From assembly GCF_006716565.1 (NCBI RefSeq), contig NZ_VFPG01000001.1:868001-932000 (forward strand): a DNA stretch of 64,000 nucleotides, read 5' to 3'. The DNA comes from Nocardia bhagyanarayanae. GTDB taxonomy: Bacteria > Actinomycetota > Actinomycetes > Mycobacteriales > Mycobacteriaceae. A model generated the notes under the pieces. That model ran no database searches and was not told the origin of the DNA. It was given only the letters and a program-made list of their open reading frames with translations. The position numbers and the translations under genes are program-made. Shown here piece by piece: positions 1-64,000 of this stretch (its first letter is position 1; each line of letters starts with the position of its first letter).

Positions 1-5
1 CCAGC

Positions 6-35
6 GGGCCGAGGAACCCAGTGGTTCCTCGGCCC
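6..35 (-). terminator. GC-rich hairpin terminator behind the NDH-like gene
   Basis: A perfect 13-bp stem (GGGCCGAGGAACC against its complement) with a 4-nt loop lies 14 bp beyond the stop codon of the flavoprotein gene read on the minus strand. No U tract follows, which is common for actinobacterial terminators. It may be bidirectional and serve a gene outside the window. Confidence 0.7.
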
Positions 36-49
36 AGGACTTCGGATCG

Positions 50-1231
50 TCATGCGGTCTTACGGGTGGCGCGTCCGCCCTTCGACAGCTGCACCGGAAG
101 TTTCACGTAGCGGCTCAGTTTGGCGGCCACCGGCGGGGTGCCGCTGACCTGCTCCTTGTAGACGACCGCGGCTTTGCCCTTCAGGTACCACCGATTCGGG
201 GTGTCGTCGGCGTTGGTGAACTGGATGACCGCGTCCTTGCGGCCCAGGCTCACCGGCTGGTGGAAGTAGCCGAATCGCAAGGGCTTCACGGTCTTTCCGC
301 GCACCAGCCGGGCGATGACCGCGGCGGTGTAGTCGGCGGTGACGACGCCGCTCTGGCAGGTGCCGTGCAGCTGTCCCCAGGCCTGCCGCACCAGGGCGGC
401 GTCGCCGATGGCGTGGATCTCCGGGTGCGACACCGAGCGCAGGGTGGGGTCGGTGATGATGAGACCCTTTGCGTCGGTGGCGATTCCGGCCTGGGCGGCG
501 AGCGGCGATACGCGCACGCCGGTGGTCCACAGGATCAGGTCCGAGGCGACGAGTTCGCCGGTGTCCAACCGCACGGCGTCGGGCAGCACCTTGGTGACCT
601 TCACCCCGACCGTGCGCACAACACCGAGCCGGTCCAGGACACGGTTCAGATAGGCGCGAGCCTTCTCGCCCATCATGGAGCCGGGTTCGGCGGCGCTGAC
701 GAGCTCGACGGTCAGACCTGGATGCGCCTCGGCGATTTCGGCGGCTGCCTCGATCCCGGTGAGCCCGCCACCGCAGACGGTGACCGTGCCGCCCGCGGCG
801 GCGATCTCGGGCAGCCGCCGCGAGAAGTGGTGCGCCAGAAGGGGATCGTTCAGTGTCCAGGCGTGTTCCGCCGCGCCCGGAACGGTGCTCGTGTCGGTGG
901 TGCTGCCGAGTGCGTAGACCAGCCGGTCGTAGTGCAGGACCGCGCCGTCGTCGAGGGTGACGGCGCGGGCGGCGGTATCGATCGCCGTGGCGGCGGCCCG
1001 GTGGAATTCCACCCCGGTGCCCGCGAGCAGCTCCGGGATCTGGAAGTCGGTCAGTTCCTGACCCGCGGCGACCTGGTGCATCCGCAGCCGCTCGACGAAG
1101 CGCGGCGAGGGGTTCACCAGGGTGATGCGGGTGTTCAGCTTGCGGGTGTAGCGGGCCAGCCGAGCCGTGGCGATCAGGCCGGTGTAGCCGGCGCCGAGGA
1201 CAACGATCTCGTGGGTGTTGTTGGTGCTCAT
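50..1231 (-). CDS. NAD(P)/FAD-dependent oxidoreductase (type II NADH dehydrogenase-like)
   Basis: A 393-aa pyridine-nucleotide disulfide oxidoreductase-fold flavoprotein. The N-terminal FAD dinucleotide motif is VVLGAGYTG (residues about 10-18), a second glycine-rich nucleotide motif VCGGGLTGIEAA lies near residue 152, and a GDAAL FAD-binding segment lies near 277. This layout and length fit type II NADH:quinone oxidoreductases and related single-subunit reductases. There is no clear C-terminal membrane helix, so a soluble or peripheral enzyme is likely. It diverges from a TetR gene with an operator-like palindrome between them, so TetR control is plausible. The physiological acceptor cannot be read from the sequence. 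Confidence 0.8.
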   Translation of the reverse strand: MSTNNTHEIVVLGAGYTGLIATARLARYTRKLNTRITLVNPSPRFVERLRMHQVAAGQELTDFQIPELLAGTGVEFHRAAATAIDTAARAVTLDDGAVLHYDRLVYALGSTTDTSTVPGAAEHAWTLNDPLLAHHFSRRLPEIAAAGGTVTVCGGGLTGIEAAAEIAEAHPGLTVELVSAAEPGSMMGEKARAYLNRVLDRLGVVRTVGVKVTKVLPDAVRLDTGELVASDLILWTTGVRVSPLAAQAGIATDAKGLIITDPTLRSVSHPEIHAIGDAALVRQAWGQLHGTCQSGVVTADYTAAVIARLVRGKTVKPLRFGYFHQPVSLGRKDAVIQFTNADDTPNRWYLKGKAAVVYKEQVSGTPPVAAKLSRYVKLPVQLSKGGRATRKTA

Positions 1232-1360
1232 CGCGTGCTCCCTGCGGGGCTCGTTCGTTGGGGTCGGCTATGGGACAAGGCAGCCCCGAAGAACGTGACG
1301 ATCCGCCGCTGTGATTCGCGCCACAGGCAGATCACCGCCCGGCAGGTGTAGCCTCTTTCA

Positions 1361-1380
1361 TTGAATGAACGTTTAGTCAA
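1361..1380. promoter_or_regulatory. Candidate TetR operator in the divergent promoter
   Basis: An imperfect palindrome centred on AACGTT (TTGAATGAACGT...AGTCAA) lies between the flavoprotein gene and the TetR gene, 13 bp upstream of the chosen TetR start. The half-site ATGAACGTT resembles common TetR-family operators. Autoregulation by the adjacent TetR protein is inferred. Confidence 0.5.
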
Positions 1381-1393
1381 TCAGGTGGGTCAC

Positions 1394-2005
1394 ATGGGCA
1401 GCAGGCGAGAGCAGGCCGAATGGCGACGCGAGCGGTTGCTGGACGCGGCATTGGACGCGTTCGCCGCGAAAGGAATCGATGGGACCTCGGTCAAGGACAT
1501 CGCGGCCGCGGCGGAGGTGACACCGGGCCTGCTGTATCACTACTTCGCGAGCAAGCAGGATCTGGTGATCGCCTTGCTGCGAGAACGGGGTTTCTCGCAG
1601 CAGTTGCGCGAATCGCTGGCGCAGGCGGGAGGGCGTTCGGCGGTCGAGGTCGTTCCGCAGGTGATGCGGAAGTTCGACACCCTGCTCGCCGATAACGCCA
1701 AGCTGGTCGCACTGTTCCTCGCCGCCGGTCGTTCACATCAGCCGGTGCGGACCGCGTTCGCGGAGTTCCTCACCGAGGGACAGTCGGCGCTGGCGGAATA
1801 TCTGCGTTCACGAGTCGAGGCCGGCGAATTGCGCGCACACGATCCGCGCACGATCGCCACCGCTCTGTTCGCACCTCTTGCCGTCGCGCACAGCTCCGGC
1901 CTCGTCATCGACGTCGAAGAACTGGCCGGCCTCGTGCTGCACGGGCTTGTTCGATCCGATGCCGATACGCCCACGGAAGGGAACGAAGACAATGCAGGTT
2001 CGTGA
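1394..2005 (+). CDS. TetR/AcrR-family transcriptional regulator
   Basis: A 203-aa regulator with an N-terminal TetR helix-turn-helix (residues about 8-55; TSVKDIAAAAEVTPGLLYHYF is the recognition region) and a divergent ligand-binding C-terminal domain. ATG 1394 is preferred, with AGGTGG just upstream. The longer reading frame would begin at a TTG that falls inside the operator palindrome at 1361-1380. Its stop overlaps the start of the following monooxygenase by 14 bp, so the two are co-transcribed and the enzyme is a likely target. The ligand is unknown. Confidence 0.85.
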   Translation: MGSRREQAEWRRERLLDAALDAFAAKGIDGTSVKDIAAAAEVTPGLLYHYFASKQDLVIALLRERGFSQQLRESLAQAGGRSAVEVVPQVMRKFDTLLADNAKLVALFLAAGRSHQPVRTAFAEFLTEGQSALAEYLRSRVEAGELRAHDPRTIATALFAPLAVAHSSGLVIDVEELAGLVLHGLVRSDADTPTEGNEDNAGS

Positions 2006-3209
2006 ATTGCGCGTGCAGTGCTGTGTCGTCGGCGGCGGACCTGCCGGGTTGATGCTCGGCACCCTGCTCGCTCGGCAAGGGGTCGAGGTCGCGGTGCTGG
2101 AGAAGCACGCCGACTTCCTCCGGGATTTCCGCGGCGACACGATCCACCCCTCGACGCAGGAACTCATCCACGAACTGGGCTGGCTCGAGGAGTTCCACCG
2201 GCTTCCGCACACCAAGATGGACCGGGTCACCGTCGCGGTCGGCGGCACTCCGGTGACGTTCGCCGACTTCCGGAAACTGCCGGTTCGCAGTCCCTACATC
2301 GCCTTCATGCCGCAGTGGGAGTTCCTCGACTTCCTGGCGACCAAGGCCGCGGGCTTCCCCGGTTTCACACTGTTGCGGCGCACCGAAGCCAGCGATCTGC
2401 TCATCGACGAGGGTCGCGTCGTCGGCGTCCGGGCGAACACGGAGACCGAGATCATCGAGATCCGCGCCGACCTCGTCGTCGCCGCGGATGGCCGGCACTC
2501 GCGCCTGCGCGACCGAGCGGGCCTGCGCGCCGTCGCGGGTTCACCGCCCATGGACGTGCTGTGGTTCCGGTTGTCCCGCAGAGCCACCGATCACGTGGAA
2601 TTCTTCCAAGGCGGCAAAGGAGCATTGGTCGCCATCGACCGGGGCGACTACTGGCAGATCGCCTACACCATTCCCACGAATACCTACCCCGAACTCCGGG
2701 CGCTCGGAATCGGCGAGTTGCGGCACCGAATCAGCGCACTCGCGCCCGCGTTGGCGGACCGGGTAGACGAACTCGGCACCTGGGACGATGTCCATCAACT
2801 CACCGTCCGGGTCGACCGACTCGACACCTGGCACCGCCCCGGCCTGCTGTGCATCGGCGACGCGGCACACGCCATGTCCCCAGCAGGCGGGGTCGGAATC
2901 AACCTGGCCATCCAGGACGCGGTCGCGACCGCGAACATCCTCGGCCCGAAACTACTGGGCCACAGCCTGTCCGACGACGATCTCGCCGGCGTCCAAGCTC
3001 GCCGCGAGCTACCGGTGAAACTCACCCAACTGTTCCAGCTGGCCATCCTTCGCGACCTCTACCCCAAGAGTCTCGGCGACGACACCACAGCCCATGTGCC
3101 CCCGATCTTCCGAGTGTTCCGAGCACTACCGATTCTGCGCCGCGCCACCGGACGATTCATCGGACTCGGCATCCGTCCCGAACATATCGCCGACAAAGTG
3201 GAGCCGTGA
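1992..3209 (+). CDS. FAD-dependent aromatic-type monooxygenase (PheA/TfdB class)
   Basis: A 405-aa class A flavoprotein monooxygenase. Three family motifs are visible: the N-terminal GGGPAGLMLG dinucleotide fold, a DG-type motif AADGRHSRLRD (about residue 160), and the FAD-ribityl motif CIGDAAHAMSPAGGVGIN (about residue 290). Such enzymes use NAD(P)H and O2 to hydroxylate or epoxidise aromatic or polyketide-like substrates. The start at ATG 1992 overlaps the tetR stop and is preceded by GGAAGGGAACG. The next small gene starts inside its stop codon. The substrate is unknown, though a drug- or xenobiotic-modifying role fits the TetR pairing. Confidence 0.85.
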   Translation: MQVRELRVQCCVVGGGPAGLMLGTLLARQGVEVAVLEKHADFLRDFRGDTIHPSTQELIHELGWLEEFHRLPHTKMDRVTVAVGGTPVTFADFRKLPVRSPYIAFMPQWEFLDFLATKAAGFPGFTLLRRTEASDLLIDEGRVVGVRANTETEIIEIRADLVVAADGRHSRLRDRAGLRAVAGSPPMDVLWFRLSRRATDHVEFFQGGKGALVAIDRGDYWQIAYTIPTNTYPELRALGIGELRHRISALAPALADRVDELGTWDDVHQLTVRVDRLDTWHRPGLLCIGDAAHAMSPAGGVGINLAIQDAVATANILGPKLLGHSLSDDDLAGVQARRELPVKLTQLFQLAILRDLYPKSLGDDTTAHVPPIFRVFRALPILRRATGRFIGLGIRPEHIADKVEP

Positions 3210-3613
3210 TGGAGTCGGTGCTGGAGGAGATCCGACGGTTTCTTCCGCTCGGTATCACCGCCGTTGAAGCAGATACTGATGGTATTTGCCTTCAGGGGGA
3301 TCGTTGGCGACTGCGCATCAATACGAGCTGGCGGGTGACCGAAGGCGCCGAGATCATCGTTTCACCGGGTCTTGCGAGGGAGGGATCGTCACACTACGGC
3401 CTGGAAGATCTCATAGGCGATGAAGTGGTCGACGTCGGTCTCCAAGGCGTTCGATTCGCACGGGACTTGTACGTGGTAACCCGCGAAGGACGAATCCTAA
3501 AAATCTTCAGCGACTTCCCATACGGTGAGTGGCTCTTATCGGTCTCGCGTCTGGGTGATGAACGGAGAATCCCGATCTTCGATCTCGAAGGCCCGGTTTC
3601 CGACGTTACCTAG
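3209..3613 (+). CDS. Small conserved-looking protein of unknown function (134 aa)
   Basis: Starts at ATG 3209 inside the stop of the monooxygenase (TGATG), so it is translationally coupled to it. The protein is acidic, with no signal peptide or membrane segment, and is rich in short beta-strand-like stretches (GDRWRLRINTSWRV; REGRILKIFSD). The pattern loosely recalls small DUF6188-type proteins, but I cannot confirm that. Its base composition is visibly less GC-rich than its neighbours, especially at third positions, hinting at separate acquisition. Function not recognised. Confidence 0.65.
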   Translation: MESVLEEIRRFLPLGITAVEADTDGICLQGDRWRLRINTSWRVTEGAEIIVSPGLAREGSSHYGLEDLIGDEVVDVGLQGVRFARDLYVVTREGRILKIFSDFPYGEWLLSVSRLGDERRIPIFDLEGPVSDVT

Positions 3614-3697
3614 ACGTCGCGCCGGCGATGCCGAGCCCGAACAAGTCGCAGGCGCGTCGAACGTCACCACCGGTGGCGTGCGGCTCGTCGAGGAAAT

Positions 3698-4627
3698 TCA
3701 CACCGCGATCACCGCGGGCTGGGTTGGGTTGCGGCGGTAGTGGCCTGGGGCCTGGCCGTATTCGCGTTTGAAGGCCTTGGCGAAGGCGAATTCGGAGGTG
3801 TAGCCGACTTTTCGGGCGATGGTGTGCAGGGGGGCGTCGGTGTCGCGGAGAAGGCGGGCGGCGGTGAGGAGGCGCCAGCGGGTGACGTAGGAGAGCGGGG
3901 GTTCGCCGACGGTGGCGGTGAAGCGGCGGGCCAGGGTGGCGCGGGAGACGCCGGCGATGTCGCTGAGGTCGGGGACGGTCCAGGCACGAGCCGGGTCTTC
4001 GTGGACGGCGCGCAGGGCGGCGGCGACGGCGGGGTCGGCGAACGCGCCGGCCCAGCCGGTGGGGTGGGCGTCGGCCTGTTCGTCGAACCAGGCGCGCAGG
4101 ATGAACAGCAGCATGGTCTCCAGCAGCGCGGGCACCGCGGCGTCGCTGCCCTGGCTCGGTTCGGCGATCTCGGCGGCAAGCAGATCCACCGCACCGCGCA
4201 GCGCGGGATGACGGCCGGGGCGGGCGGGCAGGTGGATGAACTCCGGCAGTTCGTCGAGCAGCGGGTGGGAGCGCGCTCGACCCAGTTCGTATGCGCCGCA
4301 GAGTAGTTCGGTGCGCACCCCGGGCCCGACGATCTCCCGCGGCTCACCGGGCCGGGCGGTTTCGGTCACCGCGCTCTCGAGGTTGTCGACCAGGTCGTGA
4401 TCGGCGCCGCGCGGCATGAAAAGCACATCGCCGACTCCGAGCGCGATCGGCTCACCTTCCGGCGGAACGACCCAGCAAGATCCGCGCAGCACGACGTGGA
4501 ACCCCGCTCCGGGCACGACCGGATAGCGGCGACCCCACGGCGCGTGCCTGATGAACAAGCCGGACGCCGGATTGCCGGTGCGAATGGCCGCTATGGTCTC
4601 GCTGAGTATGTCCACGACAGCAACCAT
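3698..4627 (-). CDS. AraC-family regulator with N-terminal cupin (cupin_6) domain
   Basis: A 309-aa regulator. The N-terminal half is a cupin-like sensor (GDVLFMPRGADH near residue 83). The C-terminal 100 residues form the double helix-turn-helix of AraC/XylS proteins (LSDIAGVSRATLARRF and IARKVGYTSEFAFAKAF, ending in a GHYRR-like segment). ATG 4627 is used; an in-frame GTG at 4615 gives the start VDILSETIAAIR, which is also typical of this family. It diverges from an NAD(P)-binding oxidoreductase gene that it may control. Palindromes lie in the 84-bp gap. Confidence 0.85.
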   Translation of the reverse strand: MVAVVDILSETIAAIRTGNPASGLFIRHAPWGRRYPVVPGAGFHVVLRGSCWVVPPEGEPIALGVGDVLFMPRGADHDLVDNLESAVTETARPGEPREIVGPGVRTELLCGAYELGRARSHPLLDELPEFIHLPARPGRHPALRGAVDLLAAEIAEPSQGSDAAVPALLETMLLFILRAWFDEQADAHPTGWAGAFADPAVAAALRAVHEDPARAWTVPDLSDIAGVSRATLARRFTATVGEPPLSYVTRWRLLTAARLLRDTDAPLHTIARKVGYTSEFAFAKAFKREYGQAPGHYRRNPTQPAVIAV

Positions 4628-4629
4628 AC

Positions 4630-4644
4630 GCTCAACTAGTGAGC
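4630..4644. promoter_or_regulatory. 15-bp palindrome GCTCA-N5-TGAGC (copy 1)
   Basis: GCTCAACTAGTGAGC sits 3 bp upstream of the AraC gene start in the divergent promoter. A near-identical palindrome occurs at 12569-12583 in another divergent promoter, which suggests a common DNA-binding protein. The regulator is not identified. Confidence 0.5.
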
Positions 4645-4653
4645 GTTCAAGAC

Positions 4654-4688
4654 ATGAATGCGAGCATTTCAGCCATTCATTTGCTCGC
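4654..4688. promoter_or_regulatory. Two interleaved inverted repeats in the divergent promoter
   Basis: ATGAATG (4654-4660) pairs with CATTCAT (4674-4680), and GCGAGCA (4660-4666) pairs with TGCTCGC (4682-4688). The pairs cross, so they cannot form one hairpin together and look more like adjacent protein-binding sites. They lie 24 bp upstream of the oxidoreductase start at 4712. Confidence 0.4.
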
Positions 4689-4711
4689 AGTGGACTCATA
4701 AGTTCATACCT

Positions 4712-5755
4712 ATGACACAGCGGACAACCTCCCCCACCATCGCCGTCTACGGCGCCACCGGCCACACCGGCGGCTACCTGCTCGCCGAACTCCACCGCCG
4801 CGGCCACACCCCGATCCTGGTGGGCCGCAACGCCGATCGCATGCGCGCCGCCGCCGAAGCCGCGGGCCTGACCGACGCCGAGATCCGCGTCGCCGACCTC
4901 AGCGACCACGCCGCCCTTGTCGCCGCGTTCACCGGCGCCGACGTGGTGATCAGCAGCCTCTCCGCCTACGTGCGCAACGGCGAACCGGTCCTCGCGGCCG
5001 CCATCGCCGCGGGCGCGCACTACACCGACATCTCCGGCGAACAGCTGTTCCTGAAGAAGGTCTTCGACGATTACGCCACCGCGGCCGAAACAGCCGGTGT
5101 CACAGTTATTTCCGGTATCACCGACAACAACATCGCGGGCGACCTGCTCGCCAATCTCGTCGCGCGCCGGGTGAGCGGCCCGGCCGAGATCGTCATCAGC
5201 CACCTGAGCAAGAGCGGGGGCAACGGCTCGAAAGGCAGCGCCAAGACGGTGTTCGCCAGCCTCGACTGGTTCAGCAGCGGCGGTTGGCATTTCGCGGACG
5301 GTGAGCTGCGCACCGGTCCCGCGCGGCATCCGGAGATGACCTTCCCGGGAGACACCGCGCCCACGGCCGTCGGCAAGTTCCCGCAGCCGCCCGTGCTCAC
5401 GGTCCCACGGCACACCGAGGTCGCGTCGGTGGAGGGCGTCCTCGCCGCCGAAATTCTCGGTACGCTCGGCTCTTTCACCGAGGAACTCATCGAGCAGATC
5501 CCGGACGAGCCGAGTTCGGACCTGCGCTACGAAGTGATCGTGGACGCGCACGGCGGCGGCAAAGTGGTGCGCGGCGTGGTCGATGGCGTCGACTCCTACC
5601 GCGATTCCGCCCTGCTCGCCGTCGAGATCGCGACCAGACTGGCCGCAGGCGCCGCGAAGCCGGGCGCGCTGGCTCCGGCCGAAGCGTTCGAGCCCGCCGA
5701 ATTCCTCGACGCTCTCGCACGCTTCGGCATCACCTGGCGCATCGAGGAATCCTGA
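4712..5755 (+). CDS. Saccharopine dehydrogenase-like NAD(P)-binding protein
   Basis: A 347-aa protein with an N-terminal Rossmann motif (YGATGHTGGYLLAEL, residues about 11-25) and a saccharopine-dehydrogenase/trans-acting enoyl-reductase-like organisation (VVISSLSAY, HYTDISGEQLF). The upstream in-frame extension to 4658 runs through the promoter palindromes, so ATG 4712 is chosen. It diverges from the AraC-type regulator, its probable controller. The exact reaction is unknown; these proteins are usually annotated only as oxidoreductases. Confidence 0.75.
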   Translation: MTQRTTSPTIAVYGATGHTGGYLLAELHRRGHTPILVGRNADRMRAAAEAAGLTDAEIRVADLSDHAALVAAFTGADVVISSLSAYVRNGEPVLAAAIAAGAHYTDISGEQLFLKKVFDDYATAAETAGVTVISGITDNNIAGDLLANLVARRVSGPAEIVISHLSKSGGNGSKGSAKTVFASLDWFSSGGWHFADGELRTGPARHPEMTFPGDTAPTAVGKFPQPPVLTVPRHTEVASVEGVLAAEILGTLGSFTEELIEQIPDEPSSDLRYEVIVDAHGGGKVVRGVVDGVDSYRDSALLAVEIATRLAAGAAKPGALAPAEAFEPAEFLDALARFGITWRIEES

Positions 5756-5787
5756 AGCCCCACGGCGACGGGGCATAGAGTCGGGTC

Positions 5788-6198
5788 ATGACCGACGACC
5801 GGCCCGCACTCGCCATCGCCCTGGATCTGCAACCGCATCCCGAGGGCGGGTGGTATCGCCAAACTTGGCGCAGCCCTGTGGAATTCACGCCCGAGGGCTA
5901 TCCGGGGACGCGCGCGGCGGCGACGGCGATCCACTTTCTGCTGATGCCGGGTGAGCGCTCGGCCCCGCACACGGTGCGGTCGGACGAGCTGTGGCTCTGG
6001 CACCGCGGCGGACCGCTCGCGCTCGACATCGGCGGCGAGGAGATCGTCCTCGGGCCCGATGTCGAGCGCGGTCAGCTGTTGCAGGCCGTGGTCCCCGGCG
6101 GTGTCAGCCAGGCCGCGCGGCCGCTCGGCAACGAGTACGTCCTGGTGAGCTGCATCGTCGCCCCGGGCTTCGACTTCGCGGACTTCCGGCTCGACTGA
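5788..6198 (+). CDS. DUF985/cupin_5 family protein
   Basis: A 136-aa single-domain cupin. The N-terminal LQPHPEGGWYRQTWRS and the central HFLLMPGERSAPHTVRSDELW are hallmarks of the DUF985 family, with the cupin metal or ligand histidines visible. Length matches the family. Members are small cytosolic beta-barrels of uncertain enzymatic role. It follows the oxidoreductase by 32 bp and may share its transcript. Confidence 0.85.
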   Translation: MTDDRPALAIALDLQPHPEGGWYRQTWRSPVEFTPEGYPGTRAAATAIHFLLMPGERSAPHTVRSDELWLWHRGGPLALDIGGEEIVLGPDVERGQLLQAVVPGGVSQAARPLGNEYVLVSCIVAPGFDFADFRLD

Positions 6199-6262
6199 GC
6201 TGCCGCCCGTCGTCCCGAAGCCCCGCAGTCCAACGCCCGGGCCGAGCGAATGCGAGCGGAAC

Positions 6263-6595
6263 TTACTTCGGAACCTCGATCACGCCCTCGTCGACCGCCC
6301 ACTTGATGGTCTTCTCCAACTGCGGACAGGTCTCGGGACGACCGGGGCGACCGCCCGACGCGGCGAGCTCGGCGAAGACCGGGCAGTGCGTTTCGGGCGG
6401 CTCGGTCCACTGCACCGAGGTCTGGTGCGAGCTGGATTTGCGCACCAGCACCTCGCTCCGGCAGGCCTGACACCGCAACGGCGTCAGGCCCTCCTCCAGA
6501 TAGCGCTGCTTGTCGACCACGGTCTGGGCCTGCACCGCCGCCCGCCGCGCGGGCTGATCGGCGAAGTCCGGCGCCTTGGCCCAGGTGGCGGCCAT
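6263..6595 (-). CDS. Small Cys-containing protein coupled to kshA
   Basis: A 110-aa protein whose ATG lies within the kshA stop (TGATG), so it is co-translated with the oxygenase. It has CQAC (about residue 45) followed by later Cys residues in HCP and TCP, a possible zinc-ribbon-like or metal-binding arrangement. No signal peptide or membrane helix is present. Its coupling to KshA suggests a role in steroid catabolism or oxygenase assembly, but the function is unknown. It is not the reductase KshB, because it lacks any flavin, NAD or plant-type ferredoxin motif. Confidence 0.7.
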   Translation of the reverse strand: MAATWAKAPDFADQPARRAAVQAQTVVDKQRYLEEGLTPLRCQACRSEVLVRKSSSHQTSVQWTEPPETHCPVFAELAASGGRPGRPETCPQLEKTIKWAVDEGVIEVPK

Positions 6596-7815
6596 CAGAC
6601 GCCTGCCTCGGCTTCCTTCGTCGCCTGCTCGGCCGCCTCGGCCTCGTGCTTGCGACGCAGGTTCTCCGCGACCTCGGCCTCCCACGCCTCGTTCGCCTTG
6701 GTGGTGTCCACCTCGAACTCGAAGCGCTGGGTCATCTTCTCGGTGACGTCGGCGACGTCCACGTAGAACTGGTCGTACCAGCGGCGCAGCTGGTAGACCG
6801 GGCCGTCCTCTTCGCACAGCAGCGGGTTCTCGACCTTGGACTTGTGCTTCCAGATCTCGACGTCCTGCAGGAAGCCGACGCTGATGCCCTCGGTCATCTT
6901 CTCGGCCAGCTTGTCGGCCATCTCGCCGTCGACGCCCTTCGGCTTCTCCAGCGAGATGCCCCACTGCAGCACGAACGAGTCCTGCGTCACCGGGTAGTGG
7001 CAGTTGATCAGGACGCTCTTGACCTCGTAACCGCTGTAGATGTTGATCAGCGGGTTGATCATGTACGAGGGGCCGAAGTACGAGGCCTCGGACTTCAGCA
7101 AGGTGTCGCCGCCGTACTTGGAGGCCATGCCGATGTCGGGCCTGCCCTTGGTCTCCAGGAACTGGGTGGCGATGTGCCCCTCGAAGACGTTCTTGAAGTA
7201 CGTCGGGAAGGCGAAGTGGATGTAGAAGAAGTGGGCCATGTCGACCACGTTGTCGATGATCTCGCGGCAGTTCGCGCCCTCGATGAGCATCGAGTTCCAC
7301 GTCCAGTCCGTCCAGCCGCTGTCGAGCTGGTCGGTCGGGTTGCCGTCCGCGTCGGTGTAGGGGCCCTCGATGTGCGGGATGGTGATCTCCGGCGGCGGCT
7401 CGTTGCCCTCGTGGTCGTGCCAGACGAACAGCTGACCGTTGCGCTCCAGCGTGGTCCACTTCCTGGTGCGCGCGAGCGGCGGAACGCGCCGCGCGTAAGG
7501 AATGGAGCTGCACTTGCCGTTGACGCCGGACCAGCGCCAGTCGTGGAACGGGCAGGCGATGTCGTCGCCCTTGACCTCGCCCATGCTCAGGTCGCCGCCC
7601 ATGTGCCTGCAGTAGGCGTCGAGCACCCGCAGTTCGCCCGCGCTGTCGACCCAGACCACCAGCTTGGTACCGAACACGTTCACCGCGTGCGGCTTACCGT
7701 CCCGGAACGTCTTGGCCAGGCCGAGGCAATGCCATCCCCGCGCATAGCGGGTAGGCACCGAGCCGACATCCAGCTCCCTGACCTTGCCACCGCTCCCTTT
7801 GGGGGTAACTGCCAT
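6595..7815 (-). CDS. kshA: 3-ketosteroid 9-alpha-monooxygenase, oxygenase subunit KshA
   Basis: A 406-aa Rieske non-haem iron oxygenase. The Rieske cluster ligands are C69-H71 and C88-H91 (AYCRHMGG and CPFHDW). The mononuclear iron site is marked by D192, H195 and H200 in NVVDMAHFFYIH. KshA with reductase KshB hydroxylates C9 of 3-ketosteroids, which together with KstD opens ring B to the 9,10-secosteroid. A strong AGGAGGAGG ribosome site precedes ATG 7815. It diverges from the hsa operon with a KstR-type operator 24 bp upstream. KshB is not in this window. Confidence 0.95.
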   Translation of the reverse strand: MAVTPKGSGGKVRELDVGSVPTRYARGWHCLGLAKTFRDGKPHAVNVFGTKLVVWVDSAGELRVLDAYCRHMGGDLSMGEVKGDDIACPFHDWRWSGVNGKCSSIPYARRVPPLARTRKWTTLERNGQLFVWHDHEGNEPPPEITIPHIEGPYTDADGNPTDQLDSGWTDWTWNSMLIEGANCREIIDNVVDMAHFFYIHFAFPTYFKNVFEGHIATQFLETKGRPDIGMASKYGGDTLLKSEASYFGPSYMINPLINIYSGYEVKSVLINCHYPVTQDSFVLQWGISLEKPKGVDGEMADKLAEKMTEGISVGFLQDVEIWKHKSKVENPLLCEEDGPVYQLRRWYDQFYVDVADVTEKMTQRFEFEVDTTKANEAWEAEVAENLRRKHEAEAAEQATKEAEAGV

Positions 7816-7838
7816 CGCGTTTCCTCCTCCTTCTGTAC

Positions 7839-7852
7839 TAGAACACGTTACA
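7839..7852. promoter_or_regulatory. KstR operator for kshA
   Basis: TAGAACACGTTACA matches the known KstR motif TnnAACnnGTTnnA at all conserved positions. It lies 24 bp upstream of the kshA start. Repression by KstR, with relief by a steroid-CoA ligand, follows from established KstR biology in mycobacteria and rhodococci. Confidence 0.85.
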
Positions 7853-7941
7853 AAAATGTCGTGCTCCATGCCAGCGATTCGGGTCACTTCCTGCGCATGT
7901 CCATCTGCGACCTGCGATGAACGCCGGTTCTCGACAGAAAT

Positions 7942-7955
7942 AAGAACCTGTTCTA
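7942..7955. promoter_or_regulatory. KstR-type operator for the hsaADCB operon
   Basis: AAGAACCTGTTCTA fits TnnAACnnGTTnnA with one mismatch at the first base. It lies 14 bp before the ATG at 7969 and 59 bp before the preferred hsaA start. The separate near-consensus site for each divergent arm suggests kshA and hsaA have independent KstR-controlled promoters. Confidence 0.75.
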
Positions 7956-8013
7956 GTCTCAGAGACAAATGAGTACCGGTTACCAATCCGACCAGGCAGG
8001 AGCAGGTCCCGAG

Positions 8014-11577
<3,564 letters not shown>

Positions 11578-11740
11578 GCGTACCTCCGCCTTCGCTCCGG
11601 CCATGCGCGGACTGAGGACGGACTGCGTCCGGCAGCGCCTGCTATGCGTACCTCCGCATGCGCTCCGGCCGTGCGCGGACTGAAGACGGACTGCGTCCGG
11701 CAGCGCCTGCTACGCGTACCTCCGCATGCGCTGCGGCAGC
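11578..11740. repeat. 68-bp tandem repeat (two full copies and a remnant)
   Basis: The unit begins GCGTACCTCCGC at 11578, 11646 and 11714. Copies 1 and 2 (68 bp each) differ at about five positions. The third copy keeps the first 19 bp and then jumps to the unit's end, as if internally deleted. Each full unit contains GGACG-N5-CGTCC, a small hairpin. The array begins directly after the hsaB stop and ends at the stop of the convergent oxidoreductase gene, so it could act as a terminator or be a replication-slippage product. Confidence 0.85.
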
Positions 11741-11741
11741 G

Positions 11742-12500
11742 TCAGAAGTAGGCGTTCCCCTGGTCGGCGCTGACGAACTGCGCCCACTTCTGGGTGCCGT
11801 CGGTGTGGTCGGGGCAGGTGTTCCGGCCCTCGCGGAACGCCCGCGCCACCTCGCCCGGCGCGGGTACGCGGACAACCCTGCGCGGTCGGGACCTGATCGT
11901 GCGCCATGTGTCGGCGAGTTCGCCCAGCGTCAGCACCTCGGGGCCACCGAAATCGGGGGCGCGGCCGAGTGGCGGGCCCTGGATCAGTTCGGCGGCACGT
12001 GCCGCCACGTCCGTCGCGGCGACCGGCTGGAACCGGAAGTCGGTGGGCAGCGGCGCGATCGGGAGCCGTTCCACGCCGTACAGGACCGACGCGATCAGCT
12101 CGTGGAACTGGGTCGCGCGCAGAATCGTATGCGGCACAGAGCTTTCCGTTATGAGCTGTTCGCAGGCGAGCTTGTTGCGGTAGTACCGGAACGGGATGCG
12201 GTCGATGCCGACGATCGAGACGTACAGCAGGTGGCCGACGTCCGTGGCGGCCGCGAGCAGATTGCGGGTCTGCTCGATGTCGGGCCCGCCGAACTTACGG
12301 AAGTCCGAGGCCGCGTGCACGATGGCGTCCACGCCGTCCACCGCCTCCGCGACACCCTCACCGGTCCGCAGATCGCCCACGTGCGTGCCCGCGCCCGGCC
12401 GGCGCGAGAGAACTCGCACCGCATGCCCCTCCCGGCGAAGCAGCGCGACGATGTGCCTGCCCAGCGCCCCGGTTCCTCCGGCGACAAGAATGTTACCCAT
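11742..12500 (-). CDS. NmrA-like/atypical SDR NAD(P)-binding protein
   Basis: A 252-aa Rossmann protein with GGTGALGRHIVALL (residues about 7-20) and an atypical short-chain dehydrogenase layout (NAD(P)H-binding family; HAASDFRKFGGPD; LYVSIVGIDRIPFRYYRNKLACE, with Tyr and Lys in the active-site region). ATG 12500 is chosen over the longer frame because the Rossmann strand begins three residues later. It diverges from a YdeI-like gene with the shared 15-bp palindrome between them. Substrate unknown. Confidence 0.8.
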   Translation of the reverse strand: MGNILVAGGTGALGRHIVALLRREGHAVRVLSRRPGAGTHVGDLRTGEGVAEAVDGVDAIVHAASDFRKFGGPDIEQTRNLLAAATDVGHLLYVSIVGIDRIPFRYYRNKLACEQLITESSVPHTILRATQFHELIASVLYGVERLPIAPLPTDFRFQPVAATDVAARAAELIQGPPLGRAPDFGGPEVLTLGELADTWRTIRSRPRRVVRVPAPGEVARAFREGRNTCPDHTDGTQKWAQFVSADQGNAYF

Positions 12501-12568
12501 GAGTAACTGATACTCCCTCCTGGTCGCACACCACAAGTGCCGCGACTTGCGAGTCGGATTACAAAACT

Positions 12569-12583
12569 GCTCAATTGGTGAGC
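12569..12583. promoter_or_regulatory. 15-bp palindrome GCTCA-N5-TGAGC (copy 2)
   Basis: GCTCAATTGGTGAGC lies between the divergent NmrA-like and YdeI-like genes. It differs from the copy at 4630-4644 only in the central bases, with identical arms. Candidate operator for an unidentified repressor. Confidence 0.5.
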
Positions 12584-12637
12584 ACTTATGCGCGGAGGAT
12601 CAGAGGGAGAAACCATCCCAGCACCTCGGAGACCACC

Positions 12638-13210
12638 ATGAACCAGCTCGACGGCACCGAGATCCTCGACCTCAGCGACCCCGCCGAGTGGGAGTCCTGG
12701 CTGGCCGCCAACCACGGCCGGTCGAGCGGCGTCTGGCTGAGGATCGCCAAGAAGAACGCGGCGAGCGCCACTATCACCATCGGCGAGGCGCTCGACGGCG
12801 CGCTCTGCTACGGCTGGATCGACAGCCACCGCCGCGCGCTCGATGCCGACCACTACCTACAGCGCTACTCGCCGCGTCGCCCGAAAAGCCCGTGGTCGCA
12901 GGTCAATGTCGACAAGGTGGCGGCGTTGACCGTCGCGGGCCGGATGCGCGAACCCGGCTTGGCCGCCGTTCGCGCGGCGCGAGCGGACGGCCGCTGGTCC
13001 GCCGCCTACGAACGGCAGCGCACCGCGACCATCCCCGACGATCTGAGCGCGGCGCTGGACCGGAACCCGCGAGCGCGCGGGCGGTTCGATCAGCTCGGCC
13101 GCACCGGGCAGTACGCGCTGTTCCTGCGGTTGATGAAGGCACGCAGCGAGAGCGAACGCGCCGCGCGACTGCGGCAGATGGTCGAAGAACTCGACCGCGG
13201 CGCAAGCTGA
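12638..13210 (+). CDS. YdeI/OmpD-associated family protein
   Basis: A 190-aa protein of the YdeI family: EWESWLAANHGRSSGVWLRI near the N-terminus, the conserved EALDGALCYGWIDSHRR, and YSPRRPKSPWSQVN. The C-terminal half is a helical bundle. ATG 12638 is used, with CTCGGAG upstream; the longer frame starts next to the palindrome. These small cytosolic proteins have no established biochemical function, and some are linked to stress or antimicrobial-peptide resistance. It converges on the TetR gene with 8 bp between stops. Confidence 0.85.
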   Translation: MNQLDGTEILDLSDPAEWESWLAANHGRSSGVWLRIAKKNAASATITIGEALDGALCYGWIDSHRRALDADHYLQRYSPRRPKSPWSQVNVDKVAALTVAGRMREPGLAAVRAARADGRWSAAYERQRTATIPDDLSAALDRNPRARGRFDQLGRTGQYALFLRLMKARSESERAARLRQMVEELDRGAS

Positions 13211-13218
13211 TCCGCGCG

Positions 13219-13773
13219 TCACCGTTCGAGGAGGAACGCCGAGGCCAAGGCGACTACTTCGCGGCGACTGCGGGGGCCGTGGTCGGCGGCGAGCAGGTGT
13301 TTGCCGACCGCGAGGCTGAAGGCGAGCATGCTGCGGGCCTCGATCTCGTCGGGGTCGGAGCAGTAGGTGCCGAACAGTTCGCGGAGATACGCCATGCGTT
13401 CGTTGTCCACCCGGCGCAGGCGCTCGGCGACCGCCTCGTCGCGGCGCGCCCAGTCGCGCACGGCCAGGTCGATCGGCCGGAGGCGGTCGTCGGAGAAGGT
13501 GAGCAGGCCGGCGCGCTGGATCTTGGTGCGGGCGTCGCCGCCCTCCTGTTCGACCCGCTCGACCACCGCGCGGGTGCTCTCCCGCTCCCAGGTGTCGAGC
13601 ATTTCCTCCAGCAGGGCGTTGCGGTCGGCGAAGTGCCCGTAGAACCCGCCCTTGGTGACGCCGAGCGCGGCGGCGATGCTCTCGACGCGCACGGCGTCGG
13701 GGCCGCCCGCCGCCAGGGCGGCGAGTCCCTGCTCGACCCACCGGCTGCGGGGTGTGCGTGTGACGGCGACCAT
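13219..13773 (-). CDS. TetR/AcrR-family transcriptional regulator
   Basis: A 184-aa TetR regulator. The helix-turn-helix is at residues about 25-50 (VESIAAALGVTKGGFYGHFADRN is the recognition region). The C-terminal part resembles the TetR_C domain that carries the RDWARRDEAVAERLRRVDNER stretch. The start is ATG 13773. It diverges from a DUF2867 gene with two clear palindromes in between. The much longer minus-strand reading frame extending to 15024 is antisense to the two genes upstream and is ignored. Confidence 0.85.
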   Translation of the reverse strand: MVAVTRTPRSRWVEQGLAALAAGGPDAVRVESIAAALGVTKGGFYGHFADRNALLEEMLDTWERESTRAVVERVEQEGGDARTKIQRAGLLTFSDDRLRPIDLAVRDWARRDEAVAERLRRVDNERMAYLRELFGTYCSDPDEIEARSMLAFSLAVGKHLLAADHGPRSRREVVALASAFLLER

Positions 13774-13830
13774 GCCACCAGTATCGCCGAGGGTGTCGAC
13801 ACCGGGGGCGCGGCGGTCTACGATCGATAA

Positions 13831-13846
13831 TATACGGCTACGTATA
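13831..13846. promoter_or_regulatory. TATACG-N4-CGTATA palindrome, candidate TetR operator
   Basis: A perfect inverted repeat with 6-bp arms, 57 bp upstream of the TetR start, in the promoter shared with the DUF2867 gene. Size and symmetry fit TetR-family operators; autoregulation is inferred. Confidence 0.6.
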
Positions 13847-13852
13847 GATGAG

Positions 13853-13874
13853 ATTACCTGCCGCGCAAGGTAAT
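13853..13874. promoter_or_regulatory. ATTACCT-N8-AGGTAAT inverted repeat
   Basis: A perfect inverted repeat with 7-bp arms, 7 bp from the TATACG palindrome and 31 bp upstream of the DUF2867 start. It could be a second operator or a 5' UTR hairpin. Confidence 0.5.
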
Positions 13875-13905
13875 TGATGCTGCGCGTCCAACGGAGGAGG
13901 CCGAT

Positions 13906-14520
13906 ATGACGACTCCCTATCCTGTCCCGACAGCGAGGCACGAAGGGAAGATCCCCGACACCGAGCACACCGAGCGACCGTGGCGCATCCACGAGATCGC
14001 CCCCGAGTTCGAGCTGTACGACGTGTGGGCGCTGCCGACGCCGGGCGGTCCCGACGATCTCCCGCGGCTGGTCCGGCTCATCACGACCGGCGACGACACC
14101 CCGCAACCGCTGGCATTCCGGGTCCTGTTCGACATTCGCTGGAAACTGGGCGCGCTGCTCGGCTGGGACGGCCCCGACTCCGGCGTCGGCGCGCGCGTCA
14201 CCTCGCTGCGCGAGCGGCTGCCCGACGATCTGCGCGCCGGGCCGCGTGGACCCGACACCGAGAACTTCCCGTTCACCTCGGTGTATCTCACCGAGAACGA
14301 ATGGGCCGCCGAGATGGCCAACCGCACCGTCCACACCGTGATGCACATCGGTTGGGTGCCCGACGGTTCCGGTTACCGGGGGCAGATGGCCGTGCTCGTC
14401 AAGCCGAACGGGCTGTTCGGCAAGGTGTACATGGCCGCGATCGCGCCCTTCCGGTACACGCTGGTGTACCCGGCGCTGATGCGCATCTTCGAGCGCGGCT
14501 GGCAGCGGCAGCCCGCGTAG
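13906..14520 (+). CDS. DUF2867 family protein
   Basis: A 204-aa DUF2867-type protein. Diagnostic segments are EFELYDVWALPTPGG, a RWKLGALLGWD motif and the C-terminal FGKVYMAAIAPFRYTLVYPALM, typical of a family often found fused to or beside NAD(P)-binding oxidoreductases. ATG 13906 is preceded by GGAGG. It diverges from the TetR gene, which probably regulates it. Biochemical function unknown. Confidence 0.8.
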   Translation: MTTPYPVPTARHEGKIPDTEHTERPWRIHEIAPEFELYDVWALPTPGGPDDLPRLVRLITTGDDTPQPLAFRVLFDIRWKLGALLGWDGPDSGVGARVTSLRERLPDDLRAGPRGPDTENFPFTSVYLTENEWAAEMANRTVHTVMHIGWVPDGSGYRGQMAVLVKPNGLFGKVYMAAIAPFRYTLVYPALMRIFERGWQRQPA

Positions 14521-14602
14521 CCGCAGTCGGCGGAATCGCGGCGGGCGGCCGGCTGTTCGTAAGGGTTCGTACCAGCAACCCGATTCCTCGGAGGTTTCGC
14601 CC

Positions 14603-15373
14603 GTGCACGCCAATAACTCTCGTTTCGACGACAAGATCGCCCTGGTCACGGGCGGCACCAGCGGGATCGGACTCGCGGCCGCCCGTCGCCTGCTCGACGA
14701 GGGCGCGCGGGTGATCGTCACCGGCCGCGACAAGACCCGCCTGGACGCGGCCGTCGAAGAACTGGGCGGCGGCGAACGGCTTCTCGGAATCCGCAGTGAC
14801 GTAGCGGAACTCGGCGACATCGACGCGCTGACGGACACGATCCGCGAGCGCCACGGTCGCCTCGACGTGCTCTTCGCCAACGCGGGCATCGCCGCCTTCC
14901 AGCCGACCACCGACATCACCGAGGACGAGTTCGACCGCGTCGTCGGCATCAACTTCAAGGGCGTCTTCTTCACCGTCCAGAAGACCCTCCCCTTGCTCGC
15001 CGACGAGGCGGCCATCGTCGTCAACGCCTCCTGGGCCCTGCACCGCGGCGTCCCCGGCGCCTCCCTCTACTCCGCCACCAAGGCCGCCGTGCACAACCTC
15101 ACCCGCACCCTCGCCGCCGAACTGGCCCCGAGGAAGATCCGCGTCAACTCCGTCAGCCCCGGCTACATCGAGACCCCCTCCTACCGCGACAACGTCTCCC
15201 CCGAAGCCAAAGCCGCCGCCATCACCGCCGTCGCCGCCGGCCGCCTCGGCACCCCAGAGGACATCGCCGACGCCGTAGCCTTCCTCGCCTCCCACGAAGC
15301 CTCCTACATCAACGGCCAAGACCTCCTCGTCGACGGCGGCCTCATCACCGCCATCCCCGACCGCATGCTGTAG
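14603..15373 (+). CDS. SDR-family oxidoreductase
   Basis: A 256-aa classical short-chain dehydrogenase: the TGGTSGIGLAAARRL cofactor motif (residues about 16-30), an ANAGIA motif, and the C-terminal region ending INGQDLLVDGGL. The active-site Tyr-x-x-x-Lys is in YSATKAAV. It starts at GTG 14603 behind a GGAGG. It resembles stand-alone NAD(P)-dependent dehydrogenases or glucose/3-oxoacyl reductases; the substrate is not predictable. A strong terminator hairpin follows. Confidence 0.85.
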   Translation: MHANNSRFDDKIALVTGGTSGIGLAAARRLLDEGARVIVTGRDKTRLDAAVEELGGGERLLGIRSDVAELGDIDALTDTIRERHGRLDVLFANAGIAAFQPTTDITEDEFDRVVGINFKGVFFTVQKTLPLLADEAAIVVNASWALHRGVPGASLYSATKAAVHNLTRTLAAELAPRKIRVNSVSPGYIETPSYRDNVSPEAKAAAITAVAAGRLGTPEDIADAVAFLASHEASYINGQDLLVDGGLITAIPDRML

Positions 15374-15383
15374 AAGCACAGGG

Positions 15384-15422
15384 GCCGACGCCCGGTTCGA
15401 CCGATGCGAGCCGGGCGTCGGC
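15384..15422 (+). terminator. 12-bp-stem terminator hairpin
   Basis: GCCGACGCCCGG pairs perfectly with CCGGGCGTCGGC across a 15-nt loop, 10 bp after the SDR stop codon. No U tract is present. Confidence 0.75.
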
Positions 15423-15469
15423 GTGCGGTCCGGTTGGATTCGTGGTCAGGGGGTCGTGCGTGGGTTAAT

Positions 15470-15485
15470 ATAAGTACAAACTTAT
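15470..15485. promoter_or_regulatory. ATAAGT-N4-ACTTAT, candidate ArsR operator
   Basis: A perfect 6+4+6 palindrome 14 bp upstream of the SRPBCC gene start, overlapping the expected promoter. ArsR-family operators are typically A/T-rich imperfect palindromes at this position, and the second gene of the pair encodes an ArsR protein. Autoregulation is inferred. Confidence 0.6.
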
Positions 15486-15499
15486 CGAAGGAGGTTGGT

Positions 15500-16156
15500 A
15501 TGCCCTTGTTGACGGATCCCGCGGGGATCGCCGGGCTGGTGGTTCGGGAGGTTCGGACCGGGGAGCGGGGTGGGGAGGTTACGCGGATCGCGGTGGCGCG
15601 GCGGAGTTATCCGACGGATCAGGCGGATCTGTGGGACGCGTTGACGAATGGGGAGCGGATTCCGCGGTGGTTCCTGCCGGTGAGCGGGAATCTGGAGCTG
15701 GGCGGGAAGTACCAGCTCGAGGGGAACGCGAGCGGGGTGATCGAGGAATGCGAGGCGCCGCGGCGGTTCGCGGTGACGTGGGAGATGGGGCCGCAGGTTT
15801 CGTGGCTGGCGGTGACGTTGACCGCGAGCGAGGACGGGACGGTGCTCGAGCTCGAGCACGAAGCGCCGGTCGATCCCGAGTTCTGGGAGCAGTACGGCCC
15901 GGGGGCCGTGGGTGTCGGCTGGGATCTCGCGCTGCTGGGACTTGGCCTGCACGTGGAGTCTTCGGCGGCGCTGGATCCGGCCGAGGTGCTGACTTTCCAC
16001 ACCACTCCCGAGGGTGTGGAATTCATCAGGCGGGCCGCCAACGGGTGGGCGGACGCGGCGGTCGCCGACGGCGACGACCCGACCGCGGCGATCACGGCCG
16101 CGGACCAGACGGTGACCTTCTACACCACCGAGCCCGAGGACGGCGCCGGGTCCTGA
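15500..16156 (+). CDS. SRPBCC / AHSA1-type domain protein
   Basis: A 218-aa START-like protein of the AHSA1 branch. The family pattern is visible in DLWDALTNGERIPRWFLPVSG, the following LGGKYQLEGN and the VTWEMG stretch. These are single-domain hydrophobic-pocket proteins of unknown ligand. ATG 15500 has a GAAGGAGG site. It is coupled to the ArsR gene (TGATG), a very common AHSA1-ArsR pairing. The N-terminal two thirds have unusually G-rich, 'GGGG'-biased codons relative to the neighbours. Confidence 0.85.
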   Translation: MPLLTDPAGIAGLVVREVRTGERGGEVTRIAVARRSYPTDQADLWDALTNGERIPRWFLPVSGNLELGGKYQLEGNASGVIEECEAPRRFAVTWEMGPQVSWLAVTLTASEDGTVLELEHEAPVDPEFWEQYGPGAVGVGWDLALLGLGLHVESSAALDPAEVLTFHTTPEGVEFIRRAANGWADAAVADGDDPTAAITAADQTVTFYTTEPEDGAGS

Positions 16157-16554
16157 TGGTCGCTTCTCCGGCGAGGATCTTCGAGGCGCTCGGCGATCCG
16201 ATCCGCCGCTACATCCTCGAGCTGGTCGCGGTCGAGGAGCAGCCCGCGGGCGCGCTCGTCGCGGCCGTGCAACAGCGCGCCGCCATCTCCCAGCCCGGCG
16301 TCTCCCAGCATCTCAAGGTGCTGCGCGACGCCGGGTTGGTGAGCGTGCGCGCCGAGGGCACACGTCGCCTGTACGCGCTCGACGCCGCCGGTCTGGACGC
16401 GGCCCGCGCCTGGCTGACCGCGTTGACCGAACCGCTGCACCAGTTCGCCCAGCCCCTCGATGCCCTCGCCACGGAAATCGCCCGCGGCAAACGGGCCCGG
16501 CGCACCGCCGAGCCGCCGGTCGAGCAGGCGGACAGGAACGCCCGCGGCGCCTGA
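16156..16554 (+). CDS. ArsR-family winged-helix regulator
   Basis: A 132-aa ArsR/SmtB-fold regulator. FEALGDPIRRYILELV opens the winged helix, and QPGVSQHLKVLRDAGLVSVRAEGTRR is split between the recognition helix and the wing. No metal-binding Cys motif is present, so it is probably not a metal sensor. It is translationally coupled to the SRPBCC gene, with the candidate operator upstream of both. Confidence 0.88.
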   Translation: MVASPARIFEALGDPIRRYILELVAVEEQPAGALVAAVQQRAAISQPGVSQHLKVLRDAGLVSVRAEGTRRLYALDAAGLDAARAWLTALTEPLHQFAQPLDALATEIARGKRARRTAEPPVEQADRNARGA

Positions 16555-16615
16555 CCGAATCCATGGACACACCATGGCCGCGGCGGCTTGCGGGCTGCTC
16601 GAGAAGCGCTCCGGA

Positions 16616-16762
16616 TCAGAAAGCGATGAAGAGGATCTCGTCGCGCGAGTACTCGTGTCCGGGGTGCTTCTCCGCGAGGTGCGCCTGGGTCTTGGCGACG
16701 AGATCGTCCTCGTCGGCGCCGACGATGGACTCACCGCAGGGGCAGTTCAGGTTTCGCTTCAT
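16616..16762 (-). CDS. DUF1059 family microprotein (48 aa)
   Basis: A 48-aa reading frame too short for ordinary ORF filters. It starts MKRNLNCPCGESIVGADEDD and ends with HPGHEYSRDEILFIAF. The N-terminal C-P-C-G followed by an acidic segment, and the later H-x-x-x-x-H-P-G-H, are the signature of DUF1059 proteins, probable small metal-binding domains. ATG 16762 has an AGGACG ribosome site. It lies 51 bp downstream of the methyltransferase gene on the same strand. Confidence 0.8.
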   Translation of the reverse strand: MKRNLNCPCGESIVGADEDDLVAKTQAHLAEKHPGHEYSRDEILFIAF

Positions 16763-16813
16763 TGTTCGTCCTAGGTCGCGGTCGGCGGGCCGCCGGCCGA
16801 AGGGATGGTGGTA

Positions 16814-17620
16814 TCAGGGCTTCCGGGCCAGACCGGCGACGATCAGCTGCTCCCAGACGGTGAGCTCGCGAACGGCGGTCGGTCCGGTGACGGGCTCGGG
16901 CCGCCACTGCGTGACGGGGACGATACCGGGTTCCAAGATCTCGAGATCACCGAAGAGTTCCGCGATCTCCTCGTCGGTGCGCCACCGGCCGCGGCCGAAG
17001 GTGGACTGCAACTTCTGCTCCACCGCTTCGGTTTCCGCGTTGTGCCCGGACCGGAAGTGCGAGATGAAGACCGCGCTGCCGGAGGGGATCTGGTCGGTCC
17101 AGAAACGAACGATGTCCGCCGGGTTCTCGTCGTCGTTGAGGTGGTGCAGGATGGCGCTGAAAACGACGGCGACCGGCTGCTCGAAATCGATCAGCCGGAT
17201 GACGTCGGGATGCTCGCGAATTCCCTTCGCGTCGCGGACGTCGGCCTGGATGACGACCGTCCGATCGTCGGCCTCCAGCAGCGCGCGCCCGTGCGCGAGG
17301 ACGATCGGATCGTTGTCGATGTAGACGACTTTGGCGTCCGGTGCGTGCCGCTGCGCGACCTGGTGCACGTTGTCGGCGGTCGGCAGACCGCTGCCCAGGT
17401 CGATGAACTGCCGCAGGCCCGCCTTGGCGAGCTCGCCGACGGCGCGGACCAGCACCTCGCGGTTGGAGGTCGCGATGACCACCGAACCGGGAAGATTGAT
17501 CTTGAAGTGGTCGCCGATCTCCTGATCGACCGGGTAGTAGTCCTTACCGCCGAGCAGGTAGTCGTAGACCCGAGCGATGCTCGGCTTGGACGGATCTATC
17601 ACGTTCGAGCTATCGGACAC
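16814..17620 (-). CDS. SAM-dependent methyltransferase, DUF574 (methyltransf_19) family
   Basis: A 268-aa protein of the actinobacterial S-adenosylmethionine methyltransferase family PF04672. The N-terminus PSIARVYDYLLGGKDYYPVD, the SAM-site segment FIDLGSGLPTADNVHQ and VVYIDNDPIVLAHGRALL are diagnostic. GTG 17620 (VSDSSNVIDPSKP) is preferred, with GGGGG upstream; an in-frame start at 17659 would add 13 residues. Methyl acceptor unknown. These paralogues are numerous in Streptomyces and Nocardia. Confidence 0.85.
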   Translation of the reverse strand: MSDSSNVIDPSKPSIARVYDYLLGGKDYYPVDQEIGDHFKINLPGSVVIATSNREVLVRAVGELAKAGLRQFIDLGSGLPTADNVHQVAQRHAPDAKVVYIDNDPIVLAHGRALLEADDRTVVIQADVRDAKGIREHPDVIRLIDFEQPVAVVFSAILHHLNDDENPADIVRFWTDQIPSGSAVFISHFRSGHNAETEAVEQKLQSTFGRGRWRTDEEIAELFGDLEILEPGIVPVTQWRPEPVTGPTAVRELTVWEQLIVAGLARKP

Positions 17621-17726
17621 GTTCGCACCCCCGACTCGCCGGACATTGTCTCCGCCCAATACTAGGAGACGCCCGCCTGCCCTGACGTCCGACTACCAAG
17701 GACCCCAGTCGAATTCGCCGACCGGC

Positions 17727-17762
17727 GATCCGGCCCGCGGGACCACCCGCGCGGGCCGGATC
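17727..17762 (-). terminator. Terminator of the hsaE-G-F operon
   Basis: GATCCGGCCCGCG pairs perfectly over 13 bp with CGCGGGCCGGATC across a 10-nt loop, 7 bp beyond the hsaF stop on the minus strand. No U tract. Confidence 0.75.
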
Positions 17763-17769
17763 GCACAGC

Positions 17770-18807
17770 TCAGGCGGAAACCGCGGCCTGCTCCCGCTGC
17801 AATTCCAGCGCGATGTCGATGAGCTGGTCCTCTTGACCGCCCACGAGCTTGCGCTTGCCTGCGCGGACAAGCATCTCGGCGGCGGAAACGCCGTAGCGTT
17901 CGGCCTGGCGCTCGGCGTGCTTGAGGAAGCTCGAGTACACGCCCGCGTAGCCCATCATCAGGGCCTGGCGGTCCAGCAGGCATTCCTGCGGCATGGCCGG
18001 GCGGACGACGTCCTCCGCGGCGTCGGCGATGGCGAAGAAATCGATGCCGGTCTTGATGCCCAGCTTGTCGCAGACGCCGACTAGCGCCTCGACCGGCGTA
18101 TTACCCGCGCCCGCACCGAAACGCCGTGCGCTGCCGTCGATCTGGGTGGCACCGGCGCGAATGGCGTAGATGGAGTTGGCCACCGCGAGATCGAGGTTCT
18201 CGTGACCGTGGAAACCGACCTGCGCGTCGTTGCCGAGCTCCGCGACCACCGCCGCGACACGATCGGAAACCTGTTCCAGGACAAGGGCTCCCGCCGAGTC
18301 GACGATGTACACGCACTGGCACCCGGCGTCGGCCATGATGCGCGCCTGCTTGGCCAGCACCTCCGGCGGCTGGGTGTGCGACATCATCAGGAAGCCGACG
18401 GTTTCCAGCCCGAGTTCGCGGGCCAGGCCGAAGTGCTGGATGGAGACGTCGGCCTCGGTGCAGTGGGTGGCGATGCGGCAGATGGACGCGCCGTTGTCCT
18501 GCGAGACCTTGATGTCTTCCTTGACGCCGACGCCCGGCAGCATGAGCACCGCGATCTTGGCCTGCTTGGCCGTCTGGGCGGCGATCGTAACCAGTTCCTG
18601 CTCGGGGGTTTTGGAGAACCCGTAGTTGAACGAGGAACCGCCGAGCCCGTCACCGTGGGTCACCTCGATGACCGGAACGCCCGCGCCGTCGAGCGCGGCG
18701 ACGATGTCACGCACCTCGGTGGCGGTGAACTGGTGGCGCTTGTGGTGCGAGCCGTCGCGCAGCGAGGTGTCGGTGACGCGGATGTCGAGTTCTGCTGAGT
18801 AAGCCAT
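17770..18807 (-). CDS. hsaF: 4-hydroxy-2-oxovalerate/-hexanoate aldolase HsaF
   Basis: A 345-aa DRE-TIM metal-dependent aldolase that splits 4-hydroxy-2-oxohexanoate into pyruvate and propanal. The N-terminal [15 protein letters not shown] carries the catalytic Arg and metal Asp, and [15 protein letters not shown] carries metal-binding histidines. It forms a channelling complex with the acylating dehydrogenase HsaG, encoded 12 bp upstream. Length is normal (about 340 aa). Confidence 0.95.
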
Positions 18808-18819
18808 GGGTAACGCTCC

Positions 18820-19728
18820 TTACACCCGGGTCGAGCTGATCTGCTGTGCCATGACCTCGCCGACCTTGGTGGCCGCGGCGGTCATGATGTCGAGGTTGCC
18901 CGCGTACGGGGGCAGGAAGTCGCCCGCGCCCTCGACCTCGACGAAGACCGAGACCTTCGCCAGGCCGCCGGAAACCACCGACGGCTCGTCGAACTGCGGT
19001 TCGTTGAGCAGGCGATAGCCGGGCACGTACTGCTGGATGTCGGCGACCATCCGGTGGACGGAGTCGGCGATCGCGTCGGTGTCGGCGTCCTCCGGGATGG
19101 CGCAGAAGATGGTGTCGCGCATGATCATCGGCGGCTCGGCCGGGTTCAGGATGATGATCGCCTTGCCGCGCTCGGCGCCGCCGATGGTCTCCACGCCGCG
19201 ACTGGTGGTCTTGGTGAACTCGTCGATGTTGGCGCGGGTGCCCGGACCGGCGGACACCGACGACACCGAGGCGACGATCTCGGCGTACGGCACCGGCACG
19301 ACGCGCGACACCGCCGCGACGATCGGGATGGTGGCCTGGCCGCCGCAGGTGATCATGTTGACGTTCGGCGCGTCCAGGTTGGCGCCGAGGTTCACCGGCG
19401 GCACCACGGCCGGACCCACCGCTGCCGGGGTGAGGTCCACCGCGCGGATGCCCGCCTCGGCGTACTTCGGCGCGGCGGCGCGGTGCACGTAGGCCGAGGT
19501 GGCCTCGAAGACCAGGTCCGGCAGCTCGGACTGCCCGAGCAACCAGTCGACGCCCTCGTGCGAGGTCTCCAGCCCGAGCCCGCGGGCGCGCTTCAGGCCC
19601 TCGCTCTCCGGATCGATGCCGATCATCCAGCGCGGCTCGATGACATCCGAGCGCAGCAGCTTGTAGAGCAGATCGGTGCTGATGTTGCCGGACCCGACGA
19701 TCGCGGCGGTGACGGTCCCGTTGGACAC
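18820..19728 (-). CDS. hsaG: Acylating acetaldehyde/propanal dehydrogenase HsaG
   Basis: A 302-aa NAD+- and CoA-dependent aldehyde dehydrogenase (BphJ/HsaG type) that converts the propanal from HsaF to propionyl-CoA. The cofactor motif is [18 protein letters not shown] (residues about 10-27), and the nucleophile is Cys128 in [12 protein letters not shown]. It lies between hsaE and hsaF with gaps of 10 and 12 bp. Confidence 0.95.
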
Positions 19729-19738
19729 GACAGGCCTC

Positions 19739-20524
19739 CTAGATGAATTGCAGACGGACGGAACCGAGTCCGGCGAACTCGGCGTGGAACTTGTCGCCAG
19801 GACGGGCGTCGATGGCGCGGGTGCAGGAGCCGGGCAGCACGATGTCGCCCTTCTTCAGCCGCACACCGAACGAGGCGACCTTGCGCGCCAACCAGGCCAC
19901 GGCGATGACCGGATCACCGAGCACCGCGTCGCTGCGCCCCTCGGCGACCACCTCGTCGTTGCGGGTGAGCACCGCGTCGATCGACTTGATGTCGATGTCC
20001 TTCGGCGCGACCCGCTCCGGTCCGAGCACGTAACCGGCCGACGACGCGTTGTCCGAGATGGTGTCGCACAGGCCGATGTTCCAGTCCTTGATCCTGGAAT
20101 CGATCAGCTCGATGGCGGGCGCGTAGGCGACGGTCGCGGCGAGCACATCCTCCTCGGTGCAGTCCGCGCCGGGCAGGTCGGCGCCGAGCACGAAACCGAC
20201 CTCGACCTCGACGCGCGGGAAGAGGTAGCGGCCCGCCTCGACCGGAACGTCTTCGAACACTTGCATTTCCGCGAGCAGGTGCCCGTAGTCGGGCTCGTCC
20301 ACGCCCATCATCTGCTGCATGGCCTTGGACGAGAGGCCGACCTTGTGGCCGACCACCCGCGCGCCGCTGTCGAGGCGGCGGCGGATGTTGATCAGCTGGA
20401 TCTCGTAGGCGTCGACCACGTCGATGTCGGGGTATCGCGCGACCAGCGGGTCGATGGCGACCCGATCGTTCTCGGCCCGCGCGAGTTCGTCGGCGAGTTC
20501 GGTTCGTACCGCGTCGGACAGCAC
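19739..20524 (-). CDS. hsaE: 2-hydroxyhexa-2,4-dienoate hydratase HsaE
   Basis: A 261-aa member of the 2-keto-4-pentenoate hydratase / fumarylacetoacetase-like family. Conserved stretches are [24 protein letters not shown] (residues about 57-80; split here around the substrate loop), a central [12 protein letters not shown] with metal-binding Glu residues, and PGSCTRAI near the C-terminus. It hydrates the dienoate released by HsaD. It begins at GTG 20524, one base after the stop of the preceding flavoprotein gene. Confidence 0.94.
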
Positions 20525-20525
20525 G

Positions 20526-22151
20526 CTAATTTCCTTCCACTGTTGCTTTTTCGAGGACGGCCTGTTGGCCCGCCGCGGACCGTCCCGCGCGGCGACCGGA
20601 GAAGACGCAGTCGGCCAGCGAAAGACCGCTGACGTAGGAATCCGAGCAGATGCCGACGGCGGTCCGTCCCGCGGCGAACAAGCCCGGAATGTCGTCGCCC
20701 CCGGTGGTTTTCACCGCGCCGGTGTGCTCGTCGACGACAACGCCGCCGAGGGTGAGCATCGGGCACGGGTTGGTGAGGCTCGGCTTGATCCCCACATCCA
20801 ACAACCAGTACGGGCCGCTGCGCACGGGTTCGGTGAATTCGACGGGTTTGCCGACCGGGTCGGGCGTGCCGTTGGCGATGGCGCCGTTGTGCGCGTCGAC
20901 GGTCGCGCGCAGCCCGGCCGGATCGATACCGGCCTTCGCCGCGACGGCTTCCAGCGTCGCGCCGCGCACCGCGTTGCGGCGCATCACCTCGAACTGGCCA
21001 CGCTGGAACCAGGTCGCCTGGGTGCGGATCTGCTCGATCGCGGTGCGCATCAGCCGCGCGTCGGCGAGCAGCCAGCCCTTGCCTTCGTGCTCGTTGATCA
21101 GCTTGTTGCCGACCGCGGCGCCGTAGCGGGTCTCGTCGATCACCCGGCGGCCGCGCGCGTCGACCAGCAGCGAGCCGGTGAAAGCGCTGGGCGGCAGGAT
21201 GAATCGCCAGGCCGAGACGTTGCCCATGCGGTCGGTGGCCGCGCCGGCCTGCCGCGCCAGCAGGATGCCGCTGCCGTCGTCGCCGGTGGTGCCGAGCGCG
21301 AGACCGGCGCGGTACTGCGGACCGTACTCCGCGAGCATGGCGCGATTGGCGATGAAGCCGCCCGCGCTGACCACGACGCCGCGCCTGGCCCGCACCCGGA
21401 TCGTCGTGCCGTAACGGCGATCGAGCAGGTCGAGGCGCTTCTCGAGCGACTTGCGCAGCGGCGGATAGTAGATGCCCGGCTTGGCCGCGACGTTGGCCAT
21501 GCGGCTGTAGCGGTCCCGGACCCGGCCGGGGGCGTCGCGCAGCGACCGGCATTCGACACCGATCACCACGCCGTTGTCGTCGGTGATCAATCGCGTTGCG
21601 GTGGTCAAGGTTTCGACGCGTACTCCGCGACGCGCGGCGGAGGCGGCGAGCGGGCCGGTGAGCTGCTTGCCCGAGGTGCCCTTGCCCTTGACGCGGTGGC
21701 CGCGCTGCGCGGGCTCGGCGACCTCGCGGCCGTAGCCGGAGACCTCGCTGCCGGAGTAGTACAGGTAGTAGCTGTCGTTCGGATACGAGGTCTTGTACGG
21801 GCAGAGCGAGGCCTCGAACGGCACGCCGTGCCCCTTCAGCCACTCGATCATGGCCGGGCTCTCGTCCACGAAACGGCGCAACGTCGCCGGTGTGACGGCC
21901 GTGCCGACCTCGCGTTCGAGATAGGCGAGCATCTGCTCCGGCGTATCGGCCACCCCCGCCTCGCGCTGCACCGACGTGCCGCCACCTGCGTAGATGATGC
22001 CGCCGGACAGCGCCGACGCGCCGCCTCCGTTGAACCGCTCCAGCACCACTACCTGCGCGCCCGCCTCCGTCGCTTCCAAGGCGGCGGACGCGCCCGCGGC
22101 GCCGTATCCGACGACGACCACGTCAGCGGTCAGGTCCCATTCGAGGCCCAT
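20526..22151 (-). CDS. FAD-dependent ketosteroid dehydrogenase-like flavoprotein (Kst4D-like)
   Basis: A 541-aa FAD_binding_2 flavoprotein of the fumarate reductase/KstD superfamily. The N-terminal FAD motif is VVVGYGAAGASAALEATEAG (split around residue 13-30), followed by GGASALSGGIIYAGGGT, and the C-terminal FAD segment is GLFAAGRTAVGICSDSYVSG. The Gly-rich 'GGGT' region and C-terminus look closer to 3-keto-5-alpha-steroid delta-4-dehydrogenase (Kst4D) than to KstD. It is the first gene of the run into hsaE-G-F, next to a KstR-like operator, so a steroid substrate is likely. The exact position oxidised is uncertain. Reading-frame extension beyond ATG 22151 is antisense to kstD and ignored. 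Confidence 0.8.
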   Translation of the reverse strand: MGLEWDLTADVVVVGYGAAGASAALEATEAGAQVVVLERFNGGGASALSGGIIYAGGGTSVQREAGVADTPEQMLAYLEREVGTAVTPATLRRFVDESPAMIEWLKGHGVPFEASLCPYKTSYPNDSYYLYYSGSEVSGYGREVAEPAQRGHRVKGKGTSGKQLTGPLAASAARRGVRVETLTTATRLITDDNGVVIGVECRSLRDAPGRVRDRYSRMANVAAKPGIYYPPLRKSLEKRLDLLDRRYGTTIRVRARRGVVVSAGGFIANRAMLAEYGPQYRAGLALGTTGDDGSGILLARQAGAATDRMGNVSAWRFILPPSAFTGSLLVDARGRRVIDETRYGAAVGNKLINEHEGKGWLLADARLMRTAIEQIRTQATWFQRGQFEVMRRNAVRGATLEAVAAKAGIDPAGLRATVDAHNGAIANGTPDPVGKPVEFTEPVRSGPYWLLDVGIKPSLTNPCPMLTLGGVVVDEHTGAVKTTGGDDIPGLFAAGRTAVGICSDSYVSGLSLADCVFSGRRAGRSAAGQQAVLEKATVEGN

Positions 22152-22173
22152 GTAGTTCACTCCGGTCCGAAAC

Positions 22174-22187
22174 TGAAACAAGTTTCC
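22174..22187. promoter_or_regulatory. KstR-like operator for the flavoprotein-hsaEGF operon
   Basis: TGAAACAAGTTTCC matches TnnAACnnGTTnnA except for the final A. It is 22 bp upstream of the minus-strand start at 22151 and extends into a longer near-palindrome GAAACT...AGTTTC. Confidence 0.65.
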
Positions 22188-22250
22188 TCGACAAATGGAA
22201 CGCCGAGCAAGTCTTCTGCCACACAACATAGACCAATGGCGCGTCCATTC

Positions 22251-22264
22251 TATAACGTGTTCTA
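22251..22264 (+). promoter_or_regulatory. KstR operator containing the kstD -10 box
   Basis: TATAACGTGTTCTA matches TnnAACnnGTTnnA at every conserved position. Its first six bases, TATAAC, are a good -10 hexamer. The ATG at 22266 begins 10 nt after that hexamer, so transcription would start at or next to the start codon. This predicts a leaderless kstD mRNA and repression by direct promoter occlusion. Confidence 0.8.
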
Positions 22265-22265
22265 C

Positions 22266-23984
22266 ATGACAGATCCGGTTCTCGAGCCACACAGCTACGA
22301 CGTGGTGGTGGTCGGCAGCGGCGCCGCGGGCATGACCGCCGCCCTCACCGCGGCCCACCACGGCCTCAGCGCGGTCATCATCGAAAAGGCCGCGCACTAC
22401 GGCGGGTCGACCGCGCGCTCCGGTGGCGGCGTGTGGATTCCCGGCAACAAGGCGCTGCGTGCGTCGGGTCGCCCCGACGACCGGGAAGACGCGCGCACCT
22501 ACCTGCACAGCATCGTCGGCGACGTGGTGCCCAAGGACCGGATCGACACCTACATCGACCGCGGCGCCGAGGCCTTCGACTTCGTGCTGGACCACACACC
22601 GCTGAAGATGAAGTGGGTGCCCGGGTACTCGGACTACTACCCGGAGGCGCCCGGCGGTCTCGGCGAGGGACGCTCCTGCGAGCCCAAGCCGTTCAACCTC
22701 AAAGTCCTGGGCGCGGAGAAGGACAAGCTGGAACCTCCGTACGCCAAGGCGCCGCTGAACGTGGTCGTCATGCAGGCGGATTTCGTCCGCCTCAACCTCA
22801 TCCGCCGCCACCCCAAGGGCATGATGCGCGCCATGCGCGTCGGCGCGCGCACCTACTGGGCGAAGTTCACCGGCAAGCACATCGTGGGCATGGGTCAGGC
22901 CATCATCGCCGCCATGCGCAAGGGGCTCATGGACGCGAACGTGCCGGTGCTGCTGAACACGCCGATGACGGAACTCGTCGTGGAGAACGGCGTGGTCACG
23001 GGCGTGCGGGCGCTGGTGGACGGCAAGCCAGTCGTGTTCACCGCGCGCCACGGCGTCGTGCTCGGCAGCGGCGGTTTCGAGCACAACGCGGAGATGCGCG
23101 CGAAGTACCAGCGCCAGCCCATCACCACCGAGTGGACGACGGGCGCGGCGGCCAACACCGGCGACGGCATCCGCGCGGGCATCGAGGCGGGCGGCGCGAT
23201 CGACTTCATGGAAGACGCCTGGTGGGGGCCGACCGTCTTCAAGGGTGGCCGCCCGTGGTTCGCCCTCGCCGAGCGCAATCTGCCCGGCTGCATCATCGTC
23301 AACCGCGACGGCAAGCGATTCGGTAATGAGTCGGCTCCTTACGTCGAGGCTGGGCACACCATGTACGGCGGCGAATACGGGCAGGGCGAGGGGCCGGGCG
23401 AGAACATCCCGGCCTGGCTGGTGTTCGACCAGCGCTATCGCAACCGCTACATCTTCGCCGGATTGCAGCCTGGTCTGCGCTTTCCGTCCCGCTGGATGGA
23501 AAACGACAACATCGTCAAGGCCGACAGCCTGGAAGAGCTGGCGTCCGCGATCGGCGTGCCGGCGGAGAATCTGGCCGCGACCGTCGAGCGGTTCAACAAG
23601 TTCGCCGAGACCGGTACCGACGAGGACTTCGGCCGCGGCAACAGCCACTACGACCGCTACTACGGCGACCCCACGGTGAAGCCGAACCCCTGCCTCGCCG
23701 GCCTGGTGCAGGGCCCGTTCTACGCGGCCAAGATCGTGCCCGGCGATCTCGGCACCAAGGGCGGTCTCGTCGCCGACTCGGCGGGCCGGGTGCTGCGCGA
23801 AGACGGCAGCACCATCGAGGGCCTCTACGCCTCGGGCAACTGCTCGACGCCGGTCATGGGCCACACCTACGCCGGACCCGGCGCGACCATCGGACCCGCG
23901 ATCACCTTCGGCTACCTCGCCGTCCTCGACATCGCCAAGCGCAAGCAGGAGCAGGCCACGGCGGCGGCGACCTCCGAGGCCTGA
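22266..23984 (+). CDS. kstD: 3-ketosteroid delta-1-dehydrogenase KstD
   Basis: A 572-aa flavoprotein that introduces the C1-C2 double bond in ring A of 3-ketosteroids. It has the FAD motif VVVVGSGAAGMTAALTAA (residues about 13-30), GGSTARSGGGVWIPGN, the active-site tyrosine region VPGYSDYYPEAPGG (Y121, Y124, Y125) and the C-terminal MGHTYAGPGATIGPA with the catalytic Tyr and Gly pair. ATG 22266 directly follows the operator; ATG 22236 lies upstream of the predicted -10 and is unlikely. With KshA it triggers ring-B opening. Confidence 0.95.
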   Translation: MTDPVLEPHSYDVVVVGSGAAGMTAALTAAHHGLSAVIIEKAAHYGGSTARSGGGVWIPGNKALRASGRPDDREDARTYLHSIVGDVVPKDRIDTYIDRGAEAFDFVLDHTPLKMKWVPGYSDYYPEAPGGLGEGRSCEPKPFNLKVLGAEKDKLEPPYAKAPLNVVVMQADFVRLNLIRRHPKGMMRAMRVGARTYWAKFTGKHIVGMGQAIIAAMRKGLMDANVPVLLNTPMTELVVENGVVTGVRALVDGKPVVFTARHGVVLGSGGFEHNAEMRAKYQRQPITTEWTTGAAANTGDGIRAGIEAGGAIDFMEDAWWGPTVFKGGRPWFALAERNLPGCIIVNRDGKRFGNESAPYVEAGHTMYGGEYGQGEGPGENIPAWLVFDQRYRNRYIFAGLQPGLRFPSRWMENDNIVKADSLEELASAIGVPAENLAATVERFNKFAETGTDEDFGRGNSHYDRYYGDPTVKPNPCLAGLVQGPFYAAKIVPGDLGTKGGLVADSAGRVLREDGSTIEGLYASGNCSTPVMGHTYAGPGATIGPAITFGYLAVLDIAKRKQEQATAAATSEA

Positions 23985-24259
23985 CCGAGTGCCCAGCCCG
24001 CTCGCCGGGGCGAAGCCCGCACCGTGCCGGCCGAACTGACGCGGGCGACCGACCCCCGCCGGTCCGACCGCGACACCGGGCCACGCACCGGGCGCGCCCA
24101 GGGGCTCAGCGCAGCTCCGCCTCCCGGCGGCCGGGCTTACGGCGGAGCCGCTGTCCCGGCGAGTGGATACGGCGTTGCAGGCGGGGCGCGCCTACCCGCA
24201 GGATCGAATCGTGGGCCGGGGCGAACGAATCCGTCCACAACCATGCACAAGGAGAACTG

Positions 24260-25120
24260 ATGCCCATCGACCCGAAGATCGCGCTCGGCGCGGAACTGCC
24301 GAGCCGGGAGTTCGCGTGGACGCCGTCGGATGTGCAGCTCTATCAGCTCGGGCTCGGCGCCGGCGCGCGGTGGACCGACGCCGCCGAGCTGCGCTACCTC
24401 GACGACCGGGAGCCGCAGGTGCTGCCGAGCTTCGCGACCGTCGCGCAGACTCTGCACGAGACCGAGCCGCCCAAGGTGAGCTTCCCGGGTATCGACATCG
24501 ACCTGGCGAAGGTGGTGCACGGACACCAGGAGGTGGAGGTGCACCGCCCGATCCCCGCCGCGGGCAAGGCGACGAGCACCGGGCGGATCAGCGAGCTCTG
24601 GGACAAGGGCTCGGCCGCGGTGGTCGTGCAGGAGCACACCATCACCGGCTCCGACGGCGCGCCGCTGTGGACCACCCGCTCGTCCATCTTCGCCAAGGGT
24701 GAAGGCGGCTTCGGCGGCGAGCGAGGCCCGAGCACCAAGTCGGAACTGCCCGATCGCGCACCGGATTTCGACGTCACGACACGCACCCTGCCGCAGCAGG
24801 CGCTGCTGTACCGGATGCTCGGCGACCGCAACCCGCTGCACTCCGACCCCGAATTCGCCCGCGCCGCAGGGTTCCCCAACCCGATCCTGCACGGCCTGTG
24901 CACGTACGGAATCGTCTGCAAGACGGCGACCGACACCGCCCTGGACGCCGACGCGAGCCGCGTCACCGGTTTCCGCGCGCGCTTCGCGGGTGTGCTCTAC
25001 CCGGGCGAGACCATCCGGACCCGGATCTGGCGCACCGACGGTGAACTCGTCATCGCCGCGACCGTGGTCGAGCGCGAGGACGCTCCGGTGCTCGCGGATG
25101 TCAGCCTGAAGTTCAGCTAG
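24260..25120 (+). CDS. MaoC-type enoyl-CoA hydratase (ChsH3/Rv3538-like)
   Basis: A 286-aa double hot-dog (R)-specific enoyl-CoA hydratase. The C-terminal half has the hydratase-2 motif LGDRNPLHSDPEFARAAGFP (Asp and His catalytic, about residue 190), followed by ILHGLCTYG. The N-terminal hot dog lacks that motif. It follows kstD, the same order as Rv3537-Rv3538 in M. tuberculosis, where the protein acts on a steroid side-chain enoyl-CoA. It is about 275 bp from kstD with no obvious KstR site in the gap, so read-through from kstD is likely. Confidence 0.88.
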   Translation: MPIDPKIALGAELPSREFAWTPSDVQLYQLGLGAGARWTDAAELRYLDDREPQVLPSFATVAQTLHETEPPKVSFPGIDIDLAKVVHGHQEVEVHRPIPAAGKATSTGRISELWDKGSAAVVVQEHTITGSDGAPLWTTRSSIFAKGEGGFGGERGPSTKSELPDRAPDFDVTTRTLPQQALLYRMLGDRNPLHSDPEFARAAGFPNPILHGLCTYGIVCKTATDTALDADASRVTGFRARFAGVLYPGETIRTRIWRTDGELVIAATVVEREDAPVLADVSLKFS

Positions 25121-25147
25121 ACCGCGTCCAGATGTCGGCGCGGTAAC

Positions 25148-25201
25148 CCGACCGAGGGTGACCTTCAGTGCGGTGGGCCGACTGATGGTGACCTTTGGTC
25201 G
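25148..25201 (-). repeat. Dispersed 54-bp intergenic repeat, copy A
   Basis: Read on the minus strand, this 54-bp segment matches 63128-63181 at about 47 positions. It is made of two related units of about 20 bp, each with the core AAGGTCACC-N-TCRGTCGG. It lies in the gap between the convergent MaoC and membrane-protein genes. No coding potential is apparent. Confidence 0.75.
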
Positions 25202-25260
25202 CACCGGGCGCGGTCGATCGCGGCGCGAGCAGAGTTGCTGACGACCCGACGTCTGCCCGG

Positions 25261-25719
25261 CTAACCGGACGGCGGGCCGACCATTGCCTCCGGTCGGCTG
25301 CGGCGCGGGCCGAGTCCTTGAATCACCAAGGCGTACAACACGATCACCACGACCGGCGCGACCGCGGGAGCCCAGGCCAGACGCAGCGGCAGCAGCGCCG
25401 CGCCCACCGCGCAGGCCGCGAATCCCATCGCGCCGACGACCGAGGGCAGCGTGGTCGGCACGACGCCGATCGGCGCAGTCACGGTCGCGGTGTTCAGCAG
25501 ATAGGTCGTGGCCACCAAACCCGTCGCGGCCGCGGCGAGCACACCGGTGTCGGCCCAGGCGAGCACGCCGATCGCGACGAGCACGGCGGCGACCGCGGCG
25601 GGACGGAACCACCAGCCCGCCGCCGTCAGGATCAGCGCGGGAAGGGCCGCGAGCGGCGACATCAGCAGAACCGACGTCACGAGCAGGACACCGGCGAGCA
25701 CGGCCAGGAATCTGGTCAT
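25261..25719 (-). CDS. Small integral membrane protein of the MoxR operon
   Basis: A 152-aa hydrophobic protein with four to five predicted membrane segments (for example FLAVLAGVLLVTSVLLMSP at the N-terminus and APVVVIVLYALVIQGLG near the end). ATG 25719 overlaps the stop of the DUF58 gene (ATGA), making it the last gene of the MoxR/DUF58/DUF4129 operon. No enzymatic motif is seen; function unknown. Confidence 0.75.
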   Translation of the reverse strand: MTRFLAVLAGVLLVTSVLLMSPLAALPALILTAAGWWFRPAAVAAVLVAIGVLAWADTGVLAAAATGLVATTYLLNTATVTAPIGVVPTTLPSVVGAMGFAACAVGAALLPLRLAWAPAVAPVVVIVLYALVIQGLGPRRSRPEAMVGPPSG

Positions 25720-26999
25720 CGGCGCACCCGCACTGTCCTGCGATGTTCGGGCAGCAGGCGCATGATCTCGTCGAGCCTGGCGTCCTGCGCCCACGGCACG
25801 ATGTCGACGCCGACGGTGCTCATGTCGCGATACATGGAGGCGCGTTCCAGCTGCCACATACGCGCGAGCGTCTGATCGAGTCCGTCCCGGAACGGCGTGC
25901 CGCGCAACACGTCCACCACCACCACGACGTGCCCGCGCTTGCGCAGATCGATCAGCGCGAGCGCGAACTGGGTGTCGAGCAGCGTGGAGAAGGCCACCAC
26001 GATCGCGCCGAGCGGCACCGCGGCGTGCGGCGCCAGTGTGCCGGTGGTGGGGATGTGCTCGTCGCCCACATCGAGCACCGTGTCGACGATCCGGTAGAAC
26101 TGGCGCCGCCCGATGTCGGGCCGCAACCAGCGCGGGCCCTGGCCGAGGCAGACGACCGCGGTCCGGTCGCCCGCCTGCAATGTCGACTGCACGACCTGGG
26201 CCGCGCCGCGCACCGACAGCTCGAGCGAATCGGTCGCGGGGCCCGGCGCCTGCTGCGAGGTGTCGACGAGCACGACGACGTCGGCGGACCGGTTGGTCAG
26301 CCGCTCGGTGACGTAGAGCCGCCCGCGCCGGGCGCTGACCGGCCAGTTCACGATCCGCAGCTGGTCACCCGGCGCGTAGGCGCGGATGTCGGCGTATTCC
26401 ACGCCCGGACCGTGTCTGCGGGTCAGATGGGTGCCGAGCCGTTCCGGAAGTTCGGTGCGCGGCAGGCGCATTCGCTGCGGATCGGTCACCGGGTAGACGA
26501 ACAACTGGCCCGCGGGCAGTATCGCCGTCGCGACGGCGAGCCCCGCCGGGCTGAGCGCGGACACCCGCACCGACACCGGGTAGCGACCCCAGCGCCCGGC
26601 CGAGAGAGCCAGCCGCAGCCCGGCGGGCGCCGCCCCGGAGTCGCTCGCCTCCTCGATCTCGACCCCGAGTCCTTGCACCGTCTGCGGTTTCAGGCGCAGC
26701 AGCGCGTGCCCCGCCTCCACGAAGGCGGCGACGGTGAGCACCACCTCCTCGGTCTCGAAGCAGCGCAGCGTGCCGCCGCCGTCGACCTGGATCCTGGTCC
26801 GCGACTGCTGCCACGGCGCGGTCGCGAGCACGCCGAGCAGCGGCGCGGCGAATACCACCAGCTGCCACCGCGCGGCGACGACCGCGACCACCAGCGCCAC
26901 CGCCGCGCAGCAGGCCAGCATGTACACCAGCGGCGCTGGGCGCCACCGCAATTCGGCCTCGACGGTGGCGCTCGCGTCGCGGTGCCTGGAGCGGGTCAT
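25716..26999 (-). CDS. DUF58 domain membrane protein
   Basis: A 427-aa protein with two N-terminal transmembrane helices (residues about 20-60) followed by a large domain. It contains the DUF58 signature HGPGVEYADIRAYAPGDQLRIVNW, split here around residue 215-235, and then a von Willebrand-like fold (VVVLVDTSQQ). DUF58 proteins work with MoxR AAA ATPases in a chaperone-like envelope or stress-response system. ATG 26999 overlaps the stop of moxR by 4 bp; the upstream in-frame extension is part of moxR. Confidence 0.88.
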   Translation of the reverse strand: MTRSRHRDASATVEAELRWRPAPLVYMLACCAAVALVVAVVAARWQLVVFAAPLLGVLATAPWQQSRTRIQVDGGGTLRCFETEEVVLTVAAFVEAGHALLRLKPQTVQGLGVEIEEASDSGAAPAGLRLALSAGRWGRYPVSVRVSALSPAGLAVATAILPAGQLFVYPVTDPQRMRLPRTELPERLGTHLTRRHGPGVEYADIRAYAPGDQLRIVNWPVSARRGRLYVTERLTNRSADVVVLVDTSQQAPGPATDSLELSVRGAAQVVQSTLQAGDRTAVVCLGQGPRWLRPDIGRRQFYRIVDTVLDVGDEHIPTTGTLAPHAAVPLGAIVVAFSTLLDTQFALALIDLRKRGHVVVVVDVLRGTPFRDGLDQTLARMWQLERASMYRDMSTVGVDIVPWAQDARLDEIMRLLPEHRRTVRVRR

Positions 27000-27958
27000 G
27001 TCACGGTGGCGCGCGGGACCGGAAGGCGGCGCAGCAGTTCGGCGATAACGTCCTCGCCGCGAATCCGGCGCACCCACATCTCCGGGCGCAGCGTGATCCG
27101 GTGCGCCATGGCTGGAATCGCCAGCGCCTTCACGTCTTCCGGGATGACGTAGTCCCGGCCGAGCAGCAGCGCGCGGGCGCGCGACATCTGCACCAGATCC
27201 AGTTCGGCGCGCGGACTCGCGCCGACCTCGACCTGCGGGTGGCCGCGGGTCGCCCCCGCCAGTGCGACGACGTAACCCACCACGTCGGGATGCACCGTGA
27301 CGTACTCGACCGACTGCCGCATCTCCAGCAGCCCGTTGGCGTCGACCACCTGACCGACCTGCGGCGGCGTCGCGCCACGCTCGAGGCGTCTGCGGATCAT
27401 CTGGGTCTCGTCGTGCTCGGAGAGGTAGCCGAGCCGCAGCTGGATGGCGAAGCGGTCCAGCTGCGCCTCGGGCAGCGGGTAGGTGCCCTCGTATTCGATG
27501 GGGTTGTCGGTGGCGAGCACGATGAACGGCTGCGGCAGCGGGAAGGTCTCGCCGTCGATGCTGACCTGTCCCTCCGCCATCGCCTCCAGCAGCGCGGCCT
27601 GGGTCTTCGGCGGGGTGCGGTTCACCTCGTCGGCCAGCAGCACGTTGGTGAAGACCGGGCCGCGCCGGAAGTTGAACCGGCCCGAGTTCATGTCGTAGAT
27701 GGTGGAGCCGAGCAGGTCGGCGGGCAGCAGATCGGGGGTGAACTGCACCCGGGTGAAGTCCAGGCCGAGCGCGGCGGCGAAGGATCTGGCGATCAGCGTC
27801 TTGCCGAGTCCGGGCAGGTCCTCGATGAGGACGTGCCCACCGGACAGCACGGCGATCATGATCAGCTGTAGTTCGTCGCGCTTGCCCACGACGACGCGGC
27901 CCAGCTCCCGCAGCACCGCCTCGGTTCGCTGGACGGTCACGTCCAGTGGCATCGTCAT
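26996..27958 (-). CDS. MoxR-family AAA+ ATPase
   Basis: A 320-aa MoxR ATPase. It has Walker A PGLGKT (residues 49-54), Walker B with the sensor region LLADEVNRTPPKTQAALLEAM and LATDNPIEYEGTYPLPEAQLDRF (arginine-finger region). ATG 27958 is preferred over a TTG at 27979, although neither has a strong ribosome site. It is third in the operon, between the 165-aa membrane protein and DUF58. These ATPases are thought to act as chaperones for metal or cofactor insertion through VWA partners. Confidence 0.9.
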   Translation of the reverse strand: MTMPLDVTVQRTEAVLRELGRVVVGKRDELQLIMIAVLSGGHVLIEDLPGLGKTLIARSFAAALGLDFTRVQFTPDLLPADLLGSTIYDMNSGRFNFRRGPVFTNVLLADEVNRTPPKTQAALLEAMAEGQVSIDGETFPLPQPFIVLATDNPIEYEGTYPLPEAQLDRFAIQLRLGYLSEHDETQMIRRRLERGATPPQVGQVVDANGLLEMRQSVEYVTVHPDVVGYVVALAGATRGHPQVEVGASPRAELDLVQMSRARALLLGRDYVIPEDVKALAIPAMAHRITLRPEMWVRRIRGEDVIAELLRRLPVPRATVT

Positions 27959-27985
27959 TTGTCTACTCGCACTCGTCAACCCATT

Positions 27986-28483
27986 TCACATTCTCTGCAG
28001 GCGGCGCAGGATCTCGTCCAGTGCCGCCCGACCCGGTGCGCGCGTCGTCTGATCGCGCAGTGCCGAGTTCGCCGGATCCACCCAGCGCCACAGTTCCGGT
28101 CCGAACTGCAGAATCCCGGCCGCTTCGGTCGCCCTGCGGTTCTTGGCTACCCGCATGCCCGTGGACAACTCGAATTCCTTGGCGAGCAATGGCCGCAGGT
28201 GCCGATCCCAGTCGGCCCTGCTGCCGTCGGCGCGGTCGGCCAGCATCTGCGCCCGCGCCTGCCAGCGGTTCAGCATTTCCAGCGGGCCGTTCTCGATGTC
28301 GTCGGCGCGGTCGTCGCCTTCCGCGTTCCCGCGCTCGCGCAACGTCAGGATCAACTGGAACAGCGCGAGGGCGACCGGGACGGCGGCGAGCAGCAGCATC
28401 GCACCGCGCGCCTTGCCGAACGCGACCAGTTCCAGCACCACCACCGCGACGATCGCGGCGGCCGCGATCCCGGCCCTGTTCAT
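27986..28483 (-). CDS. Membrane protein of unknown function in the MoxR operon
   Basis: A 165-aa protein with two N-terminal membrane helices (AAAAIVAVVVLELVAFG and AMLLLAAVPVALALFQLIL) and a charged cytosolic C-terminal half. ATG 28483 overlaps the stop of the DUF4129 gene by 4 bp. It matches the unnamed membrane protein that often accompanies MoxR/DUF58/DUF4129 sets in actinobacteria. No motif gives a function. Confidence 0.75.
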   Translation of the reverse strand: MNRAGIAAAAIVAVVVLELVAFGKARGAMLLLAAVPVALALFQLILTLRERGNAEGDDRADDIENGPLEMLNRWQARAQMLADRADGSRADWDRHLRPLLAKEFELSTGMRVAKNRRATEAAGILQFGPELWRWVDPANSALRDQTTRAPGRAALDEILRRLQRM

Positions 28484-29430
28484 CCGGCCACCACCACCTC
28501 TCCTTGCAGGTCGGCGAGCACGATGCGCAGCAGTTGTTCGGCGCGCATGCGCTGCCACTCGAGCATCGAGTGCGGGCTGAACCTGGCCTCCTCGAAGAGC
28601 GCGACCAGCTCGCGGGCGGACGCGTCGTGCAGCGCGCCGCGCTCGAAAGCGCGGGCCAGCACTTCCATCGGGGTGTCGGAGGCCAGCGGTGCGGCCGCGC
28701 GGTCGACGGCCAGACCGCGCTCCATGGCGACATAGCAGGCGATGATGGCGTCGCGCGGCTCCTGGCCAGGCGCGTTCATCGCGGCAAGACCCATTTCGGC
28801 GGCCCTGGCGAGCGAGTCGACGGCGGTCGGCGGCGCGGGTGTCTCCAATGGCGGCGCGGCGACCGGCTTGCGGCGGGCCGTCGCGGCGACCACCACCAGA
28901 CCGACCAGCGCGACACCGACCAGGACGCCCGCGCCGACGATCGTCAGAACCAAACTGGTTCCGGTCAGGCTCTCGGCTCCGCCGGGCTGGGGCGGCGGCG
29001 TGGTGGGGAGGTGTTCGGGCGGCGCGCCCTCGCCGGTGGCGGGTGTCGGCTCGGACGGCTGCACTTCCCTTCCGACGCCGACGAAGAACACGGCGGAGGC
29101 GGCGGCCAAGACCAGCGCGAGCCCGGCCAGCGCCGCGAGCACCAGCAGACCGACCCGGCCGAGTCGCCATTGGGGGCGTTCCTCCGCACGATCGACTTCG
29201 GGCATGGCGAGCGGCAGCCGGTGCTGGCTGGCGATCACTCCCGCGATCAGGATCACCACCGAGACCGTGAGCAACACCGGCATCAGCGCCAAGGCGAGCG
29301 CGGAGGGGCCCGAGCGACGATCAGCGGTCTCGACCACGCCGGGAATGTGCCCGCGCAACGCGATGGCGGCAACGGCCAGCAGCGTGATCAGCACGATCAC
29401 GCGCGATATCGCCGCTCGCGCCCGGACCAC
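28480..29430 (-). CDS. DUF4129 domain membrane protein
   Basis: A 316-aa protein with an N-terminal helix, three further membrane segments (about residues 45-66, 92-116 and 155-183) and a C-terminal DUF4129 domain (ACYVAMERGLA, PMEVLARAFERGAL, ALFEEARFSPHSM). The GTG start at 29430 is the first gene of the five-gene MoxR operon. A proline-rich linker (PTTPPPQPG) separates two membrane segments. Such proteins sit beside MoxR/DUF58 systems and, in some bacteria, transglutaminase-like proteins. Confidence 0.82.
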   Translation of the reverse strand: MVRARAAISRVIVLITLLAVAAIALRGHIPGVVETADRRSGPSALALALMPVLLTVSVVILIAGVIASQHRLPLAMPEVDRAEERPQWRLGRVGLLVLAALAGLALVLAAASAVFFVGVGREVQPSEPTPATGEGAPPEHLPTTPPPQPGGAESLTGTSLVLTIVGAGVLVGVALVGLVVVAATARRKPVAAPPLETPAPPTAVDSLARAAEMGLAAMNAPGQEPRDAIIACYVAMERGLAVDRAAAPLASDTPMEVLARAFERGALHDASARELVALFEEARFSPHSMLEWQRMRAEQLLRIVLADLQGEVVVAG

Positions 29431-29582
29431 CAGCGTTTACCACCAAACCTCGGAACTGCTCGAATCAGCCACATAGTTACATGCCGAACGGTCCGCTCGG
29501 GAGCGAATCGAATACTTCGGATCATGTCCTTTTTAACCGGGTTCATCGGCGAGTCGCCGCAGGTAGAGCGGGAAAAGTGCGG

Positions 29583-30620
29583 CTACCCAGCCGCGGCGCT
29601 CACCGCTTGTGAGATCTCACAGAGACGGCTGGCGGTGCGTGAAATGTCCGGAACGCCGACCACCCCGTCGACCAGTTCCGGCAGGGGCGCCGCGGCGCAG
29701 AACGTCAGTTCCAGGTCCGCGTCGTAGAGCACGTCGACGAGATTCACCAGACGCATCGCCCAGTCCGGCGGCACCTCGCGCAACCGAGGGACGTCCCGGA
29801 TCGTCCAGCGCCGGAAGCGCCGGGCCAGGTCCACGTAGTCGGCGGCCGAGGTGGGGGTGCCGCACAGCGCGGTGAAGTCGAGAGTGATCGCGTCGCCTTC
29901 GACCGCGCGGGCTCGGAGTGTGCGATCGCCGATCGGGATCGTGAGCGCCGCGACCACGCGAGCGGTGCCGACGGGGACCGTCATCGGATCGGCTGCGGAG
30001 GCACGGCGGAGGGCGGGTTCGGCGAGCGTCTCCGCTTCGCTCTCGCTCGGCACGCAGCCGATCAGGTAGCGTCCGGCGGCGAAACCCCTTGCGGCGTCAC
30101 GCTTGCGCAGTGTGCGGTAGTCGGTGGGGCCGTCCACCGAGACCACGTCCGAATGCTCGACGATGCGCGCGATGGTCGGCACGAACCGGTCGTGGAACAG
30201 CGGATTCGGCAGCAGCCGCTCGGGCGGGTAGTTCGAGGTGAGCACGAACGAGATGCGCCGGGCGAAGAGCGCCTCCAGCATGCGGGCGACCAGCATGGCG
30301 TCGCCGATGTCGTGCACGTGGAACTCGTCGAAGCAGACCAAGCGCGCGGCACCGAGCAGACGCTCGATGGCGGTGTCGATCGAACCGGTTTCGTGGGCTG
30401 CCCTGTGCAATTCGGCGAAGAACCAGTGGAAGTGGTAGCGCTTCGCGCGCTCGGCGTCGACGGTGGCGAGGAAGCGGTCCATCAGCATGGTCTTGCCGCG
30501 GCCGGGTCGGCCGTGCAGGTAGACGCCGCGCGCACCCTTGACCGGGCGGCCGCGCCGATCCACCAGACGAGCCAGCCGGTCGGCCGCCGCGCGCTGATCC
30601 TGGTCGAGTTCGATCGTCAT
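29583..30620 (-). CDS. zapE: ZapE/AFG1-family ATPase
   Basis: A 345-aa AFG1-like P-loop ATPase. It has Walker A GRPGRGKT (residues 37-44), the family's HWFFAELH stretch, the Walker B-like LVCFDEFHVHDIGDAM and VLTSNYPPERLLPNPLFHDRFVP, split around residue 150. In E. coli ZapE is a division-ring-associated ATPase and in mitochondria AFG1/LACE1 helps degrade respiratory subunits. ATG 30620 lies just beyond two tandem palindromes and faces a TetR gene, an unusual dedicated control for this normally unregulated family. Confidence 0.85.
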   Translation of the reverse strand: MTIELDQDQRAAADRLARLVDRRGRPVKGARGVYLHGRPGRGKTMLMDRFLATVDAERAKRYHFHWFFAELHRAAHETGSIDTAIERLLGAARLVCFDEFHVHDIGDAMLVARMLEALFARRISFVLTSNYPPERLLPNPLFHDRFVPTIARIVEHSDVVSVDGPTDYRTLRKRDAARGFAAGRYLIGCVPSESEAETLAEPALRRASAADPMTVPVGTARVVAALTIPIGDRTLRARAVEGDAITLDFTALCGTPTSAADYVDLARRFRRWTIRDVPRLREVPPDWAMRLVNLVDVLYDADLELTFCAAAPLPELVDGVVGVPDISRTASRLCEISQAVSAAAG

Positions 30621-30632
30621 CCCACCTCCTGT

Positions 30633-30666
30633 CTCTACAGCTGTAGAGTCCTCTACAGTTGTAGAG
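30633..30666. promoter_or_regulatory. Tandem palindromic operators CTCTACAG-CTGTAGAG
   Basis: A perfect 16-bp palindrome at 30633-30648 (CTCTACAGCTGTAGAG) and a copy with one central change at 30651-30666, centres 18 bp apart. They fill the gap between zapE and the divergent TetR gene. The spacing would allow two TetR dimers on nearly the same or neighbouring faces. Each palindrome alone is strong enough to be a real operator. Confidence 0.8.
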
Positions 30667-30698
30667 CACGAGGCCGCATGCGACCAGAGAAGGTGACG

Positions 30699-31277
30699 AT
30701 GTCCACAACCGACCGGCGCACCCGGATCGTCGACGCGGCAATCGAACTGATCGCCCGGCGTGGCCTGCGCGCGCTGACGCACCGAGCGCTGGACACCGAG
30801 CTGGAACTGCCGCCCGGATCGTCCTCCTATTACTTCCGCACCAAACGCGCCCTGATCGAGGCGATCGCCGACCGGATAGCCGACCGTTCCCGAAGCGATT
30901 TCGGCGCGGCGCGGTTCGAGGCGCCCGAGACGGCCGGCCTGCCATCCATCGCACACGGCATCGCGGTCTGGCTGGACCGGCTGCTCCTCGAACGCCGCGA
31001 CCACCTGATCGCCCGGCACGCACTGATCGTCGACCTCATCGGCGACCCGGAGTTGCACGGTCGCCTTGCCAACAGTCTCTTCTCGACGGAACGCGCCCGA
31101 GAACTGTTCCGCGCCACCGGCTTCCCCGACCCGGACACCGCCGCCGCCGACTTCGTCGCCGTCCTGGAGGGCGCGGTCTTCGACCGCTTCGCGGGCAACC
31201 GCAGCGCTCTGCCCGCGGGCACCCCGGCCAGCATCACGCAGCTGACCACCCTGCTGACGGCCTACCTTCGCCACTGA
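30699..31277 (+). CDS. TetR-family transcriptional regulator divergent from zapE
   Basis: A 192-aa TetR regulator. The helix-turn-helix is at residues about 12-50 (RTRIVDAAIELIARRGLRAL and LELPPGSSSYYFRTKRAL). The C-terminal domain resembles TetR_C proteins of the YsiA/BetI-like subgroup. ATG 30699 is chosen, with AGAGAAGG upstream; an in-frame ATG at 30678 is possible. The tandem palindromes 33 bp upstream are its likely binding sites, controlling itself and zapE. Confidence 0.85.
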   Translation: MSTTDRRTRIVDAAIELIARRGLRALTHRALDTELELPPGSSSYYFRTKRALIEAIADRIADRSRSDFGAARFEAPETAGLPSIAHGIAVWLDRLLLERRDHLIARHALIVDLIGDPELHGRLANSLFSTERARELFRATGFPDPDTAAADFVAVLEGAVFDRFAGNRSALPAGTPASITQLTTLLTAYLRH

Positions 31278-31333
31278 CCCGCCGCGGCGACGCCGTGCAC
31301 AGAGCACCGGCGCGCGTACCGAAACCGGTGGAA

Positions 31334-31771
31334 CTAGACGGACCAGCCGCGTTGGGAGTAGGTGGCGCCGGTGAAGTAGGCGCGGATACCCGCGGCCGGG
31401 TACTCGATGACATCACCCGGCAATGCCGTCAAGGCGAACCAGGCCAGCTCGTAGCACTTGTCGGGCTCGCGATTGACGGGTTCGCCGGACCAGTGCACGG
31501 CCTCGAAGAACAGCCCGAGGCGAGCTTCGCGCCCAGAACCGACGACGTGCGCGGTGTGAATGTGGCGCAGGTCGGCGGGATCGACGACCACGCCGATCTC
31601 CTCCATCGCCTCGCGGGCCGCGCCCGCCGTGGCCGACTCGCCCGCTTCCAGCTTGCCCGCGGGCAGGTGCCAGCGACCATCGAATTCGTCGTCGCTGCGC
31701 CGCCTGCTCAACAGCACCTCGCCGCCACGGACGAGCATGATGTGGACATCCACAAGGTGCCGGTCGGCCAT
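31334..31771 (-). CDS. NUDIX hydrolase
   Basis: A 145-aa single-domain NUDIX protein. The Nudix box runs from Gly39 to about residue 61 (GKLEAGESATAGAAREAMEE then IGV), matching Gx5Ex7REUxEExGU. It should hydrolyse a nucleoside diphosphate derivative; the substrate is not predictable. ATG 31771 is preferred over the longer frame. It converges on the TetR gene. Stand-alone, with no operon partner. Confidence 0.88.
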   Translation of the reverse strand: MADRHLVDVHIMLVRGGEVLLSRRRSDDEFDGRWHLPAGKLEAGESATAGAAREAMEEIGVVVDPADLRHIHTAHVVGSGREARLGLFFEAVHWSGEPVNREPDKCYELAWFALTALPGDVIEYPAAGIRAYFTGATYSQRGWSV

Positions 31772-31869
31772 GAGACTCCTCCCGTCGCGGCGACATTGCC
31801 GCTCCAACCTACGCGGGGCGACCGGCGCTCGATACCGTGCGCGGGCGCGAACCCGATCGCCGCGCGAAA

Positions 31870-33048
31870 TCAGTTGGCGCTGAGCACCAGACCGGAGGTC
31901 GGCACGCCGGTGCCCGCGGTGACCAGAACGTTGCGCAGCGAGTCGACCTGGTTGACGGAGGTGCCGCGAATCTGGCGCACCGCTTCGGCGATGCCGTTCA
32001 TGCCGTGGATGTACGCCTCGCCGAGCTGGCCGCCGTGCGTGTTGAGCGGCAGCCTGCCGCCGAGCTCGATCGCGCCATCCTTGATGAAATCCTTGGCCTC
32101 GCCGCGACCGCAGAACCCGAGTTCCTCGAGCTGCATGAGCACGAACGGGGTGAAGTGGTCGTAGAGGATCGCGGCCTGCATGTCCTGCGGCCCCAAACCG
32201 CTTTGCGCCCAGAGCTGTTCGCCGACGAGGCCCATTTCCGGCAGACCGGTCATGGCGTCGCGGTAGTAGCTGGTCATCACGTACTGGTCCGCGCCGGAAC
32301 CCTGCGCGGCGCCGACGATCACCGCGGGCCGCTGCGGCAGGTCGCGGGCCCGCTCGACGCTGGTCACCACGATGGCGACGCCGCCGTCGGACTCCTGGCA
32401 GCAGTCGAGCAGGTGCAGCGGCTCGGCGATCCAGCGCGAGTTCTGGTGGTCCTCCAGGGTGATCGGCTTGCCGTAGAAGAAGGCGTCCGGGTTCACCGCG
32501 GCGTGCTTGCGGTCGGCCACGGCGACCCGGCCGAAATCCTCGCTGGTCGCGCCGTAGACGTGCATGTAGCGGCGAGCCACCATGGCGACCTGCGCGGCGG
32601 GCGTGCCCAGCCCATGCGGATAGGACCAGCCCGCGTCGATGCCCGAGGAGGTCGGCGCGGTGGCCAGCGCCGTGGAGAACTGACCGAACCGCGACACCGA
32701 ACGCTCGTTGAACGCACGATAGGCGACCACCACGTCGGCGATGCCGGTGGCCACCGCCATGGCGGCCTGCTGCACGGTCGCGCAGGCCGCGCCGCCGCCG
32801 TAACCGATGTGGCTGAAGAACTTCAGCTGCGGTATCCCCGTCGCCCTTGCGACCGCGGCCTGGGTGTTGGTGTCCATGGTGAAGGTGGTCAGGCCGTCCA
32901 CGTCGGCGGGCGTGAGGCCCGCGTCGGCGAGCGCGGCCGTCACCGCCTCGGCCGCCAAGCGCAACTCGCTGCGGCCGGAGTCCTTGGAGAAATCGGTGGC
33001 GCCGATGCCGACGATGGCCGCGCGTCCCGACAGTTCGTGCTCAGTCAT
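31870..33048 (-). CDS. ltp2: Lipid-transfer-type thiolase-fold aldolase Ltp2
   Basis: A 392-aa thiolase-superfamily protein of the SCP-x/lipid-transfer type. Features are GIGATDFSKDSGRSELRLA at the N-terminus, IGYGGGAACATVQQAAMAV (about residue 82), and NTHGGQLGEAYIHGMNG at the C-terminus. Ltp2 performs the retro-aldol cleavage that removes the last three carbons of the cholesterol side chain, working on the product of ChsH1-ChsH2 and bound to the DUF35 domain of ChsH2. Its ATG overlaps chsH1 by 8 bp, and it is the last gene of the six-gene run. Confidence 0.92.
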   Translation of the reverse strand: MTEHELSGRAAIVGIGATDFSKDSGRSELRLAAEAVTAALADAGLTPADVDGLTTFTMDTNTQAAVARATGIPQLKFFSHIGYGGGAACATVQQAAMAVATGIADVVVAYRAFNERSVSRFGQFSTALATAPTSSGIDAGWSYPHGLGTPAAQVAMVARRYMHVYGATSEDFGRVAVADRKHAAVNPDAFFYGKPITLEDHQNSRWIAEPLHLLDCCQESDGGVAIVVTSVERARDLPQRPAVIVGAAQGSGADQYVMTSYYRDAMTGLPEMGLVGEQLWAQSGLGPQDMQAAILYDHFTPFVLMQLEELGFCGRGEAKDFIKDGAIELGGRLPLNTHGGQLGEAYIHGMNGIAEAVRQIRGTSVNQVDSLRNVLVTAGTGVPTSGLVLSAN

Positions 33049-33460
33049 TGTTACCCCGCAGCGCCATGACGACCTTCGCCGTGATGTGGTCGCCGAGGCT
33101 GTCGCGCCCGACGACGTCGATGTGGATGTCGTCGCCGTCGACCGCGCTCACGGTGCCGGTGAGGGTCAAGGTGTCGCCCGCGTACAGCGGCACCCCGAGG
33201 CGCAGCGCGATCGACTTCACGATGGCGCGCGGGCCCGACCAGTCGGTGACGAAGCGCTGCACCAGGCCGGTGTCGGTGAGGATGTTGACGAAGATGTCCT
33301 TCGATCCGCGCGCGACGGCCTTGTCCCTGTCGTGGTGCACGTCCTGGAAATCGCGGGTGGCGAGCGCCGTGCTGATCACGAAGGTCGGGTCGGCGTGCAC
33401 GACCAGTTCCGGCAGCGTCGCGCCGACCTGCACGGAAGTGGGTTCCGCGGTGGCCCTCAT
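33041..33460 (-). CDS. chsH1: MaoC-like hydratase subunit ChsH1
   Basis: A 139-aa single hot-dog protein carrying the hydratase residues (TRDFQDVHHDRDKAVARG, Asp and His about residue 44). ChsH1 and the N-terminal MaoC half of ChsH2 form the heteromeric hydratase that hydrates the 17-propenoyl-CoA side chain. ATG 33460 overlaps the chsH2 stop (ATGA); the frame's earlier TTG is rejected. Length and order match Rv3541c. Confidence 0.92.
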   Translation of the reverse strand: MRATAEPTSVQVGATLPELVVHADPTFVISTALATRDFQDVHHDRDKAVARGSKDIFVNILTDTGLVQRFVTDWSGPRAIVKSIALRLGVPLYAGDTLTLTGTVSAVDGDDIHIDVVGRDSLGDHITAKVVMALRGNND

Positions 33461-34395
33461 TTGTTCACCATCCAATACGGCAGCACGGCCTCGTCGTCGA
33501 GCTTCTCGAACTCCACCCGCACCGGCAGGCCGATCTCGACCTCGGCCGGGTCGATGCCGCGCAGTTCACCGAGCATGCGCACGCCCTCCTCCAATTCGAC
33601 AAGCGCGACCACGAACGGCAGTTGCCGTCCAGGCACTTTCGGCGCGTGATGCACGACGTAGCTGAACACCGTGCCGCGCCCCGAGGCGACCACGTAGTCG
33701 GTCTGCTCGGATTTGTCCTTCCACAGGGCGGGGATCGGCGGATGCCGCAGCGTGCCGTCCGGCAGCTTCTGGATCCGCAGTTCGCCGAGTTTCGCGCCCT
33801 CCCAGAAGAATTCGGTGTCCCACGAGACCAGCGGCTTGACCCGCTCCCCCGCGGGCTTCGCCGGGGCGGCGGCCGTGCCGGGCGCGAACTTCAGGATGCG
33901 GAACAGCATTTCGGTGACGAGCTCGTCGCCGACTCGCCACGAAGTGCGGAAGGTGACGAACCAGCCGTCGCCGAGCCCGGTGCGCTTGGGTCCGGTGATG
34001 CTCTCCAGCCGGCTGGTGACGCTCACCTGTTCACCGGGCACCAGGTAGCGGTGGTAGATCTGCTCGCAGTTGGTGCCGACCACCGAGGTGAAGCCCGCCT
34101 CGTCGAGCAGTTCGGTGGTGGCGCCCATCGGGTCGTCGGCCGGGCGAACACCGTTGAGCCCGAACATGGTCCACACCTGCGCCATGGCGGGCGGTGCGAC
34201 GATGCCCGGGTGGCCCGCGGCGCGGGCGGCGGCCTCGTCGACGTAGATCGGGTTGGTGTCGCCGATGGCCTCGACCCAGTTGTTGATCATCGGCTGGTTC
34301 ACCGGGTCGCGCGCGAGGCGCGGCGCGCACTCGCCCGCCGCGATGATCTTCTCGGCGGCGGCGACGATCGCTTCCGGCGTTGACGTGTCCGGCAC
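33457..34395 (-). CDS. chsH2: MaoC-DUF35 fusion hydratase subunit ChsH2
   Basis: A 312-aa two-domain protein. The N-terminal half is a MaoC-like hot dog (NNWVEAIGDTNPIYVDEAAAR at residue about 38), and the C-terminal half is a DUF35 OB-fold domain (KLPDGTLRHPPIPALW, VVHHAPKVPGRQLPFVVALVELEEG split over the OB fold). This matches ChsH2 (Rv3542c, about 311 aa). The DUF35 domain is the known docking platform for the Ltp2 aldolase. GTG 34395 is 16 bp downstream of the chsE2 stop. Confidence 0.92.
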   Translation of the reverse strand: MPDTSTPEAIVAAAEKIIAAGECAPRLARDPVNQPMINNWVEAIGDTNPIYVDEAAARAAGHPGIVAPPAMAQVWTMFGLNGVRPADDPMGATTELLDEAGFTSVVGTNCEQIYHRYLVPGEQVSVTSRLESITGPKRTGLGDGWFVTFRTSWRVGDELVTEMLFRILKFAPGTAAAPAKPAGERVKPLVSWDTEFFWEGAKLGELRIQKLPDGTLRHPPIPALWKDKSEQTDYVVASGRGTVFSYVVHHAPKVPGRQLPFVVALVELEEGVRMLGELRGIDPAEVEIGLPVRVEFEKLDDEAVLPYWMVNK

Positions 34396-34411
34396 GACGC
34401 GGCTCCTTCTT

Positions 34412-35572
34412 CTATCGGGGTACTCGCGGCAGGTTCAATCCGGCGGTGGCGACGAGCTCGCGCATGATCTCGTTCACGCCGCCGCCGAAGGTCACCACGA
34501 GGTTCTGTTTGGTGCGCCGGTCCAGCCAGGTGAGCAGTTCGGCGGTGGCGCGCTCGGCCGGATCGCCGTGGCGCCCGACGATCTCCTCGGCCAGGCGGCC
34601 CGCTTCCTGAAGTGATTCGGTGGAGAACACTTTGGTGGCCGAGGCGTCGGCGATGACCTGCGACTGGTCGCCGTCGACCGTCCCAGCGACCTGCCAGTTC
34701 AGCAATTCGTTGAGCCGGACCATGGCGTGCATGCGGCCCAGGGAGCGCTGCACGTCGGGTTCGACGAGCAGCCCGCGCGGACGCGCCCAGTCGCGCACCC
34801 GATCGTAGAGCTGCTCGATCTTGCCGGACGGACCGAGGCTGACCCGCTCGTGATTGAGCTGGGTGGTGATCAGCCGCCAGCCCCGGTTCTCCTCGCCGAC
34901 CAGCATGTCGGCGGGGACCCGGACGTTGTCGAAATAGGTGGCGTTCGTGTGGTGGGCGCCGTCGCAGGTGATGATCGGCGTCCACGAGTAGCCGGGATCC
35001 TTGGTGTCCACGATCAGGATCGTGATGCCGCGATGGCGCGATTCCGCGGTGCCGGTGCGACAGGCCAGCCAGACGTAGTCGGCCTCGTGCGCGCCGGTGG
35101 TGAAGATCTTCTGCCCGTTGACGATCCAGTCGCCGGAGGCGTCGCGGACCGCGCTGGTACGCAGCGCGGCCAGGTCGGTGCCCGCTTCCGGCTCGGAGTA
35201 GCCGATCGCGAAATGGATGTCACCGGAAAGGATTCCGGGCAGGAACTTCTTCTTCTGCGCGTCGGTGCCGTAGGACTGCAAGGTCGGGCCGACGGTCAGC
35301 AGCGTCACCAGCGGCAGCGGCACATCGGCGCGCACCGCCTCGTTGAAGAAGATCTGCTGTTCGACGGGCCCGAAACCCTGCCCGCCGTATTCCTTCGGCC
35401 AGCCGACTCCGAGCCAGCCGTCGCGGCCCATGCGCCGCACGACGGCGCGGTAGGCGTCGCCGTGCCGGTTCACCGCCATCTCGGCCTCCTCTTCGGGAGT
35501 GACGAGATCGGCGAAGTAGGCGCGGAGTTCGTCGCGCAGCGCGCGCTGCTCGGCGGTCAGATCGATGAACAT
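34412..35572 (-). CDS. chsE2: Acyl-CoA dehydrogenase ChsE2 (FadE29)
   Basis: A 386-aa acyl-CoA dehydrogenase with all standard landmarks: YSEPEAGTDLAALRTSA (about residue 124), NGQKIFTTGAHEADYVWL, and the C-terminal helical domain ending FGGGVNEIMRELVATAGL, whose Glu is in the catalytic-base region. ChsE1 and ChsE2 form an alpha2-beta2 enzyme that dehydrogenates the C3 propanoyl-CoA side chain of the steroid. ATG 35572 overlaps the tail of chsE1 by 16 bp and has GGAGC upstream. Confidence 0.92.
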   Translation of the reverse strand: MFIDLTAEQRALRDELRAYFADLVTPEEEAEMAVNRHGDAYRAVVRRMGRDGWLGVGWPKEYGGQGFGPVEQQIFFNEAVRADVPLPLVTLLTVGPTLQSYGTDAQKKKFLPGILSGDIHFAIGYSEPEAGTDLAALRTSAVRDASGDWIVNGQKIFTTGAHEADYVWLACRTGTAESRHRGITILIVDTKDPGYSWTPIITCDGAHHTNATYFDNVRVPADMLVGEENRGWRLITTQLNHERVSLGPSGKIEQLYDRVRDWARPRGLLVEPDVQRSLGRMHAMVRLNELLNWQVAGTVDGDQSQVIADASATKVFSTESLQEAGRLAEEIVGRHGDPAERATAELLTWLDRRTKQNLVVTFGGGVNEIMRELVATAGLNLPRVPR

Positions 35573-36621
35573 CTTGCTCCTAGACGATCCAGGCGGAACG
35601 ACGCGCCGCCGAGCCAGCGGGCGATGTCCTTGGCCTGGGAGTAGTAGCGGTGCATCGGATGGGTCACGTCGACGCCGAGACCTCCGTGCAGGTGGTGGCA
35701 CTTCTGCATGGCGGCGGGCAGCTCGGAGGCCACGGTATAGGCGAGGACGTCGAGGTCGTCGTCGACGCGCTCCAGGTGCGCGGAATCGGCGTCGGACAGC
35801 GCGAGCGCCCAGTTCGCCGAGACGGCCGCGGCGTGCAGGGTGCGCGACACCACATACAGGTCGGCGATCTGCTGCGCCACCGCCTGGAATTCGGCGAGCG
35901 GCCTGCCGAACTGCCGCCGCACCCGCAGGTGTTCGGCGGTGAGCACCAGCGCGCCCTTCAGCAGTCCGTCGGCGACCGAGCCGATGCTCGCGACCGCCAG
36001 CCGGTGCAACCGCGCGAGATCGCCGGGAAGCAACTGCTCGGCGGGGATCTCCACGTTGTCCAACAGGACGCTGCCTTCGGGCAGGCCGCCCGAGGTCGGC
36101 GACGGCGTGATGGTCAGGCCCGCGGTATCGCCCGCCACGAGCGCGATACCGGAATCGGTCGGGATCAGCAGCCAGCGCGCCTGCTCGGCGTAGGGCACCG
36201 CGACCTTGTGCCCGCTGATGCGCACGACAGCCCCTTCGGCGACCGCGGTCGTCTTGGGCGTCGCGGCGAAAGGCGCGCCGGGCTCGCTGAGCGCCGCGGT
36301 GAGCACCGCGCCCTTGGCGAGCTCGGGATAGACGGCCTCGGCCTGCTCGTCGGGCAGTACAGGTAGCAGCGCGAGCAGGCCGAAACCCAATGTCGGCAAG
36401 GCGGGCACGGCGACCGCGTCGGTGGCCAGCTCGGTTAGCAGCACCGAGACCTCCGGCAGGCCCATGCCGTCGCCGCCGAATCGCTCCGGTAGCGCGACCG
36501 CGAGCAGTCCCGACTCGACGAGGGTCGGCCACAGCTCCATATCCCGCGCGGATTCGCGCTCCAGCAAGCTCACTACTACTTCGGCGACGGCGTCCTGGCG
36601 CTCGTCCCTGGTGAAGTCCAC
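35557..36621 (-). CDS. chsE1: Acyl-CoA dehydrogenase ChsE1 (FadE28)
   Basis: A 354-aa acyl-CoA dehydrogenase-fold subunit, shorter in its middle domain than ChsE2. Recognisable pieces are LLAVALPERFGGDGMGLPE (about residue 39), RRQFGRPLAEFQAVAQQIADL and the C-terminal HHLHGGLGVDVTHPMHRYY. In the known ChsE1-ChsE2 heterotetramer each subunit type contributes to shared FAD sites. GTG 36621 lies 23 bp after the fadE34 stop, so the two are one transcript here. Confidence 0.9.
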   Translation of the reverse strand: MDFTRDERQDAVAEVVVSLLERESARDMELWPTLVESGLLAVALPERFGGDGMGLPEVSVLLTELATDAVAVPALPTLGFGLLALLPVLPDEQAEAVYPELAKGAVLTAALSEPGAPFAATPKTTAVAEGAVVRISGHKVAVPYAEQARWLLIPTDSGIALVAGDTAGLTITPSPTSGGLPEGSVLLDNVEIPAEQLLPGDLARLHRLAVASIGSVADGLLKGALVLTAEHLRVRRQFGRPLAEFQAVAQQIADLYVVSRTLHAAAVSANWALALSDADSAHLERVDDDLDVLAYTVASELPAAMQKCHHLHGGLGVDVTHPMHRYYSQAKDIARWLGGASFRLDRLGARCSSI

Positions 36622-36644
36622 GCTGTTCTCCCAGTCGAGTTTCG

Positions 36645-38813
36645 TCAGCTGTCCGCGTCGCGCGGCAGTCCGAGAATCCGCTCACCCGCCACGGTGAGCA
36701 GGATCTGCTCGGTGCCTCCCGCGATGGAAAGACAGCGGGTGAGCAGGAATTCGGTCACCTCGTCCGAATCCTGCGCACCGTTCGGTCCCGCCGCCTCGAC
36801 GGCGAATTCCGCGACCGCCTGGCGGTGCCGCACGCCGACCAGCTTGCGCACGCTGCTCTGCGCGGCGGGGTCGGCGCCCGCCAGCATCGCGACCGCGGCC
36901 CGCTGTTCGAGCAGCAGCCCGGCGATGGCCTCGGCGACGAAGCCGCCGAGCCGGTCGTTGCGCAGCTCCGCACCTGGGCCGGTGGCGGGCAGCTTGGCGA
37001 TCAGCTCCTCGAGCACCGGCCCTATTCCATTGCCGCCCATGGCAACTCGTTCGGTGGACAGCGTGGAGCGGGCGATCTTCCAGCCGTTGTTCAGCGCGCC
37101 GACCAGACAGTCGTCGGGGACGAAGACGTCGTCGAGGAACACCTCGCTGAACCGCGCCTCGCCGGTGATCTGCACCAGCGGGCGGACCTCCAGGCCCTTG
37201 CTGCGCATGTCGACGAGGAAGTAGGAGATGCCGCGGTGCTTGGGCGCGTCGGCGTCGGTGCGCGCCAGGCAGATGCCCCAGTTCGCCTTGTCGCCCAGCG
37301 AAGTCCAGACCTTCTGGCCGTTGAGCACCCAGCCGCCCTCGACCCGTTTCGCGGTGGTGCGCAACGCGGCGAGATCGGAACCCGCGCCGGGCTCGCTGAA
37401 CAGCTGGCACCACACCACCTCGCCGCGCAGTGTCGGCCAGGCGAACCGGTCGATCTGCTCGGGGGTGCCGTGCTGCAACAGGGTCGGGATCGCCCACCCG
37501 CCGATAGCAAGGTCGGGTGCGGTCACGCCCGCGCGGCGCAACTCCTCGGAGATCACCAGCCCGGTCATGGGGTCGGCGCCGCGGCCATAGGGCGCGGGCC
37601 AGTGCGGCATCGCCAAGCCCGCGTCCACCAGGGCGTCGCGCTGCCGGTCCGCGGGCAGGGCGGCGATCGCGGCCACCTCGGCGGCCAGGTCGTTGCCTGC
37701 CGCGCCGTCCACGTCGACGCCCTCGGCGGCGAAGACCCGGTCGGCGCCGGTGGTCCGGCGCATTCCGTCGCGAGTCAGTTCGGTGACCCTGGCCCGCCAG
37801 CGCGCCGAGCCGCCGAGCAGCTGGCGCAGCGCCGTCGCCCGGCGCAGGTAGAAGTGGGCGTCGTGCTCCCAGGTGAAGCCGATGCCGCCGAGCACCTGGA
37901 TGCAGTCCTTGGCGGTCTCGACCGCGGCGTCCAGCGAGATGGCCGCGGCGATGGCGGCCGCGATCGGCAGCTCGGCGCCGCCCTCGTCGACGGCGGCGGC
38001 GGCGTCCAGCGCGACCGAGCGGATCAGCTCCGTGCGGCACAGCATCCACGCGCAGATGTGCTTGACCGCCTGGAAGGAACCGATCTTGCGGCCGAATTGC
38101 TCACGCACCTTGGCGTATTCGACCGCGGTCTCCAGACACCAGCCCGCGAGACCGGCGAGCTCGGCGGCCACGAGCGCCACGAGCAGGTCTTCGACGCGGT
38201 GCGCCGCGGTGAACACCCGCTCGGCCGGCACCGCGACATCGGTGCAGTGCACACGGGCCAGCGGGGTGCTCGGGTCGGCCGAGGTCAGCTCCTCGACGCG
38301 CAGACCCGCGGCGTCCGGCGGAACAAGGCACCAGCGCTGTCCGTCCGGGGTGGTCACGGGAAGTAGCACGGCGGTGCCGGAAGCGGCCCCGAGCACGAGG
38401 TCCCAGACACCGGTGAGCAACACGTCCGCGTCGGCGGCGGGTACGCTCACACCCGTCTCGGATGAAACATCCGGACCGACAACGACGTCGAGCGCGACAC
38501 CGCACGGGAGGTCATCGGCAAGAGCGCCCGCGGTGACCAGGTTGGCGAGGGCGGTGCTGAGCACCGGGCCGCCCACCAGATCGTGCGCCGCCTGCTCCAG
38601 CAGGACGGCGAGATCGGCGACCGACCCGCCGTCGCCACCCGCCTCCTCGGCCACCGCGACACGGAAGATCCCGAGTTCGGCCAGCGCGGGCCAGTACGCG
38701 TGCCAGAAGCCGACCGGCTCGGCTCGCATTGTTGCAATCGGCCGGACCGATCCTGCCCAACCCCGCATCGACTCCTGAACGGCTTTATGCTCGTCAGTGG
38801 TGGCGATGGTCAC
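36645..38813 (-). CDS. fadE34: Two-domain acyl-CoA dehydrogenase FadE34 (ChsE3)
   Basis: A 722-aa protein made of two tandem acyl-CoA dehydrogenase modules: residues about 1-350 (ending QVLGGIGFTWEHDAHFYLRR) and about 365-722 (FSEPGAGSDLAALRTTA, NGQKVWTSLGDKANWG, and LSIAGGTEQILLTVAGERILGL with the catalytic-base region). This is the FadE34 architecture (about 711 aa in M. tuberculosis), an intramolecular version of the ChsE1/E2 pair used on a longer steroid side chain. GTG 38813 faces kstR across the operator, as Rv3573c faces Rv3574. Confidence 0.93.
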   Translation of the reverse strand: MTIATTDEHKAVQESMRGWAGSVRPIATMRAEPVGFWHAYWPALAELGIFRVAVAEEAGGDGGSVADLAVLLEQAAHDLVGGPVLSTALANLVTAGALADDLPCGVALDVVVGPDVSSETGVSVPAADADVLLTGVWDLVLGAASGTAVLLPVTTPDGQRWCLVPPDAAGLRVEELTSADPSTPLARVHCTDVAVPAERVFTAAHRVEDLLVALVAAELAGLAGWCLETAVEYAKVREQFGRKIGSFQAVKHICAWMLCRTELIRSVALDAAAAVDEGGAELPIAAAIAAAISLDAAVETAKDCIQVLGGIGFTWEHDAHFYLRRATALRQLLGGSARWRARVTELTRDGMRRTTGADRVFAAEGVDVDGAAGNDLAAEVAAIAALPADRQRDALVDAGLAMPHWPAPYGRGADPMTGLVISEELRRAGVTAPDLAIGGWAIPTLLQHGTPEQIDRFAWPTLRGEVVWCQLFSEPGAGSDLAALRTTAKRVEGGWVLNGQKVWTSLGDKANWGICLARTDADAPKHRGISYFLVDMRSKGLEVRPLVQITGEARFSEVFLDDVFVPDDCLVGALNNGWKIARSTLSTERVAMGGNGIGPVLEELIAKLPATGPGAELRNDRLGGFVAEAIAGLLLEQRAAVAMLAGADPAAQSSVRKLVGVRHRQAVAEFAVEAAGPNGAQDSDEVTEFLLTRCLSIAGGTEQILLTVAGERILGLPRDADS

Positions 38814-38848
38814 ACTCCAACCCGCCTTTCCGGCGTGACTCCCACACC

Positions 38849-38862
38849 TAGAACATGTTCTA
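38849..38862. promoter_or_regulatory. KstR operator between fadE34 and kstR
   Basis: TAGAACATGTTCTA is a perfect palindrome and a full match to TnnAACnnGTTnnA. It is 36 bp from the fadE34 start and 98 bp from the kstR start. A TAATAT -10-like hexamer for kstR starts inside its right edge (38861-38866). It should control the whole fadE34-to-ltp2 run and autoregulate kstR. Confidence 0.9.
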
Positions 38863-38960
38863 ATATCCTGGCCGGGCGGAAGTCAAGAGACGGCCAATCC
38901 GCATCGGTGAGCACCGCGCGCCAGGCCGCCGTACGACGTTCGAGGAAAGGACCCTTTTCG

Positions 38961-39611
38961 ATGGCCAGCCCCTCCCGATCGCAGCCCGCCGACACGAGCG
39001 CTGCCCGCCCAGCGACCGTGACAACGCTCAGCGAGGACGATCTGAGCTCGGCCGCGCAGCGCGAGCGGCGCAAGCGCATCCTGGACGCGACGCTGGCGCT
39101 CGCCTCCAAGGGCGGATACGACGCGGTGCAGATGCGCGCCGTCGCGGAGCGCGCGGACGTGGCCGTCGGCACTCTCTACCGGTACTTCCCGTCCAAGGTG
39201 CACCTGCTGGTCTCGGCGCTGGCCAGGGAATTCGAGCAGATCGAAGGCAAACGCAAGCCGCTTGCCGGTACGACGCCGCGCGAGCGCATGCACCTGCTGC
39301 TCACCCAGATCACCAGGATGATGCAGCGCGACCCGCTGCTCACCGAGGCCATGACGCGCGCGTTCATGTTCGCCGACGCCTCGGCCGCCGCCGAGGTGGA
39401 CCGAGTCGGCAAGGTGATGGACCGGGTTTTCGCCCGCGCCATGAACGACGGAGAACCGACCGAACGGCAACTCGCCATTGCCCGCGTCATCAGCGACGTG
39501 TGGCTTTCCAATCTGGTGGCGTGGCTCACTCGACGGGCTTCCGCGACGGATGTCACAGATCGTCTCGAACTGACTGTGGATCTCCTGCTCGGAGATCAAG
39601 CGGCGAAATAG
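38961..39611 (+). CDS. kstR: Cholesterol-catabolism repressor KstR (TetR family)
   Basis: A 216-aa TetR-family repressor. The helix-turn-helix region AQRERRKRILDATLALASKG and QMRAVAERADVAVGTLYRYFPSK (split) is the most conserved KstR segment, and the C-terminal RVISDVWLSNLVAWLTRRAS is a characteristic KstR signature. KstR represses steroid genes and is released by a side-chain CoA thioester early in cholesterol breakdown. ATG 38961 has AGGAAAGG upstream. The N-terminus is about 20 residues longer than in M. tuberculosis KstR, low-complexity and Ser/Ala-rich. A strong terminator follows. Confidence 0.95.
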   Translation: MASPSRSQPADTSAARPATVTTLSEDDLSSAAQRERRKRILDATLALASKGGYDAVQMRAVAERADVAVGTLYRYFPSKVHLLVSALAREFEQIEGKRKPLAGTTPRERMHLLLTQITRMMQRDPLLTEAMTRAFMFADASAAAEVDRVGKVMDRVFARAMNDGEPTERQLAIARVISDVWLSNLVAWLTRRASATDVTDRLELTVDLLLGDQAAK

Positions 39612-40003
39612 CCGGAGGCGATTACCGCGCCAACTGATTCGGATCGGCGAGCCCGGTCGACGGGCACACCGCCCGCGACCGGGCTACCGTGGTGTTATGC
39701 CGCGCTTGCCACTGCACGCGGAGCAGACCGCGAACCGCCCTGTCCGCCAAAGCGACTCGCATCCGGCTTGCCCGCCGGAGCGAATCGGTACTGGCGTGCC
39801 GATTCTCGCGATCGCCGCGCGACCCGACTTCGCTCGCGTCCGCGGAAAGTTACTTGCTGGTTACCTGTGCGTTAACTGGGCAAATCCCGATAACCGGGTT
39901 GCAATCGTGCGCACGCATACCGGCGCGCTGCGGTGCGATGAATTCAACACAGTATTGTTTTGCCCGCCCCTGAAACAACTCCTCCGATCACTAGGTTGGA
40001 TGC
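39612..40003. other. 392-bp intergenic region without a supported gene
   Basis: The region holds the kstR terminator (39650-39685) and then about 318 bp of lower-GC sequence before the OtsB-GH15 gene. Reading frames here (for example from ATG 39697) overlap that gene in another frame and have no recognisable motif, so I do not call them. The lower GC and the run GTTACCTGTGCGTTAACTGG suggest a promoter region, but I cannot place it. Confidence 0.6.
39650..39685 (+). terminator. kstR terminator hairpin
   Basis: AGCCCGGTCG-A-CGGGC pairs with GCCCG-CGACCGGGCT across a 5-nt loop, leaving one bulged A in a 15-bp stem. It starts 38 bp after the kstR stop. Confidence 0.75.
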
Positions 40004-42574
40004 GTGAGCGCACAGGATCTGCCACAGGAACTTCGACGAGCTTTGTCGACGGTCGCGCGCGAGCCGAGACTCTTGGTCGCGTCGGACTACGACGGGACTT
40101 TGGCCCCGATCGTCTCCGACCCGGCTAAGGCGTATCCGCACCGAGAATCGGTGAGCGCGCTACGCGCCCTCGCCGGTCTCACCGGAACCACGGCGGCCGT
40201 CATCTCCGGCCGCGCGCTGCGCGACCTCGCGGCACTCTCCCGGCTTCCGGTCGAGGTGCAACTGATCGGTAGCCACGGCTCGGAGTTCGACGTCGGCTTC
40301 GTGCACGCGATCGACAACGACGCCAAGCAGCTACTGCAAGAAGTACAGACCGCGCTGACGCACATCGCCGCGGGCAATCCCGGCGTGGCCGTCGAGATCA
40401 AACCGGCGAGCGTCGCCCTGCACGTGCGTAACGCCAGCCCCGAGATCGGGCGACGGGCGCTGACCTCGGTGCGCCAGGGGCCCGCCTGCTGGGTCGGCGT
40501 TCAGGTCACCGAGGGCAAGGCCGTCATCGAGCTGGCCGTCGTGGCGACCGACAAGGGCACCGCGCTGGACACCATCCGTCATCAGGAGGGCGCGACGGCG
40601 GCGGTGTTCTTCGGCGACGACGTCACCGACGAGAAGGCCTTCCGCGTGCTCTCCGGCCCGGATGTCGGCATCAAGGTCGGCGAGGGCGACAGCCTGGCCA
40701 AGTACCGGGTGGACACCACCGAACAGGTCGCCTGCGCGCTGGCCTTCCTGCTGGAGGAGCGGCGCACCTGGCTGGCGGGCGCGAGCGCGCCGCGCATCGA
40801 GCGACTGACCATGCTGGCCAGCCCGCGCTCGGTGGCGCTGCTCACCCCCGACGCCACGGTCACCTGGTTCTGCCACCCGGAGCCGGATTCGGCTGCGGTG
40901 TTCGCGCACCTGCTCGGCGGGCCGCAGGCAGGCCACTTCACGATCGCGCCGGAGCGGCCGGGGCTGCCGCTCTCGCAGCGCTACGTGGACGGCACCATGA
41001 CCGTCGAGACCCGTTGGGCCAGTTTGCAAGTCGTCGACTACCTGCCGCACGACGTGGCGCCCAACCGTACCGATCTGACCCGGGTGATCACCGGTATCGC
41101 CAAGGCGGTCGTCACGTTCGCGCCGCGACCGGAGTTCGGCCAGGTGCCGGTGACGCTCGAATCCGAGCCGTCGGGTCTGCGGGTGCTCGGCACGAACGAC
41201 CCGATGGTGCTGCGCTCCCCCGGTGTCCGCTGGACGATCGAGAGCGACGGCACGCACGATGTGGCGCGCGCGGTGGTTGATCCGTCGACCGGTCCGATCG
41301 TGCTGGAACTTCGCTGCGGCACACAGGATCTCGCGCCCGCCATGACCGGCGAGCCGGAGCGCCGCAGGGAGGCGCAGCGGTACTGGTCGGAGTGGTCGAG
41401 CGCGCTGGAGCTGCCGCCGCTGAAGCCCGACCTGATGAAGCGCTCGGCGCTGACCCTGCGCGGGCTCGTGCACGCGCCGTCCGGCTCGATCCTCGCCGCG
41501 GCGACCACCTCGCTGCCCGAGGACATCGGCGGCGTGCGCAACTGGGACTACCGCTACTGCTGGCTGCGCGACGCGGCGCTCACCGCGCAGGCGCTGGTCA
41601 ACCTGGGTTCGCTCACCGAGGCCGACGAGTTCCTCGGCTGGGTGCATCGGGTGCTGGAGACCCTGCCCGGTCCGGAGCGGCTGCACCCGCTGTACACGAT
41701 CTACGGCGAGACGCTGCCGCCCGAGGCCGTCATCGACCAGCTGCCCGGCTACGCCGGTTCGCGGCCGGTGCGCGTCGGCAACGCGGCGAACATGCAGGTT
41801 CAGCTGGACGTCTTCGGCCCGATCGTCGACCTGATCGCGACGCTCGCGCACGCACGCGAGCGCAAGGGCGTCACCGATCCGGCCCGTGCGCTGCCGGACG
41901 CCGACTGGGAGCTGGTGCACGCCATGGTCTCCGCGGTGCAGCGGCGCTGGACCGAACCGGACCACGGCATCTGGGAGATCCGCGGCAACCCGCGCCACCA
42001 CGTGTACTCGAAGGTGATGGGCTGGCTGACCGTCGACCGGGCGCTGACGCTGGCGCAGAAGTTCGACCGTGAGATCGACCCGGAATGGCTCGAACTGCGC
42101 GAGACCATCGCCGAGGAGGTCAAGACCAAGGGCTGGAACGACGAGGTCCAGTCCTTCACGGCGGCCTACGACGGCACCGACCTGGACGCGGCCACCCTGC
42201 ACATCGGCCTGAGCGGACTGATCGACCCCTCCGACCCGCGCTTCGCCGCGACGGTGGTGGCCACCGAGGCCGAGCTGCGCAGCGGTTCGACCGTGTACCG
42301 GTACCACCACGACGACGGCCTGCCCGGCGGCGAGGGCGGGTTCCACCTGTGCGCGGCCTGGCTGGTCGAGGCGTACCTGCTGATCGGCAAGCGTTCGGAC
42401 GCCGAGGCGCTGTTCGCTCAGCTGGTGGACGTCGCCGGGCCGACCGGTCTGCTCAGCGAGGAATACGACCCGGTGGCCGAGCGGTCGCTTGGCAACCACC
42501 CGCAGGCCTACAGCCACCTCGGTCTGCTGCGCTGCGCGCAGCTGCTGAGCCAGCCCGTGGAGGTGCTCGTCTGA
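40004..42574 (+). CDS. Trehalose-6-phosphate phosphatase / GH15 glucanotransferase-type fusion
   Basis: An 856-aa two-enzyme protein. Residues about 1-255 are an OtsB-like HAD phosphatase with intact DYDGTLAPI (D28 and D30) and GDDVTDEKAF. Residues about 265-856 are a GH15 domain like bacterial trehalases: NWDYRYCWLRDAALTAQAL, a GIWEIRG motif with the likely general acid and a SEEYDP motif with the likely base. Both active sites look complete. The pair could hydrolyse trehalose-6-phosphate to trehalose and then to glucose. It starts at GTG 40004. Fusions of this type occur in Nocardia and Rhodococcus relatives; the exact GH15 substrate is inferred. Confidence 0.88.
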   Translation: MSAQDLPQELRRALSTVAREPRLLVASDYDGTLAPIVSDPAKAYPHRESVSALRALAGLTGTTAAVISGRALRDLAALSRLPVEVQLIGSHGSEFDVGFVHAIDNDAKQLLQEVQTALTHIAAGNPGVAVEIKPASVALHVRNASPEIGRRALTSVRQGPACWVGVQVTEGKAVIELAVVATDKGTALDTIRHQEGATAAVFFGDDVTDEKAFRVLSGPDVGIKVGEGDSLAKYRVDTTEQVACALAFLLEERRTWLAGASAPRIERLTMLASPRSVALLTPDATVTWFCHPEPDSAAVFAHLLGGPQAGHFTIAPERPGLPLSQRYVDGTMTVETRWASLQVVDYLPHDVAPNRTDLTRVITGIAKAVVTFAPRPEFGQVPVTLESEPSGLRVLGTNDPMVLRSPGVRWTIESDGTHDVARAVVDPSTGPIVLELRCGTQDLAPAMTGEPERRREAQRYWSEWSSALELPPLKPDLMKRSALTLRGLVHAPSGSILAAATTSLPEDIGGVRNWDYRYCWLRDAALTAQALVNLGSLTEADEFLGWVHRVLETLPGPERLHPLYTIYGETLPPEAVIDQLPGYAGSRPVRVGNAANMQVQLDVFGPIVDLIATLAHARERKGVTDPARALPDADWELVHAMVSAVQRRWTEPDHGIWEIRGNPRHHVYSKVMGWLTVDRALTLAQKFDREIDPEWLELRETIAEEVKTKGWNDEVQSFTAAYDGTDLDAATLHIGLSGLIDPSDPRFAATVVATEAELRSGSTVYRYHHDDGLPGGEGGFHLCAAWLVEAYLLIGKRSDAEALFAQLVDVAGPTGLLSEEYDPVAERSLGNHPQAYSHLGLLRCAQLLSQPVEVLV

Positions 42575-42595
42575 GCGGTCGCTGACCGGCCTTCG

Positions 42596-42625
42596 AGGCC
42601 CGCGGACCGAGCGGTTCGCGGGCCT
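42596..42625 (+). terminator. Terminator of the OtsB-GH15 gene
   Basis: AGGCCCGCG pairs perfectly with CGCGGGCCT across a 12-nt loop, 21 bp past the stop codon, followed by TCGCGTG rather than a U tract. Confidence 0.75.
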
Positions 42626-42702
42626 TCGCGTGTCCGGGCCGGATTCGGCAGCGGTGTGGCGGCGGCCGGGCGGTGGTCGAGTTGCGGGTTGCTGATAAAG
42701 TA

Positions 42703-42727
42703 AAACGGTAACGGTTTCCATTATGAT
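42703..42727 (+). promoter_or_regulatory. Metal-transporter promoter with candidate repressor palindrome
   Basis: A TATGAT -10 hexamer (42722-42727) is preceded by the imperfect palindrome AAACGGTAACGGTTT (42703-42717), which sits between the -35 and -10 positions. Placement and A/T-rich arms suggest a metalloregulator site such as Zur, but the match to known Zur boxes is only partial. Confidence 0.45.
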
Positions 42728-42730
42728 TTG

Positions 42731-42747
42731 GAGCACTCGCGGTGCTC
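42731..42747 (+). promoter_or_regulatory. 5' UTR hairpin upstream of the zinc-binding protein gene
   Basis: GAGCAC pairs with GTGCTC across a 5-nt loop, directly downstream of the -10 box and 27 bp before the GTG start. It would sit at the very 5' end of the mRNA and could be a stability or regulatory hairpin. Confidence 0.4.
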
Positions 42748-42774
42748 TGATCGCATTGCCAGGAGTTTTCCCGC

Positions 42775-43653
42775 GTGAGTAGTCGCATTGCCCTGAAGTT
42801 CGCCGGTGCCGCCGCGGGAATGGCTCTCCTGCTGACCGCCTGTGGCGGCGGCTCCGACACCTCGGACAAGCCCGAGGTGGTCGCCTCCACCAACGTGTGG
42901 GGCAATATCGCCGCCGCCGTCGCGGGATCGGACGCCACCGTGACCTCGATCATCACCGATCCGGCCGCCGACCCGCACTCGCACGAGACCTCCGCGGTGG
43001 AATCGGCGAAGATCAGCGACGCCGACCTGGTCGTCTACAACGGCGGCGGCTACGACGAGTTCATCGAGAAGGCCGTCTCCGGCAAGGACAAGCGCACGGT
43101 CGACGCCTTCGAGTCCCGGCCCGACAAGGCCGACGAGAACGAGCACGTCTGGTACGACGTGCGCACCGTCGGCGCGGTCGCCGACCAGATCGCCGCCGCG
43201 CTCGGCGAGATCGACTCGGCGCACGCCGCGGACTACACCGCCCGCGCCGCGACCTTCAAGACGCAGCTGGCCGGGATCACCTCGGCCACCGGCGCGATCG
43301 CCGCCGCGCACCCGAAAGCGCCCGTGCTGCAGACCGAACCGCTCGCGCACTACCTGCTGCGCGCCGCGGGCGCGGAAGACCGCACCCCGCACGAGTTCCA
43401 GGAAGCGATCGAGCAGGAGACCGATCCCGCGCCCGCGGCCGTCGCCGAGACCCGGGATCTGCTGACCGGCAAGCAGGTTCGCGCTCTCGTCTACAACGTG
43501 CAGACCCAGGACAAGATCACCCGAGACCTGCGCGGCCTCGCCGAAACCAACGGCGTCGCCGTCGTCGAGGTGACCGAAACCCTGCCCGAGGGAATGGATT
43601 ACATCCAGTGGCAGACCAAGAACACCGAAGCGCTCGCCAAGGCGCTGGGCTGA
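42775..43653 (+). CDS. Zinc-type ABC transporter substrate-binding lipoprotein (ZnuA-like)
   Basis: A 292-aa cluster A-I metal-binding lipoprotein. Signal peptide residues 1-22 end in the lipobox LTAC with lipidated Cys23. Metal ligands are suggested by DPAADPHSHE (about residue 62), HVWYDVRTV, TEPLAHYLL and the C-terminal Asp region. The Zn/Mn choice cannot be fixed from sequence, although the three-gene order substrate-ATPase-permease is that of ZnuACB. Starts at GTG 42775 behind AGGAG. Confidence 0.88.
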   Translation: MSSRIALKFAGAAAGMALLLTACGGGSDTSDKPEVVASTNVWGNIAAAVAGSDATVTSIITDPAADPHSHETSAVESAKISDADLVVYNGGGYDEFIEKAVSGKDKRTVDAFESRPDKADENEHVWYDVRTVGAVADQIAAALGEIDSAHAADYTARAATFKTQLAGITSATGAIAAAHPKAPVLQTEPLAHYLLRAAGAEDRTPHEFQEAIEQETDPAPAAVAETRDLLTGKQVRALVYNVQTQDKITRDLRGLAETNGVAVVEVTETLPEGMDYIQWQTKNTEALAKALG

Positions 43654-43673
43654 TCGAAGAGCAGTTGGTCGAG

Positions 43674-44582
43674 ATGGTCACGAGCGAGAGAGCCCCGCGC
43701 ACCGAACACATCGCACCGGTGCGGCGGCGCGCGGACACCGACGGCGCGGCCGCCGTTCGGCTCGACGACGCCCGGCTCTCGTTCGGCGACCGCACCCTCT
43801 GGCAGGGCCTCGACCTCGACGTGGCGCCCGGCGAGTTCATCGCCGTGCTCGGGCCCAACGGCTCCGGCAAGACCTCGCTGTTGAAGGTGCTGCTCGGCCA
43901 GCTCACGCTGGGGTCCGGGCGGGCGTTCGTCGCCGGTTCGCCCGCGCGCGCCGGCAATCCCGACATCGGCTATGTGCCGCAACAGAAGACGATCGACGCG
44001 GGCGTGCAGCTGCGTGGTGTCGACCTGGTCGGTCTCGGCGTGGACGGGCACCGGTGGGGCCTCGGGCTGCGCGGGCGGGCCGAACGCAACCGGAAGGTGG
44101 CCGCCGCTATCGCGGCCGTCGGCGCGGAGGAGTTCGCGCACGCGCCGCTGGAATCCATGTCCGGCGGCGAACAGCAGCGGCTGCGGGTGGCCCAAGCGCT
44201 GGTCGGCGATCCGAAGGTGCTGCTCTGCGACGAACCGCTGCTGAGCCTGGACCTGGCCAACCAGCGGCTGGTCGCCGAGCTGATCGACCGGCGCAGGCGC
44301 GACCACGACACCGCGGTCCTCTTCGTGACCCACGAGATCAATCCGATTCTGCCCCTGGTGGATCGGGTGCTGTACCTGGTGGACGGCAAGTTCCGGATCG
44401 GTGCGCCCGACGAGGTGATGACCTCCGAGGTGCTCTCCGAGCTGTACCAGACCGAGGTCGACGTGCTGCGCGTGCGCGGACGGCTGGTGGTGGTCGGCAC
44501 CGGTGACACCATGGACGCGCTCGGCGCGGCTGGGGCGCAGCACTGCCACGCCGAGCCGGACACGAGCGGAGTCCGCGCGTGA
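43674..44582 (+). CDS. Metal ABC transporter ATP-binding protein (ZnuC-like)
   Basis: A 302-aa ABC ATPase: Walker A GPNGSGKT (residues 60-67), Q-loop VPQQKTID, signature MSGGEQQRL and Walker B VLLCDEPLLSLD. An extra N-terminal segment of about 25 residues precedes the usual start, and the C-terminus has an added His-containing tail (QHCHAEP). ATG 43674 is used; translation is 20 bp after the lipoprotein stop. Its stop overlaps the permease GTG (GTGA). Confidence 0.88.
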   Translation: MVTSERAPRTEHIAPVRRRADTDGAAAVRLDDARLSFGDRTLWQGLDLDVAPGEFIAVLGPNGSGKTSLLKVLLGQLTLGSGRAFVAGSPARAGNPDIGYVPQQKTIDAGVQLRGVDLVGLGVDGHRWGLGLRGRAERNRKVAAAIAAVGAEEFAHAPLESMSGGEQQRLRVAQALVGDPKVLLCDEPLLSLDLANQRLVAELIDRRRRDHDTAVLFVTHEINPILPLVDRVLYLVDGKFRIGAPDEVMTSEVLSELYQTEVDVLRVRGRLVVVGTGDTMDALGAAGAQHCHAEPDTSGVRA

Positions 44583-45448
44583 ACGACAAGCTCGCCGACG
44601 TGTTCGCCAAGATGTTCGACCTGTCCACCACGGCCGATCTGCTCTCCTACGACTTCGTGCAGCAGGCGGTGCTCGCCGCCGCCCTGCTCGGTCTGCTCGC
44701 CGGGGCGATCGGGCCGCTGATCATCAGCAGGCAGATGTCGTTCGCGGTGCACGGCACCAGCGAACTCTCGCTGACCGGCGCGGCCGCCGCGCTGCTCGCC
44801 GGAATCGGTGTCGGGCTCGGGGCGATCATCGGGTCGGTGGTGGCCGCCGTGCTCTTCGGCGTGCTCGGAACCCGCGCGCGAGAACGCGATTCGGTGATCG
44901 CGGTGGTGCTCTCGTTCGGCCTCGGGCTCTCCGTGCTCTTCCTCTGGCTCGGGCCGGAGCGCGCCGGTTCCAAGTTCTCGCTGCTGACCGGCCAGGTGGT
45001 CAGCGTCGGCTACAGCGGACTCGCCCTGCTCATCACCTGCACCGTGTTGGTGCTCGCCGTGCTCGCGGTGATCTACCGGCCGCTGCTGTTCGCCAGCTCG
45101 GATCCTGAGGTCGCGGTCGCGCGCGGCGTTCCGGTGCGCGCACTCGCGGTGATCTTCGCCGTGCTGCTCGGCATCACGGCGGCGTTCGGTGTTCAGATCG
45201 TCGGCGCACTGCTGGTCCTCGCCCTGCTCATCACCCCGGCCGCGGCGGCGGCTCAGCTCACCGCCAACCCGGCCCGCGCCACGGTGCTGGCGATCGTCTT
45301 CGCCGAACTCGCGGCGGTGGGCGGGATCCTGCTGTCCCTGGCTCCCGGAGTACCGGTGTCCACCTTCGTCACGGCGATCTCCTTCGTGATCTATGTGGTG
45401 TGCCGGGTGGTCGGCAACCGGCGACGCCAACTGGCGCGCGTCCGCTGA
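44579..45448 (+). CDS. Metal ABC transporter permease (ZnuB-like)
   Basis: A 289-aa ABC-3 family permease with eight or so membrane segments. The conserved RQMSFAVHGTSELSLTGAAAA segment (split, about residue 45-65) and the later QIVGALLVLALLITPAAAA are typical of ZnuB/MntB. It starts at GTG 44579 within the ATPase stop codon. It completes a three-gene importer. Confidence 0.9.
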   Translation: MNDKLADVFAKMFDLSTTADLLSYDFVQQAVLAAALLGLLAGAIGPLIISRQMSFAVHGTSELSLTGAAAALLAGIGVGLGAIIGSVVAAVLFGVLGTRARERDSVIAVVLSFGLGLSVLFLWLGPERAGSKFSLLTGQVVSVGYSGLALLITCTVLVLAVLAVIYRPLLFASSDPEVAVARGVPVRALAVIFAVLLGITAAFGVQIVGALLVLALLITPAAAAAQLTANPARATVLAIVFAELAAVGGILLSLAPGVPVSTFVTAISFVIYVVCRVVGNRRRQLARVR

Positions 45449-46095
45449 ACTGGCGCGACCACCGATCGCGCACAGCACGTCGTATACAGCCTGCCGACAT
45501 CGCGTTTCGGCGGGCAGCGCTGGCAGACCTGTTGGCGAGCCTCTCCGACGACCAGTGGGAGGCGCCGAGCCTCTGTTCGCAGTGGCGGGTGCGCGACGTG
45601 GCGGCGCACGTCATCGGCTACGGCGAGTTGACGCCGATGCGGTTCGCCGCCCGCCGCGTCCGCGGCTGGTCGTTGGCTCGGATCAACGCGGCCGACATCG
45701 CGAGGTACAACGATGCGAGCCCGGAGCAGTTGGTCGAGCTGATGCGCACTCGGCGGCAACCAGCCGGATCGACCGCCTGGTTCGGCGGACGGGTCGCTCT
45801 CGCCGAAGCGATGATTCATCAGCAGGACATTCGACGGCCGTTGAGACTGACGCGAACGATCCCGCCGCTTCGACTACGCGCGGCGCTCGACTTCGTCCGC
45901 TACGCACCGCTGATTCGGGGCGCGTGGCGGGTGCGTGGATTGCGGCTGGTCGCCACCGACATCGACTGGACTTACGGCGCCGGGCCGGAAGTTCGCGGCA
46001 CCGGTGAGGCGCTGCTCATGGCAATGGCGGGGCGGCCCGCGGTTCTCGAGGATCTGACCGGTCCCGGGCATCCGCGACTCGTGCGGCGCTTCTGA
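45400..46095 (+). CDS. Maleylpyruvate isomerase/DinB-like (TIGR03083) family protein
   Basis: A 231-aa protein of the actinobacterial DinB-like family: LCSQWRVRDVAAHVIGYGE (about residue 50) and ALAEAMIHQQDIRRPLRL carry the probable metal-binding His residues. The frame starts at GTG 45400, overlapping the permease gene by 49 bp; no better start exists downstream without truncating the first helix. It probably rides on the transporter transcript. Substrate unknown, possibly a mycothiol-dependent reaction. Confidence 0.75.
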   Translation: MPGGRQPATPTGARPLNWRDHRSRTARRIQPADIAFRRAALADLLASLSDDQWEAPSLCSQWRVRDVAAHVIGYGELTPMRFAARRVRGWSLARINAADIARYNDASPEQLVELMRTRRQPAGSTAWFGGRVALAEAMIHQQDIRRPLRLTRTIPPLRLRAALDFVRYAPLIRGAWRVRGLRLVATDIDWTYGAGPEVRGTGEALLMAMAGRPAVLEDLTGPGHPRLVRRF

Positions 46096-46138
46096 GCCCC
46101 GGGACGTGTCGACCGCCTCGTCGCGGCTCGGGCGCCGG

Positions 46139-49100
46139 TCAATCGTCGGCGAGGCCTACGGCCGTGCGGAGGCGGGCTAGGGCTTCGGCTCGGGGCAAGG
46201 TGGCGGTGCGGTGGTAGGCGGCTTTGTAGGTTTCCTGGCCCAGGTGGTCGGTGAGGGCGTTCACCAATTCGGTGAGGCGGGGCTCGCCCGCGTCGAAGTC
46301 GCCGCGTAGGGCTTCGCTGAGGCCGAGTGCTTCGGCGGCCGACTCGGGGGCCTCTTCGAGGAAGTGCAATTCGGCGAGGAGTTCGGCGACGTGGGCGGTG
46401 TTCGTCGCGTCGGCCAGGGCGAACAGGCCCGCGGCGGCCTGCGGGAGGTGGGCGCGCGCCCCGGCCGAGTCGCCTTCGGCGAGACGGTTGCTCAGGCGGG
46501 CGGCGGCGATCAGACCGGCGGCCATGGTTTCCGGGAGGCCGAGGCGGTCCGCGATCGCGGCGAGTTCGTCGATGGTGTGATCGGCGGCGGCCACGTCGCC
46601 CGCGCGGCGGTGCCATTCGGCGAGTTCGAAGAGGGTTTCCGCGGCGCTGCGGCGGTGGCCGCGTGCGGTGGCCTGCCGTCGCATGGCCTCGATGTCGCGG
46701 AGCGCGCCGACGAGATCGCCCGCGCGCATACGTTCGACGGTGAGCCGGGCGCGGCAGTGGAACAGGTCGTCCTGGCCGCCCAGCTCGCTGCTGACCGCGA
46801 CGCCGCGCTCGAATACGGCGATGGCGCGGTCGTGTTCGCCGCGCAGCGAGTGGTCGCGCCCGAGGGCGAGCAGCGCCATGCCGAGACCCCACCGGTCACC
46901 GACCTCCTCGAACCCGCGCAACGCCGCCGCGCGTGCCTCGGCGCCCGCGGCCCGGTCGCCCCGCTCCGTCAGCACGTAGTCCCGCGCCCAGTGCGCGCTG
47001 GCCCGCACCCAGGGGTCCTGGTTCGTCAGCGCCCGGTCGAGCGCGTGGTCGCCGAGGTCGTCGGCGCCCACCAATGCGGCAAGCAGCGGAGTCCACAGGA
47101 GCAGCGCGGGGTGGAAGTCGAGTCCGTCGGCGGCCACGCAGTCCTCGATGAGTGTCCGCACCGGAATGTCTTCCGTGATCGGCGCGCCCGCGAGCAACTG
47201 CACGAGACGCAGCGCGGACCGTTCGCGGACGGGCAGGGCCTCGTCGAGGCGAAGCACGGCGGCGAGGAAGGTGTCGAACTGGGTGCTCATGCCGCGGATG
47301 CCCCAGTACCAGAACAGCGCGCCGACGAAGCGCGCGGCGTGCACGGCGTCGCCCGCGTCGAGTGTCGATCGCAATACGGTTACCAGGTTTTCGTGTTCGG
47401 CGTCGAAGACACCGATGGCGCGCAACTGTTCTCGCGTGCGCAGCAGTGGTTCGTTGTCTTCGGCCAGCGCCAGGTAGTACTCGGCGAAGCGGTCGGCGAG
47501 ATCGTCGCCGGTCTCCGTCAGCCGGTCGGCCGCGTAGGCGCGAATGGTCGCGAGCATGCGGTAGCGCTCGCCCGAGACGGTGAGGACGGACTTCTCCACC
47601 AGCGCGTCGGCCACGTACAGCACGTCCGCGGCGGGCAGTGTCGCGTCGGAGCAGATCGCTTCCAGCGCGTCGAGTGTCGCGCCGCCGGGGAACAGCGAAA
47701 GCCTGCGGGCCAGTAGCCTTTCCGGCTCGGTGAGCAGGTCCCAGCTCCACGCCACCAGGGCGAGCAGCGTGCGCTGGCGCGGTAGTGCGGTGCGGCTGCC
47801 GGAGGTCAGCAGTCGGAAGCGATCGTCGAGTCTGCGCGCGATCTGCTCGACGCTCATCGAACGCAGCTTGGCGGCGGCCAATTCGAGTGCGAGCGGCAGG
47901 CCGTCGAGCTGTCGGCAGATGTCGACGACCGGTCCGACGGTCTCGGTGTCCAGGACGAAGTCGGGTCGTGCCGCGACCGCGCGATCCAGGAAGAGCCGTA
48001 CTGCCGGGGCATCGGTGGCATCGGCGGGTTCTGCTGTCTCGCCGGGCAATTCGAGCGGCCCGAGCTGGTACAGGGTCTCGCCCGCGATGGCGAGCGGCTC
48101 CCTGCTGGTCGCGAGGATCCGCAGCTGCGGCAGTCTTTCGAGGAGGCAGTCGGCTAGTTCGGCAGCGGCTTCGATCAGGTGCTCGCAGTTGTCGAGCACG
48201 AGCACGGCGGGGCCGACATCGAGCAGCTCGGCGATGCGGTCGGCGCCGGTGAGCGGCTGCCGGTTGTCGGAGACCCGCATATCCCAGGAGGCCAGCGCAC
48301 CGACCACGGTGTCGGTCAGCTGTTCCGCGGTGCCCACGCCGGCCAGCGGCACCAACCACGCTCGGCCGCGCTCGTAAGCCCGGTGCCGGGTGACGGTCTC
48401 GACCGCCAGTCGGGTCTTGCCCGCGCCACCCGGACCGACCAGCGTGACCAGACGGCCCGCGGCGAGCAGCTCCGAAACGCGGGACAGCTCGCGGTCCCGT
48501 CCGACGAAGTTGGTGCGCGGCAGCGGAATTCGGCTCGCCGACGGCTCCGGACGTGGGGCGGGACGATCCAGTTCACCGCGCAGCAGGGCCAAGTGGATGT
48601 CGCGCAGTTCGGCGGAGGGGTCGACGCCGAGTTCGTCGCCCAGGCGCTCGCGGATCTGTTCGTAGACGGCGAGCGCGTCGGATTGGCGACCGGCGGCGGA
48701 CAGAGCCCGCATTCGCAGACCGGCCAGCCGCTCGGCCAGCGGGCGTTCGGCGGCGGCGGTCTCCAGGTCGGCGAGCACCTCGGCGTACCTGCCGAGCTGG
48801 AGCGCGGCGTCGTAATTGTCCTCGGCGACAGCGGCTTTCAGTTCCTCCAGCCGGGCGACCGAGAGGTCGGCGAACGGGGCGTCCCGTACGTCGGCGAGCG
48901 CGGGCCCCCGCCACAGCGCGAGGGCGTCGGCGAGTGCGGCCGCCGCCGCCTCGACCTTGCCCGCGGCCAGTTCGCGGCGGCCCTCGGCGGCAGCGGTCTC
49001 GAAGCGGTGCGCGTCCACGTCTTCGGGGCGCACCGAGAGCCGGTAGCCGCCGGGGCCGAGTTCGAGGGTGCCCGCGCCGCGTATCACCTTGCGCAGACGG

Positions 49101-49303
49101 GAGACCAGAGCTTGCAGCGCCCCCGCGGCCTCGGCAGGTGGGTGCTCGCCCCACAGTCCGTCGATGAGCGCGTCTACGGAGACGGGGCGACCGGCCTCCA
49201 ATGCGAGCCTGGCCAGCAGCATTCGAAGCCGTACACCGCCGAGGTCCAGAGAGGCACCGTCGTCGGTGAAAGCGGCGACCGGGCCGAGTAGAGCAACACG
49301 CAC
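46139..49303 (-). CDS. AfsR/SARP-family regulator with BTAD, NB-ARC ATPase and TPR domains
   Basis: A 1054-aa regulator. Domains in order: winged-helix DNA-binding region (1-90, MRVALLGPVAAFTDD then LRMLLARLALEAGRPVSVD), BTAD domain (about 95-240, YDAALQLGRYAEVL), an ATPase starting at NFVGRDRELSRVSEL with Walker A GPGGAGKT (about 289-296) and LVLDNCEHLIEAAAEL, and a C-terminal TPR region (about 680-1054). It starts at GTG 49303. Such proteins activate secondary-metabolite or stress genes, but no biosynthetic cluster is in this window. A TGACAGGC octamer sits just upstream of the start. Confidence 0.9.
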   Translation of the reverse strand: MRVALLGPVAAFTDDGASLDLGGVRLRMLLARLALEAGRPVSVDALIDGLWGEHPPAEAAGALQALVSRLRKVIRGAGTLELGPGGYRLSVRPEDVDAHRFETAAAEGRRELAAGKVEAAAAALADALALWRGPALADVRDAPFADLSVARLEELKAAVAEDNYDAALQLGRYAEVLADLETAAAERPLAERLAGLRMRALSAAGRQSDALAVYEQIRERLGDELGVDPSAELRDIHLALLRGELDRPAPRPEPSASRIPLPRTNFVGRDRELSRVSELLAAGRLVTLVGPGGAGKTRLAVETVTRHRAYERGRAWLVPLAGVGTAEQLTDTVVGALASWDMRVSDNRQPLTGADRIAELLDVGPAVLVLDNCEHLIEAAAELADCLLERLPQLRILATSREPLAIAGETLYQLGPLELPGETAEPADATDAPAVRLFLDRAVAARPDFVLDTETVGPVVDICRQLDGLPLALELAAAKLRSMSVEQIARRLDDRFRLLTSGSRTALPRQRTLLALVAWSWDLLTEPERLLARRLSLFPGGATLDALEAICSDATLPAADVLYVADALVEKSVLTVSGERYRMLATIRAYAADRLTETGDDLADRFAEYYLALAEDNEPLLRTREQLRAIGVFDAEHENLVTVLRSTLDAGDAVHAARFVGALFWYWGIRGMSTQFDTFLAAVLRLDEALPVRERSALRLVQLLAGAPITEDIPVRTLIEDCVAADGLDFHPALLLWTPLLAALVGADDLGDHALDRALTNQDPWVRASAHWARDYVLTERGDRAAGAEARAAALRGFEEVGDRWGLGMALLALGRDHSLRGEHDRAIAVFERGVAVSSELGGQDDLFHCRARLTVERMRAGDLVGALRDIEAMRRQATARGHRRSAAETLFELAEWHRRAGDVAAADHTIDELAAIADRLGLPETMAAGLIAAARLSNRLAEGDSAGARAHLPQAAAGLFALADATNTAHVAELLAELHFLEEAPESAAEALGLSEALRGDFDAGEPRLTELVNALTDHLGQETYKAAYHRTATLPRAEALARLRTAVGLADD

Positions 49304-49372
49304 CGGTTCAGCCTGTCAGAAGGGTCGTGGACGCGCGGGGGCTGGTACAGGCCGAGGATCCTGCCTACAACC

Positions 49373-49894
49373 TCAGGCGGCGACCAACGCGACGACGACC
49401 AGGATCGAGCCGCCGAACACGATCGCGTGGCGGGCGTTCTGCAACCACGGCATCACCCAGCGCGGGAACGCGCCCTCGGCGGCGGAGAGGAAGCGACGCA
49501 CGTCGATGCGGGCGAGCTCGGGATCGCCGGTCTTGGCGAAGGCGGCCTCGACGCCCTTCGCGGCGGTCAGGTTGCTGTACAGGATGACGACATTGACCAG
49601 AAGGATCAGCGCCTGGCCGATCCAGGTGAGCGTCTCGCCCCACGGGTTGCCCGCGAGGTTCAAGGCGGCCAGCGCGGTCATGATCAGCGCGAAGAACAAG
49701 GGAGCCCAAGTCTCGTGGCCGCCCGCGTCGAACCGCATGCCGTGCTCGGCCAACACGCCGGGCCGTACGCCCTGGCGGTTCAGTTCCGCCTCGGCGGCGG
49801 CCTTCGCGGCGGCGCCGTAGCGGTGGCGGACCAGCGGGATACTCACGAAGGCGAGGGCGATCAGCAGTTGGGCGATAGCGGCGGCGGTCAGCAT
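49373..49894 (-). CDS. Small multi-pass membrane protein
   Basis: A 173-aa protein with about four membrane segments (AQLLIALAFVSIPLVRHRYG, FFALIMTALAALNLAG, LILLVNVVILYSNLTA, and the C-terminal VFGGSILVVVALVA). Starts at ATG 49894. It lies 69 bp upstream of the SARP gene on the same strand, so the two may be co-transcribed. No known domain is recognised. Confidence 0.75.
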   Translation of the reverse strand: MLTAAAIAQLLIALAFVSIPLVRHRYGAAAKAAAEAELNRQGVRPGVLAEHGMRFDAGGHETWAPLFFALIMTALAALNLAGNPWGETLTWIGQALILLVNVVILYSNLTAAKGVEAAFAKTGDPELARIDVRRFLSAAEGAFPRWVMPWLQNARHAIVFGGSILVVVALVAA

Positions 49895-49972
49895 GGCGGT
49901 TCTCCGGATCCTCGGTCTCGCGTGGGCCGGTGTGGCCCGCGCTCTCGATGAACCGAAGATGTCCGGCCCGGC

Positions 49973-50009
49973 TGACAGGCCGTTCACAGCGCACTGACAG
50001 TGCCTGTCA
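49973..50009. promoter_or_regulatory. TGACAG repeats and palindromes upstream of the membrane protein gene
   Basis: TGACAGGC (49973-49980) is mirrored by GCCTGTCA (50002-50009). Inside lies the perfect odd palindrome GCACTG-A-CAGTGC (49991-50003), and TGACAG occurs again at 49995, exactly 22 bp after the first copy. Two-turn spacing of direct repeats is what SARP regulators recognise. The neighbouring SARP gene has the same octamer at its start (49311-49318). Confidence 0.45.
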
Positions 50010-50128
50010 ATGCAGGTAGAGGCGAAATCCGGCCGGGCGAGCCCGCATTGATGGCGGCCGCCTTCAGTCTGTCGTGTCAGGTTTCGTATGCTCGGACCCA
50101 CACGCCTCCGAACGAATGGTGACCAACG

Positions 50129-51298
50129 ATGATCGACTTCTCGATTCCCGCCGAACTCGCCGCCGAACGCGACCGCGTCCGCCAGTTCGTCATCGACAAG
50201 ATCGTTCCGTTCGAGCGCGACCCGCGCCTGACCGCGCACGGTCCGACCGACGAGTTGCGCCAGGAGCTGGTGGAACTCGCGCGCGCCGAGAAACTGCTGA
50301 CAGTCCAGGCGCCCGAGGCGCTCGGCGGGCGCGGGCTCAGCCACGTCGAGCAGGCCGTCATCTACGAGGCAGCGGGGTGGTCCACCCTCGGCCCGATCGC
50401 GATGAACTGCGCCGCGCCCGACGAGGGCAACATGTTCCTGCTGTCCAAGGTCGCGAACCAGGAGCAGACCGACCGCTACCTGATGCCGGTGATCAACGGA
50501 CACCAGCGCTCGGTCTTCGCGATGACCGAACCCGACGGCGCGGGCTCCGACCCGGCGCAGCTGGCCACCGAGGCCGTCTTCGACGGCGAGAACTTCACCG
50601 TCAACGGTCGCAAATGGTTGATCACCGGCGCCAACGGCGCCAAGACCTGGATCATCATGGCCCGCCTCGCCGCCAATCCGCACCTGCCCGAGGGACCGAC
50701 GCTGTTCCTGACCGACGGCGACCAGCCGGGCATCGTCATCGAGCGCACCATGAACACGATGGACCGCAACTACGTCGCCGGACACGGTGTCGTCCGCTTC
50801 GACAACCTGGTACTGCCCAAGTCGGCGCTGCTCGGGGAGGCCGGACAGGCGCTGCGCTACGCCCAGCTGCGGCTGGCCCCGGCCCGGCTCACGCACTGCA
50901 TGCGCTGGCTCGGCGCGGCCGAACGGGCCCAGAGCATCGCGGTGCAGCACGCCAAGACCCGCACCGCGTTCGGCAAGCCGATCGGCGAACACGAGGGCGT
51001 GTCGTTCATGCTGGCCGACAACGAGATCGCGCTGCACCAGTGCCGTCTGACCATCTGGCACGCCTGCTGGCTGATGGACCAGGGCGAGAAGGCGCGGCAC
51101 GAGAGCTCGATCGCGAAGTCCTACGTCTCCGAGGAGCTGTTCAAGGTCGCCGACCGCTGCGTGCAGGTGCTCGGCGGCATCGGCATCAGCGACGAGACGG
51201 TGGTCGAGATGATCTTCCGCGACATGCGCGCCTTCCGGCTGTACGACGGCCCCACCGAGGTCCACAAGTACGCCATCGGACGCAAGATTCTGCGCTGA
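50129..51298 (+). CDS. Acyl-CoA dehydrogenase family protein
   Basis: A 389-aa acyl-CoA dehydrogenase of the FadE/ACAD10-11-like branch. Landmarks are MTEPDGAGSDPAQLATEAV (about residue 132), NGRKWLITGANGAKTWIIMA and the C-terminal LGGIGISDETVVEMIFRDMR followed by GPTEVHKYAIGRKIL, where the family's glutamate is present. The substrate could be a branched or cyclic acyl-CoA. Starts at ATG 50129 and lies 19 bp upstream of the crotonase gene, its likely partner. Confidence 0.85.
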   Translation: MIDFSIPAELAAERDRVRQFVIDKIVPFERDPRLTAHGPTDELRQELVELARAEKLLTVQAPEALGGRGLSHVEQAVIYEAAGWSTLGPIAMNCAAPDEGNMFLLSKVANQEQTDRYLMPVINGHQRSVFAMTEPDGAGSDPAQLATEAVFDGENFTVNGRKWLITGANGAKTWIIMARLAANPHLPEGPTLFLTDGDQPGIVIERTMNTMDRNYVAGHGVVRFDNLVLPKSALLGEAGQALRYAQLRLAPARLTHCMRWLGAAERAQSIAVQHAKTRTAFGKPIGEHEGVSFMLADNEIALHQCRLTIWHACWLMDQGEKARHESSIAKSYVSEELFKVADRCVQVLGGIGISDETVVEMIFRDMRAFRLYDGPTEVHKYAIGRKILR

Positions 51299-51317
51299 GC
51301 CACTACGATCCTGTGGC

Positions 51318-52127
51318 ATGAGTTCGGAACTGCTCGTCGATGTCTCCGCGGGCATCGCCGTGCTCACGCTCAACCGGCCCGCCCAGCAGAACGCGTTCAC
51401 CCCGGCGATGGCCGCCGAGCTCGGCGCAGCGCTGCAGCGCTGCGACAGCGAGGACGCCATCCGCGCGGTGGTGATCACCGGGACGCCGCCCGCGTTCTGC
51501 GCGGGCGCGGATCTGTCCAACCGGGTCGGCGAGGTCAGCGCCACCATCGAGCCCGCGCCGTGGCGGGTGCGCAAACCGGTGATCGCCGCGGTCAACGGGC
51601 ACGCGGTCGGCATCGGGCTGGCGCTCGCCCTGCAGTGCGACCTGCGGTACATGGCGCGCGACGCGGTCTACGGACTGACCCAGGTGCGCCGCGGCGTGCT
51701 CGCCGACGGCTACGCGCACTGGACGCTGCCGCGGCTGGTCGGCATGGCCAACGCGGCCGACATCATGCTCACCGGCCGCACCTTCGACGGTGACGAAGCC
51801 AAGGCGATGGGCTTGGCCAACGCCTGCCTGGCCGGCGGCGAAGTGCTGCCGACCGCGCTGTCGGTGGCGCACGATCTGGCCAACGGTTCGGCGCCGCTGC
51901 CGGTCGCACTGTCCAAGCGGCTGCTATGGGAGGGCCTCGGCATGAGCCCGGCCATGGTCGGTCGGTTGGAGACCGAACTCAACGCCCACGTCGCCAAGAG
52001 CGTCGACGGCGGCGAGGCGATGGCGGCTTTCCGCGACCGCAGGCAACCGAACTGGACCGGCAGCATCAGCTCCGAATGGCCCGCGTGGGACAGCAAGGCC
52101 GACGCCGACCGGCCGGTGCTCGACTGA
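51318..52127 (+). CDS. Enoyl-CoA hydratase/isomerase (crotonase) family protein
   Basis: A 269-aa crotonase-fold protein: RPAQQNAFTPAMAAELGAAL, the oxyanion-hole pieces CAGADLSNRV and NGHAVGIGLALALQCDLRYM. By eye, the two glutamates that catalyse hydration in enoyl-CoA hydratases align with non-Glu residues (region GLTQVRRGVLADGYAHW), so it may be an isomerase or a specialised crotonase rather than a hydratase. It follows the acyl-CoA dehydrogenase gene by 19 bp. Confidence 0.82.
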   Translation: MSSELLVDVSAGIAVLTLNRPAQQNAFTPAMAAELGAALQRCDSEDAIRAVVITGTPPAFCAGADLSNRVGEVSATIEPAPWRVRKPVIAAVNGHAVGIGLALALQCDLRYMARDAVYGLTQVRRGVLADGYAHWTLPRLVGMANAADIMLTGRTFDGDEAKAMGLANACLAGGEVLPTALSVAHDLANGSAPLPVALSKRLLWEGLGMSPAMVGRLETELNAHVAKSVDGGEAMAAFRDRRQPNWTGSISSEWPAWDSKADADRPVLD

Positions 52128-52138
52128 ATCGCGACCTC

Positions 52139-52417
52139 TTACGCGTTGCCGCCCAGCACGATGAGCAGAAACAGGATCGCCATCAGAACCATGAGGACGG
52201 TTCCGATGACGCCGAGGACGTAGCCGACCAGTACCTGCGCTCGGCCGCCGAGTGCGCCGCCGGAGTCCTCGATCTGGTCGAGGGCGCGCTTGCCCAACGC
52301 CCACGCCACCGGGCCGAGCGCCCCGCAGCAGAAGATGCTCGCCGCGCCGAGAAACAATACGGCCGTGGCATTCGGATGCTCGACCGTCGCACCGATGGGC
52401 TGGTTGGGTATCACCAC
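52139..52417 (-). CDS. DUF4190 family small membrane protein
   Basis: A 92-aa protein with two membrane helices (VLFLGAASIFCCGALGPVAWALG and VLVGYVLGVIGTVLMVLMAIL) joined by GKRALDQIEDSG, the DUF4190 arrangement. It converges on the crotonase gene. Function unknown. Confidence 0.8.
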   Translation of the reverse strand: MVIPNQPIGATVEHPNATAVLFLGAASIFCCGALGPVAWALGKRALDQIEDSGGALGGRAQVLVGYVLGVIGTVLMVLMAILFLLIVLGGNA

Positions 52418-52564
52418 CAGCCGAATTCTACGGGGCTACCGGGGAACTCCGCGTATTTTGCGGATCGCGCGTGACTCGGGGCGTTTCGTGTCCGGCCGGA
52501 AACGCCGTTCACCTGCACCGTCACCGAAACGGTTGGCGCTCAGGGGCATTCGGCCCGGCGGCCG

Positions 52565-53545
52565 TCAGGCCCTGCGCTGCCGCGCGATCTCGGCGAGCAC
52601 CACGCCCGCCGCGACCGACGCGTTCAGCGACTCCACCGGACCGGCCATCGGGATGCTGAGGATGCTGTCGCAGTTCTCCCGGACCAGGCGCGAAAGACCC
52701 TTGCCTTCCGAACCGACCACGATCACCGTCGGTGCGGTGCCGTCGAACTCGTCGAGCGTGGTGTCGCCGCCCATGTCCAGGCCGACGATCTGGATGCCTT
52801 GGTTGGCCCAATCCTTCAGCGTGCGAGTCAGATTCGTGGCGCGCGCGACGGGAAGCCGGGCCGCGGCGCCCGCGCTGGTCCGCCACGCGACGGCGGTGAC
52901 GCTCGCGCTGCGCCGCTGCGGGATGAGCACGCCGTGGCCGCCGAACGCCGCGACGGAGCGGATCACCGCGCCGAGGTTGCGCGGATCGGAGATGTTGTCC
53001 AACGCGACGAGGAGCGCGGGTTCGGCCGTGCTGCGCAGCCGGTCGAGCAGATCGTCCGGGTGGGCGTAGCGGTACGGCGGCACCTGCAACGCGAGGCCCT
53101 GGTGCAGACCGTTGTTGCTCATCCGGTCCAGATCGGTGCGCGGCACCTCGAGGATGGAGATGCCGGCGTCGGCCGCGGTCTGCACGCTCTCGGTGAGCCG
53201 TTCGTCGTTCTCGGTGCCGACCGCGACATACAGCGCCGTGGCCGGGACGCCCGCGCGCAGACACTCGACGACGGGATTGCGGCCGAGCACCAACTCGGGA
53301 CCGTCCTCGGTCTTGCGGCCCGCCGGACGGCCACCTGCGGCGCGACCGGTCGGGCGGCCCTTCGCCTCCGCCTTGGCCTTGGCCGCGGCACGCTTGGCCG
53401 CGGGGTGCTTGGTCCGCATCTCGGCGGGCGGCGTCGCGCCGCGCCCCTCGAGCCCGCGCCTGCGCTTGCCGCCGGAACCGACGACCGCGCCCTTCTTGCT
53501 ACCCGTCTTGCGCACCGCGCCGCGGCGCTGCGAATTCCCTGCCAT
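52565..53545 (-). CDS. rlmB: 23S rRNA (guanosine-2'-O-)-methyltransferase RlmB (TrmH family)
   Basis: A 326-aa SpoU/TrmH-type 2'-O-ribose methyltransferase. The first 75 residues are a Lys/Arg-rich low-complexity tail; then come [17 protein letters not shown] (substrate domain), [22 protein letters not shown] (motif I), [12 protein letters not shown] (motif II) and [18 protein letters not shown] (motif III), the knotted SAM fold. ATG 53545 overlaps the cysS stop (TGATG), as in M. tuberculosis Rv3579c-Rv3580c. Confidence 0.92.
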
Positions 53546-54948
53546 CAGTTCGCCTTTCCGCGCGCGGCGCCCAGCGACCACTCGGGTCCTTGGGCGGTGT
53601 CGGTCACCTCGATGCCCGCGGCGACCAGACGGTCGCGCACGGCGTCGGCGGTGCCCCAATCTTTGTCGGCGCGGGCCTGCTGGCGACGGTCGAGTTCGGC
53701 GCGCACCAGCACGTCGAGCGCCTCTTGCGCCGCGGAGGTGTCCTCCGGCGCGTACCACTTCGGGTCGTACGGGCAGACGCCGAGAATGTTCAGCATGGCC
53801 CGCACCTGTCCGGCCAGCTCGCGCGCGGTGTCGACCGCGCCCGATTCCAGCGCCTTGTTGCCCTCGTGCACCACGCGGTGCACCTCGGCGAGTGCCCGTG
53901 GCACGGCCAGGTTGTCGTCCATCGCCTCGGCGAACGCGTCGGTCCACTTGCCGACCGGGATCTCACCGGCCCGCTCGGCGACCCGGTGGATGAACGCCTC
54001 GATCCGCTGGTAGGAGGCCGCGGCGTCGTACAGCGCCTTGTCCGAGTACTCCAGCATCGAGCCGTAGTGCGCGCTGCCGAGATAGAACCGAAGTTCCACG
54101 GCGCGAACCTTTTTCAGCACATTGGGCACCGAGAGCACGTTGCCGAGCGACTTGGACATCTTCTCGCCGCCCATGGTCACCCAGCCGTTGTGCAGCCAGT
54201 ACTGCGCGAAGCCGGCACCGGAGGCCTTGGACTGGGCGATCTCGTTCTCGTGGTGCGGGAAAACCAGATCCATACCGCCGCAGTGGATGTCGAATTCCGC
54301 GCCCAGATAGAACTCGGCCATCGCGGAGCACTCCAGGTGCCAGCCGGGGCGGCCGGGGCCCCACGGCGACGGCCAGCTCGGCTCGCCCGGCTTGGCCGCC
54401 TTCCACAGCGTGAAATCGCGCGGATCGCGCTTGCCCTCGCCCGCGCTCTCGCCCTGGTGCACGTCGTCGAGCTTGTGGCCGGACAGCTTTCCGTAGTCCG
54501 GGTAGCTCTGCACGTCGAAGTAGACGTTGCCCTCGGAGGCGTAGGCGTGCCCGCGGTCGATGAGCCGCCGCATCAGGTCGACCATCTGGGTGATGTGGCC
54601 GGTGGCCCGCGGCTCGGCGGAAGGCGGCTGCACGCCGAGCGCTTCGTAGGCGCGGTCGAAGGCGCGCTCGTAGGTGGCCGCCCACTCCCACCACGGGCGG
54701 CCCGCCTCGGCGGCCTTGTTCAGAATCTTGTCGTCGATGTCGGTGACGTTGCGGATGAAGTACACGTCGTAGTCGTGTGCCTGCAACCAGCGGCGCAGCA
54801 CGTCGAACGCGACGCCGCTGCGGACGTGACCGATATGGGGTTCCCCCTGGACGGTGGCGCCACAGAGGTACACCGAAGCGCGGCCGGGAACCAGCGGCGC
54901 GAAATCGCGCATGGTTCGGCGTTCGGTGTCAAAGAGGCGCAGTGTCAC
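53545..54948 (-). CDS. cysS: Cysteinyl-tRNA synthetase
   Basis: A 467-aa class I aminoacyl-tRNA synthetase. It has Cys29 in the zinc site (YLCGATV), the HIGH signature at 38-41 ([11 protein letters not shown]), the zinc region [19 protein letters not shown] and [10 protein letters not shown]. Starts at GTG 54948. It is the central gene of a conserved block with rlmB downstream and ispF upstream. It could alternatively be MshC, but the full-length anticodon-binding C-terminus and the synteny fit CysS. Confidence 0.95.
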
Positions 54949-55082
54949 GGCAGTCGATCCTAGTCGGCGCCGTCGAGGGACTTCCGTCCAGGCTCACACA
55001 CGACCGGCGCTGACTCTGAGGTTCGCCCGGCCGGTCGGAGCAGGGCGTTCTCGCCTCGGCTCGACCGCGGGCCGCTGCGGTG

Positions 55083-55556
55083 TTATACGCGGGCTTGTAG
55101 CAACGCTGTGGCGATCGACGCGACGCCTTCCCCGCGACCGGTGAGACCGAGTCCGTCGGTGGTGGTTCCCGACACCGAGACCGGCGCGCCGAGCAGCTCG
55201 CCGAGCACCTTCTGCGCCTCCGCGCGGCGCGGTCCGATCTTGGGCCGATTGCCGATGACCTGCACCGCGGCGTTGACGATGTCGAATCCCGCCTCGTCGA
55301 GCAACCTGCGGACCTCGGTCAGCATCGCGGCGCCCGAGACGTCCTTCCACTCGGGGCGGCCGGTGCCGAACACCGCGCCGACATCGCCGAGCCCCGCCGC
55401 CGAGAGCAACGCGTCGCACAGCGCGTGCGCGGCCACGTCACCGTCGGAGTGGCCGGAGCAGCCGTCGTCACCGTCGAACAGCAGACCAGCCATCCAGCAC
55501 GGGCGACCGGGTTCGATGGGGTGCACGTCGCTGCCGATACCAACTCGCATGGTCAC
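55083..55556 (-). CDS. ispF: 2-C-methyl-D-erythritol 2,4-cyclodiphosphate synthase
   Basis: A 157-aa MECDP synthase of the non-mevalonate isoprenoid pathway. Metal ligands D10, H12 (SDVHPIEPG) and H44 ([13 protein letters not shown]) are present, with the family's GHSDGDV and the C-terminal [18 protein letters not shown]. Starts at GTG 55556, 7 bp after ispD, with which it is co-transcribed. Confidence 0.95.
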
Positions 55557-55563
55557 GACGTTC

Positions 55564-56256
55564 TCACACGCTCCGCGCCGCGTTGCACACCGTCTCGGCG
55601 AGCATCAGGTCCAGCGGAGTGGTGATCTTGAAGGCCATCGGGTCGCCCGGAATGGTGTGGACCTCGGCGCCAAGCCGTTCGACGAGTCCGGCGTCGTCGG
55701 TGGCGAGCACGTTCGTCTCGTAGGCGGCGCGCAGGAGATCGGCCGCGAAACCTTGCGGTGTCTGGATCGCGCGTAGGGCCGCGCGGTCGGGGGTGCCGGT
55801 CACCACGCCGTGCGGGTCGACGGTCTTGACGGTGTCGACAACCGGGAGGGCGGGCACCACCGCGCGATGACCCGCCCGCAACTCGGCCGCGACCCGGGCG
55901 ATCAACGCGGGCGGGGTGAGCGCGCGGGCGGCGTCGTGCACCAGGTAATAGCCCGCGTCCGGCGCGGCGGCGATACCCGCGCGCACCGAATCGGTGCGTT
56001 CGGCGCCGCCGACGACCACGCGCACGGCGTCCGAGGGCGGCAGCAGGGCGACTGCGCTCTCGACCAGTTCGACGGGGACCATCACGATGATGCGGTCGAC
56101 CGCCCCGGAGGCCAGCAGGCCGTCCACGGCCAGCCGGACCATGGGTGTGCCGCCGACCGCGACGAACGCCTTGGGCATGTTCTCACCCAAACGAACGCCG
56201 CGACCGGCGGCAGGAACCAAGGCAACGACAGGACTGTCGCTGTCAGAGTTGTTCAC
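55564..56256 (-). CDS. ispD: 2-C-methyl-D-erythritol 4-phosphate cytidylyltransferase
   Basis: A 230-aa nucleotidyltransferase of the non-mevalonate pathway. The N-terminal [18 protein letters not shown] is the CTP-binding motif, followed by [13 protein letters not shown] and the [10 protein letters not shown] motif. Starts at GTG 56256, 2 bp after the carD stop. The order carD-ispD-ispF is the same as in mycobacteria. Confidence 0.95.
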
Positions 56257-56258
56257 GG

Positions 56259-57114
<856 letters not shown>

Positions 57115-57813
57115 GTGACTGCCCTGAATGCTGTGACCGCCTCGTCGGGGGCGCGGAAGCCACGTCTCATGGTGACTGTTGCCGCACTCGCCGCGGGCGC
57201 CGCGCTCGCGCTGTCCGGCTGCAGCGCGGGGCAGGTCTCCCAGACCGCGAACCAGGCCCCGGCCATCAACGGCAACAACGCCGAGGTCGAGGACATCTCG
57301 CTGCGCAACGTGCACATCGTGTACCCGTCCGAGGGCTACACCAATGCGCAGGGCGGCAAGGCGCTGATCGCGCTGTCCATCGTGAACAACAGCGAGACCG
57401 TCACCGACGAGCTGACCAGCGTCACCACCGACCTCGGCCAGGTGAAGATCACCCCGCCGTCCGGCGCGTCGTCGGTGAAGCTCGCGCCGCAGCAGACCAT
57501 CGTCGCGGCGGCCACCGAGAAGGGCGGCCAGGGCTCGGCCGGCTCGCACGGCGACGACCACGGCTCGGACAGCCACGGCTCGCAGCCGACCAAGCAGCAG
57601 GCCGCCGACCCCGAGGCCAAGCCGGCCACCATCGAGATCACCGGCCTTTCCAAGGACATCACCCCCGGCCTGACCTACACCGTCTCGTTCAACTTCAAGG
57701 AGAACGGCACCGTGCAGGTCCAGGTGCCGGTCGACGCGGGCACCGAGGCCGAGCGCCACGAGTCCGACAAGTCGGGCCCGGCCGCCGGCGGCGGCCACGG
57801 CGGCGGCCACTGA
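57115..57813 (+). CDS. lpqE: LpqE-like lipoprotein with His-rich segments
   Basis: A 232-aa secreted lipoprotein. The signal peptide ends in lipobox LSGC with Cys36. The mature domain is beta-rich (NVHIVYPSEGYTNAQGGKALIALSIVN split around residue 62-90) and recalls LpqE, which occupies this same position next to carD in mycobacteria. Two His/Gly/Ser-rich stretches, GSHGDDHGSDSHGSQP near 143 and the C-terminal GGGHGGGH, could bind metal ions. Starts at GTG 57115 behind GGAGG. Function is not established. Confidence 0.82.
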   Translation: MTALNAVTASSGARKPRLMVTVAALAAGAALALSGCSAGQVSQTANQAPAINGNNAEVEDISLRNVHIVYPSEGYTNAQGGKALIALSIVNNSETVTDELTSVTTDLGQVKITPPSGASSVKLAPQQTIVAAATEKGGQGSAGSHGDDHGSDSHGSQPTKQQAADPEAKPATIEITGLSKDITPGLTYTVSFNFKENGTVQVQVPVDAGTEAERHESDKSGPAAGGGHGGGH

Positions 57814-57839
57814 GCGCGTCCGTCGCGGACTGAGAACGA

Positions 57840-57870
57840 AGGCTGTCGCACACGGTGCGGCAGCCTTTTC
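57840..57870 (+). terminator. Rho-independent terminator between lpqE and radA
   Basis: AGGCTGTCGCAC pairs with GTGCGGCAGCCT (one T-G pair) across a 3-nt loop, followed by TTTTC. One of the few terminators in the window with a real U tract. Confidence 0.85.
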
Positions 57871-57912
57871 CCTATCCGGGGTTCTGTCGGGACCGGTACG
57901 TAAGGTGCGCGT

Positions 57913-59313
57913 GTGGCAAAGAACAAGCCGATCTTCCGGTGCTCCGCCTGCTCGCACGAGGTCGCGAAGTGGGTGGGCAAGTGCCCGGACTGCGGGGCGT
58001 GGGGCACGGTCGACGAGGTAGCCGTCTCGGCCGCGTCGGCCGCCGCGCCGGGTAGGCGCGCGATGCTGCCGAGCACCGCGGCGGCCCCGATCTCCACGAT
58101 CGATTCGCAGGTCACCAAGGCCAGGCCGACCGGTGTCGGCGAGCTGGACCGGGTGCTCGGCGGCGGGGTCGTCGCGGGCTCGGTCGTGCTGCTCTCCGGC
58201 GAGCCCGGCGTCGGCAAGTCGACGCTGCTGCTCGAGGTCGCGCACCGGTGGGCCAAGCAGCGCGACGAGAAGGCGCTCTACGTGACCGCGGAGGAGTCCG
58301 CGGGTCAGGTCCGGCTGCGCGCGGATCGCACCGGCGCGGTGCACGAGCGGGTGTACCTGGCGGCGGAGTCGGATCTGTCGATCGTGCTCGGGCATGTCGA
58401 GCAAGTGCGGCCGACGCTGCTCGTCGTCGACTCGGTGCAGACCATGCTCGCGCCGGACGTGGACGGCGTGATCGGCGGCGTCACCCAGGTGCGCGCGGTG
58501 ACGGCGGCGCTCACCTCGCTCGCCAAGGCGAGCGGGATCGCCGTGCTGCTGGTCGGCCACGTCACCAAGGACGGCAACGTGGCGGGCCCGCGCACCCTCG
58601 AACACCTGGTGGACGTGGTGCTGCAGTTCGAGGGCGACAAGAACTCCACGCTGCGCATGGTGCGCGGCATCAAGAACCGGTTCGGCAGCGCCGACGAGGT
58701 GGGCTGTTTCGAGCTGCACGAGGAAGGCATCGCGGGCGTCGACGACCCGTCCGGGCTGTTCCTGCACCACCGCACCGATTCGGTGCCCGGCACGGCGGTC
58801 ACCGTCGCGATGGACGGCAAGCGGCCGCTGGTCGGCGAGGTGCAGGGCCTGACGGTGAAGACCGAGATCCCCGCGCCGCGCCGCGCCGTCAGCGGGCTCG
58901 ACTACAACCGGGTCGCCATGGTGCTCGCGGTGTTGCAGAGCCGCGGCCGGGTCTTCCTCGGCAAGCACGACGTCTACGCGGCGACGGTCGGCGGCATGCG
59001 GCTCGTCGAGCCCGCGGCGGACCTCGCCATCGCGCTCGCCATCGCCAGCGCCGAATCCGACACCGCGCTCCCGCCCGGCTGGGTGATACTCGGCGAGGTC
59101 GGCCTGGCGGGCGAGGTGCGGAAGGTGACCGGCGTGGCACGTAGGCTGGCCGAAGCACAGCGGCTCGGCTTCACCACCGCGCTGGTGCCGCCGGGGCTGG
59201 ATCGAGTGAAGGGCGGGGGCATGAAGATTCACGAGGTGACCGACGTCGGTTCCGCGCTGCGGATCAGCGGCCTGCGCGCGCGGCGGGCGGCGCGGAACGA
59301 GGCGGCCGAGTGA
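57913..59313 (+). CDS. radA: DNA repair protein RadA (Sms)
   Basis: A 466-aa RadA helicase-like protein. It has an N-terminal zinc finger C10-x2-C13...C24-x2-C27, a RecA-like core with Walker [11 protein letters not shown] (about 95-104), the RadA-specific KNRFG motif in [13 protein letters not shown], and a C-terminal Lon-protease-like domain ([21 protein letters not shown]). It promotes branch migration in recombination. Starts at GTG 57913. Its stop overlaps the disA GTG (GTGA). Confidence 0.95.
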
Positions 59314-60683
59314 TACCGGGGCGGTGGGCGGCGTATCTGCTCGGCAGACCGGCTCCCGTCGCGCCATGTCCTCCGGTCCCGACGACGACCGCGCGGAACC
59401 GGCTGCCCGAGATCGTCACCCGGCTGGCTCCCGGCACGCCGCTGCGGGACGGACTGGAACGCATCCAGCGGGGTCGCACCGGCGGCCTGATCGTGCTCGG
59501 CTACGACGCGGATGTCGAGCGAATCTGCGACGGCGGATTCGAGCTGGACGTCGAGTTCGCGCCTACCCGGCTGCGCGAGCTGTCGAAGATGGACGGCGCG
59601 GTCGTGCTCTCCACCGACGGCTCCCGCATCCTGCGCGCCAACGTGCACCTGGTGCCCGATCCGAACCTGCCGAGCGCCGAATCCGGCACCAGGCACCGGG
59701 CCGCCGAGCGGACCGCCGCCCAGACCGGCTACCCGGTGATCGCGGTGAGCAAGTCGATGCGCACGGTGACGCTCTACATCGACGAGGTCCGCCACCTGGT
59801 CGAACCGTCGGCCACCATCCTGGCCAGGGCGAACCAGGCGCTCGGCACGTTGGAGCGCTACAAGGCGCGGCTGGATCAGGTGTGCGAGCAGCTGTCGGAG
59901 AGCGAGCTCGAGGACGTCGTCACCCTGCGCGACGCGCTGTCGGCGGCCCAGCGCCTGGAACTCGTCCGGCGTCTTGCCAAGGAGATCGAGCAGAGCGTGC
60001 TGGAACTCGGCGCCGACGGTCGCCAGCTCGCGCTGCAACTGGAGGATCTGGTCGGCGACAGCGCCTGGCTGCGCGAGCTGCTCATCCGTGACTACCTCGC
60101 CTGCGAGCCGGCAGGGGCAGGTGTGCCTGCTCATGATGCGGTTCTCCGCACGAGTACCCCGCAACGGGAGAACACGGCTTGCTCGTGTGCCGACCACGGA
60201 CATGTGTATGTGTCAGAGCTGGAGCGCGCGATGACGGGGGCAGGTGTGCCTCCTCATGGTGTGGATCTCCGTACGAGTACCCCGCAACGGGAGAACACGG
60301 CATGCTCGTGTGCCGGCCACGGACATGTGTATGTGTCAGAGGTGGAGCGGGCGATGGCCGGGCTGGACTCGCTCAGCGACGGCGAACTGCTCGATCTCAC
60401 CAATCTGGCTGCGCCGCTCGGTTATCCGGGCACCATCGAGGCGCTGGACCTGCCGATGCGCCCGCGGGGCTACCGGGTGCTCACCCGGATACCCAGGCTG
60501 CGCTTCACCCACATCGAATCGCTGGTCGACTCGTTCGGCTCGCTCCAGGGACTGCTGGTCGCGACAACGAGCGATCTGCAGGCCGTCGACGGCATCGGAG
60601 TGCCGAGAGCGCGGCAGATCCGCGACGGGCTGACCCGCCTCGCGGAAGCGGGCGCGGACAACCCGTTCGAGCGGGAACGATGA
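59310..60683 (+). CDS. disA: DNA integrity scanning diadenylate cyclase DisA, with an in-frame tandem insertion
   Basis: A 457-aa DisA that makes c-di-AMP. The cyclase domain has DGA at 95-97 and RHR at 128-130, both intact; the C-terminal helix-hairpin-helix domain ends [22 protein letters not shown]. Residues 269-350 are two tandem 41-residue repeats (see repeat entry) inserted after RDYLACEPA and absent from DisA as I know it (about 358 aa in M. tuberculosis). Without them it would be 375 aa. The frame stays open, so a longer protein is expected. The GTG start lies in the radA stop and adds about 25 residues at the N-terminus. Confidence 0.9.
60114..60359 (+). repeat. 123-bp in-frame tandem duplication inside disA
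   Basis: Two adjacent 123-bp copies (60114-60236 and 60237-60359) match at 112 positions. Each encodes 41 residues, beginning GAGVP and containing [14 protein letters not shown] and HGHVYVSE. Third codon positions are much richer in A/T (GGT, CCT, CAT, GAT, TAT, TCA) than in the rest of disA. Copy 1 contains a possible stem GTTCTCC (60141-60147) with GGAGAAC (60167-60173). There are only two copies and no spacers, so it is not a CRISPR. The origin is unknown. Confidence 0.9.
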
Positions 60684-60689
60684 AGCGGC

Positions 60690-61352
60690 TCAGGCGATGT
60701 TGAACGGCTCGGCCGCGCTACGCACCGAACCGAGTTGCGCGACAACCGAATACGCGCCCGGCGGCACCGGAACCCGCTCACCGGCGCAGTTCGGCTGGGA
60801 TGTCGAGCCCGACCAGGTGACCTGGAAAGCTGCCTGTTCACCGCGATTCAGATTGCGCACGTCGGGCTGACCGTCCGGATAGCAGTCGGTGCTCGACCAC
60901 AGTTTCCGGGTGCCGTCGAGGGTGTAGACCGAGATCTGCTGCAACCCGGAACCGACGTCGCGGGAGCAGGTCACCGAGGAGATGTTGGTGATCACGATGC
61001 CGAAAACCGGCTGCTCGCCCGCCTTGTAGGTGGGTTGCTCGACGGTCACCTTCACCGCGAGCGACTGATCGGGGCACTGCCCGGCCGCCACGGGAGCCGG
61101 ACTGGCCGCCGGGGTCACCGAAGGTTTGGGCGCGTCCGCGCTGATGGAGGACTTCGGCGCGTCACCCGACTTCTTCACCGACGAAGTCGAACTCGACGCG
61201 GCCACCTTGGCGTCACCGGGTGAGCCGCCACCGCGCACGACCATCACCACCAGCCAAATCACCAGCGCGAGCGCCACGACCAGGATTCCGATGGCGAAAA
61301 CGCGACGTCGCCAGTAGATCTCCGGAGGCAGCGGTCCAGTCGGTTCCAGCAC
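60690..61352 (-). CDS. Membrane-anchored extracellular protein (Rv3587c-like)
   Basis: A 220-aa protein with a short cytosolic N-terminus, one membrane helix (VFAIGILVVALALVIWLVVM, residues 18-37), a Ser/Ala/Pro-rich linker and an extracellular beta-sandwich-like domain with several cysteines (GQCPDQSLAVKV, VTCSRDVG, TDCYPDG, NCAGERVPVPPG), probably disulfide-bonded. Its position between disA and canB matches the conserved hypothetical of mycobacteria. Starts at GTG 61352. Function unknown. Confidence 0.82.
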   Translation of the reverse strand: MLEPTGPLPPEIYWRRRVFAIGILVVALALVIWLVVMVVRGGGSPGDAKVAASSSTSSVKKSGDAPKSSISADAPKPSVTPAASPAPVAAGQCPDQSLAVKVTVEQPTYKAGEQPVFGIVITNISSVTCSRDVGSGLQQISVYTLDGTRKLWSSTDCYPDGQPDVRNLNRGEQAAFQVTWSGSTSQPNCAGERVPVPPGAYSVVAQLGSVRSAAEPFNIA

Positions 61353-61476
61353 GATTCAAACTTACGGGCAGCACCGGGCGCGGTGTCTCAGGACCTCGGC
61401 GTGTCGGACTGGACGACGCCGCAGTGCCGGGTGCTGTGCACCCGGCACGCTGGGGAAACTCCGCTCCGAGAACGGG

Positions 61477-62100
61477 TCAGACGACCTCACCGATGTTGCC
61501 GACGACACGGTGCAGCTTGACCTGGCCTTCGGCCAGTTTGTACGTCACGCTGGCAATGGCCAGCTCGCCGGTCGCGACCCGCTGGGAAATGATCATCGAC
61601 CGCTGCATCAGCAGCCTGCTGGTCTCCACGACATGCCTGGCCTCCATCTCGTCCACGCCGGAGAGACCCTCGCGGCGGCCGATCAGGATGGAGGGCGTCA
61701 CCTTTTCGACGACGCTGCGGATGAACCCACCGGGTACCTCACCGCCGTCGAGCGCGTCGATGGTCGCCTTCACCGCGCCGCAGCTGTCGTGTCCGAGCAC
61801 CACGATCAGCGGAACGCTCAACACGTGCACGCCGTACTCGATCGAACCGAGCACCGAGCTGTCGACCACGTGGCCCGCGGTGCGCACTACGAACATGTCG
61901 CCGAGGCCTTGATCGAAGATCAATTCCGCCGCCACGCGCGAGTCGCCGCACCCGAAGACGATGGCCGAAGGATGCTGACCGCCGACGAGCTTCGCCCGGT
62001 CGGCGGCACCCTGACTAGGATGCAAAAGCGTGCCGTTGACGAAACGCTCGTTGCCCTCGCGGAGGGATTTCCAGGCGCTGATCGGGTTTGAATCAGACAT
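61477..62100 (-). CDS. canB: Beta-class carbonic anhydrase (CanB-like)
   Basis: A 207-aa beta-carbonic anhydrase interconverting CO2 and bicarbonate. Zinc ligands are C51, H104 and C107 with the Asp53-Arg55 dyad (FGCGDSRVAAE; VLGHDSCGAV). ATG 62100 gives MSDSNPISAWKSL, colinear with M. tuberculosis Rv3588c (also 207 aa); an ATG at 62109 would add three residues. It diverges from mutY. Confidence 0.93.
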   Translation of the reverse strand: MSDSNPISAWKSLREGNERFVNGTLLHPSQGAADRAKLVGGQHPSAIVFGCGDSRVAAELIFDQGLGDMFVVRTAGHVVDSSVLGSIEYGVHVLSVPLIVVLGHDSCGAVKATIDALDGGEVPGGFIRSVVEKVTPSILIGRREGLSGVDEMEARHVVETSRLLMQRSMIISQRVATGELAIASVTYKLAEGQVKLHRVVGNIGEVV

Positions 62101-62190
62101 ACCGACCATTGTGCACAAGGCATTCGCTACCGGCGAGTCGGTTGCGTTACGGGTCGGCAAATATCGACTGGCCGCCGGGCGGCGGAGACG

Positions 62191-63126
62191 GTGAGGGTAA
62201 TGCTCAGCGGCACAGGTCGGATCACGCCGACCCCGCAACAGATCGGCGATCGCGGCATCGACGCCGACGTGTTGCTGGACTGGTACGCCGAGACCGCCCG
62301 CGACCTGCCGTGGCGACGCCCCGGCGTGACCGCGTGGCAGATCCTGATGAGCGAGATCATGCTCCAGCAGACCCCCGTCGTGCGGGTCGAGCCGATCTGG
62401 CTGGAGTGGGTGGCGCGCTGGCCGGTGCCCTCGGCGATGGCCGCGTCCTCCCAGGCCGAGGTGCTGCGCGCGTGGGGCAAGCTCGGCTATCCGCGGCGCG
62501 CGCTACGGCTGCACGAGTGCGCGCGGGTGCTCGCCGAGGAACACGGCGACGAGGTCCCCGCCGACGTGGACGTGCTGCTCGGGCTGCCCGGCATCGGCGC
62601 TTACACCGCGCGTGCGGTCGCCTGCTTCGCCTACGGCCAGCGCGTGCCGGTGGTGGACACCAACGTGCGCCGGGTCGTCGCGCGCGCCGTGCACGGTCGC
62701 GCCGAAGCGGGCAACCCGGCCGCGCGCGATCTCGCCGAGACCGAGGCGCTGCTGCCCGCGAAAATCGACCGCGCGGCAAGGTTTTCCGCCGCGCTGATGG
62801 AACTCGGCGCGACGGTCTGCACCGCGCGCACGCCCGACTGTGCGCGCTGTCCACTGCCCGCCTGCGCCTGGGTGACCGCGGGTCGCCCGGTGTCGGAAGT
62901 GGTGCGCCGCACGCAGAAGTACGAGGGCACCGACCGCCAGGCCCGCGGCCGCCTGCTCGACGTGTTGCGCGCCGCGACCGGGCCGGTCGAGCGGGTTCGC
63001 CTGGACCTGGCATGGACCCGCGATCCGGGCCAGCGCGACAGGGCACTCGACTCGCTGCTGGTCGACGGGCTGATCGAGCAGACGGCCGATGGATTGTTCG
63101 CCCTCGCCGGCGAGGGTGATCGCTGA
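62191..63126 (+). CDS. mutY: A/G-specific adenine glycosylase MutY
   Basis: A 311-aa HhH-GPD base-excision enzyme. It has SEIMLQQTPVVRV (catalytic Glu region), the helix-hairpin-helix LPGIGAYTARAVACFAYGQ with VVDTNVRRV, and a C-terminal [4Fe-4S] loop C-x6-C-x2-C-x4-C (TVCTARTPDCARCPLPAC). It removes adenine opposite 8-oxoguanine. GTG 62191 is used; ATG 62200 is an alternative. The usual MutY C-terminal NUDIX-like domain is not present in full, as in other actinobacterial MutY. A repeat array follows. Confidence 0.92.
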   Translation: MRVMLSGTGRITPTPQQIGDRGIDADVLLDWYAETARDLPWRRPGVTAWQILMSEIMLQQTPVVRVEPIWLEWVARWPVPSAMAASSQAEVLRAWGKLGYPRRALRLHECARVLAEEHGDEVPADVDVLLGLPGIGAYTARAVACFAYGQRVPVVDTNVRRVVARAVHGRAEAGNPAARDLAETEALLPAKIDRAARFSAALMELGATVCTARTPDCARCPLPACAWVTAGRPVSEVVRRTQKYEGTDRQARGRLLDVLRAATGPVERVRLDLAWTRDPGQRDRALDSLLVDGLIEQTADGLFALAGEGDR

Positions 63127-63127
63127 C

Positions 63128-63257
63128 CGACCAAAGATCACCGTCAGCCGACCCACCGCGATGAAGGTCACCCGCGGTCGGTTGAGCGGGCACGCAGGTC
63201 GGGCGAATGAAGGTCACGTCCAGTCGATCTGGCCGGATGAAGGCGGCCTTCGGTCGG
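63128..63257 (+). repeat. Dispersed intergenic repeat array, copy B
   Basis: Its first 54 bp (63128-63181) match 25148-25201, inverted, at about 47 positions. It continues with further units, so ATGAAGG begins at 63161, 63207 and 63237, each followed after a few bases by CRGTCG. Counting the degenerate first unit there are four units of a roughly 20-bp core, TGAAGGTCACC-N-TCRGTCGG. It lies between the convergent mutY and hydrolase genes. Confidence 0.75.
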
Positions 63258-63287
63258 TTACCCGCGCGGACCGTTCTGGACGCGGTA

Positions 63288-64000
63288 TCAGGCGAGGATC
63301 CGGTGCAGAAATCGCTCCACTTCGGCGCGATAGCGCTCGGGCTGATCGTCGTGCACCAGATGCCCCGCGTCCGGAATCAGCACGTACTCCGCGTTCGCGT
63401 TGCTCTCGGCCATTTCGCGCATCTGCCCGGCCGGGGTGATGGTGTGCTCGCCCTCGATGAGCAGCACCGGGACGCGCACCGCCCGCCACTGCTCCCAGAA
63501 ATGGCGGGTGCCCCACTCCTCGGAGATGTCGCGGAAGGTCGTGACCGAGCCGTGCAGCCGATAGCCGTCCGGGCCGTGCTCGAAGGAGTTCAGAAAGTAG
63601 CGACCCGCGACCGGGCCGAAGTACTCGAGCACCGAGTCGGCGTCCGGAAACGGCTGCGGCCACGCCTCGATCATGGCGGCCCAGTCCGCGGCGGTGCGTC
63701 CGGTGAAGTCGGGGGCGATGTCCTCCACCACCAGCGCGCGCACCCGCTCCGGATAGTGCGCGGCGAAGACCCAGCCGTGCAGCGCTCCCATGGAGTGGCC
63801 GATCACGACCATCGGCTCGGTGAGGTGCGCGGTGGCTTCGGCGAGATCCGCGACGAAGGCCTCGGTGGTCAATTCGGGCGGCGCCGGGCGGCCGTGGCCC
63901 GCGGCGTCGTAGGTGTAGACGTGCCCGTGCGCCCGCAGCCAGTCCAGCTGGTCGCCCCAGGTGCGCGCGCTGCCCATCAAGCCGTGCAGCAGCAGGATCG
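63288..64000 (-). CDS. Alpha/beta hydrolase (5' end outside the window)
   Basis: At least 237 codons of an alpha/beta hydrolase entering from the right edge. The oxyanion-loop ILLLHGLMGSARTWG is read at the very edge, so the start codon lies beyond base 64000. The nucleophile Ser is in VVIGHSMGALHG, an Asp in the IEGEHT region is possible, and the catalytic His is in PDAGHLVHDDQPERY. Substrate unknown. Confidence 0.82.
   Translation of the reverse strand, partial: ILLLHGLMGSARTWGDQLDWLRAHGHVYTYDAAGHGRPAPPELTTEAFVADLAEATAHLTEPMVVIGHSMGALHGWVFAAHYPERVRALVVEDIAPDFTGRTAADWAAMIEAWPQPFPDADSVLEYFGPVAGRYFLNSFEHGPDGYRLHGSVTTFRDISEEWGTRHFWEQWRAVRVPVLLIEGEHTITPAGQMREMAESNANAEYVLIPDAGHLVHDDQPERYRAEVERFLHRILA

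Follow-up and report, generated by a model that had tools for sequence, protein, structure and literature searches.

A dispersed repeat of approximately 100 bp that probably entered the diadenylate cyclase gene disA of Nocardia bhagyanarayanae in frame and subsequently varied in tandem copy number

In Nocardia bhagyanarayanae, disA, the gene for the DNA integrity scanning diadenylate cyclase, contains a tandemly duplicated coding segment, which raises the questions of where the segment came from, how it was accommodated in the gene, and whether it matters to the protein. The gene is located in a window of 64,000 nucleotides (the whole stretch of DNA analyzed), where it follows a gene at 57913-59313 that is RadA-like, RadA being a presumed name. 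As an open reading frame (ORF), disA starts from GTG (Table 1), and the entry in the protein database (P0002) starts later and has 426 aa. Pfam detected DAC and DisA-linker above the cut-off and HHH_2 below it (20.1 of 27 bits), and the PDB matches to the product are the DisA chains 7y0d, which we take to be M. smegmatis DisA, and 9y4s; spine and HhH are used here as assumed names for parts of DisA. Direct comparison of 60114-60236 with 60237-60359 revealed 112 identical positions out of 123, in frame, and TRF called the same array (60114-60356, period 123, 92%), confirming the in-frame 123-bp tandem duplication described in an earlier note on this DNA. The encoded peptides are GAGVPAHD...ERAMT (copy 1) and GAGVPPHG...ERAMA (copy 2). 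When every start position in the rest of the window was tried, the best adjacent 123-nt stretches were identical at only 64/123 positions. The G/C content at third codon positions (GC3) is 0.54 in the two units vs. 0.88 in the counted remainder of disA, in agreement with the previously noted poverty of the units in G/C at these positions. An assembly artefact was rejected as the source of the duplication because 11 positions distinguish the copies and the insert recurs in proteins of other strains. Elsewhere in the window, the 57115-57813 ORF ends 3′ in a perfect 12-bp tandem repeat (CGGCGGCGGCCA) at 57786-57810, which encodes its Gly/His-rich tail.

Table 1. Features of disA and its insert, in window coordinates (C1, contig coordinates, from which the window is offset by 868000; R1, the sequence profile described in the text)
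Feature	Position	Strand	Details
disA, DNA integrity scanning diadenylate cyclase	59310..60683	+	457-aa ORF from GTG; Pfam; PDB chains
Pfam DisA-linker match	59802..60101	+	residues 165-264, profile 2-101 of 142; ends just ahead of insert
Repeat unit 1, ~100-bp core of dispersed family, within disA	60113..60209	+	R1 match C1:928113-928209, E 3.6e-24
disA-like stretch (LERAM), between units	60220..60236	+	stretches after copies 1 and 2 compared; alignment with G084, G083, and N. lijiangensis
Repeat unit 2, same dispersed family, tandem to unit 1 in disA	60235..60332	+	R1 match C1:928235-928332, E 1.4e-23
C-terminal part, residues 344-448	60339..60653	+	matches 7y0d residues 262-366; in frame beyond insert

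Residues 17-254 of 7y0d match the product of disA up to residue 265, and the PDB match places the insert between residues 254 and 262 of 7y0d. Together with the Pfam match, this locates the insert at the junction between the linker/spine and the HhH part, where the earlier note had put it (between the central helical domain and the C-terminal HhH). Relatives were examined through a search for DisA proteins in which 8000 candidates were scored, 120 of 7527 were listed, and 13 of the 120 were aligned (P0001-P0013). Among the matches listed, four units are found in P0001 and two in P0004, both named N. amikacinitolerans, two each in N. bhagyanarayanae and Nocardia sp. NPDC050713, one in P0005 (named N. 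lijiangensis), and none in P0006-P0013. P0001 and P0004 are alike in 347/349 columns outside the insert, and P0005 may represent a different species because merely 331/349 columns agree with P0009 (N. lijiangensis). The nearest insert-free sisters, P0006-P0009, are 361-382 aa long. When 24 actinobacterial DisA proteins from named genomes were aligned, 22 lacked the insert, the exceptions being those of N. bhagyanarayanae and N. amikacinitolerans. In the DisA protein tree, from which P0002 was left out as the N. bhagyanarayanae gene itself, a single clade of insert-bearing proteins was rejected (AU p 0.004), and thus the insert was gained more than once, lost, or exchanged. A search with the insert region returned five proteins, all of them DisA (8000 candidates scored), and none of 25 candidate proteins similar in length to the insert matched its peptide; on these two results, the idea that other proteins use the insert peptide as a domain was rejected.

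The origin of the segment is illuminated by its occurrence elsewhere in the genome. A search with the 123-bp unit in the host and in other Nocardia, which the earlier note had suggested, revealed a dispersed family, for which a sequence-only profile (R1) was built from 30 copies of N. bhagyanarayanae and N. amikacinitolerans NBRC 108937 (G084). With R1 (E ≤ 0.05), the N. bhagyanarayanae genome contains 25 copies at 13 sites including disA, all on contig C1 and none on C2, i.e., 23 further copies at 12 sites beyond disA, and each site holds one to five units. The repeat ends are GGCRGGTGTRCCTGC...CAAGTGCACCTGCC. The unit is not confined to this species, and its copy number differs among relatives: under filters stricter than those for the N. 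bhagyanarayanae genome, a search of 150 genomes of the genus found 25 copies in N. bhagyanarayanae, 20 in G084 (one being a 46-nt fragment), three in N. lijiangensis NBRC 108240, and two in the relative G083, and nine other genomes gave one weak match each (E 0.0018-0.0083), taken as chance. Under similarly stricter filters, a search of 401 genomes drawn from the family (31 genera; E ≤ 1e-4, 10 candidates scored per genome) gave R1 matches in N. bhagyanarayanae and G084 only; G083 and N. lijiangensis NBRC 108240, absent from these matches, were either not drawn or missed. A search of open-licence papers found no description of such a Nocardia repeat and nothing on miniature inverted-repeats in Nocardia or on an insertion in DisA. 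The two-unit insert is without a match in the phage and plasmid collections, and an origin from phage or plasmid was rejected on the basis of these two collections. A second, larger dispersed family was also observed: a 68-bp tandem repeat of 2.4 copies at 11578-11737, between two apparently convergent ORFs, has 46 matches (E ≤ 0.01) on both contigs of N. bhagyanarayanae.

Genes near the repeats were called with a home-made codon-usage caller rather than taken from published annotation, and by these calls the copies outside disA are intergenic or overlap just the last codons of a gene, as do 12 of the 13 sites in N. bhagyanarayanae. By the same calls, disA is the only intragenic site among 21 distinct sites in four genomes, and is occupied in both N. 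bhagyanarayanae and G084. The 20 distinct non-disA sites comprise 12 of N. bhagyanarayanae, six found only in G084, and two of N. lijiangensis. Under a simple random-position null with distance limits set after the sites had been seen, seven of the 20 start between 35 nt inside and 3 nt past the stop codon of a co-oriented gene (random 8.3%, p 8e-4), and five of the 20 start ≤25 bp from the start of a gene on the 5′ side of the element (random 6.7%, p 0.009). At L126 in N. bhagyanarayanae, a DUF3349 gene has its final three codons and its stop inside the element, and the tail of this gene was not recovered from relatives. At L137 in G084, a short-chain dehydrogenase gene (2914-3732) runs approximately 10 codons and the stop into a repeat copy; in two relatives the dehydrogenase gene stops at the insertion point or close to it, and that of N. 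bhagyanarayanae has a different short tail. The distribution of sites in N. bhagyanarayanae is centred on the origin, with 12/13 sites ≤0.91 Mb from dnaA (C1:1,440,000) in the 7.56-Mb genome (binomial 4e-7, for a radius chosen after looking). Copy number varies at most shared loci: of the six sites common to N. bhagyanarayanae and G084, five differ in the number of full units, and among the five shared intergenic arrays, four vary. At L123, in what is presumably a rpsF-ssb-rpsR-rplI neighbourhood, named from start peptides, a gene is flanked in N. bhagyanarayanae by five units (3817-4341) and, on its other side, by two units of opposite orientation (5814-6044), and in G084 by four units and one unit.

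Insertion is visible in comparisons between genomes. The flanks of six sites found only in N. bhagyanarayanae and six found only in G084 were queried in relatives, and 11 of the 12 were aligned, L126 being omitted because relatives matched its flank only in part. Filled and empty alleles are clearly distinguished in collinear relatives or sister species at nine of the 11; the alleles are ambiguous at L122 and at L139 (a partial copy), and only one flank of L135 was found in G083. Inspected by eye, the 11 filled/empty alignments, with flanks that have partly diverged, revealed no clear target-site duplication. The best 14-nt match between the termini ranges from 6 to 13 with a mode of 9, compared with control means of 7.6 and 7.7, and at least 36 of 49 copies use one register of this match, although the copies are homologous and hence non-independent in both counts. 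The internal inverted repeats that had been reported in copy 1 did not hold up, as the longest perfect one within 60114-60225 is 7 bp and was reached or passed by 51/200 shuffles. A structured RNA was rejected as well: Rfam gave no match up to E 1 in window positions 58500-61500, copy 1 as a single strand folds no more stably than shuffles do (z -1.1), and RNAalifold on 30 copies predicted seven pairs, none with two-sided change.

At disA itself, the genes of G083 and N. lijiangensis NBRC 108240 have no insert, and relative to G083 the region is longer by 219 nt in N. bhagyanarayanae and by 426 nt in G084. Units are spaced by 123 nt in N. bhagyanarayanae and by 96, 111, and 111 nt in G084, all multiples of 3 that keep the frame. 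The LERAM stretch (approximately 17 nt) was apparently co-duplicated with the element, giving a period of 123 vs. 111 for the regular G084 units. Since the N. bhagyanarayanae period is 12 nt longer and holds this disA-like stretch, each array seems to have expanded on its own. A tree of 49 copies unites the six that lie in disA of N. bhagyanarayanae and G084 in one clade (100/99), nearest to which are the intergenic copies L124/L129; within the clade, the copies of the two species group apart with bootstrap values of 99 and 92 but weak SH-aLRT values of 18 and 68.

The encoded peptide changes far more rapidly than the rest of DisA. Between N. bhagyanarayanae and G084, the pieces of disA outside the insert have dN 0.019 and dS 0.16, and dN 0.015 and dS 0.25, the latter piece being the last 282 nt of the C-terminal part, and the units (eight pairs) have dN 0.08-0.19, dS 0.15-0.43, and dN/dS 0.30-0.92. 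These unit pairs are paralogous and their dS lies partly above that of the host gene (0.16-0.25); thus, part of the divergence reflects greater age. All eight between-species dN/dS values are <1, and constraint on the units at the protein level may therefore exist but would be weak; dN/dS is ≥0.85 in four of seven unit pairs within a gene, and differences in the disA frame over all pairs number 45, 75, and 72 at codon positions 1, 2, and 3, with no concentration at the third. Hence, on sequence comparison, the insert looks like a tolerated linker insert. Furthermore, the disA reading frame is open in 29 of 43 non-disA copies, and therefore entry into disA free of stop codons needed little luck. 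The earlier note had also suggested that C-S-C and H-G-H in each unit bind metal. This idea is left without support, because HGH of the N. bhagyanarayanae units is HRH or RRH in G084 and CSC, kept in the six copies of N. bhagyanarayanae and G084, is CAC in one unit of P0001; moreover, the intergenic copies have TGCTCGTG, the DNA encoding CSC, as their consensus too. A metal-binding site was accordingly rejected, HGH not being conserved.

With a probability of approximately 0.8, a clade-restricted, MITE/MIRU-like dispersed repeat of approximately 100 bp integrated in frame in disA and then changed copy number in tandem. The earlier note had likewise proposed entry of a short element into disA, with the frame preserved and a later duplication, and both the family of 25 copies and the insert-free sister proteins favor this account. 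Weighing against it are the lack of a clear target-site duplication, the weak complementarity of the termini, the rejection of a single clade of insert-bearing DisA proteins, and the between-species dN/dS values below 1. A non-autonomous repeat, which would be or would have been mobilized in trans by an enzyme, would have landed in frame where the linker/spine gives way to the C-terminal HhH part, and the number of units would then rise and fall by tandem duplication and deletion through slippage or unequal recombination. The insert is presumably translated and the DisA that carries it presumably still works; it would persist, close to neutral, as the junction tolerates extra residues, and selection would act mainly to keep it open and in frame.

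Several known systems share some of these features. MITEs (miniature inverted-repeat transposable elements) are short, dispersed, and present or absent at a given site between relatives, as is the repeat described here, which may differ in that its terminal inverted repeats look weak and no clear target duplication was seen. The palindromic elements of Rickettsia, to which the earlier note had likened the insert, are palindromic by name. According to PMC10969869, they are short repeats of approximately 150 bp inserted in frame in genes, with 44 insertions in R. conorii. The likeness holds for in-frame entry into a protein-coding gene that is kept in two species (N. bhagyanarayanae and G084; C-terminal dN 0.015 and dS 0.25) and fails for the palindrome, given the copy-1 folding, the seven RNAalifold pairs, and the 7-bp inverted repeat, which amount to no strong palindrome or conserved fold; furthermore, the Nocardia repeat entered one gene rather than many and was amplified in tandem as well. 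MIRUs (mycobacterial interspersed repetitive units) of Mycobacterium tuberculosis are described as units of 40-100 bp that occupy 41 locations, of which 12 show copy-number polymorphism (PMC2734929), the majority lying between genes (PMC3635867). By features rather than by sequence, the Nocardia family resembles them in its short units, many mostly intergenic loci, and tandem arrays that vary in copy number between strains or species, whereas it occurs in four genomes among the 150 searched in the genus, clusters around dnaA, and has one site within an enzyme gene. VNTR4155 (57 bp, 2-21 copies; PMC2704214), which lies in frame within the enzyme gene leuA of the related actinobacterium M. tuberculosis, provides a parallel among coding VNTRs; in disA the spacing is divisible by three and 0, 1, 2, or 4 units occur among the matches listed, and the unit additionally belongs to a dispersed family.

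The copy-number differences admit another reading, namely that the number of repeats is selected as a functional, length-tunable linker that determines how far HhH stands from the cyclase octamer, or how the two are coupled, and serves as a slow genetic dial on c-di-AMP output. Several insert-bearing DisA alleles exist, with copy number differing even between near-identical proteins among the matches listed, and the between-species dN/dS values below 1 are compatible with such selection; a precedent is alpha-IPMS of M. tuberculosis, of which the form with 14 repeats, as opposed to 2, showed no leucine feedback inhibition (PMC2704214). This last result is the reason for keeping the functional reading as a minority view. 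It is nevertheless unlikely, considering the quick change of the peptide, the high within-gene dN/dS values, the lack of a concentration of differences at third codon positions, the sister species without the unit, and the intergenic arrays, which also vary in copy number; according to PMC2704214, moreover, loss of both leuA repeats had seemed without effect in earlier work. The more specific version, in which each unit of approximately 30-40 residues would move the HhH reader away from the cyclase octamer and reset the shut-off of c-di-AMP synthesis by branched DNA, with repeat number under selection, appears slightly more doubtful still.

Two further explanations are very improbable. A purely local duplication of DisA-native sequence, i.e., an ordinary coding VNTR with no dispersed element, agrees with the tandem duplication that did occur and that takes in a short disA-like stretch, but as the sole explanation it is refuted by the copies at the 12 other sites and by the insert-free disA of G083 and N. 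lijiangensis NBRC 108240. Alternatively, the insert could split DisA, with a separate C-terminal HhH polypeptide starting at the internal ATG of ERAM-AGLD, which a purine-rich stretch precedes (computed masses, approximately 11.8 kDa for this fragment and 49.6 kDa for full DisA). GAGGTGGAGCGGGCG-ATG does stand directly after copy 2, and the M is present in N. bhagyanarayanae, P0001, P0003, P0004, and P0005 and missing in the close empty proteins P0006-P0009, but the more distant empty proteins P0010, P0012, and P0013 also have M there, and the long frame is open through all units of N. bhagyanarayanae and G084, which a split does not require.

In-frame integration of a dispersed repeat followed by tandem change in copy number, the preferred account, would combine two known kinds of event, a coding VNTR and the in-frame entry of a dispersed repeat into a gene. 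The repeat family could be a typing marker; its copies cluster near dnaA and frequently border directly on a stop or start codon. Furthermore, the natural Nocardia DisA alleles with 0, 1, 2, and 4 units among the matches listed vary between the cyclase/spine and the DNA-binding part; therefore, they offer a testbed in which the signal from DNA binding to c-di-AMP synthesis can be tested with natural proteins.
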